From Bacteroidaceae bacterium (lineage in GTDB: Bacteria; Bacteroidota; Bacteroidia; Bacteroidales; Bacteroidaceae): a stretch of 34,334 bases of DNA. Made by a program: the position numbers and the translations under genes. Positions within the stretch are counted from its first letter, which is position 1. Each line of letters starts with the position of its first letter. Below are positions 1 to 34,334 of the stretch, in pieces. The notes below the pieces were generated by a model that was not told where the DNA came from, ran no database searches, and saw nothing but the letters and a program-made list of their open reading frames with translations. The stretch is from assembly GCA_024697785.1 (NCBI GenBank), contig JAILEU010000095.1:1-34334 (forward strand), in the 5' to 3' direction.

Positions 1-45
1 AATCCGCATCCGCGAAGGTACTTCCAGTTTCGATACTCTTTTCAT
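1..45 (-). CDS. Start of a leftward gene cut by the window edge
   Basis: Reading leftward from an ATG at 45-43 gives 15 codons without a stop (MKRVSKLEVPSRMRI) before the window ends. A good Bacteroidota-type promoter for this direction lies about 30 bases upstream, which is why I call it a gene start rather than chance. The product cannot be identified from 15 residues. It is divergent from the T9SS operon. Confidence 0.4.
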   Translation of the reverse strand, partial: MKRVSKLEVPSRMRI

Positions 46-73
46 ACTTGTGCGTTTTTTTCGAATTGCGCTG

Positions 74-106
74 CAAAGTTACGGCTATCTTTCCAATTGG
101 GGCGAA
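74..106 (-). promoter_or_regulatory. Putative Bacteroidota promoter of the left-edge gene
   Basis: Complement of 74-81 reads TAACTTTG, matching the -7 consensus TAnnTTTG. Twenty-one bases further upstream the complement of 103-106 reads TTCG, a one-base variant of the -33 TTTG. The spacing equals that of the other promoters in this window. Confidence 0.4.
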
Positions 107-180
107 AATCGGGGTATAAGCCCGTTTTTTGGGACGAAAAATGAGATTTTGGGGCGAAATGCGTGTTTTTGGGGCGAAAT
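99..180. repeat. Short GGGGCGAAAW direct repeats upstream of the T9SS operon
   Basis: The decamer GGGGCGAAA(A/T) occurs at 99-108, 151-160 and 171-180, with a degenerate copy near 130-139; each of the last three follows a run of T. They lie in the divergent intergenic region (46-306), which otherwise shows no gene. They could be regulator sites or a simple repeat. Confidence 0.5.
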
Positions 181-306
181 GATTTGCGAAAAACCTTCTT
201 CCCGCCTTTAGCCACAACCCGTAAACGCACTTTTCAGGCCGTTGCGTATCATTTAAAATATACCAAGTATATACTATAATCACACCTTTTTCGTTTAAAA
301 AACGAT

Positions 307-1245
307 ATGAAACGTAAAGTCATATTGTTAACGGTGGCTCTTCTGGCTATGGCAACAGGAGTTCGGGCGCAGTTCGACGTGCACTTCACGCACTACTGGA
401 CGCTACAGAACTACTACAACCCAGCCTCGGCAGGCGCTTCAGGAAGGATGAACATGCAGGCAGCATACAGCATGCAGATGGCCGGCTACAAGAATGCTCC
501 GGCAACGATGCTGGTGGCCGTCGATTATGCTCTGCCGGCTCAGGAGAAGGCACACGCCGTGCAGGCTGGCATGCTGAGCGACAAAATCGGCCTCTTCAAC
601 AATCAGCGCCTCTATGCGGGATATGCCTATCGGATGAACCTCTGGGGAGGAAAGCTCGCCGTGGGCGCAAGCACAGGCATGCTCAGCCAGACATTCGATG
701 GCGGTAAGGTGGAGGCCGAGGAGAAATCCGACCCCGCCATCCCCTCCTCATCGGTTGACGGAGAGGTCATCGACATTGGGGCTGGCGTGTACTATGCCGC
801 GGGCAGCGCCTACGTCGGTTTAGCCGCCATGCACCTCACCGCCCCCACGCTGGAACTAGGCGAAACGAACGAAATGAAGGTGCGCAGAAGCTATATTTTA
901 CACGGAGGATGCAATATCCCGCTGAAAAATCCGTTATTATCCATACAGCCCTCGATGCAACTGATGACGAATCTAGTGGCCTGGAGGGCCGACGTGACGG
1001 TACGCGGAACCTATGTCTGGGACGAGAAAAAGTACTACGCCGGCCTGACCTACAGCCCGATGACATCCACCAGCATCCTGCTGGGTGCCGAGATAAACAG
1101 TTTCACCTTCGGCTATGCCTACGAGCTGTTCACCTCAGGCGTGGGCCTCATCTACGGAAGCCACGACCTCAGCGTCAGCTACAAAATGGACCTCGATCTG
1201 GGAAAGAAAGGAAAGAACAAACATAAAAGTGTACGCTATTTGTAA
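307..1245 (+). CDS. porP: Type IX secretion outer-membrane protein, PorP/SprF family
   Basis: Predicted outer-membrane barrel of the PorP/SprF family. In the T9SS such proteins are outer-membrane partners of the system, and F. johnsoniae SprF helps secrete a specific adhesin. A signal peptide is clear (residues 1-21, cleavage after VRA, mature start QFDVHF), followed by the family's early YYNPASAG motif and alternating beta strands (AVGAST, IDIGAGVYY, LGAEINSFTFGYAYEL). At 312 residues it has the usual length. It is first in the order porP-gldK-gldL-gldM-gldN, as in Porphyromonas gingivalis, and its TAA ends one base before the gldK ATG. A dyad (TCGTTT, 3 bases, AAACGA; 291-305) abuts the start codon. 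I found no clear TAnnTTTG promoter upstream. Confidence 0.9.
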   Translation: MKRKVILLTVALLAMATGVRAQFDVHFTHYWTLQNYYNPASAGASGRMNMQAAYSMQMAGYKNAPATMLVAVDYALPAQEKAHAVQAGMLSDKIGLFNNQRLYAGYAYRMNLWGGKLAVGASTGMLSQTFDGGKVEAEEKSDPAIPSSSVDGEVIDIGAGVYYAAGSAYVGLAAMHLTAPTLELGETNEMKVRRSYILHGGCNIPLKNPLLSIQPSMQLMTNLVAWRADVTVRGTYVWDEKKYYAGLTYSPMTSTSILLGAEINSFTFGYAYELFTSGVGLIYGSHDLSVSYKMDLDLGKKGKNKHKSVRYL

Positions 1246-1246
1246 T

Positions 1247-2680
1247 ATGAAAAGAACAACGTTAACCATCGTCGCCGTCGCCATGCTGATGCTGGCCTCA
1301 TGCGCTGGCAGCAGCCCTGCATCCATGGCCGGAGGCGAACTGACGGGCAGCGGAGCGCAGGCGTTCAGCGAACCCGCCCCCTTCGGCATGGTGCTCATCC
1401 CCCGCGGCTCGCTGAAGCTGGGCGAGGAGGAGACCGACAGCCTGTGGGGCTCAAGCGCGCCCTACCGCGAAATCTCCGTCGAATCGTTCTGGATGGACGA
1501 TACGGAAATCACCAACGCCGAGTACAAACAGTTCATCTACTGGGTGCGCGACTCCATCATCCGCGAGCGCCTCGCCGACCCCGCCTACGGCGGCGACGAG
1601 ACCTTCAAGATCGAGGAAGACAAGAACGGCGAACCCATCACGCCCTACCTGAACTGGAAGAAGGCCATCCCCTGGCGCAAACCCACCGAGGACCAGAAGG
1701 TGGCCATCGAGAGCATGTACTACATGAATCCCATCACGGGCAAGAAGGAACTGGACGTGAAGCAGCTGAACTATCGCTACGAAATCTACGACTACGCCCA
1801 GGCTGCGCTGCGCAAGAACCAGCTCGACCCTGCCAAGCGCGTCCGTAATACCGACACGAAGGTGAACCCCGACGAGGTCATCATGATCTCGAAAGACACG
1901 GCTTACATCGACGAGGAAGGCAGAATCCACAGGGAGAACATCGTGCGCCCGCTGAGCGGTCCGTACGACTTCCTCAACACCTACATCATCAACATCTTCC
2001 CCGACACCACCTGCTGGGTGAACGACTTCCCCAACGCCCACAACGAGATGTATATGCAGCTCTATTTCAGCCACCCCAACTATAACGACTATCCGGTGGT
2101 GGGCGTCAGCTGGGAGCAGGCCAACGCCTTCTGCGTGTGGCGCACAGACTTCCTGCTGCGCGGCCTCGGCCCGCAGGCCAAGTATGTGCAGCGTTACCGC
2201 CTGCCCACCGAAGCCGAATGGGAATATGCCGCACGCGGCAAGGAGGGGAGCCTCTTCCCCTGGCTGGACGACGGCACCCACAGCGACGAGGGCTGCTTCT
2301 ACGCCAACTTCAAGCCCGAGAAGGGTAACTACACGAAGGACGGCAGCCTCATCACCACCAAGGTCGGCTCGTACAACGCCAACAGCCATGGCCTCTTCGA
2401 CATGGCCGGCAACGTGGCCGAATGGACATCGACCGTCTATACCGAGGCCGGCGTGCTGCAGATGAGCGACATGAACCCCGAGCTCTACTACAACGCCGCG
2501 CCCGAGGACCCCTATTACATGAAGAAGAAGACCGTCCGCGGCGGCTCGTGGAAAGACCCCGAGCGATTCATCCAGAGCGTCAGCCGAGGCTACGAATACC
2601 AGAACGAGAGCCGCTCCTACATCGGCTTCCGTTGTGTTCGCTCATACGTAGGAACCAACAAAAAGACATTCAAACGTTAA
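1247..2680 (+). CDS. gldK: Type IX secretion lipoprotein GldK/PorK
   Basis: Outer-membrane lipoprotein that forms, with GldN/PorN, the large periplasmic ring of the T9SS. The frame is open well upstream, but the start is placed at 1247 because MKRTTLTIVAVAMLMLASC is a lipoprotein signal (lipobox LASC, Cys19) and lies one base after the porP stop. The body is a formylglycine-generating-enzyme-like (FGE-sulfatase) fold: DTEITNAEYKQF near residue 86, RLPTEAEWEYAARG near 320, GNVAEWT near 390, VRGGSWKDP near 430 and GFRCVRS near the end. In this family the fold is structural, not enzymatic. 477 residues is normal for GldK. Confidence 0.95.
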   Translation: MKRTTLTIVAVAMLMLASCAGSSPASMAGGELTGSGAQAFSEPAPFGMVLIPRGSLKLGEEETDSLWGSSAPYREISVESFWMDDTEITNAEYKQFIYWVRDSIIRERLADPAYGGDETFKIEEDKNGEPITPYLNWKKAIPWRKPTEDQKVAIESMYYMNPITGKKELDVKQLNYRYEIYDYAQAALRKNQLDPAKRVRNTDTKVNPDEVIMISKDTAYIDEEGRIHRENIVRPLSGPYDFLNTYIINIFPDTTCWVNDFPNAHNEMYMQLYFSHPNYNDYPVVGVSWEQANAFCVWRTDFLLRGLGPQAKYVQRYRLPTEAEWEYAARGKEGSLFPWLDDGTHSDEGCFYANFKPEKGNYTKDGSLITTKVGSYNANSHGLFDMAGNVAEWTSTVYTEAGVLQMSDMNPELYYNAAPEDPYYMKKKTVRGGSWKDPERFIQSVSRGYEYQNESRSYIGFRCVRSYVGTNKKTFKR

Positions 2681-2702
2681 TCAGCCAAGAAAAAACAGCC
2701 TT

Positions 2703-3698
2703 ATGGAACGAGAAAAGAAAAACATACTGACCCGCTTTCAGGACTTTCTGGAGACCAAGAAGGGACAGACCATCCTGAACTATCTCTATAGCTGGGGAGC
2801 CGCCGTCGTCATTCTGGGTGCGCTGTTCAAACTGACGCACATCAATGGTGCCGACCTCATGCTGTTCCTCGGCATGGGCACCGAGGTGCTCGTGTTCTTC
2901 ATCTCCGGTTTCGACCGCCAGGCATCCACGCTGGGCGGCAGCAGCGAGGAGAGCCCGTCAGCCTCTGGCCCCATCGTCATCGGCGGAGGAGCCCCTGCCG
3001 TCATCGGCGCACCCGCAGGGATGTCGGCTGCCGTGCCGTCGGGGGATGCTCCCGTCGTCTCTGGAGGAGCTGCACCTATCATAACGGGCGGAGGAGCCCC
3101 CATCGACGCCGAGTCGCTGGCTGCTATGGCCAACATCGCCGCCGCCAACGCCGCCGCAGCGGCTGCCGCACAGGCTGCCGGTCCCATCATCATCGGCGGA
3201 GGCGCAGGCACGGGCGTAGCTCCTCAGCAGCCCACAGCAGAGGGCGAGGCCACCGCAGCACCCGTTGCTGCCGAAGGTGCCGCCCCCCATGCAGCAGCCA
3301 TCGGCGCCGGACCTACCGTCATCGGCGAGGCACCCACCATCATCGGCCACGGCGGAACCGTCGATATTCCCGAGATGGAGAAGGTTACCACCGAATACAT
3401 CGAACGCCTCCGCGAGCTCTCCGAGTCGTTCAGCCACGTGGCTGAGCAGGCCGAGAACCTCGAGAACTGCTCCGACGAGATGGAGCGCCTGAGCCGCAAC
3501 CTCACTAGCATCAACACCATCTACGAGCTCCACCTCAAGAGCCTCGGCGGACAAATCAACAACATCGACAGCGTCAATGCCCAGACCCAGCGCATGGCCG
3601 ACCAGATTGAAGAGCTCAATGCCGTCTATAAGCGCATGCTCGAGTCCATGACGGTCAACATGGGCGTCCGCACCCCCAACCCCGGTTCCAACTCCTAA
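2703..3698 (+). CDS. gldL: Type IX secretion motor protein GldL/PorL
   Basis: Inner-membrane stator of the proton-driven T9SS motor, working with GldM. Two membrane helices (about residues 26-44 and 51-69) flank KLTHINGAD. Lys43 and Glu61 align with the Lys27 and Glu49 of F. johnsoniae GldL implicated in proton use. Residues about 90-220 form an unusual linker rich in Ala, Gly and Pro, with repeated units of the type PxIIGGGAP and a run of Ala near 145-158. Residues about 222-310 look like the family's cytoplasmic coiled-coil helices. 331 residues is longer than flavobacterial GldL (about 215) and near PorL. The gene follows gldK by 22 bases. Confidence 0.93.
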   Translation: MEREKKNILTRFQDFLETKKGQTILNYLYSWGAAVVILGALFKLTHINGADLMLFLGMGTEVLVFFISGFDRQASTLGGSSEESPSASGPIVIGGGAPAVIGAPAGMSAAVPSGDAPVVSGGAAPIITGGGAPIDAESLAAMANIAAANAAAAAAAQAAGPIIIGGGAGTGVAPQQPTAEGEATAAPVAAEGAAPHAAAIGAGPTVIGEAPTIIGHGGTVDIPEMEKVTTEYIERLRELSESFSHVAEQAENLENCSDEMERLSRNLTSINTIYELHLKSLGGQINNIDSVNAQTQRMADQIEELNAVYKRMLESMTVNMGVRTPNPGSNS

Positions 3699-3728
3699 TA
3701 TCCAATCCCTCATTCCAGAAAAAGGATT

Positions 3729-5303
3729 ATGGCAAAGAACACGAAACGCGTAAGCCCTCGTCAGAAGATGATCAATCTGATGTACGTGGTGCTCATGGCC
3801 ATGTTGGCCATGAACGTGTCGAGCGACGTGCTAAATGGCTTCACCGTGGTTTACGACAGCCTGACGCGCAGCGCCGACAACGCCACCCTTCAGAACTCAG
3901 CCATCTACGACCAGTTTGCTGCGCAGATGGAAAAGAACCCCGAGAAGGTGCGCTCGTGGTACGAGAAGGCTCAATATGTCCATCAGCTCTCAGACAGCCT
4001 TTACAGCTACGCCGAAAGTCTGAAGACCCGCATGGTCCTCATGGCAGACGGAAAGGATGGCAACGTGCGCGACCTGAAGAACAGAGAGAACCTTGAGGCT
4101 TCGACGCAGGTCATGCTCTCTCCGGGCACCGGCGAGGGACATAACCTCTACGAGAGCATCAACCGCTATCGCGACGCCATCCTTCAGATGGTTACCGACA
4201 GCATGCAGACTCGCATCATCAGCGATAACTTTAACACCGAAGTACCCCTCCGCGGCAAGGCGCTCGGCAAGAACTGGGAAGAATACAACTTCGAGAATAT
4301 GCCCGTAGCTGCCGCCGTCACTCACCTCACCAAGCTGCAGAGCGACGTGCGCTACGCCGAGGGCGAGGTGCTCCACACCCTCGTCACCAACATCGATGCC
4401 TCTGACGTCCGCGTCAACACGCTCGATGCCTACGTCATCCCCACCTCGCAGAACGTGGTGCGCGGCGGACGCTTCTCAGCCCGAATCGTTATGGCGGCCG
4501 TCGACTCCACCCAGCGCCCCGACATCTACGTGGGCGGCAAGCTCGTGCAGACCAACAACGGCTGGTACGAGGTGCCCTGCCCCTCAACGGGCGACTTCAC
4601 CCTCAGCGGCTACATCGAGACCACCGATGGCTCGGGCGACGTCGTCCAGCGCCCCTTCTCGCAGAAGTACACCGTCGTTGACCCCGTAGCCACGGTGTCG
4701 GCAACGATGATGAACGTCCTCTATGCCGGCTACGACAACCCCATTGAGGTTTCCGTCCCCGGCGTCCCGGCCAACAAGGTTACGGCCCGCATCAGCAACG
4801 GCAACGGCACGCTCACCAAAAACGGCAAGGGCTACATCTGCCGCCCGTCGAAAATCGGCCAGGATGTCGTCATCGCCGTCAGCGCCGAGCAGGACGGCCG
4901 TGTGCAAAGCATGGGCGACTATAAGTTCCGCGTGCGCCAGCTGCCCGACCCGACGCCGATGATTGAATATGTCGATGCCAACGGCAACACCCAGCGCTAC
5001 CGCGGCGGCGGCGCCAAGCTGCCCAAGCAGAGCCTCATGAAGGCCGACGGCATCATCGCCGCCATCGACGACGGCCTGCTCAACATCGGGTTCAAGGTCA
5101 TCAGCTTCGAGATGGTCACCTTCGACAACATGGGCAACGCCATGCCTGAGATTTCCGACGGCGCCCTCTTCTCAGCCCGTCAGAAGGCCACCATGAACCG
5201 CCTACAGCGCGGCAAGCGCTTCTACATCTCTAACGTCAAGGCCCAGGGCCCCGATGGCGTCCAACGCCAGCTCACCTCTACCCTTGAAGTCATCCTCAAT
5301 TGA
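3729..5303 (+). CDS. gldM: Type IX secretion motor protein GldM/PorM
   Basis: Inner-membrane protein with one N-terminal helix (about residues 14-33, MINLMYVVLMAMLAMNV) and a long periplasmic part. In the family it forms an elongated dimer that passes motor energy to the GldK/GldN ring. Asp33 in SSDVLNGF occupies the position of the membrane acid (Glu31) of F. johnsoniae GldM; the change to Asp is conservative. The periplasmic region shows the helical first domain, then Ig-like beta domains (PDIYVGGKLVQTNNGWYEV near 255; PMIEYVDANG near 410) and the expected C-terminal domain. 524 residues is standard. It starts 30 bases after gldL. Confidence 0.95.
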   Translation: MAKNTKRVSPRQKMINLMYVVLMAMLAMNVSSDVLNGFTVVYDSLTRSADNATLQNSAIYDQFAAQMEKNPEKVRSWYEKAQYVHQLSDSLYSYAESLKTRMVLMADGKDGNVRDLKNRENLEASTQVMLSPGTGEGHNLYESINRYRDAILQMVTDSMQTRIISDNFNTEVPLRGKALGKNWEEYNFENMPVAAAVTHLTKLQSDVRYAEGEVLHTLVTNIDASDVRVNTLDAYVIPTSQNVVRGGRFSARIVMAAVDSTQRPDIYVGGKLVQTNNGWYEVPCPSTGDFTLSGYIETTDGSGDVVQRPFSQKYTVVDPVATVSATMMNVLYAGYDNPIEVSVPGVPANKVTARISNGNGTLTKNGKGYICRPSKIGQDVVIAVSAEQDGRVQSMGDYKFRVRQLPDPTPMIEYVDANGNTQRYRGGGAKLPKQSLMKADGIIAAIDDGLLNIGFKVISFEMVTFDNMGNAMPEISDGALFSARQKATMNRLQRGKRFYISNVKAQGPDGVQRQLTSTLEVILN

Positions 5304-5346
5304 TTTCCGAACGGACTATTCACCACCCAGACGATAAAAACAAAAC

Positions 5347-6423
5347 ATGAATATGAAACGTCTCCCCATAATCACCCTTGCCCTTTTCATGGGCATCCTG
5401 ACGGCCGCTGCGCAGCCTAAAGGCCGTGTGCAGAAGGACGTGGCCGGGAAGTCTGACAACGGCACAGCCCTCAGCGAGCGTGCCAAGTCGCAATACACGG
5501 GACAGATGCCCGCCCCCTCCGACGTGGTCTGGAAGCGCGACATCTACCGCATCCTCGACCTCACCAAGGAGGCCAATGCGGCCCTCTACTATCCCGTTGA
5601 GCCGCTTGGCGACCGCGTCAACCTCTTCACGCTTGTCCTCCGCCTGGTGGTCGACGGCAAAGTGCCTGCCTATGAATACCGCTCCGACGGCAACGAGCTC
5701 TTCACCGAAGAGAATAAATACAAGGTGAAGGATCTGCTGGAGAAGTTCTACATCTACTACGAAGAGAAAGATGGCCATATCACCGTCTCCGATGCCGATA
5801 TCCCCTCGGGCGAAGTGCTCAGCTATTTCATCAAGGAGAGCAGCTACTACGACCAGCGCACAGCCACCACAGGCACGAAGGTCACGGCTATCTGCCCCGT
5901 GCAGCACCGTGCCGGCGACTACGGCGACAGCGCCGAAGCCGTCACCAAGTTCCCGATGTTCTGGCTCAACTACGACGAAGTCAGCGCCTACTTCGGCATG
6001 ACGCCCGTCATGACCAGCTCCTACAACAACGTTTCCAACATGAGCCTCGACGACTACTTCGTCAAGCATCAGTACGAAGGCGAGATCTACAAGACCTCCA
6101 ACCTCCAGAACAAGCTGCTTGCCGACGAGGCCAAGGGCGACACCGCCCTACGCGTGGCCCGCGAGCGCATCGAGGGCGAGCTGCGCGGCTTCGAGCATAA
6201 CCTCTGGGGCACCGCCGAGCCTGAGCCAGAGGACACCACCAGCGTCGCTGCGACGAAGTCCACACGCCGTGCCCGCGCCACACGTACTGCTGCCAAGACT
6301 ACTTCCAGGGCCAAGACCACCAAGGCTCCCAGAGCCAAACAGGAGAAAACCACCAACAAAAGCGCCAACAAAAGCGCGGGTGGCTCTGGCTCAGGACTTT
6401 CTGTCCGCCGCCAAAAACGATGA
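5347..6423 (+). CDS. gldN: Type IX secretion ring protein GldN/PorN
   Basis: Periplasmic partner of GldK/PorK in the T9SS ring. It has a signal peptide (residues 1-23, ending TAAAQ) and the family core: DVVWKRDIYRILDL near 58, then YYPVEPLGDRVNLF and FPMFWLNYDEV. Last gene of the operon, 43 bases after gldM, followed by a strong terminator. Oddity: after about residue 300 the protein runs into a Thr/Ala/Lys/Arg-rich basic tail (STRRARATRTAAK...KR) of about 55 residues, likely disordered. An in-frame ATG at 5353 is an alternative start and changes only two residues. Confidence 0.93.
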   Translation: MNMKRLPIITLALFMGILTAAAQPKGRVQKDVAGKSDNGTALSERAKSQYTGQMPAPSDVVWKRDIYRILDLTKEANAALYYPVEPLGDRVNLFTLVLRLVVDGKVPAYEYRSDGNELFTEENKYKVKDLLEKFYIYYEEKDGHITVSDADIPSGEVLSYFIKESSYYDQRTATTGTKVTAICPVQHRAGDYGDSAEAVTKFPMFWLNYDEVSAYFGMTPVMTSSYNNVSNMSLDDYFVKHQYEGEIYKTSNLQNKLLADEAKGDTALRVARERIEGELRGFEHNLWGTAEPEPEDTTSVAATKSTRRARATRTAAKTTSRAKTTKAPRAKQEKTTNKSANKSAGGSGSGLSVRRQKR

Positions 6424-6505
6424 AATAACTGCTTCGCAAGAAAAGTGAAGAAAGTTGCTTCGCCTGAAGCGATGGACAAGCTGGGCGTATAGCCTTCAAT
6501 AAAAG

Positions 6506-6550
6506 CCACGAGCCGAGATGCTTCCGCGTCCCGGCTCGTGGTTTCTTTTC
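6506..6550 (+). terminator. Rho-independent terminator of the T9SS operon
   Basis: Perfect 10-bp stem CCACGAGCCG (6506-6515) with CGGCTCGTGG (6532-6541), 16-base loop, then TTTCTTTTC. The flanking A run upstream may let it also serve the converging HIT/greA transcript. Confidence 0.85.
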
Positions 6551-6566
6551 AGGCGAACTCTTCCCG

Positions 6567-6959
6567 TCAGAGTTGGGCAGCAATGCGTGCGGCAATGCCG
6601 GCAAACTGCTCGGGCGTGAGCTGTTGCTTAGGGTTGGTGAAGAGGAGGTCGGTCTCCTTGTCGAGGGGAACGAGATGGATGTGGGCGTGAGGCACCTCCA
6701 TGCCGAGCACGGCAACGCCGACACGCTGGCAGGGGACGGCAGCCTTCAGGGCACGGGCCACCCGCTTGGCAAAGAGCGTAAGGGAGGTGTACTCCTCGTC
6801 GGTGAGGTCGAAGATGTAGTCCACCTCGTGTTTCGGGATGCAGAGAACGTGGCCTTCCTTCAGGGGATTGATGTCGAGGAAGGCAAAGTTATGCTCGTCC
6901 TCAGCTACCTTGTAGCAGGGGATTTCGCCAGCTATGATGCGTGAGAAGATGGAAGCCAT
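6567..6959 (-). CDS. HIT-family nucleotide hydrolase
   Basis: Small cytosolic histidine-triad protein; such proteins hydrolyse AMP-linked or dinucleotide phosphates (HinT-like). Evidence: N-terminus SIFSRIIAGEIPCYKVAED, the helix-forming HVLCIPKHEVDYIFDL, and the signature HAHIHLVPL at residues 91-99, whose middle His93 would be the nucleophile. 130 residues is typical. It lies 44 bases downstream of greA on the same strand and is probably co-transcribed; the gap is filled by a TTAGGG-like repeat. The substrate cannot be told from sequence. Confidence 0.92.
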   Translation of the reverse strand: MASIFSRIIAGEIPCYKVAEDEHNFAFLDINPLKEGHVLCIPKHEVDYIFDLTDEEYTSLTLFAKRVARALKAAVPCQRVGVAVLGMEVPHAHIHLVPLDKETDLLFTNPKQQLTPEQFAGIAARIAAQL

Positions 6960-6968
6960 ATAATTATT

Positions 6969-7006
6969 GGTTAGGGGTTAAGGGTTAGGGGTTAGGGTTA
7001 GGGTTA
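6969..7006. repeat. Telomere-like TTAGGG/TTAGGGG tandem repeat
   Basis: About six imperfect units (TTAGGGG, TTAAGGG, TTAGGGG, TTAGGG, TTAGGG, TTAG) fill the gap between the greA stop and the HIT start. The greA TAA (7004-7006) is itself formed by the last unit. Confidence 0.85.
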
Positions 7007-7468
7007 GATTGAGATGCTGAGAACCTCGAGTTCGAGCATACCAGCGGGAATCTTTATCTTCACTACGTCGCCCACCTTATGGCCAAGCAGACCTTGGGCG
7101 ATAGGGGTGTTGACGGAAATCTTGCCCGCCTTCAGGTTAGCTTCGCTTTCGGGGACGATGGCGTAGGTCATCTTCGCCTTGTTCTTCACGTTCTTCAGCT
7201 CCACCTTGGTGAGGACCTGCACGCTGTCGGTCTTGATTTTCGACGGGTCGATGATTTTTGCTTCGCTGATGGTCAGCTTCAGCTGATTGATTTTCATTTC
7301 AAGCATGCCCTGTGCCTCCTTAGCGGCATCGTATTCGGCATTTTCGGAAAGGTCACCCTTGTCGCGAGCCTCGGCAATCTGCCGCGCAATCTCCGGACGT
7401 CGGATGGTTTCCAACTCTTTCAGTTCGGCCACCAGCTGGTCAAACCCTTCTTGTGACATGTAAGCCAT
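7004..7468 (-). CDS. greA: Transcription elongation factor GreA
   Basis: Rescues backtracked RNA polymerase by stimulating cleavage of the nascent transcript. The N-terminal coiled coil (about residues 5-75) contains RRPEIARQIAEARDKGD and the tip motif DLSENAEY (39-46), with the acidic residues Asp39 and Glu42 that act in the polymerase channel. The C-terminal FKBP-like domain shows NTPIAQGLLGHKVGDVVKIKIP near 118-139. 154 residues is normal. It is preceded by its own promoter and followed by the HIT gene. Confidence 0.96.
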   Translation of the reverse strand: MAYMSQEGFDQLVAELKELETIRRPEIARQIAEARDKGDLSENAEYDAAKEAQGMLEMKINQLKLTISEAKIIDPSKIKTDSVQVLTKVELKNVKNKAKMTYAIVPESEANLKAGKISVNTPIAQGLLGHKVGDVVKIKIPAGMLELEVLSISI

Positions 7469-7579
7469 AATTTCTTCTATGTTTAATTGTTACTATTTTT
7501 TCGTTTTTTAATCACACGAAAGAAAAGAATCCCGGCACATTTGTCCATGCCGGAACCCTCGTTTCTCATGTTTCGGCTA

Positions 7580-7611
7580 CAAAGGTAGTGCAAGCCGAGA
7601 GGAAAAGCAAG
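7580..7611 (-). promoter_or_regulatory. greA promoter
   Basis: Complement of 7580-7587 reads TACCTTTG (perfect -7). Twenty bases upstream the complement of 7608-7611 is CTTG, close to the -33 TTTG. The 5' leader to the greA ATG is about 105 bases. Confidence 0.7.
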
Positions 7612-7714
7612 AAAAACCACGTTTTTTTTGCTTTGCCCGAGGCGCAGCCTACCTAAAACGACAGTTAAAGGTAGTGCAAGCCGAGAGGAAAAGCAAGAAA
7701 AACCACGTTTTTTT
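7581..7714. repeat. 48-bp direct duplication of the greA promoter block
   Basis: The 48 bases at 7581-7628 recur exactly at 7667-7714 (period 86). In the distal copy the base completing the -7 element is changed, giving TACCTTTA instead of TACCTTTG. The non-coding stretch 7469-7968 otherwise holds only this block and the palindromic element that follows. Confidence 0.9.
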
Positions 7715-7742
7715 CATGATTATCCGCAAAAATACTCCTAAC

Positions 7743-7930
7743 GACCTGAAAGGCCAAAAGCACATAGCCCAGGGCAGCGCCCTGGGTATATTGGAGTACA
7801 AATCATTCTGCGCCCTGAAAGGGCAAAAGCCCTTGATAATAATGCTTTTGCCCTTTCAGGGCGAAAGTTGCGTTTGTGTTTTGTTCCCAGGGCGTTGCCC
7901 TGGGCTATGTGCTCACTGCCCCTTCGGGGC
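7743..7930. repeat. Nested palindromic (REP-like) element
   Basis: Outer arms 7761-7786 and 7886-7911 (26 bp, one mismatch; core CCCAGGGCRNYGCCCTGGG) enclose inner perfect 19-bp arms 7812-7830 and 7844-7862 (GCCCTGAAAGGGCAAAAGC). A partial extra CCTGAAAGGCC half lies at 7745-7755 and a GCCCC-TTC-GGGGC hairpin at 7918-7930. Such CCCTGAAAGGGC / CCAGGGC palindromes resemble dispersed repeats of Bacteroidota. It may help end transcription of the leftward barrel gene. Open frames across it look spurious. Confidence 0.8.
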
Positions 7931-7968
7931 GTACTATTGAGTTTAGGGATTGCGGAAATCTTGCTTTT

Positions 7969-9705
7969 TTACAGCTTCAGCGTCACGCCGGCAACGGCGC
8001 GGATGCCCTGAGCGGGATAGACTGGGGTGTAGCCGTTATGACGGTTCAAGAGGTTTTCGCCAGAGAGGTAGAGGCTGATCATGCGGCTGAAGGCATAGTC
8101 GGCCTTAAGGCTGAGGTCGGCTACAGAGGGCTGACGCCCGGCAGCAGTAGTATTATAGCGGCGATAGCGGAAGGCTGCATCAGCATGAAGGTTCTGCACG
8201 ATGCGTGTCCTGATGCTGGTATTCCAGTCCATCTGCGGAGCCCACGTCAGCAGCAACGGGTTGTCGTCCACGCCCTGCCATCCGTAGTAGGTGAAGTCGG
8301 TGCCGAAACGGAAGAAGTCTTTCCACTCATACGAGGCATCCGCGCCGGCATGCCACACGCGGGCGTCGTGGTTCACCAATCCGGTGTAGAGCAGCCCATT
8401 CTTCACGCGGGCTGCGGCAAAGAGGGCATTGTCCGTCATGCGGTATCCGCCGCCAAGACCCACATGCAGCCCTTCTGCCACACGGATGCCCATGTGCAGA
8501 CGTGCGTTCAGATAGGTGTAGGCCTTCTGCAGCGGCACGTCGGCTGTCCACCAGGGGGAGAGGCGGTAGAGGTCGCGGAAGGACTGCACGTCGCGTCCGC
8601 CATCGACGACGAGGTCGAGGCGCAGGGGCGCCGAGGGTGTCCACGTGAACTGACAGTTGGGCGACAGCTGCACACGCTGGCTGTCGGTGGGCTGTGCATC
8701 CACATTAAGGCCAATCGCCACACGGCCCTGCCTGCCTTCAATGGCCCAGCTCGGATGGAAGCCAAGGAGATAGTGCGACAGGGTATCGGGAAGATTGGTG
8801 TAGGTGAGGAGGTCGTTCGTCAAGGCCAGATTCAGCTGCCCTGCCTTGGGGAAACGGTAGGAGAAACGAGCGTCCAGCCGGGCGTGGTTTTCGGCATTCG
8901 GCTGCGCGATGCCCTGCCAGGCGCTGTTCTGCCAGCGATGGAACGCCCCGCTGAAGCCCAGCTCAGCGGGAATGCGGCGGAAGGGTGCCGTCAGATACCC
9001 GTCGCCCCCATACCAGAGGCTGTTCAGCAGGTCGGTGACAGCCACAGGCGTCGCTACGAGGTGATTGCGGGTGTAGTAACCGACGTCGGCGCCCAGTCCG
9101 AACCGCGTGCGTCCCTTATGGTGATAGGCGATGCGGGCATCGGTGTCGTATCGGCGGCCGAGCCACGTGCCGCTGTCAGCAGCGAGTGCCGTAAGCCCTT
9201 CGTAGGGGACTGCCCCTTTCCATCCCGAGAGGGAGGCTGAGAGGTCGAGCACATCGTTCTTCCCCAGCGAGGCCCGGTAGAGCCCGAGGACATCCGTGTT
9301 GCCCCGCGTGCCGTAGCCGAGGCGGATGTAGGCAGGCAGCAGGCGCTGTTCGCGCAACGTGACGGTGCCGGAGCCAAAGGGGCTGCGGGCAAGGTTACCC
9401 GGGTCGTGGTTCTCGTCGGCATAGACAACGGCCTCGCGGTGGGTGGCAGGCTGCGGCTCGTCGGGCAGGAACGAACGCTTCTCTGACGATGCCAGCACGG
9501 GGTTATAGACGCTCTCCACCAGCACCGTGCGGCGGATGGTGTCGCCCGCTGCCGTCTGGGCTGCCAGCGCCGACGGCAAGGCCATCAGCAGCGTCAGCAT
9601 GAGCGCCGACGGCAGGGCTTTCGTCCCTTTCACTTCCATATATCTTCTTTTCATCTTCCCTTCCATTCCTTTTCTGTCAGTTGATGTGATACGATTGGTA
9701 ATCAT
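7969..9705 (-). CDS. Outer-membrane beta-barrel protein (TonB-receptor-like barrel without plug)
   Basis: Predicted outer-membrane barrel of unknown function. After a signal sequence (around residues 30-50, ending SALAAQ) comes a short periplasmic part (RTVLVESVYNPVLAS), then about 500 residues of alternating strands rich in Tyr, Trp and Gly (AYIRLGYGTRGNTDVLGLYRA; LSLKADYAFSRMISLYLSGENLLN) ending in GVTLKL. The terminal strands resemble TonB-dependent receptors, but no plug domain is visible. The ATG at 9705 overlaps the upstream TGA in ATGA, so translation is probably coupled. Internal Met codons (9663, 9651, 9636) give more normal signal peptides and may be the true start. Partner of the upstream TPR protein. 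Confidence 0.7.
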   Translation of the reverse strand: MITNRITSTDRKGMEGKMKRRYMEVKGTKALPSALMLTLLMALPSALAAQTAAGDTIRRTVLVESVYNPVLASSEKRSFLPDEPQPATHREAVVYADENHDPGNLARSPFGSGTVTLREQRLLPAYIRLGYGTRGNTDVLGLYRASLGKNDVLDLSASLSGWKGAVPYEGLTALAADSGTWLGRRYDTDARIAYHHKGRTRFGLGADVGYYTRNHLVATPVAVTDLLNSLWYGGDGYLTAPFRRIPAELGFSGAFHRWQNSAWQGIAQPNAENHARLDARFSYRFPKAGQLNLALTNDLLTYTNLPDTLSHYLLGFHPSWAIEGRQGRVAIGLNVDAQPTDSQRVQLSPNCQFTWTPSAPLRLDLVVDGGRDVQSFRDLYRLSPWWTADVPLQKAYTYLNARLHMGIRVAEGLHVGLGGGYRMTDNALFAAARVKNGLLYTGLVNHDARVWHAGADASYEWKDFFRFGTDFTYYGWQGVDDNPLLLTWAPQMDWNTSIRTRIVQNLHADAAFRYRRYNTTAAGRQPSVADLSLKADYAFSRMISLYLSGENLLNRHNGYTPVYPAQGIRAVAGVTLKL

Positions 9706-12700
9706 TGAAGCTTAGCGAGGCGTTCTTCGATGCGTCCGGCAATGTCATCCTTGGCGTCGTAGTTCTGCCGCAGGGAGAGCAGGTATTGCCTGGCCTCCAC
9801 ATCGCGTCCGCTGGCCATATAGACGTCGGCCAGCAGGATGAAGCTGCGTGCCAGCCAATAGGTGTGGGGCGTGCTGACGTTGATGTAGTCCAGCACCTCC
9901 TTCTCGGCATTCTCGGCCTGGGCGGTGTCGAAGTAGAGCTGTGCCAGCAGGTATTTGGCCTCGGCGCCATAGACGGAGCGGGTGTCCTTGGCCAGCACGG
10001 TCAGGTCGGCCTTGGCGGTGTCGTTCTGCCGGCGTGCCAGGCACGCCTTAGCGCGATAGTAGCGCATCTCGATGGCCGTCTCGGGTGCCAGCCCGTTGGC
10101 CTGTACGAAGGTGCCGACCTCGCTGATGACGGTGTCCCAGTCGGAGAGCGCCCACGCCGCCCGGACGCCGAAGGTCTGGGCATGCAGCCGCACGTCGGGA
10201 CGGCTCGTCATCGCCTTCAGGTCCTTGTAGGCCTGCAGGGCGAGGGCGTAGTCCTTGTGGTCGTAGGCCATGTCGCCCACCAGACGTGTGGCCTCCTCCT
10301 GATAGCGGTTGCCACGCATCTCGGCCACCTTGAGCAGGTGGCTGATGGCGCTTTCGTAGTTCTTCTGGTCGCGCAGGATGCATCCCAGATGGTAGTGGGC
10401 ATTCACGGCGTATGCTCCGGCGGGGAACTGCTGCAGGTATCTGTCAAGGGCGTCCTGCGCCTTCTTCGTCTCGCCTCGCATGTAGAGCTGCTCGGCAGCG
10501 GCATAGGTCAGCGAGTCGTGTTCGGTGACCTCCACAGCCACCATGCCCTTGGCCTGCGAGGCGAACTGCACGTAGCTGTCCACCTTGTTCTCCTCGACGT
10601 AGAGCGACTTCAGGTCGCGCATGGCCACGCTGGCCTCTTCGCTGCCGGGATAGGTGGTGATGACGTGCTTATAGGCCGCCTCGGCTTCGGCGGTGCGCCC
10701 GGTCTGATAGTAGAGCAGGGCTATCTCGTTTCCGGCGCTGGGGGCGTAGCTGCAGCGGGGGTAGCGCTCCAGCAGCTGACGGAAGGCGCTCAGAGCCCCG
10801 TCCCACTGTTCAAGCTGCACCAGCGAGCGCCCTTTCTCGAAGAGGGCATCGTCGGCATAGTCCGACGTGGGGAAGTGGCGCAGCAGCTGGTCAAGCGTCG
10901 ATACCTTATCTTTATAGCGGCCCAGCAAGCCCTGCGAGAAGGCCTTCTGATAGATGGCATAGTCGCCGCTTTCGGGGTCGATGGACATCGCCTTGTCGTA
11001 GGCGCTGGCGGCATCGCTGTAGCGCCGTGCCTGGAAGAGGCAGTCGCCCATGCGTCCCCACACGTCAGCACGTGTGGCATTATCGGTCTCGGTAGCCACG
11101 CCCTGTGTGGCAAAGAAACGGTCGAACTGGCGGTAGGCCTCGTTGTAGTTTCCCTGCCGGAAGTAGCAGTATGCCAGTCCGTATCGTGCCAGCAGGGCCG
11201 TGCGTCCGGTGTCGTCCAGAGTGAGGCTACCGCTGTAGTCCTTGCGCGCTCCGGCGTAATTGCCCTTGCGGTAGTGAGCCTCGCCGCGCCACAGCAGCGC
11301 CTCGGCCCGCACCCGCTTGTCGTAGCCCGCCATAGCGATACATTGTGAGAGCAGGTCGATGGCCTTGTCCGTGTCACCCCCCGCGAAGGCCTCGCTGCCG
11401 GCACGGCAGAGCAGCTTCTGGCGGGCCTCCATCAGGGCGGCGTCGGGATGGTTGATTTTGGCGATGGACTGCAGCGCAGCCTCGTAGTTTCGCGTGCTCA
11501 GATAGGTCTCGGCCAGGTAGGCACCTACCTTGGGCGCCCACGCCGAGGTGGGGTATTCGTTCAGGAAGCGTTCGGCTACGGTGACGCCTTCGCCGAAGGC
11601 ACCGCCGCCGCTCTCGTGCAACGCCGCGATGTGGTTGTACATAGCCTGCTGGCGCAAGGCGTCGTCGGCCGTCATGGCCGAAGCGCGCTCGAAGCTCATG
11701 CGGGCGCGGGCCACGTCGCCCGACTTGAGGTACGAGAGTCCGCTGTATAGCTCGGCACATTGGGCTACGGCATCGTCGGCCGTACCAGCCTTATCCACCA
11801 TAGCCAGCACCTCCGGCGCCCGCAGATATTCGCCCGAGTTGTAGTGCGCCAGTCCTAAGCGGAAGAGGGCCTCGCGGCTGGGTTCGTCCGTCTCGGCCAG
11901 CCACTCCTCGAGCTGCAGGGCGCTCTCCACATAGCGTCCCAACCCGAACAGCGCCTCGCCGTGCACACGCTTCAACTCAGTGGAAAATAAGGAGTTCAGG
12001 AGTTCAGGAGTTGCATGGAGTTCAGACAAATGTCCTGTCTGCAGACTCTCGTTAGCGGAACTATTGTCTGAACTCCTGAACTCCTGAACTACTGAACTAC
12101 TGTTAGAGTTGCTTCTTTCCAGCGCCGTCTGATAGTCGCCTTTCTCAAGCGCCACCTCGGCTTTGTAGAAGAGCGCGGCATCGCGCAGGGCAGGCACGTT
12201 CTCCACAGCTGTGAACTCCTCGTCCGCCTCGTCCAGACGGCCGTCGGCATAGTCCGTCCACGCCAGCGCGAAGGCTGCCTCATCGGCATACTTACCGCCC
12301 AGCAGCTGGACCGTGCGCAGCTGCACGCGCGCTTCGTCCATCTGCCCCAGCGTGCTCAGCGCCATACCGTAGGTCACCACCAGGCGCTCGAGCTCATCCG
12401 CAGGCAGAGCCTCCACGTCGATGTCGTCCATCATCTCCGTCATAGCCACGCAGTCGCCACAGGCAAAGTACGCCTCGGCCAGCATGGCCTTCAGACGGTT
12501 CTGGTGGGGAGCGTCGGGATACTCCTTCATGTATCGCCGCAGGGCCGTCACGATGTCGCGCGCCGGCATCCCCGTCTGTTGGCTTCGCCTTTGTCCGTCA
12601 CGACTCGGCCATTCAAGCAAGCTTGATGGCTCTCGCTGCTCCGTCCGTTCCGACGACAGCCACGCTGCCCAGTCGGCATCCATCAGCATACGGTCGCAGA

Positions 12701-12869
12701 ACTGCTTGTACTCCGGCGCTACCGTACGCGGACATTCCAGTCCGATGCGGGCGGGCACGATGGCCCCGTCGTCCACGATGCGCTGAAGCCCGTCCGTCTG
12801 GGCCTGCACGCCGCCGCACAGCAGCGCCGCACACCCCAGCAGAATTATAGTCGTCTTTCTCATTGTCAT
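9702..12869 (-). CDS. Large secreted tetratricopeptide-repeat protein
   Basis: A 1055-residue exported protein built almost wholly of TPR and Sel1-like helices. Signal peptide about residues 1-23 (MRKTTIILLGCAALLCGGVQAQ; ATG at 12863 is an alternative start). TPR motifs recur from about residue 120 to the end, e.g. ALFGLGRYVESALQLEEWL, ARYGLAYCYFRQGNYNEAY, HYHLGCILRDQKNYESAI. It is probably a periplasmic or outer-membrane scaffold for the coupled barrel protein downstream. Two stretches break the TPR pattern: about residues 72-98 and the Asn/Ser-rich 252-296, both encoded by palindromic repeat DNA that keeps the frame. A consensus promoter lies 25 bases upstream. Precise role not recognised. 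Confidence 0.8.
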   Translation of the reverse strand: MTMRKTTIILLGCAALLCGGVQAQTDGLQRIVDDGAIVPARIGLECPRTVAPEYKQFCDRMLMDADWAAWLSSERTEQREPSSLLEWPSRDGQRRSQQTGMPARDIVTALRRYMKEYPDAPHQNRLKAMLAEAYFACGDCVAMTEMMDDIDVEALPADELERLVVTYGMALSTLGQMDEARVQLRTVQLLGGKYADEAAFALAWTDYADGRLDEADEEFTAVENVPALRDAALFYKAEVALEKGDYQTALERSNSNSSSVVQEFRSSDNSSANESLQTGHLSELHATPELLNSLFSTELKRVHGEALFGLGRYVESALQLEEWLAETDEPSREALFRLGLAHYNSGEYLRAPEVLAMVDKAGTADDAVAQCAELYSGLSYLKSGDVARARMSFERASAMTADDALRQQAMYNHIAALHESGGGAFGEGVTVAERFLNEYPTSAWAPKVGAYLAETYLSTRNYEAALQSIAKINHPDAALMEARQKLLCRAGSEAFAGGDTDKAIDLLSQCIAMAGYDKRVRAEALLWRGEAHYRKGNYAGARKDYSGSLTLDDTGRTALLARYGLAYCYFRQGNYNEAYRQFDRFFATQGVATETDNATRADVWGRMGDCLFQARRYSDAASAYDKAMSIDPESGDYAIYQKAFSQGLLGRYKDKVSTLDQLLRHFPTSDYADDALFEKGRSLVQLEQWDGALSAFRQLLERYPRCSYAPSAGNEIALLYYQTGRTAEAEAAYKHVITTYPGSEEASVAMRDLKSLYVEENKVDSYVQFASQAKGMVAVEVTEHDSLTYAAAEQLYMRGETKKAQDALDRYLQQFPAGAYAVNAHYHLGCILRDQKNYESAISHLLKVAEMRGNRYQEEATRLVGDMAYDHKDYALALQAYKDLKAMTSRPDVRLHAQTFGVRAAWALSDWDTVISEVGTFVQANGLAPETAIEMRYYRAKACLARRQNDTAKADLTVLAKDTRSVYGAEAKYLLAQLYFDTAQAENAEKEVLDYINVSTPHTYWLARSFILLADVYMASGRDVEARQYLLSLRQNYDAKDDIAGRIEERLAKLQ
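11982..12115. repeat. In-frame hairpin insertion of 8-bp repeats in the TPR gene
   Basis: The left arm carries GGAGTTCA units (11991-12012 plus one at about 12017-12024). The right arm (12069-12102) carries the complementary TGAACTCC/TGAACTAC units. The two can pair around a loop of about 40 bases. The insert encodes the Ser/Asn-rich residues of about 252-296, unlike the surrounding TPR helices, and the reading frame is kept. Confidence 0.8.
12578..12652. repeat. Second in-frame palindromic insertion in the TPR gene
   Basis: Centred on an interrupted palindrome at 12609-12629 (CCATTCAAGC / GCTTGATGG), flanked by GCTTCGCC and CTGCTCCG-type text. It encodes charged, non-TPR residues of about 72-98. 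It recalls the palindrome-centred block at 23300-23380. Confidence 0.55.
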
Positions 12870-12893
12870 AGTCTGTTAGTACTCTTTTGGCTG

Positions 12894-12925
12894 CGAAGAT
12901 AGTGCATGCCGAGCGATAATGCAAA
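12894..12925 (-). promoter_or_regulatory. Promoter of the TPR/barrel operon
   Basis: Complement of 12894-12901 reads TATCTTCG (-7, one deviation). Exactly 20 bases upstream the complement of 12922-12925 is TTTG (-33). Confidence 0.7.
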
Positions 12926-13022
12926 TTATTTCAATTGAAAAATGAAAAATGAAAGTATATTAAATAAGGTTTAACGTTTAACGCTGCCCCCCTCTTGTAG
13001 GAATAAGCTATCGTCACGCAGA

Positions 13023-13075
13023 AAAGGCCTAATGAAACGTAGGAAAGGCCTAATCAGCCGCAGGAAGGCCTTTTT
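13023..13075. repeat. 21-bp tandem repeat, AAGGCCT family
   Basis: Units at 13023-13043 and 13044-13064, each starting AAAGGCCTAA and ending YRGG, with a partial third from 13065. AGGCCT is a palindrome in each unit. Lies in the non-coding stretch 12870-13582. Confidence 0.75.
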
Positions 13076-13087
13076 GTGAAGTGACAG

Positions 13088-13208
13088 CGTTTAACGTCGT
13101 CAGCGTAGCGTTTAACGTCGTCAGCGTAGCGTTTAACGTTGTCGGCGTAACGTTTAACGTCGTCGGCGTAGCGTTTAACGTTGTGTACATGACGTTTAAT
13201 GCTGCTAC
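13088..13208. repeat. 21-bp tandem repeat, CGTTTAACG family
   Basis: Five full units start at 13088, 13109, 13130, 13151 and 13172, with a sixth partial one at 13193. All begin CGTTTAACG or a near variant; the first four continue with YGTCRGCGTA. Units 1 and 2 are identical, later ones diverge. Because 21 is a multiple of 3, every frame stays open as heptapeptides, which explains the open frames here. Confidence 0.9.
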
Positions 13209-13224
13209 GAAGCCGTCGCGCAGC

Positions 13225-13528
13225 TTTGTGACAATTGTGACAAATGACAGTGCGTTTTCTGCGCACTTCGGAGGCCTGGAAGCAGGGAGGAAAATAGATA
13301 AATATAAGAAAATGAATAAATTAAATTATTATCATATATATATTATCATATACATTTACCCTATTTCTACCCCCCCGAAAACCCTTTACCTTTTCGTTTT
13401 TATGCAAAAGCTTTGAGTTTTGCCGACGAAACTGCCTGCGAAAGCCCTCGGCGTTTTTTCCCCATCTGCCCTCTGAGCCGCCCGAAGCGTGCGCAAAATG
13501 CGCTGTCATTTGTCACAATTGTCACAAA
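13225..13528. repeat. Inverted-repeat element of about 300 bp (MITE-like)
   Basis: The arms 13225-13271 and 13482-13528 are inverted copies. The outermost 26 bp are identical (TTTGTGACAATTGTGACAAA and six more bases); the inner part, GACAG..GCGC..CTTCGG, is similar. The interior is very AT-rich (13286-13365), then GC-rich. No transposase frame lies inside. It may be a non-autonomous element or two inverted copies of a GTGACAA-type site. Confidence 0.6.
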
Positions 13529-13582
13529 TCCATCTGCCCGAACGTTATTTATTACTCAAAACCAATCATTTATATTCACTCC

Positions 13583-14731
13583 TCATTGACTTTTCGGCAC
13601 GAGGGTCAGTCCTCCCCAGACAAAGGAGACGTTGTACCACCAGCCTCCAGCGGAGGAGCTACGGGAGACAATCCGTGTGGCATCGATACGGCATCCGATG
13701 GTGCTCTCCGTATAGCGACAGCCTCCTCCGGCAGCGGGGTACAGCTGAAGTCGACGATGGGTTTTGTATTCGATTTGCATTCCGGCTGATGGCCCTACGG
13801 CGTGTATGCCGCTCGTGCTGACGTCGGCGCTAGAACGTTTTTTGGGAACGACGCCGATGGTGGAGACTCCGATACGGGGAGTGATGCGCCAGTAGTTGCT
13901 GTTACAAATGCTATAGCCGTAGAAGGCTCTCCAGTTCGTCAGGTCGTACGGCTGGTGGTCGTCCCAGTTCTTTTCGGGAAAGGCGGCGAGACTGCTTCCC
14001 GATGCGACATTGCCCTCCAATCCCAACCAATGCCGCCCGTACAATTTCTCGAACGAGATTCCAAAGCCGATGAGCGGGCGCAGATAGGCTCTCAGTTCGG
14101 TTGTCGGGATCAAAGAGAGCAGGTGAATGCCGATGCTCCAAGGAGACTTCCATCGCCGGATGTCAGGCAGGACAGCCGATGCGCTGTCGAGCTGTGAAAG
14201 GGCTTCGCGGGTGAGCCTTTCCATCTCAGCTGTGGTGACCGTATCATTCCCCTGGGCACACAGGCTGTCGAGCAGGGTGGACGCCGCAGAAAACTCCGCG
14301 CCTTTCCTTTGCCAGAGCGAGTGAATGGTCTCTTGGTCAGTTCCCGCCCTATACACGCTGTCGAGTTCGAGCTGGAACAGACGGCGTAGCATCTCCGTAT
14401 GGTCAAACGCCATCTGATGAAAGCGCAGCAGGCGGTCGGTCTGGCTTCCGTTGCGCACCCAGGTGGTCGCGTTATCTAAATAGGTACGCGAGGTGAGGCG
14501 GAGAATGGTCAGATTGCCCGTGCGGACGGTGTCGGTGGCGGTACACATGCCCCAGCTGAGGTACGAGTCGCGGCTGAGCGCAGCGTAGCGGGGCTCCACC
14601 CTGAAGTCGTCCCACGTCAACGCCCCAGCGTCCCAGAAACGTTTGCCCTGGGATTCAGCGTCGTTCTGCCCAAGCGCGGTCACCACGCACAGCAGAAAAG
14701 CCACAGCAAGGGTTGCTCTTTTCATCATCAT
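13583..14731 (-). CDS. Exported protein of unknown function, possibly degenerate DUF922-like
   Basis: Signal peptide (about residues 1-21, ending VTALGQ) and 382 residues. Near the mature N-terminus LTWDDFRVEPRYAA and later LLRFHQMAFDHTEMLRR resemble the layout of DUF922 proteins (predicted zinc peptidases, 'W.DF' then 'HE..HF'), but the would-be HExxH reads HQMAFDH, so catalysis is doubtful. The C-terminal half (SIGIHLLSLIPTTELRAYLRPLIGFGISFEKLYG ff.) has barrel-like strands ending in WWYNVSFVWGGLTLVP, suggesting an outer-membrane location. It follows the 14761 gene by 29 bases and is likely in the same transcript. The DUF922 link is my inference. Confidence 0.6.
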   Translation of the reverse strand: MMMKRATLAVAFLLCVVTALGQNDAESQGKRFWDAGALTWDDFRVEPRYAALSRDSYLSWGMCTATDTVRTGNLTILRLTSRTYLDNATTWVRNGSQTDRLLRFHQMAFDHTEMLRRLFQLELDSVYRAGTDQETIHSLWQRKGAEFSAASTLLDSLCAQGNDTVTTAEMERLTREALSQLDSASAVLPDIRRWKSPWSIGIHLLSLIPTTELRAYLRPLIGFGISFEKLYGRHWLGLEGNVASGSSLAAFPEKNWDDHQPYDLTNWRAFYGYSICNSNYWRITPRIGVSTIGVVPKKRSSADVSTSGIHAVGPSAGMQIEYKTHRRLQLYPAAGGGCRYTESTIGCRIDATRIVSRSSSAGGWWYNVSFVWGGLTLVPKSQ

Positions 14732-14760
14732 GACAAGCCCTGTTCGGGTGGATTTTTCTT

Positions 14761-15393
14761 TCAGATTTTATATCGCAGACCGAGGAGGATGATTCCCTGC
14801 TCGCCGAAGCCAAGGTCGAAGAAGCCGCGGAAGTGGGGACTGCCGAAGTCCATGCCGACAAGCGTCAGATGCCCGTTCAGATGGAGGAAGCTGGCCTGCT
14901 CGTTGCTGCGCGTGTAGTGGCTATAGAGGGTCTGCTCGTGGCGCGACGTGAAGCCGAGGCCCACCTTGGAGTACATGCCGAAATACTGGCGGCGAATCCA
15001 GTCGAACTTCACGGTTGGCATCAGCGACACGTAGCGGTTTTTCATCTCTGCAATCTTCGCACCATTCTTTATCTCGGAAATCGGCGCGCCGTCGGCTATC
15101 TCCGTGGCCACCGGGTTGCCCGTTCCGTAGATGAGCATGCCGCCCACGCCGAGCCACTCCTTGACGCGATAGAAGTATTCCAACGTGAAGGAGTGGAGGT
15201 TGTTGACGCTGTACATCACCCCGTCGTCCCGCCCCACGTCGTTAATCACCCGAACCAAATCGATGAAATTGGACGTGGAGAAGCCTCCCGAGCTGATGCC
15301 CACTTCGTGCTTCGAGTCGGCATAGATGTTCTGTCCGCTTATGCTCACAGTAGCCATCATGGCGGCTACGGCCACAAAAAGATACTTTCTCAT
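14761..15393 (-). CDS. Small outer-membrane beta-barrel protein
   Basis: A 210-residue exported protein. The signal peptide is about residues 1-20 (FVAVAAMMATVSISGQ). Then come barrel-like strands: HEVGISSGGFS, LHSFTLEYFYRVKEWLGVGGML, YFGMYSKVGLGFTSRH, FRGFFDLGFGEQGIILLGLRYKI, with the aromatic-poor but strand-like end LRYKI. It looks like the 8-strand OmpA/OprF-like 'porin family' proteins common in Bacteroidales. It has its own promoter and probably leads a two-gene unit with the 13583 gene. Confidence 0.65.
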   Translation of the reverse strand: MRKYLFVAVAAMMATVSISGQNIYADSKHEVGISSGGFSTSNFIDLVRVINDVGRDDGVMYSVNNLHSFTLEYFYRVKEWLGVGGMLIYGTGNPVATEIADGAPISEIKNGAKIAEMKNRYVSLMPTVKFDWIRRQYFGMYSKVGLGFTSRHEQTLYSHYTRSNEQASFLHLNGHLTLVGMDFGSPHFRGFFDLGFGEQGIILLGLRYKI

Positions 15394-15422
15394 AATACTG
15401 ACGTTTTTAATTGTTTTCGGTG

Positions 15423-15455
15423 CAAATATAGGGAATAAAACATGTTGCCTCCAAA
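15423..15455 (-). promoter_or_regulatory. Promoter of the small barrel gene
   Basis: Complement of 15423-15430 is TATATTTG (perfect -7). After 21 bases the complement of 15452-15455 is TTTG (-33). The block GGGNATAAAA...TTGCCTCCAAAT resembles the BspA promoter at 18171-18203. Confidence 0.75.
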
Positions 15456-15469
15456 TAAATAGTAATGTA

Positions 15470-18139
15470 TTACTGGAAAAGGACTTTCTTTCCGTTCACA
15501 ATGTAGATGCTGCCGCCCGCGGGCGTGACGGTGCGGTTGCCCTGCAGGTCAAAAACGATGTCGCCCCCGTCGCTGTCGCACGAAACCATCTCCACGCCCG
15601 TCGGCCCGACGACGAACGTCAGCGTGGCCGAGAAGGGAGGCATCACGTCGTCCTCGTCCGTCACGTTGAGGGTGATGCTGTACTCGCCCTCGTCCAGACG
15701 TCCCAGCGAGGTGGTGGCTTCTACGTCCTCGTTGCCCTCTTCCTGACTATGGTAGGTGCCGCTGAGGACAATCTGCCTGCCAGCGATGGACTTTACACTT
15801 TGCTGATAGCGTCCTCCGACGATGCCCCTCACGCGACAGACCACGTCCACGTCGCTGCTCTCCTTCGGATCCTTCTGTCCCGTGGAGATGTCCGTCTTGG
15901 GCGGTTTCTCGCGTACGAAGCCCCGCACGCCGTAACCCTTGAACGAAGTCTCGTGCAGCGTATAGTCATCGACGATGGCCGTCTTTCCGTAATAGCCGGA
16001 GAGATAGATGTAATAGTAATCCTCCGTGCATCCTTCAATGGCGACATCCAACGTTAGTGGCTGCATATCGACTACATTGTTTCTCTCCTTGTCCAACTCC
16101 GACACCATGTTCAGGTAAATGTCGTGGCCGACGATGGTGTATTCAAGGGAGGTCATCACGTCTGGATTCCCCGTATAGTAACCATTGATGGAGAGAACGC
16201 TATCTTGAAGGGAAAAGACGAAACTATTATCGTGCTCGCTGTCAATAGAACCTTCGAAAATGCTGTTTCCCAACGGCACACACGCAACGTCCTCGATGAT
16301 TTCGAAATTCTTCCAGTAGTCGGCCGCAGCATAAGCCTCCTTGCTTCCCGCAGGAACACGAAGTGTGCCGTATTTCCAAAAGGTCAGGTCTTCAATCTCA
16401 GGTGGAGTTGTGGCATCACATACTACAAAAGTGAGTTTGTAACAATTGACAAAAGCATGTTGTCCGATCTTCTTGACACTGCTTGGGATGGTGATAGTAG
16501 GCATGCTGCTGCAACCAGCAAAAGCTCCCCTCCCAATTTCTGTGACAGTATTTGGAATGCTGACAGAAGTCAAAGACATACAACTAAAAGCCTCTTCTCC
16601 AATGGTTGTGACCCCATAAGGGATAATGACGGAAGTTACCCCGCAACCTTGAAAGGCCCACCCGCCAATCGACGTCACTGTGTTTGGAATAGAAACAGAG
16701 CTTAGATTGGCACAACCACAAAAAAAGTAATCCCCTATAGTGGTGAGATTCTCTGGAAGCGTATAAGAGGTAAGTTCGTAACAACCCCAAAGTATGCCCA
16801 TTCCCATGTGTTCTATTTGTTCCGGGAGTGTGATAGTTGTCAGGGAGCTACAATTGCAGAAAGCATTATCTCCAATGCTTTTCACGCTATTGGGAACAAC
16901 AAGCGACGGCAGGCTGGTACAACCGAAAAAAGCGAATTCTTCTATATGGGTTAGTCCATCAGAAAGAGAAACCGATTCCAATGCTGAACATTGCAAAAAA
17001 GCCCTTTCTCCGATGTTGGTCACACTGCCTGGTATTTCGATTGATGAGAGTCCGGAACAGTTTTCAAATGCACTTTCCTCTATTCTTGCTATGCCATCTG
17101 GAATAACTGTATTCATACATCCTGCCAATAACGTGTTCGAAGCTGTCTCAATGAGAGCATTGCAGTCGTTCCGACTGTCGTAGAACGGATTGCCTTCATC
17201 CACAACGATAGAAGTCAGGCTCCAGCTATCCAGGAAAACATTCTTACCAATTTGTGCAACGCTTTTGGAAATAGAGGCGGAAATCATTCCTCTGCAATAG
17301 GCAAAAGCACTGTCTTCAATGCAGGTCGTTCCATTAGGAATCTCTATAGATTCTAAGCTTTCACAGAATTGAAAGGCTTGTTTTCCGATGGTTGTAACGC
17401 TTTCTGGTATAGTGACAGAAACCAGCATGTGGTTTCCATAGAAAAGATTTTCAGGGATTTCAGTAATACTACCAGGCAGCGTGAAGGAATGGAACCATGA
17501 ACCCCAAAAAGCTCCGCATCCAATGGATGTGACACTATCGGGGATGTCCATAGACAAAAGCTTTTGACAGCAAGAAAAGGCGTATTTTCCAATAGTTGTA
17601 ACGCTATTGGGAATAGTGATAGATACAAGATGATAGCAATCACCGAACAGGCTATCTGATATGCAGGTTATGCTGTTAGGAATAACAACTGTTTCCAGTT
17701 CCGAATAAAGGAATGCACCCGTTCCGATATGGACAACACTTTCTGGAATGTCAATAGTGGGAAATGTACAACCCATAAAAGCCCGATTCCCAACGCTGAT
17801 GAGAGAATGAGGCAAGGAAATTGAGGATAGCTTTTCACAATAAGCAAAGGCATCATTTTCGATGCTGGTAATACCTTCAGGTAAGTTGACTGAGGTCAGA
17901 TCGAGGCAAAAGAAGAATGCTTTTGCTCCAATGCTGGTAACACCGTACTTCTTTCCTTCATGTTCTACAACAGAAGGAATGCTTACATCCCCAGAATAAG
18001 GCTCTTCTCCCTTCGTTACAGAAACTTCATCGTCTCCTACCTTATTATAATAGATGCCGTCAACCTTGAAGTCGTAGGCGAACGTGGCGGTGATGTTTGC
18101 TAAAGCAGCCACAACAAATAATACTACTCTTTTTTTCAT
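15470..18139 (-). CDS. BspA-like leucine-rich-repeat surface protein with T9SS-type tail
   Basis: Predicted secreted adhesin-type protein, 889 residues. The frame is open further upstream, but the start is set at 18139 because MKKRVVLFVVAALANITATFA is a signal peptide and a perfect promoter lies just before it. About residues 50-600 are some twenty LRR_5 (BspA/TpLRR) units of the form ..ITSIGxxAFxxCxxLxSVxIPxSV. Residues about 610-840 form a Cys-poor region of unknown fold (Ig-like strands such as GEYSITLNVTDEDD). The end, IVFDLQGNRTVTPAGGSIYIVNGKKVLFQ-like in layout, matches the T9SS C-terminal sorting pattern (D..G.. ...G.YI.NGKKV). The LRR block is visibly more AT-rich than both flanks. 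Confidence 0.85.
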   Translation of the reverse strand: MKKRVVLFVVAALANITATFAYDFKVDGIYYNKVGDDEVSVTKGEEPYSGDVSIPSVVEHEGKKYGVTSIGAKAFFFCLDLTSVNLPEGITSIENDAFAYCEKLSSISLPHSLISVGNRAFMGCTFPTIDIPESVVHIGTGAFLYSELETVVIPNSITCISDSLFGDCYHLVSITIPNSVTTIGKYAFSCCQKLLSMDIPDSVTSIGCGAFWGSWFHSFTLPGSITEIPENLFYGNHMLVSVTIPESVTTIGKQAFQFCESLESIEIPNGTTCIEDSAFAYCRGMISASISKSVAQIGKNVFLDSWSLTSIVVDEGNPFYDSRNDCNALIETASNTLLAGCMNTVIPDGIARIEESAFENCSGLSSIEIPGSVTNIGERAFLQCSALESVSLSDGLTHIEEFAFFGCTSLPSLVVPNSVKSIGDNAFCNCSSLTTITLPEQIEHMGMGILWGCYELTSYTLPENLTTIGDYFFCGCANLSSVSIPNTVTSIGGWAFQGCGVTSVIIPYGVTTIGEEAFSCMSLTSVSIPNTVTEIGRGAFAGCSSMPTITIPSSVKKIGQHAFVNCYKLTFVVCDATTPPEIEDLTFWKYGTLRVPAGSKEAYAAADYWKNFEIIEDVACVPLGNSIFEGSIDSEHDNSFVFSLQDSVLSINGYYTGNPDVMTSLEYTIVGHDIYLNMVSELDKERNNVVDMQPLTLDVAIEGCTEDYYYIYLSGYYGKTAIVDDYTLHETSFKGYGVRGFVREKPPKTDISTGQKDPKESSDVDVVCRVRGIVGGRYQQSVKSIAGRQIVLSGTYHSQEEGNEDVEATTSLGRLDEGEYSITLNVTDEDDVMPPFSATLTFVVGPTGVEMVSCDSDGGDIVFDLQGNRTVTPAGGSIYIVNGKKVLFQ

Positions 18140-18170
18140 ATCGTTATTGAGTTTTTTACTTTTCTCTGTG

Positions 18171-18203
18171 CAAAAATAGGGCATAAAAAGGGTTGCTTCC
18201 AAA
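18171..18203 (-). promoter_or_regulatory. Promoter of the BspA-like gene
   Basis: Complement of 18171-18178 is TATTTTTG (-7) and that of 18200-18203 is TTTG (-33), spacer 21. The 5' leader is about 25 bases. Confidence 0.75.
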
Positions 18204-18209
18204 TTTTTA

Positions 18210-18229
18210 GCGTGACAAAAGCGTGACAA
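18210..18229 (-). promoter_or_regulatory. Direct-repeat element upstream of the BspA promoter
   Basis: GCGTGACAAAAGCGTGACAA: two GCGTGACAA half-sites 11 bp apart (one helical turn), immediately upstream of the -33 box. The identical 20 bases stand at the same distance (39 bp from the -7 box) in front of the TPR/HTH regulator gene. A further single GCGTGACA is at 18263-18270. Confidence 0.65.
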
Positions 18230-18345
18230 TTTACGTTTCGGACGAATAAAAGGGGGAGCTTGAGCGTGACACAATGAAGGTAAAAAAGGGGGGTAATATC
18301 GAAAAAATGCCGATGGAATGGGGATTTTTTCGGACGTTTGGGGCA

Positions 18346-19977
18346 TCAGGCGCTGAAGAACAGGTTGCCCCAGTCGTCGCTTAGTTTGCCCTTGATGCGG
18401 CTTTTGCGCTTGCGGAGTACGGCGGGATTGCTGCGCTCGCATTGGGCGATGAGGCTGGTGCTCATGCCGAGGTAGGCGTAGAGGCAATAATAGACTTCGT
18501 CGATGTTGAGGCTGGGGCACTCGTTCTTCAGATCGACCATAACGTCCGAGAAACAATCGGAGAGGGCGTTGCGAAAGTTGTTATGTTGTTCAAGCGTCAT
18601 GTCGTGGCCGGTACTCTCCAGCTCGTTCAGCCGCTTGGGCCAAGGGGTGAGGAGGAATGCCTGACGGCTGTAGGAGCATTGTTGACGCCGCAGCGCAAGC
18701 AGCTGGTCGTCGTCCTCGGGCGAAGCGGTCTGCATGTGCTCCATCTTCTCCTTCTGCTGGAGTATTTCCAGACGGGCTTTGGAGAGCAGCTGCTGTAGGC
18801 GGATGAAGCGGTTCTTATGGTAGCGGTCGGCAAGCAGGAAGAAGAAGGCGCCCAGCAGCACCACAAGGACGAGCAGCGCGGCGAGTGTCGAGGTCTGCCG
18901 CTGCCGCTGCACCTTCTCCGCACGGGCTTGCAGTTCCAGCTCATGACGGTTCATCAGCGCCGTGAGCTCCACGCCGTTCCACTGCCGCCAGGCAGAGTCG
19001 GCCAGCATGGTGTAGCGGTCCATATAGTAGCCGACGGAGTCGGGCTGATGGCGTGTGAGGCAGATGGCTGCCATCTTACGGCAGAGATTGACCTGCGTGA
19101 AGAGCTCTTCGTCGCTGCCGAGGGCGCGATGGAAACAGACGGCAGCGGAGTCGGTCTGCCCCAGCCCCAGACAGGCATCGCCCAGCACACTATAGACGGC
19201 GCCGAACGTCTTGCCCTTCAGGCAGGCATAGGCGTGAGTCTTGGCGGTGGGAAAGTCCTCGCGCAGATAGCAACAGAGCTTGGCGGCTTCGAAGTGGGCT
19301 TTCTGCTTTAGCCCCTCCGAGGCCCGGGGATGGGCGAAGAGGCTGTCGAGACGCATGGCAGCCTTGGCGGCTTCTCCCTTATTAATATAGACCTTGGCGA
19401 TGTGGTAGCTGTTGACCAGCGTATCGCGCACCGACACCGAGGGCGAAAGAGTGAAACGGCGGTAGGCACTGAGTGCCTCGTCGAACATGCCGCGGTTGAC
19501 GTAGTGATGGCCGAGGTTCTGGCAGCAGAGGGCGTAGTAGCGCACGGTGGTGTCGGGGAAGAGCGTCTGTGCCGTGAGGAAGGCATCGACAGCACGGACG
19601 TCGCTCGCCATATCGGTATAAGCACAGCCCAGCGAGTACCACGCCATAGCCGCGTGATAGCTCCGACGGCGGCTGCCGTAGTAGCGTGTGGCCAGACGGG
19701 CAAGCGAGTCGGACGTGAGGGAACGGAAACACTTATAGTCTGCCTGAACCGTCATCCACGCCCAGTCGGCAAGCGCTTTAGAGGAAGGACGGTAGAGGTG
19801 GGAGGAACGTTCCAGCAGTTCCTGTGCGGCTTCGGGGTCGGTTTCGAGAAGTGCTTCGGCTATCTCAAGCTGGCGGCGGACGGAGCGCTGGTCAGCGTGG
19901 CATGAGACGGAGAGCAACAACAGCGTGGCAGCTGCTGCGACTAAAAGGGCTCGGCGTGGGTTGGATTGGGACATCAT
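18346..19977 (-). CDS. Membrane-tethered TPR regulator with C-terminal HTH
   Basis: 543 residues. The N-terminus (RRALLVAAAATLLLLSVSC, possible lipid Cys26) targets the envelope. Residues about 30-350 are TPR helices (SYHIAKVYINKGEAAKAAMRL; VYSVLGDACLGLGQTDSAAVCFHRAL). One membrane helix lies at about 363-384 (LAALLVLVVLLGAFFFLLA), followed by a coiled coil. The cytosolic end, residues about 487-532 (LNIDEVYYCLYAYLGMS...LRKRKSRIKGKL), resembles a LuxR-type helix-turn-helix. I infer a sensor that binds DNA directly from the membrane, as for other Bacteroidales TPR-TM-HTH proteins. It is 206 bases upstream of the BspA gene and shares its upstream element. Confidence 0.75.
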   Translation of the reverse strand: MMSQSNPRRALLVAAAATLLLLSVSCHADQRSVRRQLEIAEALLETDPEAAQELLERSSHLYRPSSKALADWAWMTVQADYKCFRSLTSDSLARLATRYYGSRRRSYHAAMAWYSLGCAYTDMASDVRAVDAFLTAQTLFPDTTVRYYALCCQNLGHHYVNRGMFDEALSAYRRFTLSPSVSVRDTLVNSYHIAKVYINKGEAAKAAMRLDSLFAHPRASEGLKQKAHFEAAKLCCYLREDFPTAKTHAYACLKGKTFGAVYSVLGDACLGLGQTDSAAVCFHRALGSDEELFTQVNLCRKMAAICLTRHQPDSVGYYMDRYTMLADSAWRQWNGVELTALMNRHELELQARAEKVQRQRQTSTLAALLVLVVLLGAFFFLLADRYHKNRFIRLQQLLSKARLEILQQKEKMEHMQTASPEDDDQLLALRRQQCSYSRQAFLLTPWPKRLNELESTGHDMTLEQHNNFRNALSDCFSDVMVDLKNECPSLNIDEVYYCLYAYLGMSTSLIAQCERSNPAVLRKRKSRIKGKLSDDWGNLFFSA

Positions 19978-20030
19978 GGTTTCTTCCGTATGAGACAGCG
20001 ACGCTGGTCAACTTCGTCGCTTAGCAGGAG

Positions 20031-20063
20031 CAAAGATACACCATCTATGCCCTATCTTCCAAA
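20031..20063 (-). promoter_or_regulatory. Promoter of the TPR/HTH regulator gene
   Basis: Complement of 20031-20038 is TATCTTTG (-7) and that of 20060-20063 is TTTG (-33), spacer 21. Confidence 0.75.
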
Positions 20064-20069
20064 CTTTTT

Positions 20070-20089
20070 GCGTGACAAAAGCGTGACAA
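20070..20089 (-). promoter_or_regulatory. Direct-repeat element upstream of the regulator promoter
   Basis: GCGTGACAAAAGCGTGACAA, identical to 18210-18229 and equally spaced from the promoter. It is followed by ATGACAG, which also ends the 26-bp arm of the inverted repeat at 13225. Confidence 0.65.
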
Positions 20090-20137
20090 ATGACAGAGTA
20101 AAGCGCCGGGCTGTGCCTTTCCCTACCGATTGGGGGC

Positions 20138-20183
20138 TATCCGACGGCGGTGTGGCGGGATTATCCGACGGCGGTGTAGCGGG
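20138..20183. repeat. Tandem duplication of the dprA 3' end
   Basis: Two 22-bp copies (TATCCGACGGCGGTGTRGCG plus GG) start at 20138 and 20162, period 24, one base different. The right copy holds the last dprA codons and stop; the left one is non-coding. Confidence 0.8.
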
Positions 20184-21288
20184 CGCCGGCGAGGGTACGG
20201 ACGAGGCCCTTCATCTCTAAGGAAAAGAGCAGGCTGGTGAGACGGCCTATGGGGATGTCGGCTTCGACGACGATGTTGTTAATGTGCAAAGCATCGCCTG
20301 CTCCGCGCAGGATGGAAAGGACGCGTTCTTCCTCGGGGCTGAGCTCGACGAAGAGCTGGCGCTGCACGGGTTTGTCGGCGCCCTGCGTGGTGTCCCAGCG
20401 CATGGCCTTCAGGAAGTCGTCGGCCGAGGTGATGAGGGCTGCGCCATTACGCAGGATGAGGTTGTTGCAGCCTTTGGAGTATTCGTCGCCCACACGACCG
20501 GGGAAGGCGAAGCAGTCGCGGTTGTAGCCCTGGGCGATGTCGGCGGTGACGAGTGCGCCGCCTTTGGCAGCCGACTCGACGATCACTAGGGCGTCGGCCA
20601 TACCGGCGATGATGCGGTTGCGCTGGAGGAAGTTCTGCCTTTCGGGCTCGGTGACGCTCATGTACTCGGTGACGAGCCCGCCGCCGCGGGCGGTCATCTG
20701 TGCCGCTACAGAACGATGGACGGAGGGATAGATGCGGTCGAGGCCGTGGGCCAGCACGCCGACGGTGGAGGCGCCGTAGGCCAGCGAGGCGCGATGGGCG
20801 GCGACATCGATGCCGTAGGCGAGTCCGCTGACGATGAGGATGCCGGGAACGGCAGCGGCGAGGTCGCGCACGAATGTGTCGCAGAGGCTGCGCCCGTAGT
20901 CGGTGGCCTTGCGGGTGCCGACGATGCTGACGACATGGGCGGCGTTGAAGTCGGCTGTGCCGAGGGTGTAGAGCACCAGCGGGGCATCGTCACACTCGCG
21001 CAAACGCGACGGATAGGCGGGGTCGTGGAGGGTGAGGATGCGGATGTGGTGCTTGGCCGCAAAGTCGATTTCCACTTTGGCCCGCTGCCAGGCGGCGGGG
21101 CAGTCGAGGGCTTGAATAAGAGAGGGCCGAACCCCCGGAAGAATGTCCGGAAGTTCGGTCCTATGTTCATAGACAGCTGTTGCTGTGCCCAGTGTGCTGA
21201 CCAGTTGGCGGGCGAGGATGACACCGACATGCGGGGTGCATGTCAACGCAAGCATCGCTTGCAGCTCGTCAGCAGGTGCCGGTGCCAT
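20161..21288 (-). CDS. dprA: DNA-processing protein DprA
   Basis: Binds incoming single-stranded DNA and loads RecA during natural transformation. The Rossmann-like core is intact: SIVGTRKATDYG at 121-132, SGLAYGIDVAAHRASL at 154-169, GVLAHGLDRIYPSVH at 177-191, and RNRIIAGMADALVIVE then GGALVTADIA at 223-252. The N-terminal SAM-like region (LTCTPHVGVILARQL) and the C-terminal winged-helix (about 315-375, HINNIVVEADIPIGRLTSLL) are both present. 375 residues is full length. Its ATG overlaps the stop of the upstream lipoprotein gene by one base (TAATG), so the two are likely coupled. Confidence 0.95.
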   Translation of the reverse strand: MAPAPADELQAMLALTCTPHVGVILARQLVSTLGTATAVYEHRTELPDILPGVRPSLIQALDCPAAWQRAKVEIDFAAKHHIRILTLHDPAYPSRLRECDDAPLVLYTLGTADFNAAHVVSIVGTRKATDYGRSLCDTFVRDLAAAVPGILIVSGLAYGIDVAAHRASLAYGASTVGVLAHGLDRIYPSVHRSVAAQMTARGGGLVTEYMSVTEPERQNFLQRNRIIAGMADALVIVESAAKGGALVTADIAQGYNRDCFAFPGRVGDEYSKGCNNLILRNGAALITSADDFLKAMRWDTTQGADKPVQRQLFVELSPEEERVLSILRGAGDALHINNIVVEADIPIGRLTSLLFSLEMKGLVRTLAGARYTAVG

Positions 21289-22973
21289 TAGAGTCCGGCG
21301 AGAGAAGCGGCGTACTTAACGAACTCGACGTCGTTCTTAGCCTTCTCGAGCATGGTGCGGTCGAGCTTGATGGCCTTGGCAAGGTTGGCAGCGACGTCGG
21401 CAGCCTGGTTGGTGCGGGCAGCGAGGATGGCTGCGAGGTAGTAGGTGTAAGCGTCGGGGTCGGCAATCTTGCTGAGGGTGTTCTTGGCAGCGGTGTAGTC
21501 CTTCGACATGATCTGTGCGAGGGCGGCAGCGTTGCTCTTCGTCTCGCCGAAGGAGGCGGCAGCGCGGGCGTACTGGCCCTGGGCGATGTAGAGGTTGCCG
21601 AGAGCGGCAGCGTTGGCAGCAGCATCGGTGCCCTTAGCGAGGTAAGCCTCAGCCTCGGCCTTGTTGCCGGCGAGGAGCTCGAGCATACCGAGGTTGGTGT
21701 TGACCTCAGCAGCAGCGGGGTTCAGCTTGGCAGCCTTCTGGAGGTAGCTCTTGGCGGTGTCATAGTCGCCAGCGGCATAGGCCAGCTCAGCCACGTTGTT
21801 GAAAGCGCGATAGTCGCTGGGGAAGAGCTCGGTGGCCTTCTTAAAGATAGCGGTCTTCTCGGCGGGGGTGTTGACGAGGGTAGCAGCATAGAGGAGCTCC
21901 TCGACGCTCAGCACGCTGGGGTTGGACTTGAAAGCGGCAAGGATCTCGTCGTCGGTGCGGCCGATGAGCTGGTAGTGGAGGCTCAGGCGAGCGCGACGCA
22001 GCTGAGGCAGGATCTCGTTGGCGAGGTCGGCATAGACGGAGGAGATGTTCTTGATTTCACGCTCACGGGCTTCGGGCTCCTTGTACATAGAGAGGACGCG
22101 GAGGATGAGGTCCTTGTCGGCGATGTTGGAAGCCTCGACGAGCTGCTTGAAGCCTTCCCAGTCCTCAGCGGTGTACTCAGCATCGACGTTGGTGTCAATC
22201 TTGGCCTTCTTGAGCTGCTGGTTGACGTAGTTGCGGGTGTTCTTCTGACGATCCTGAGCCAGACGGTCGTTGAGGTCGAGGGCACCGTCAGGAGAAGCGT
22301 AAGCAGAAACCTCGATGTTCTCGAGCTGCTTGCGGTCGTCGGCATTGACGTCCTTCAGGGTGTTGAACACCTCGGCGAGGTCCTTGGAGGTGAGCTCGCT
22401 GGAGCGGAGGTTAGCCTGCTGGATAAGGAACATGATGTTGGCCTGCTTGACCTGCTCGATGATGCGCTGGAAGGCATCCTCGGCAAGGGCGGGAGTGGTG
22501 GAGGCAGCAGTAGCGGCATAGAGCTCAGCGGTAGCGAGCACGCCGTCGGCAACCTTCACGTCGGGCAGAGAGGTCTCCTTGCTGCCGACCTTGACGACGG
22601 GACGGAGGTAGAGTTCGCTCTTAGCCATAGCGGGGATGTAGTCATAGACGCTCTTCAGCGTAACGTTGGCACCTGTCTTGTAGGGGATGGCCTGGGCGTT
22701 GCCCTGAACTTTCTCGCCCTGATAGGTAAAGGTCTCACCGACGGTTTCGCCACCATTATACTTCAGCACGGGGGTGACGGCGAGGACAGCCTTCTTGGGG
22801 AAGAACTTGCCAGGGAACGTTCCGTGGATAGTCACAGGAACTTCGCCATTGACGGCCTCCAGAATCTGGGGAGAGACGGTGAAGTAGTCCGAAGACAACT
22901 CGTTCATTTTTTTACTGCAGGAGCACAGTGCGAGCACAGCCACTGCCATGAGGAAAAATCTCTGTTTTTTCAT
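21288..22973 (-). CDS. Lipoprotein with OmpA-like and TPR regions
   Basis: 561 residues. Lipoprotein signal LALCSC (Cys17 or Cys19). About residues 25-160 are beta-rich (SSDYFTVSPQILEAVNGEVPVTIHGTFPGKFFPKK). Residues about 180-340 resemble an OmpA-type peptidoglycan-binding fold: IEVSAYASPDGALDLNDRLAQ with the later QKNTRNYVNQQLKK corresponds to the family's 'I.GyaS..G....N..LS..RA..V...L'. Residues about 365-470 hold TPR units (AFNNVAELAYAAGDYDTAKSYLQKAAKLNP). Ala-rich end. Likely an envelope scaffold anchored in the outer membrane. It has its own promoter and is coupled to dprA, an unexpected pairing. Family not named with certainty. Confidence 0.8.
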   Translation of the reverse strand: MKKQRFFLMAVAVLALCSCSKKMNELSSDYFTVSPQILEAVNGEVPVTIHGTFPGKFFPKKAVLAVTPVLKYNGGETVGETFTYQGEKVQGNAQAIPYKTGANVTLKSVYDYIPAMAKSELYLRPVVKVGSKETSLPDVKVADGVLATAELYAATAASTTPALAEDAFQRIIEQVKQANIMFLIQQANLRSSELTSKDLAEVFNTLKDVNADDRKQLENIEVSAYASPDGALDLNDRLAQDRQKNTRNYVNQQLKKAKIDTNVDAEYTAEDWEGFKQLVEASNIADKDLILRVLSMYKEPEAREREIKNISSVYADLANEILPQLRRARLSLHYQLIGRTDDEILAAFKSNPSVLSVEELLYAATLVNTPAEKTAIFKKATELFPSDYRAFNNVAELAYAAGDYDTAKSYLQKAAKLNPAAAEVNTNLGMLELLAGNKAEAEAYLAKGTDAAANAAALGNLYIAQGQYARAAASFGETKSNAAALAQIMSKDYTAAKNTLSKIADPDAYTYYLAAILAARTNQAADVAANLAKAIKLDRTMLEKAKNDVEFVKYAASLAGL

Positions 22974-23038
22974 TGTTTAGTGGATAAGAATTTATGGTTT
23001 ATACGCTTTGATCTTTCTACGTTTTCCGTTTGGGGCTG

Positions 23039-23070
23039 CAAAATTACAATGTTTGTGCTTATTTTCCAAA
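23039..23070 (-). promoter_or_regulatory. Promoter of the lipoprotein/dprA unit
   Basis: Complement of 23039-23046 is TAATTTTG (-7) and, 20 bases upstream, the complement of 23067-23070 is TTTG (-33). Confidence 0.75.
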
Positions 23071-23191
23071 GGAAAAGGAAAAAAAATTATGTTTTACTGT
23101 TTTCTGCGATTCATTTTCATGATTCTCCTTTTCAACATCGAGTCGGTTGCTTTGACATTTCACTCCCAACGTATCCTCATTCGAAGCGACC

Positions 23192-23238
23192 CGTCCCAAC
23201 CCGAACAGCGCCTCGCCACGTACACGCTTCAACTCAGT
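23192..23238 (-). pseudogene. 47-bp fossil of TPR coding sequence
   Basis: Matches 11935-11981 of the 1055-residue TPR gene at 44 of 47 bases, without gaps. Read on the same strand it encodes TELKRVRGEALFGLG against TELKRVHGEALFGLG in the gene; the differences are one silent base and one codon change (His to Arg). Homology stops at both ends. It sits in the gene-free stretch 22974-23608. Confidence 0.75.
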
Positions 23239-23241
23239 TTT

Positions 23242-23486
23242 TAGACTGACAGACTTACAGACTTTCAGACTATCAGATTTTTGACTGTCAGACTTTCAGA
23301 CTTTGAGCTCCGCTCTTCCTCCTCCTCGCAAGGCATAGGGCAAACAAGTTTGCCTCTGCTCTTGCTTCGTTCGTCGGTTCAGACTATCAGATGAATGTTC
23401 TGTGGGTGGCTTTGTTGAAGGGCTATTATCTGCCAGTCTGTTAGTCTGACAGTCTGATAGTCTATCGTCCGAGCTTCTTTCGGACG
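23242..23486. repeat. Hairpin repeat of AGACT-type units
   Basis: The left array (23242-23305) has AGACTTTC / AGACTATC / AGACTGAC units. The right array (23431-23465) has the complementary CAGTCTGTTAGTCTGACAGT units. The centre contains a perfect palindrome GGCAAACAAGTTTGCC (23339-23354). It ends with a 7-bp hairpin (23466-23486). It begins directly after the TPR fossil, as the insertion in the TPR gene does. No gene seen. Confidence 0.75.
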
Positions 23487-23541
23487 GGCAGCATGATGAA
23501 CAACGCCGACGTGTTAAAAAAACATAAAAAGGGGTATCGGG

Positions 23542-23574
23542 TTTCCAATGTTTAAAAAATAGACATTAATTTTG
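23542..23574 (+). promoter_or_regulatory. Promoter of the membrane protein/regulator/BspA operon
   Basis: TAATTTTG at 23567-23574 (-7) and TTTC at 23542-23545 in place of TTTG (-33), spacer 21. Confidence 0.6.
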
Positions 23575-23600
23575 AGGCAGAATGTTTGAAATCTAAACAT
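23547..23600. promoter_or_regulatory. Two dyads overlapping the promoter, possible operators
   Basis: AATGT(T)...(G)ACATT at 23547-23567 lies between the -33 and -7 boxes. ATGTTT-7-AAACAT at 23582-23600 lies just after the -7 box. The shared arms suggest one binding protein; the operon's own winged-helix regulator is the natural candidate. Confidence 0.45.
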
Positions 23601-23608
23601 AGCGCAGG

Positions 23609-24187
23609 ATGAACAGAACGAACGAAATAGAAATCATCAACCAAATAAGGGCCGAGGTGATGAGCCGTAAGGACCGTACGGGCAGGAACCTCTTCCTGAT
23701 TTGGGGATATCCGACGGTTGTTGTCTTGCTGCTTGAGTTTGCCGTCTTGATGCTGTGGGGCGGCAATTGGTTCGTATGGCTTTGGGCAGGCATCCCCTTG
23801 GTGGGCGTCCCTCTGATGATTCGCACGCAGCGGCAGGACTATGCCCGTACGGGCAGGCGGACGCTCGAACAGAACATCACCCTACAGCTATGGATGTTCA
23901 TCGGCGCCACCAGTTGCCTCGCCGGATTTGTCACGGGCTGTGCAGGCGTTTACGAACAATGCTATTGTACCCTCCAAGGGATTCTGCTCGGAATGGGTTG
24001 TTTTCTTACGGGGGTAACACTGCGGTTCCGGCCTATTAAAAGATATGGTATAGCCGGTGCCCTACTCTCGTTTTCGTGCCTTTTCTTTCTGGGCACCTTG
24101 TGGCCTTGGCAGCTACTCATCACCGCCGTCATCGCCTTCATCACCCTTGTCATTCCCGGACATCTGCTACTTCGCTATAAAATATAA
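23609..24187 (+). CDS. Multi-pass membrane protein, unknown function
   Basis: 192 residues. A charged cytosolic start (MNRTNEIEIINQIRAEVMSRKDRTGRN) is followed by about six hydrophobic segments: LFLIWGYPTVVVLLLEFAVLML, WFVWLWAGIPLVGVPLMI, LWMFIGATSCLAGFVTG, TLQGILLGMGCFLTGVTL, YGIAGALLSFSCLFFLGTL and LLITAVIAFITLVIPG. No enzyme motif. The downstream winged-helix gene begins three bases after its stop. Such pairs of membrane protein and winged-helix regulator occur elsewhere in Bacteroidales, where the membrane partner may control the regulator; that is inference. Confidence 0.75.
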   Translation: MNRTNEIEIINQIRAEVMSRKDRTGRNLFLIWGYPTVVVLLLEFAVLMLWGGNWFVWLWAGIPLVGVPLMIRTQRQDYARTGRRTLEQNITLQLWMFIGATSCLAGFVTGCAGVYEQCYCTLQGILLGMGCFLTGVTLRFRPIKRYGIAGALLSFSCLFFLGTLWPWQLLITAVIAFITLVIPGHLLLRYKI

Positions 24188-24190
24188 GTT

Positions 24191-24529
24191 ATGAGTTCCT
24201 TTAAGTTTCCTGTCATCAATCCGCTGCTCCACAGCGAGCTGCGGCTGAAAATCATGGTAGCGCTCGAATCGCTCGAGAGCGCCGATTTCATGTATCTGTG
24301 TCAGATTACCGACTCCACGCGCGGCAATGTGAGCACACAGATTGCCACACTTCGTGAGGCCGGCTACATTGAGGTGTCAAAGTCGGGTGGCCTTGGCCGC
24401 TTCTCACGAACCCGTTGCCGCATAACCGACAATGGCCGTGAAGCCCTGCGTGTTTACGAGGAAGGGCTGCGCCAACTCTTCACACAAGAAATTCCTGTAG
24501 AAGGGAGCGAGCAAGTTATTAACCAATAA
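24191..24529 (+). CDS. Winged-helix transcriptional regulator
   Basis: 112 residues, similar in layout to the 'winged helix DNA-binding' family PF13601 (MarR/ArsR-like). Motifs: NPLLHSELRLKIMVALESLESADFMYLCQITDSTRGNVSTQIATLREAGYIEVSKS, i.e. the helix-turn-helix with recognition helix around residues 44-58, then the wing (GRFSRTRCRITDNGREAL). Probably a dimeric DNA binder controlling its own operon, whose promoter carries two dyads. Tightly spaced between the membrane-protein gene (3 bases) and the BspA gene (12 bases). Confidence 0.88.
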   Translation: MSSFKFPVINPLLHSELRLKIMVALESLESADFMYLCQITDSTRGNVSTQIATLREAGYIEVSKSGGLGRFSRTRCRITDNGREALRVYEEGLRQLFTQEIPVEGSEQVINQ

Positions 24530-24541
24530 ACCATCACCATT

Positions 24542-27493
24542 ATGAAAAAGAAACTAATGAGGTTTATCTGCACATCGCTGCTCATCAGCGGTGTGCTGAA
24601 CGTGAATGCCGGGGCCACGGGCGGTTCGTGCGGCGCTGGCGCCACATGGTCGTACGACGCCGACGAGGGAACGCTGACCATCGCCGGCACGGGAGCAATG
24701 GCAGACTACACCGACGCCCTGACAGATGCCCCCTGGAATGACTATCGTACCCAGATCGCCCAGGTGGTCGTCGGCGACGGCATTACCCACATCGGCAACT
24801 GGGCCTTCATGGGCTTCACCAACATGACGAGCGTTACCATCGGCAAGCGCGTGGAGAGCATCGGCCACGAGGCTTTCAGCAACTGCACCAACGCGGGCTT
24901 CACCAAGCTGAACATCCCGGGCAGCGTCAAGACCATCGGAATGTTTGCTTTTTCTAACAACCACCTGAAGTACGTCTGCATGGGCAGCGGCGTTACGTCG
25001 ATAGGGCGCGAGGCGTTCTGCCTATGCCAGAACCTGGAGTATGTAGGCATCTATGCGCTTACGCCACCGGCATACGGGATGGATGCCTTCAGCGCCGTTC
25101 CCAACCTGAAGGCAATCTACGTGGACGATTACTGCCGGAGCGGCTATGCCAATGCCGACGGTTGGAGCACCTTTGCCGACATCATCCAGCGTCCCTTTGG
25201 CTACTGCGGCGACAGCGATGGCGCCGAACCAGGCGAGAATGTCTATTGGGGATACGACATGATGACATGCAAACTGACGATCTCCGGCACGGGAGCCATG
25301 AAGGACTATAGCGCTATGGGCGGGCCGACAGCCTATCCCTGGAACAACCCGGCGTTCAACCCCATGGGCGGTGAATACGATATGTATTGGACCGGCATCG
25401 AAAAGATCGAAATGAGCAAAAACATCACCAACGTCCCCGACTGGGCCTTTGCCATGCAGATTAACTGCACCTCTGTCACGCTGCCCTCGGCGCTGACCTC
25501 TATCGGCAGCAGCGCACTGGAGGAATGTGCCTTCACCAGCATCACCCTGCCCGAGGGTCTAACCACCATCGGCGATTATGCTTTCTATGGCTCAAAGCTT
25601 ACCTCTCTGCTAATCCCCAGCACAGTGAGCACCATTGGCGCTGATGCCTTCTTGGACAACGACGACTTGGCATACGTCACCTGTGCCTGCTCAGCCCCAA
25701 TAGCGCTGATTAACGGCACATTCGGTGACGGCAGCGCGCTCGCCGCCATCTTCGTACCCGAGAACACTACGGATGCCTACAAGGGCGCTGACGGATGGAG
25801 CGCATACGCCGACAAGATTCAGGCCGTCCCGACAACCACCTTCACCTACACCGCCGCCGAGAAGGTGGCGAAGTTCGATAACTATGAAGACTTCAATGGC
25901 GCCATTGGCATCAAGTCGCACGAATTTGCCGACGGAACAGGCACAGTGGTCTATACCGGCTTTGTGACAGCCTTGGGCGAGCGTGCGCTGAGCTACGCGA
26001 AAATGACCGGCATCTACATCCCCGAGAGCATCACTTCCCTGGGCTCAGGTGCTTTCATGAGCAGCACTCTGGAATCCGTGACATTCGCAGGCACCGCATC
26101 GCTGAAGACCATCGGCTCGAGAGCGTTCAGCTCCTGCTCGTCGCTGACGGCCTTCATCGTCCCCGAGAGCGTGGAAACCATCGGTGACAGTTCGTTTTCC
26201 GACTGCGAAAACTTGGCAACAATCACCTTCGCCGGCACTCCCGCCGTCACCAGCATAGGCGACGCGGCCTTCCAGGACTGCAAGAAACTGACCGCCTTCA
26301 CCATCCCCGTAAGCGTAACCACCCTTGGCAAGACGGTATTCTGGTTTACGGGGCTGACCTCGCTCACCATCCCTGCCGGCGTCACACAAATCGGTCAGGC
26401 CCTTTTCTGCTCAAGCCCCATCACCTCGCTGACAGTCGATGCAGGCAATGCCAACTATGCAGACCTGGGCTGTAACGGCATCTTCGAGAAGGCCACGGGC
26501 AAGCTCGTCGCTGGCGGCGCCATCACCACCGTCCCCGACGGCATCAAGACCATCGGCCAGGAAGCCTTCTGGGGTGAGGAGGGAACGTTTTCCCTCTCCC
26601 TGCCCGAGAGCGTCACTACCATCGAAAACCGCGCATTCCACATGGCGAGAGGACTCACCAGCCTTAGCATTCCGTCGGGAATTACTTATATTGACGAGGA
26701 GTGTTTCCAGTTTTGCGAGGGTATGCAGGATATCTATTGCTATGCAAGTCCGACGATGACTTGGGATGGCGGAATGGAGCTCCCTGCATTCATCATGATG
26801 ACACCCAAGGCCACCCTATTCCACGTGGCTGCCGCCGACCTTGACGCTTGGACAACGAATTTCGCCGATGCCAATGTATCTTTTGTGGGCGACCTCTTGA
26901 CCAGCAAGGAGACCATAACCATCGGCGCTGCCGGAATGGCTACCTATTGCAGCTCGTACGCTCTCGATTTCAGCGGCTCTGACGTGGTGGCCTACATCGC
27001 TACCGCATTCGACGGCAGTACGGTCACGTTGACACCCATCACGGAGGTTCCATCGCACACGGGCATCATCATCGTCGGCAATGCGGGCAACTACGACATC
27101 CAGAAGGGCGCGGGCGGCATCGCGGACGGCAATCTGCTTGTGGGGACCACCATTGCCAAACAACTCAGCCAGGTGCAGGGCGACAACACCATCTTTATCC
27201 TCGGCAACGACGGCACGCATGGCATTGGCTTCTACAAGGTAGCCGACAACAGCACCATCGCAGGCCACAAAGCTTACCTGCCGCTGCCGACGGCAAGCCT
27301 CGGCGCTGCATCAAGCATAAGCCTGCGCTTCGACGATGGCACAACGTACATTCGTTCAATGGAAAATGGAGAATGGAAAAAGGAGAATGAGGCTAGCGAA
27401 TGGTTCACCGTCGATGGACGACGGGTCGAGGCCAGTCGCATCACCCCGGGACTTTACATTCTGGGTGGCAAGAAAGTAATTGTGAAGTATTAA
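24542..27493 (+). CDS. BspA-like leucine-rich-repeat surface protein with T9SS-type tail
   Basis: 983 residues, predicted secreted. Signal peptide about residues 1-24. Two copies of a short beta module (W.YD...LTI.GTGAM.DY...PWN) at about 28-85 and 222-300. LRR_5 units (..ITSIGxxAFxxCxxLTxxxIPxSV) at about 75-200 and 300-760. A beta-rich region follows (TITIGAAGMATYCSSYALDFS, about 795-935). The last 30 residues, WFTVDGRRVEA...GLYILGGKKVIVKY in layout, match the T9SS C-terminal sorting pattern. Just before that tail the protein reads MENGEWKKENEASEW, encoded by a GAATGG-type repeat. Third gene of its operon, followed by a 58-residue peptide gene. Confidence 0.9.
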   Translation: MKKKLMRFICTSLLISGVLNVNAGATGGSCGAGATWSYDADEGTLTIAGTGAMADYTDALTDAPWNDYRTQIAQVVVGDGITHIGNWAFMGFTNMTSVTIGKRVESIGHEAFSNCTNAGFTKLNIPGSVKTIGMFAFSNNHLKYVCMGSGVTSIGREAFCLCQNLEYVGIYALTPPAYGMDAFSAVPNLKAIYVDDYCRSGYANADGWSTFADIIQRPFGYCGDSDGAEPGENVYWGYDMMTCKLTISGTGAMKDYSAMGGPTAYPWNNPAFNPMGGEYDMYWTGIEKIEMSKNITNVPDWAFAMQINCTSVTLPSALTSIGSSALEECAFTSITLPEGLTTIGDYAFYGSKLTSLLIPSTVSTIGADAFLDNDDLAYVTCACSAPIALINGTFGDGSALAAIFVPENTTDAYKGADGWSAYADKIQAVPTTTFTYTAAEKVAKFDNYEDFNGAIGIKSHEFADGTGTVVYTGFVTALGERALSYAKMTGIYIPESITSLGSGAFMSSTLESVTFAGTASLKTIGSRAFSSCSSLTAFIVPESVETIGDSSFSDCENLATITFAGTPAVTSIGDAAFQDCKKLTAFTIPVSVTTLGKTVFWFTGLTSLTIPAGVTQIGQALFCSSPITSLTVDAGNANYADLGCNGIFEKATGKLVAGGAITTVPDGIKTIGQEAFWGEEGTFSLSLPESVTTIENRAFHMARGLTSLSIPSGITYIDEECFQFCEGMQDIYCYASPTMTWDGGMELPAFIMMTPKATLFHVAAADLDAWTTNFADANVSFVGDLLTSKETITIGAAGMATYCSSYALDFSGSDVVAYIATAFDGSTVTLTPITEVPSHTGIIIVGNAGNYDIQKGAGGIADGNLLVGTTIAKQLSQVQGDNTIFILGNDGTHGIGFYKVADNSTIAGHKAYLPLPTASLGAASSISLRFDDGTTYIRSMENGEWKKENEASEWFTVDGRRVEASRITPGLYILGGKKVIVKY
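27358..27391. repeat. GGAGAATGG-type short repeat inside the BspA gene
   Basis: Imperfect AATGGA(A)AA / GAATGGAAAA / GGAGAATGAG units, kept in frame, exactly between the beta region and the sorting tail. It resembles the GAAAAATGAAAAATGAAA run at 12937-12955. Confidence 0.6.
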
Positions 27494-27525
27494 CCGCCCG
27501 CAAGGCAAAACAATCATAGCATACA

Positions 27526-27702
27526 ATGGAAACAAAAGAAAAAAAGGAATATATCGCTCCTCACGTCGATGAAATACGACTCCACGCTGCAGGCATGATA
27601 GCCCTTTCGGGCAAAAGCGTGGGCGTTTTCCCTGGCGCTGATCCGCTGGACGCCTCCGGTGCCTTCGCCAATCCTTTCCGCGGATGGGGCTTCGACCAAT
27701 AG
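27526..27702 (+). CDS. 58-residue peptide downstream of the BspA-like gene
   Basis: ATG at 27526 opens a 58-codon frame ending TAG, 32 bases after the BspA stop and before the shared terminator. It starts METKEKKEYIAPHVDEIRL, continues with a hydrophobic AAGMIALSG, then a Gly/Asp/Ala stretch and ends NPFRGWGFDQ. This layout (KKxYIxPxVxxIxL, LxxSG, aromatic C-terminus) matches short hypothetical proteins I know from Prevotella and Bacteroides, often next to surface-protein genes. Function unknown. It has no signal peptide. It could be a small secreted or modified peptide, or an accessory for surface-protein export. Confidence 0.7.
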   Translation: METKEKKEYIAPHVDEIRLHAAGMIALSGKSVGVFPGADPLDASGAFANPFRGWGFDQ

Positions 27703-27789
27703 GAAACGGCTCTCGGATGAACGTTTTCGTTAAGCCAAATGACCAAAGCTTTGGTATGGCGAGAAACGAAGGATGAAATCCAACTACAA

Positions 27790-27825
27790 AACAGGTGGAG
27801 GGACCATCGGATCCCTCCACCTGTT
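27790..27825. terminator. Bidirectional terminator between converging units
   Basis: Perfect 14-bp stem AACAGGTGGAGGGA (27790-27803) / TCCCTCCACCTGTT (27812-27825) with an 8-base loop. T-rich on both exits (GTTATGTTTC rightward, TTTTGTAGTT leftward). It separates the BspA operon from the S9 peptidase gene. Confidence 0.85.
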
Positions 27826-27888
27826 GTTATGTTTCAAAAACGGGCAGATTTTTCATTCTCCCTTTCTTTATTCTTTGTGTCCGCATTA

Positions 27889-30420
27889 CTACTTCCCGTC
27901 CTTGTTGTCGGGCCAGATGTCGTTCCACCAGCGGTCGTCGTTCTGGAGGAAGCGGGCGAACCAAGCCATGATGGTATTGTGCCAGAGGATGCGCTTGGGA
28001 TAGTCCTGGATGAAGTGGTTCTCGCCCTCGACCTCGATGAATTCGACGGTTTTACCGAGAATCTTCAGGGCGTTGAAGAGCTGGATGCTCTCGCCGATGG
28101 GAACATTAGTGTCGGCGGTGCCGTGAAGCAGCAGCAGGGGGGTGTTGATTTTGTCGGCATTGAAGAGCGAACCCTGTGCGAAGAGGTCGGGGTTCTGCCA
28201 GGGCCAGCTGCCGGCAGCGGCAATGGCATTGTAGCTGTAGCCCCAGTAGCCTTCGCCCCAGTAGCTGGTGACGTTGCTGATACCGGCGTGCGAGACGGCA
28301 GCGGCGAAGATGTCGGTCTGCGTCTGTAGGTACTGCGTCATGAAGCCGCCGTAGGAGGCGCCCATGCAGCCCACGTGGTCAGCATCCACAAACGGGTGGG
28401 CGGCGCAGAACTTCTGCACACCTTCGATGATGTCGTTGGCCGTCCACTTGCCCCAGGCGTTGACGTGACGGGCCGAGAACTCCTGCCCGAAGCCGATGGT
28501 GCCGCTGGGCTGGATGACATAGACCACATAGCCGCGTGAGGCCAGCAGCTGGGCACAGTAAGGGCTGGAGATGCCTTTTGTCGTGGGCGTTGTGCCGCCA
28601 TAATAATAGACAATCATCGGGTATTTTTTCGAAGCATCGAAGGCGGGGGGCAGGCAGCATTTGCCCGTGATGAGGGTGCCGTCGGAGGCGGTGAAGTTCC
28701 ACGCCTCGGTCTGGCCGAGCTCCAGCTTGTCGAGTTGTTCCTTCATGGGGTCGGCGATAAGGCGCGACGTACCTTTCTTCATCTGATAGAGGTAGGCACG
28801 TCCGGCGCTGTGGTCGTCGGTACCGTAGTAGGCCGCTACGGAGGCGTCGTCGGTGGGCAGCACGAACGAGGAGACGACGGGCGTCTCCAGCGGCAACCGC
28901 TTCATGGTGCGGGCCTTGGGCGAATAGACATAGACGTTCACGTCGTCAGCCTCGGTGACGCGAAGGTAGATGTTGCCGTCGGCGCGGTTCCAGATGATGT
29001 TCTCGATAGAGGGGTTGAAGTCGCGGGTGATGGCCTCCACCTCACGCGTCGCGAGGTCCATGATGTAGGCCTGCTTGTCGTAGTTGTTGGCGATGGGGAA
29101 GTTGCCGCAGTTCTTACCGATGCTGTCGAAGGCCTCGGGACCTCCGGTGAAGAGCAGCTTCGTGCCGTCGGGTGAGTACTCTACCCCATCCATGTAGGGT
29201 TTGTCCGTAAAGATGGTGTCGATGGTGCGTGTCGTCAGGTCTAGCTCGCAGAGGGTGGAGATATAATAATACGGATGGCGCGAAACGTCCTCGTCAGAAG
29301 ACTGGAGCAGCACCTTCTTCCCGTCGGGCGAGATGTCGGCGACGTATGTGGACTTTTTGCCGAAGGTGAGGCGCTCGGTGGTGCCGTTTTCGGGATAGTA
29401 GATGCAGGGGTAGGAGCTGTTGCGGTTGCCTGGGATGCGGTCGCGCGGCGAGAGGATGTGCTTCAGCGGACCGTTATCGCGGGCGCCCTCATCGTTCTTC
29501 ATGACAATCATCTTCTTCTCGTCGGGGAACCACTGGAAACGCTCATCGGGCAGGGAGCGGAAGAGCACCTCCTCCTGCTGCGTGAGGGGGTCGACCGTGA
29601 TGAGGTCGCTGCCCACAGCGGCGCGGCGCGTGTACCAGAGCTTGTCCGTACGGGGCATCCAGCGCAGGTTGCCGTTCACGTAGGCGATGTGCTTGCCTGA
29701 CTTGACCTCGGTGAGCTCGGCCCGCGAGTCGCTGCGGTCGGCGCTGTAGGCATAGGTATAGCGCGTGATGAGGTACTTGCCGCTGGGCGAGAGCTGCACG
29801 CCGGTGACGCGGTTATTATAGACGGTGTTATCGAGCATGAAGCGTCCCTTCTGGCTCATGCCTGTGGTGCAAACGACGTCCTTGAACTCCTTTTTGGCCA
29901 CCACCTCGCACTTGATGCAAAAATCGCCCTTTCCATCGGAGGGGACAAGCACTTTCAGGGTGACGGGATAGGTCTTTTCGGGCTCCATGCGCAGGGCGAT
30001 GGTGCGTGAGCTCTGGGGGCTGATGCTGTCCTGAGCCTCGGACTTCGAGGCCTTGCCCAGACCCTCGACGGAGGCATCGAAAGGCAGAGGACTGGTGATT
30101 TTCAGGTCGGCCTTCATGAATCGCTCGGCCCGCAGGCGTGTGGTGACGATGTAGAGGACGTTCTCGCCCTCGCGACCCGCCAGCGTCAGCATGCCGGTGG
30201 TGTCGGTGGTGACGATGTCCGAAGCAAACGCATCGGGGCTGACCACCACATCCGTCTTCAGCAAGTCGGCTTTGTAGCGGTTGCCTTTGATGTCTGTCGA
30301 ATCGCAGACAAACGGTTCTTTCACGGAGGCTGCCTCACGGACGGCATACTCGGTTACGGTCTGTGCCTGTGCCGTCATCAGCGGCAGCAGGGCAAGAGAA
30401 AGGAAATACAGTTTTTTCAT
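27889..30420 (-). CDS. S9-family serine peptidase (prolyl oligopeptidase clan)
   Basis: 843-residue exported peptidase. Signal peptide about residues 1-19 (LYFLSLALLPLMTAQA). Residues about 20-170 form an N-terminal beta extension, and about 190-590 a propeller with PD40-like blades (SPSGKYLITRY; ISPDGKKVLLQSSDED; YSPDGTKLLFTGG). The alpha/beta-hydrolase domain ends the protein with the triad Ser689 in GASYGG, Asp770 in HGTADTNVP and His802 in GENHFI. It would cut short peptides in the periplasm, fitting a peptide-fermenting lifestyle. Specificity (dipeptidyl, acylaminoacyl) cannot be told. Lies 52 bases downstream of xerD; no separate promoter was found. Confidence 0.92.
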   Translation of the reverse strand: MKKLYFLSLALLPLMTAQAQTVTEYAVREAASVKEPFVCDSTDIKGNRYKADLLKTDVVVSPDAFASDIVTTDTTGMLTLAGREGENVLYIVTTRLRAERFMKADLKITSPLPFDASVEGLGKASKSEAQDSISPQSSRTIALRMEPEKTYPVTLKVLVPSDGKGDFCIKCEVVAKKEFKDVVCTTGMSQKGRFMLDNTVYNNRVTGVQLSPSGKYLITRYTYAYSADRSDSRAELTEVKSGKHIAYVNGNLRWMPRTDKLWYTRRAAVGSDLITVDPLTQQEEVLFRSLPDERFQWFPDEKKMIVMKNDEGARDNGPLKHILSPRDRIPGNRNSSYPCIYYPENGTTERLTFGKKSTYVADISPDGKKVLLQSSDEDVSRHPYYYISTLCELDLTTRTIDTIFTDKPYMDGVEYSPDGTKLLFTGGPEAFDSIGKNCGNFPIANNYDKQAYIMDLATREVEAITRDFNPSIENIIWNRADGNIYLRVTEADDVNVYVYSPKARTMKRLPLETPVVSSFVLPTDDASVAAYYGTDDHSAGRAYLYQMKKGTSRLIADPMKEQLDKLELGQTEAWNFTASDGTLITGKCCLPPAFDASKKYPMIVYYYGGTTPTTKGISSPYCAQLLASRGYVVYVIQPSGTIGFGQEFSARHVNAWGKWTANDIIEGVQKFCAAHPFVDADHVGCMGASYGGFMTQYLQTQTDIFAAAVSHAGISNVTSYWGEGYWGYSYNAIAAAGSWPWQNPDLFAQGSLFNADKINTPLLLLHGTADTNVPIGESIQLFNALKILGKTVEFIEVEGENHFIQDYPKRILWHNTIMAWFARFLQNDDRWWNDIWPDNKDGK

Positions 30421-30472
30421 ACGTATAAAAATGAGATCAGAAGTTTGCAGTCTATTTTTGAAAGTTTCAGAT

Positions 30473-31405
30473 TCAGCGTGACGGATGCAAGATGTTGCGC
30501 GGATGATGCTCTACGATTTCTGTTCGCAGGCGGGTGGAGTCGATGTGGGTGTAAATCTCGGTGGTGCCTATATCCTCGTGCCCCAGCATGGCCTGGATGA
30601 CGCGCAGGTTGGCGCCGTTCTCCAACAGATGGGTGGCAAACGAGTGGCGGAAGGTGTGGGGGCTGATGACCTTTCGGATGCCTGCCTTCTCGGCCAACTC
30701 CTTGACGAGGTGGAACACCATGATGCGCGAGAGGTTCTTCTTGCGCAGGGAGCTGATGAATAGGTAGTCTTCGTAGCCAGGTTTGATGTCAATCTGGTTG
30801 CGGTCGTGCATATAAAGCTCGATTTCATCGATGGCCGTTGACGAAATGGGCACCAGCCGCTGCTTGCTGCCCTTGCCCTCCACGCGGATGAAGCCCTCCT
30901 TCAGGTAGAGGTCACTGAGACGCAGGTTGCAGAGCTCCGAGACGCGCAGCCCGCAGCTGTAGAGTGTCTCGATGATGGCGCGGTTGCGCTGACCTTCGCG
31001 CGATGAAACGTCGATGGAATCGATGATTTTGTCAATTTCCTCCACGCTCAGCACCTCGGGCAGATGGTCGGGAATCTTGGGCGACTCGAGCAGCTGCGTC
31101 GGGTCGGCTTCGATGATCCTGTCGAGCACCATGAAGTGGTAGAACGAACGGATGCCCGACAGGATGCGTGCCTGCGAACGGGGAATGATGCCGATGTCGA
31201 TGAGCGAGGCAGCGAATTGCTCCAGATCGTCCAGCGTCGCCTCAGCCAGCCCTTTCCCCTCGTCAGACAGATAACTAAGGAGCTTTTCCACATCCCTCAT
31301 ATAGGCATCGAGGGTGTTTGCCGACAGCCCTTTTTCGAACGCCAGATACTGTTTATACCTCGCGAGCGTCTTTTTATCGCCTTCTTTTGGTGGATTATTG
31401 CTCAT
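30473..31405 (-). CDS. xerD: Tyrosine recombinase XerD
   Basis: Resolves chromosome dimers at dif with XerC. Catalytic set complete and spaced as in E. coli XerD: Arg154 (CGLRVSEL), Lys178 (GKGSKQRLVP), His250 and Arg253 (HTFRHSFATH), His276 (LGHEDIGTT) and Tyr285 (TEIYTHID). The N-terminal SAM-like core-binding domain covers about residues 10-100. 310 residues is standard. No attachment site or neighbouring element suggests an integrase role, so the housekeeping call is preferred; XerC cannot be wholly excluded without alignment. Confidence 0.9.
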   Translation of the reverse strand: MSNNPPKEGDKKTLARYKQYLAFEKGLSANTLDAYMRDVEKLLSYLSDEGKGLAEATLDDLEQFAASLIDIGIIPRSQARILSGIRSFYHFMVLDRIIEADPTQLLESPKIPDHLPEVLSVEEIDKIIDSIDVSSREGQRNRAIIETLYSCGLRVSELCNLRLSDLYLKEGFIRVEGKGSKQRLVPISSTAIDEIELYMHDRNQIDIKPGYEDYLFISSLRKKNLSRIMVFHLVKELAEKAGIRKVISPHTFRHSFATHLLENGANLRVIQAMLGHEDIGTTEIYTHIDSTRLRTEIVEHHPRNILHPSR

Positions 31406-31412
31406 TTTTTTC

Positions 31413-31420
31413 TACCTTCG
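31413..31420 (+). promoter_or_regulatory. Possible aroQ promoter -7 element
   Basis: TACCTTCG followed by CGCCGG, the same string type as at 34240 (TACCTTCGCGGCG). The nearest TTTG is at 31386-31389 with a 23-base spacer, longer than elsewhere. Confidence 0.4.
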
Positions 31421-31445
31421 CGCCGGATTTCAGACAAAAGTCGTG

Positions 31446-31453
31446 CAAAAGTA
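31446..31453 (-). promoter_or_regulatory. Possible xerD promoter -7 element
   Basis: The complement reads TACTTTTG, a perfect -7 match 40 bases before the xerD start, but no TTTG stands at the usual distance. Confidence 0.4.
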
Positions 31454-31480
31454 CGAAAAACCATTCAAATAAACATAAGA

Positions 31481-31918
31481 ATGAACGCAGAAAAAAAGAA
31501 GAAAATCCTTGTCGTCAACGGCCCGAACCTGAACCTGCTGGGTTTGCGCGAGCCGGGCATCTACGGCTCCGCCACGCTCGATGAGGGCATGAAGGCGCTG
31601 GAAGCCCGTTTTCCGCAGGCTGAATTCACGTTTTTCCAGTCGAACATCGAGGGTGAGCTGGTGGACGTCATCCAGCAGTATGGCTTCACGGCCGACGGCA
31701 TCGTTCTCAATGCCGGCGCCTATACCCACACCTCGGTGGCCATCCACGATGCCATCAAGGCCGTCCGCACGCCCGTCGTCGAGGTACACCTCAGCAACAT
31801 CTACCAGCGCGAGTTGTTCCGCCACACCTCACTCATCACGTCGGCTTGCGTGGGCATCATCGGCGGTTTCGGCATGGACTCCTACCGTCTCGCCGTCGAA
31901 TACCTGATCAACCGATAA
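31481..31918 (+). CDS. aroQ: Type II 3-dehydroquinate dehydratase
   Basis: Shikimate pathway: converts 3-dehydroquinate to 3-dehydroshikimate, normally as a dodecamer. The frame is open far upstream, but the start at 31481 gives 145 residues, the family length, with the usual opening KKKILVVNGPNLNLLG. Key residues: Tyr28 in REPGIYG, FQSNIEGELVD (52-62), Asn77 in LNAGAYTHTS, His103 in EVHLSN and Arg114 in the FRHTS segment. Divergent from xerD, 75 bases apart; the methyltransferase gene follows by 13 bases. Confidence 0.96.
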   Translation: MNAEKKKKILVVNGPNLNLLGLREPGIYGSATLDEGMKALEARFPQAEFTFFQSNIEGELVDVIQQYGFTADGIVLNAGAYTHTSVAIHDAIKAVRTPVVEVHLSNIYQRELFRHTSLITSACVGIIGGFGMDSYRLAVEYLINR

Positions 31919-31931
31919 AGAATTAGGAATT

Positions 31932-32570
31932 ATGGACGGCTATATCCTCAGCCACATGGAGCCCGAGAGCGATTACCTGTACAGGCTCTGGCGTACGGCC
32001 CACCTGCGCCTGATGAACCCGCGTATGTCGTCGGGTCACGTGCAGGGGCGGCTGCTGAAGATGCTGGTGGCGATGGCCCGTCCGCACCGCATTCTCGAAA
32101 TCGGCACCTACGTCGGCTACTCTGCCCTGTGTATGGCCGAGGGGCTGCAGTCCGACGAAGACCGTGTAGTGACCATCGAAATCAACGATGAATTGGAGGA
32201 TTTTACACGTCCTTGGATTGACGGTTCGCCCTTCGGCCACCGCGTGCAGTTCGTCATCGGCGACGCCCTGCAGGTGGTGCCCGCCCTCGGTGAAACGTAC
32301 GATTTTGTCTATATCGACGGCGACAAGCGGCAATATAGCGCTTATTACGATCTGGCCCTTCGCTACACCACGCCCGACGCCTTCATCGTTGCCGACAACA
32401 CGCTGTGGGACGGTCACGTCACCGACGAAGCCTATGCCCACGAGCACCGTACCGAAGGCATCAACGCCTTCAACGCCTATGTCGCCGCCGACCCCCGGGT
32501 GGAGACCCTCATCCTCCCCATCCGCGACGGCCTCACGATAATGAGAAAAAAGACCGAAAACCTTTGTTGA
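31932..32570 (+). CDS. SAM-dependent O-methyltransferase (COG4122 type)
   Basis: 212-residue class I methyltransferase. Motif I ILEIGTYVGYSALCMAEGL (54-72), acidic ribose contact TIEINDEL (81-88), DFVYIDGDKRQY (124-135) and IVADNTLWDGHV, as in catechol/caffeoyl-CoA-type enzymes where the Asp/Asn pair holds a metal. Substrate unknown. The start follows AATTAGGAATT, so the region in front of the ATG is a single copy of the heptamer repeat found at the right edge; its TAGGA may act as ribosome-binding site. Likely co-transcribed with aroQ and rbfA. Confidence 0.9.
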   Translation: MDGYILSHMEPESDYLYRLWRTAHLRLMNPRMSSGHVQGRLLKMLVAMARPHRILEIGTYVGYSALCMAEGLQSDEDRVVTIEINDELEDFTRPWIDGSPFGHRVQFVIGDALQVVPALGETYDFVYIDGDKRQYSAYYDLALRYTTPDAFIVADNTLWDGHVTDEAYAHEHRTEGINAFNAYVAADPRVETLILPIRDGLTIMRKKTENLC

Positions 32571-32588
32571 ACAAATGAAATAAAGTAT

Positions 32589-32924
32589 ATGGAAACAACC
32601 AGACAGAACAAAATTGCGCGCCTCATTCAGAAGGAGCTGAGCGACATTTTCCTCCTTCAGGCCAAGTCCATGAACGGCGTCATCGTCTCTGTGACGAACG
32701 TCCGCATCTCGCCCGACCTCAGCATAGCCCATGCCTACGTCAGCGTATTCCCCTCCGCCAAGTCCGAGGAGATTGTCGGCAACCTCAACGCCAACATGAA
32801 GAGCATCCGCTACGAGCTCGGCACACGCGTCCGCTACCAGCTACGCATCATCCCCGAGCTCAAGTTCCACCTCGACGACTCGCTCGACTATCTTGAGCAC
32901 ATCGACGAACTGCTGAAGAAGTGA
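32589..32924 (+). CDS. rbfA: 30S ribosome-binding factor RbfA
   Basis: Cold-shock and 16S rRNA maturation factor of the 30S subunit. 111 residues, with the KH-like order TRQNKIARLIQKELSDIFL, VSVTNVRISPDLSIAHAYVSVFP, then MKSIRYELGTRVRYQLRIIPELKFHLDDSLDYLEHIDELL. Its TGA overlaps the GTG of the permease gene. Confidence 0.95.
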   Translation: METTRQNKIARLIQKELSDIFLLQAKSMNGVIVSVTNVRISPDLSIAHAYVSVFPSAKSEEIVGNLNANMKSIRYELGTRVRYQLRIIPELKFHLDDSLDYLEHIDELLKK

Positions 32925-34165
32925 AGTATCCCTTCTACCACTACATCGCACGGCGCTACCTCTTCTCGCGCAAGAGCATGGGTGCCATCAACATCATCTC
33001 GGCCGTCAGTGTGTGCGGGGTGACGCTGGCCACGCTGGCCCTCATCTGCACCCTATCGGTGTTCAACGGCTTCCACAACCTGGTGGAGAGCATGTTCACC
33101 CACTTCGACCCTGAGCTGCGCATCGAGGCCGCGCGCGGCAAAAAGTTCGTGCCGACGGACAGCCTGCTCGCCGCCCTGCGCGGCCTGCCCGACATCGACG
33201 TCGTCTCGCCGACGCTCGAGGACCAGGCTATGGCGCAGTACAAGGACCGCCAGACGATGGTCACCGTCAAGGGCGTGGGCGACGACTTCCTCGCCCTCAC
33301 CACCTTCAGCGACATCCTTATCGGCGAAGCCCCCTTCATGCTTTCAGACGATGCCTTCGACTACGGCATCCTCGGCGTGCAGATCCCCCATATCCTCGGC
33401 AGCGGCCTCCATTTCATCGACCCCCTCACACTCTACGCCCCCCGTCGCGGCACGCGCGTCAACCTCGCTAACCCCCTCCAGAACGTCACCTCGCTCTCCC
33501 TCTACAACCCAGGCCTGGTCTTCTGTGTCAATCAGGAGAAGTACGACGCCTCGTACGTTGTCACTTCGCTCGACTTTGCCCGCCGCCTGTTCGGCGAGCC
33601 CGCCGCCGTCACCGCCCTCGAACTGCGCACCTCCCCCGGTAGCAGCATTCCCCGCGTAAAGCGGCAGCTGAGCCGTCTCCTCGGCCCCGACTATGTCATC
33701 AAAGACCGCTACGAGCAGCAGGCCGACGTCTATCGCATCGTCAGCGTCGAGAAGTTCATCTCATACCTCTTCCTCAGCTTCATCCTGCTCATCGCCTGCT
33801 TCAACATCATTGGCAGCGTCTCGATGCTGATTCTCGACAAGCGTCCCGATCTGGGCACCCTGCGCAGCCTGGGCGCCACCGACGGTCAGCTCGCACGCAT
33901 CTTTATCCACGAAGCTCACCTCATCGCCCTTGCCGGAGCCCTGATAGGTCTGGTGTTGGGCACCCTTCTCTGTCTCGGACAGCAGCGCTTCGGCTGGCTC
34001 ACCCTTGGCGGCAGCGGCGCATTCGTCATCGAAGCCTACCCCGTCAGCGTCCATCTCACCGACGTCCTCCTCGTCCTCGTTACCGTCGTCGTCGTCAGCG
34101 CCCTCGCCGTACGCATCCCCGTCCGTCGTCTTGCACGCCGCGCCGTACAGAAAACCGACGAGTGA
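32921..34165 (+). CDS. FtsX/LolE-type ABC transporter permease
   Basis: 414-residue inner-membrane protein of the LolC/LolE/MacB permease family, which in LolCDE extracts lipoproteins for the outer membrane. Starts with GTG inside the rbfA stop (GTGA), so translation is coupled. Topology: one helix near residues 20-45 (INIISAVSVCGVTLATLALICTLSVFNGF), a large periplasmic MacB-like domain (about 50-265), then three helices (about 275-300, 320-345, 370-395). The FtsX coupling motif LDKRPDLGTLRSLGATDGQLARIFIHEA lies at about 303-330. No ATPase gene is in the window, so assignment to LolC or LolE is not possible. Confidence 0.88.
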   Translation: MKYPFYHYIARRYLFSRKSMGAINIISAVSVCGVTLATLALICTLSVFNGFHNLVESMFTHFDPELRIEAARGKKFVPTDSLLAALRGLPDIDVVSPTLEDQAMAQYKDRQTMVTVKGVGDDFLALTTFSDILIGEAPFMLSDDAFDYGILGVQIPHILGSGLHFIDPLTLYAPRRGTRVNLANPLQNVTSLSLYNPGLVFCVNQEKYDASYVVTSLDFARRLFGEPAAVTALELRTSPGSSIPRVKRQLSRLLGPDYVIKDRYEQQADVYRIVSVEKFISYLFLSFILLIACFNIIGSVSMLILDKRPDLGTLRSLGATDGQLARIFIHEAHLIALAGALIGLVLGTLLCLGQQRFGWLTLGGSGAFVIEAYPVSVHLTDVLLVLVTVVVVSALAVRIPVRRLARRAVQKTDE

Positions 34166-34216
34166 CGACATCTTTGCAGCAGAGAGTAAGGGTACGGATG
34201 CCATTTCAAAAAAAAT

Positions 34217-34247
34217 TTTGCATAGTCGTATTTTTATACTACCTTCG
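34217..34247 (+). promoter_or_regulatory. Promoter reading off the right edge
   Basis: TTTG at 34217-34220, 19 bases, TACCTTCG at 34240-34247: full Bacteroidota pattern. The gene it serves lies beyond the window. Confidence 0.7.
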
Positions 34248-34260
34248 CGGCGATTTTTAA

Positions 34261-34334
34261 AATTAGGAATTAGGAATTAGGAATTAGGAATTAGGAATTA
34301 GGAATTAGGAATTAGGAATTAGGAATTAGGAATT
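34261..34334. repeat. AATTAGG heptanucleotide array, cut by the window edge
   Basis: At least 10.5 uninterrupted identical copies of AATTAGG, starting 13 bases after the -7 box above and so inside the predicted 5' leader. No variation between units; total length unknown. Confidence 0.95.

Follow-up and report, generated by a model that had tools for sequence, protein, structure and literature searches.

The stretch of DNA analysed here (the window; 34,334 nucleotides) carries two neighbouring genes on its minus strand. The first, at positions 18346 to 19977, encodes a putative regulator of 543 amino acids, the open reading frame (ORF) being as claimed in the initial annotation. The second, at 15470 to 18139, encodes a BspA-like LRR_5 protein of surface type with 889 amino acids and a signal-like N terminus, and is the regulator's presumed target. 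The LRR_5 match of the latter protein had an E value of 3.3e-131 and a score of 431.5 bits against a gathering cut-off of 27.7. The start of this gene is most likely at 18139 rather than at the TTG at 18556 given in the mechanical ORF list.

The regulator comprises a TPR solenoid (approximately residues 48 to 333), a long helix (residues 336 to 415) and a predicted C-terminal DNA-binding domain (approximately residues 415 to 543; positions 18349 to 18735, minus strand). A hydrophobic run seen by eye in the translation, inside the long helix at approximately residues 361 to 386 (18820 to 18897, minus strand), is presumed to be a transmembrane stretch. Residues 485 to 543 resemble HTH domains of the LuxR/NarL type, with SNPAVLRKRKSRIKGKL (residues 516 to 532; 18382 to 18432, minus strand) as the putative recognition helix. 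The full-length structure model had a mean pLDDT of 90.5 and exhibited an HTH-like arrangement in the C-terminal domain; taken together, Pfam and the model place the TPRs, the hydrophobic stretch in an 80-residue helix and the HTH-like domain in one chain. Pfam matches above cut-off were to TPR families only, with no NTPase domain, and no match to GerE or any other HTH family was obtained for the 150-residue domain at an E value of 0.1 or to an HTH family for the whole protein at an E value of 1. VIA-align matches of 14-3-3 proteins to the first helices of the domain were taken as helical-bundle noise. The lipobox of the protein was non-canonical.

A direct repeat in two adjacent promoters

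The initial annotation had reported an identical 20-mer upstream of both genes, and its coordinates proved exact: GCGTGACAAAAGCGTGACAA lies at 18210 to 18229, in the promoter of the LRR gene, and at 20070 to 20089, in the regulator's own promoter. A third match was absent from the window with up to three mismatches allowed, and 100 shuffles of the window gave a mean of 0.00 matches. On the coding (minus) strand, where the element reads TTGTCACGCTTTTGTCACGC, each site has the form TTGTCACGC-TT-TTGTCACGC, a direct repeat of two half-sites with the 11-bp period that had been described.

Each repeat is accompanied by a −33 region, TTTGGAA, at 20057 to 20063 for the regulator and at 18197 to 18203 for the LRR gene, and by a −7 box, TATCTTTG at 20031 to 20038 (forward strand CAAAGATA) and TATTTTTG at 18171 to 18178 (forward strand CAAAAATA), respectively, all on the minus strand. 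At both sites the distance from the repeat to the far edge of the −7 box is 39 bp, confirming the earlier figure, and on the coding strand the −7 box begins 50 bp downstream of the first TG. The repeat had also been said to abut a shared −33 box; the shared motif (TTCCAAA on the forward strand) is present, but the wording was slightly generous because 6 bp separate it from the repeat. The −7 consensus given for Bacteroidota in PMC12632263 is TANNTTTGY, which the regulator's box fits. With TATCTTTG and TATTTTTG, both predicted promoters match the housekeeping type of Bacteroidota, a −7 TANNTTTG plus a −33 element.

An extra single half-site, GCGTGACAC, lies upstream of the LRR promoter at 18264 to 18272 (minus strand) and may be a chance occurrence; single half-sites with up to one mismatch numbered 14 in the window against 9.2 expected, which is not above chance.

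The window's own genome (3.24 Mb in 201 contigs, 84.6% complete) contained three sites with up to three mismatches, and the pattern read backwards gave zero sites in the same 3.24 Mb. With so few copies, a dispersed genomic repeat was ruled out. The third copy, on another contig and with one mismatch, precedes another BspA-like LRR gene and is likewise 39 bp from the far edge of that gene's −7 box. When the three promoters were aligned, the repeat, the −33 region and the −7 box were conserved and the intervening sequence was mostly different.

Orthologous loci and the paralogue family

The protein search covered 19 genomes of the genus, the window's own included. Among the matches listed, orthologues of the regulator with 66 to 70% identity were found in four other genomes, and in all five genomes with an orthologue the repeat preceded both the regulator and the LRR gene next to it, with TGTCACG or TGTCACA as half-sites. 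The initial annotation had made its reading depend on the element recurring upstream of orthologous pairs, as it does, and on its not being widespread. The latter was borne out as well: the exact pattern TGTCACRYTTTTGTCACG (the group A operator) had 13 sites in the 19 genomes, all within the five orthologue genomes, and its reversed control had none. Group A operators were thus confined to the same 5 of 19 genomes in which group A regulators were found. Eleven of the 13 sites were within approximately 10 kb of the regulator, before regulator or LRR genes; one was in front of a second LRR gene of the window's own genome, away from this locus, and one (G009:C36) was directly after a paralogue, L105, which shares the R-K-R-K core of the recognition helix. 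The group B operator, TGCAATACTTTTGCAATA, occurred 18 times in 7 of the 19 genomes, the same seven in which group B regulators were found, a membership that in these incomplete genomes rests on the paralogues fetched among the matches listed; several of the 18 sites were on contigs without a fetched regulator. The pattern TGGGACGYTTTTGGGACG occurred 10 times in five genomes.

The regulator is a member of a large paralogue family, with up to at least 23 matching places per genome when partial matches are included. The related named loci (80 kept of 114) bear the labels of uncultured Bacteroidales or Bacteroidaceae, with samples from ruminants predominating. The layout seen in most of the fetched family members is a direct repeat of 11-bp period, TGN5-N4-TGN5, in which the N5 differs between paralogues and the promoter position is usually the same. 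Half-sites included TGCAATA (in seven genomes), TGGAACG, TGTAAGT, TGTCACT, TGTCTTG, TGAGCAA, TGTTAGA, TGGGACG, TGAAACG and others. Most often the repeat preceded the regulator gene, or was found between that gene and the following one, no farther than approximately 200 bp from the stop codon, or occupied both places.

For counts of the layout, 101 loci were used, holding 102 regulators that are 300 amino acids or longer and were taken from among the matches listed; shorter regulators were excluded. The background was 20 stretches totalling 399 kb, with one further regulator (L175), which was left out of the 102 but is among the 196 control genes. Selection was based on protein similarity, apart from L080, L081, L092 and L161, which were chosen for motif matches (L080 and L081 contributing one counted regulator each). 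Every TAnnTTTG was taken as a −7 candidate, with identical promoter strings counted once. Perfect 7/7 repeats of period 11 that start 53 to 47 bp before the −7 candidate accompanied 25 of the 80 candidates located at regulator starts and 22 of the 81 located after regulators (next gene), against 13 of 554 elsewhere in the loci, these being repeats farther off, and 0 of 263 in the background. Perfect repeats with periods of 7 to 10 and 12 to 15 numbered 0 to 6 in each class. With 6/7 matches the corresponding counts at period 11 were 31/80, 30/81, 22/554 and 5/263, and other periods reached up to 11/554 elsewhere and 11/263 in the background (period 14).

By a strict rule that ignores −7 boxes, 53 of the 102 regulators and 5 of the 196 control genes have a perfect TG-type repeat of period 11 nearby; for other TG-type periods the numbers were 0 to 5 and 0 to 14, respectively. 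A relaxed rule, accepting periods 10 to 12 and one mismatch at period 11, gave 73 of 103 regulators versus 14 of 196 control genes (one of these being the regulator in L175), and 63 of 103 versus 2 of 196 when a −7 box was also demanded 36 to 56 bp downstream. A few of the 73 repeats, for example those of L097 and L118, are probably due to chance, given the 14 control genes that satisfy the same rule. Under the relaxed rule the other main periods were found in 12 (period 8), 8 (period 9), 16 (period 14) and 17 (period 15) of the 103 regulators, falling to 0, 3, 1 and 0 with the −7 box. Another period was therefore rejected: period 11 dominates, and the few cases of 10 or 12 appear to be variants. 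A chance origin of the repeat was also rejected on the shuffles, the whole-genome count and the background and control-gene counts. No repeat was found for 49 of 103 regulators by the strict −7 match and for 30 of 103 by the relaxed rule, four of the 30 (L088, L089, L139 and L151) being cut at contig ends. Orthologues in these counts are not independent, and clusters at 55% identity were counted as well; 22 of 24 had a repeat in at least one member.

The period among the 73 repeats was 11 in 66, 12 in four and 10 in three, and the −7 box lay 48 to 52 bp from the first TG in 56 and 38 to 40 bp from it in seven, with ten uncalled. The 73 repeats comprised 29 distinct half-sites, or 26 without five doubtful cases.

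This positioning bears on whether the regulators might be repressors or anti-activators acting at the same operators. The sign of regulation cannot be read from sequence alone, and autoregulated genes are often repressed. The repeat, however, lies upstream of the −33 region and spares the core promoter, and it keeps an almost constant spacing from the −7 box (48 to 52 bp in 56 of 63 regulators, 38 to 40 bp in the other 7), as is typical of activators that touch the polymerase. Repression is an unlikely alternative to activation.

Variants of the layout were also observed. Half-sites 12 bp apart were present in L079, L115, L128 and L152, and half-sites 10 bp apart in L116, L121 and L132. L079, one of the seven cases at 38 to 40 bp, also has a second −7 box at 51 bp. 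The TGAAACG repeats that follow the regulators of L085, L101, L113, L127 and L129 have period 11, but their distance to the −7 box is approximately 40 rather than 50 bp, shorter by roughly one turn of the helix. The short regulators of L080 and L081 (437 to 439 amino acids) have promoters with several tandem half-sites at steps of approximately 11 bp (TGTCGCG, TGTCACA, GGTCACA, TGTCACG and TGTCACA), as if an array of sites might be bound.

Covariation of the recognition helix with the half-site

If the HTH domain reads the adjacent repeat, half-sites would be expected to be predictable from the recognition helix but not from the sensor. Across 34 distinct helix/half-site pairs, half-site similarity correlated with helix identity at 0.53 and with TPR identity at 0.13, and the partial Mantel correlation of helix given TPR was 0.52 (p 0.0002). 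From the 73 operators, five with no −7 call and no perfect repeat after the regulator were excluded from the alignment, and the 68 kept gave 49 distinct pairs. In these the correlation with the half-site was 0.46 for the helix, 0.10 for the TPR region and 0.44 for the rest of the DNA-binding domain. The partial Mantel correlation was 0.46 for helix given TPR (p 0.0005), 0.04 for TPR given helix (p 0.25), 0.26 for helix given both TPR and the rest of the domain (p 0.0005) and 0.22 for the rest of the domain given helix (p 0.0005).

The highest mutual information with single half-site positions was found for S526, L450, R522 and K523 in the first set and for R522, F441, K523 and N491 in a reduced set of 30; S526, top in the first set, was outside the best 15 in the enlarged analysis. 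Since L450, F441 and N491 are outside the helix and the rest of the domain also correlates, phylogeny is not fully removed from these values, and we do not claim a full residue code.

Individual cases were in agreement with the correlations. The R-K-R-K core was paired with TGTCACG in three separate clusters, namely the window group (AVLRKRKSRI), L080/L081 (SAIRKRKERI) and L105 (STLRKRKARL). Relatives in the L105 cluster with STLRSRKARL had TGGGACG in an otherwise almost identical promoter, so that the helix switch from LRKRK to LRSRK goes with a half-site switch from TGTCACG to TGGGACG. Among the short regulators, AVQTRK was found with TGTAAGT in six cases, a relative with AVKTRK (one case) had TGTAACT and a second copy TGTAACC, and a relative with AVHARK (one case) had TGTAAAT. 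The helix core is not the whole code, because LRSRK pairs with TGGGACG, TGCAATA and TGCCACG and because the LRKRK of L144 is found with TGCCACG.

These data also speak to the proposal that some other factor reads the repeat and that the TPR protein serves only as an envelope sensor or partner. That the C-terminal domain has no Pfam HTH match would suit such an arrangement; against this, the half-sites track the adjacent paralogue's recognition helix rather than its sensor, operators A and B were confined to genomes that yielded the matching regulator, and the structure model predicts an HTH-like arrangement. We consider a separate reader improbable. It is more improbable still that the identity of the two window sites merely records a recent duplication of a promoter block: the two copies agree at all 20 positions and are also found at related LRR genes, but the repeat, −33 and −7 elements are alike in three promoters whose spacers differ, and the layout is kept across genomes (regulators 65 to 70% identical) and across paralogues with other half-sites. 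Binding of the repeat by the regulator's own HTH domain is supported by the covariation, and regulator and operator appear to have diversified together across the family.

Proposed mechanism, known systems and targets

The locus had initially been read as an autoregulated membrane sensor with a surface LRR protein as its target. The operator before both genes in five of five genomes supports this reading, which was too narrow in that the locus is one case of a larger family. We propose that each regulator would be a membrane-tethered one-component transcription factor, with a TPR sensor outside the inner membrane, a helix that crosses this membrane and, joined to it in the cytosol, a LuxR/NarL-like HTH. 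Two HTH units would occupy the two half-sites of the 11-bp direct repeat, on one face of the DNA and just upstream of the −33 region. RNA polymerase would thereby be recruited to the regulator's own promoter, giving positive feedback, and/or to the promoter of a neighbouring gene for a secreted or surface protein, here the BspA-like LRR protein. The paralogues would have diverged in recognition helix and half-site together, and each would therefore control its own target with little cross-talk.

The pattern suggests that each sister control protein carries its own DNA address. As judged from the sequences, the family probably consists of insulated, membrane-tethered activators that co-diversified with private operators and control secreted or surface proteins. 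To a more specific version we would give even chances: a hitherto undescribed, lineage-expanded set of membrane-spanning Bacteroidales TPR-HTH activators, at up to some twenty homologous places per genome, each insulated by its own 11-bp operator whose five variable bases would largely be coded by two or three residues of the recognition helix (at approximately 522, 523 and 526), with regulator and operator diverging jointly once duplicated, and each switching on one surface or secreted module in response to its own envelope signal, often with positive feedback.

Regulators of the membrane-tethered one-component and TPR-LuxR kinds have precedents, as do LRR surface proteins. In contrast to LuxR/NarL-type regulators such as NarL, LiaR, VraR and DosR, the window regulator has no receiver domain and no Pfam HTH match, and it has an extra helical segment before the HTH, a predicted membrane anchor and 11-bp direct repeats. 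MalT is a cytosolic activator with an ATPase domain, a TPR-like solenoid and a C-terminal LuxR-type HTH, and acts on directly repeated sites. The window regulator is predicted to share the solenoid, the C-terminal HTH and the direct repeats, but its solenoid precedes a transmembrane helix and Pfam finds no ATPase domain. ToxR and CadC work from the membrane with an N-terminal winged-helix DNA-binding domain, one transmembrane helix and a periplasmic sensor; the predicted combination of a sensor, one transmembrane helix and a cytosolic DNA-binding domain is alike, whereas the C-terminal LuxR-like HTH, the TPR sensor and the many paralogues with different operators are different. Searches of an open-access library yielded no recognised description of the family or of private direct-repeat operators, and no paper for NarL residue numbers.

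BT_3441 of Bacteroides thetaiotaomicron is itself, we presume, of the DUF3244 kind. According to PMC2954219, it is a small Ig-fold protein adjoining BT_3442, a TPR protein that heads a cluster rich in lipoproteins and possible pore-forming proteins and for which a role in protein interaction is suggested. This gene order is resembled by the DUF3244 genes found after several regulators here. The window protein scored 34.4 bits against the BT3442 family (NF053779), whose cut-off is 940, and thus falls outside it. A search for that family at an E value of 1e-100 gave a match in 1 of 121 genomes, and BT3442-family genes at two loci of one genome in another genus had no period-11 repeat at −7 candidates.

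Run at an E value of 1e-30, the family model had matches in 41 of the 151 genomes sampled from the family, spread over 15 of 30 genera. Among 21 family-level loci of other genera (L271 to L291), a perfect 7-base repeat of period 11 near a −7 box was found on either strand in four (L272, L281, L290 and L291), an uncontrolled count. Because only four of the 21 loci show it, the layout seems to be rarer or more diverged in other genera. Of 13 further named loci, three had a repeat (L218, L240 and L250), that of L218 repeating the L272 sequence and that of L240 being of low complexity. Outside the genus set, the repeats were TGTCCCA/TGTCCCG in L272, TGTACAT/TGTACAC in L281, TGTCAAG/TGTCAAC in L290 and TGTCCCG/TGTCCCG in L250, all with period 11 at approximately −50 from the −7 box. 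A relative of the regulator in L246 is on a contig labelled uncultured Fibrobacter, perhaps through a binning error or transfer.

To our knowledge, the control of BspA-like and other secreted proteins in gut Bacteroidales is largely open. The layout allows regulator, operator and target to be paired from sequence dozens of times, giving directly testable regulons, and the natural helix and half-site switches already resemble mutants of one another. The family could be used to study DNA reading by LuxR-like helices and insulation among paralogous regulators, and is a possible source of orthogonal parts for gut commensals.

Further presumed targets of the regulators include LRR genes. A Pfam scan took in eight presumed target proteins besides the window LRR protein. 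The small proteins after the regulators of L072, L106 and L120 matched DUF3244 above cut-off, the presumed target in L070, which is far from its regulator, matched sortilin-type repeats, and four of the eight had no Pfam family above cut-off. Signal-like N termini were seen by eye in several of the scanned targets and following genes, suggesting that secreted or surface proteins are, as far as seen, their common theme. At L072, L106, L120 and neighbours, the DUF3244 gene is directly 3' of the regulator and is followed by genes with signal-like N termini.

In the window itself, a further BspA-like LRR_5 gene (24542 to 27493, plus strand; 983 amino acids) has no 20-mer upstream and may belong to a different regulon. 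Other window genes were assigned by Pfam, all on the minus strand, as DprA-like (20161 to 21288), an S9 prolyl oligopeptidase (27889 to 30420) and a tyrosine recombinase (30473 to 31405).
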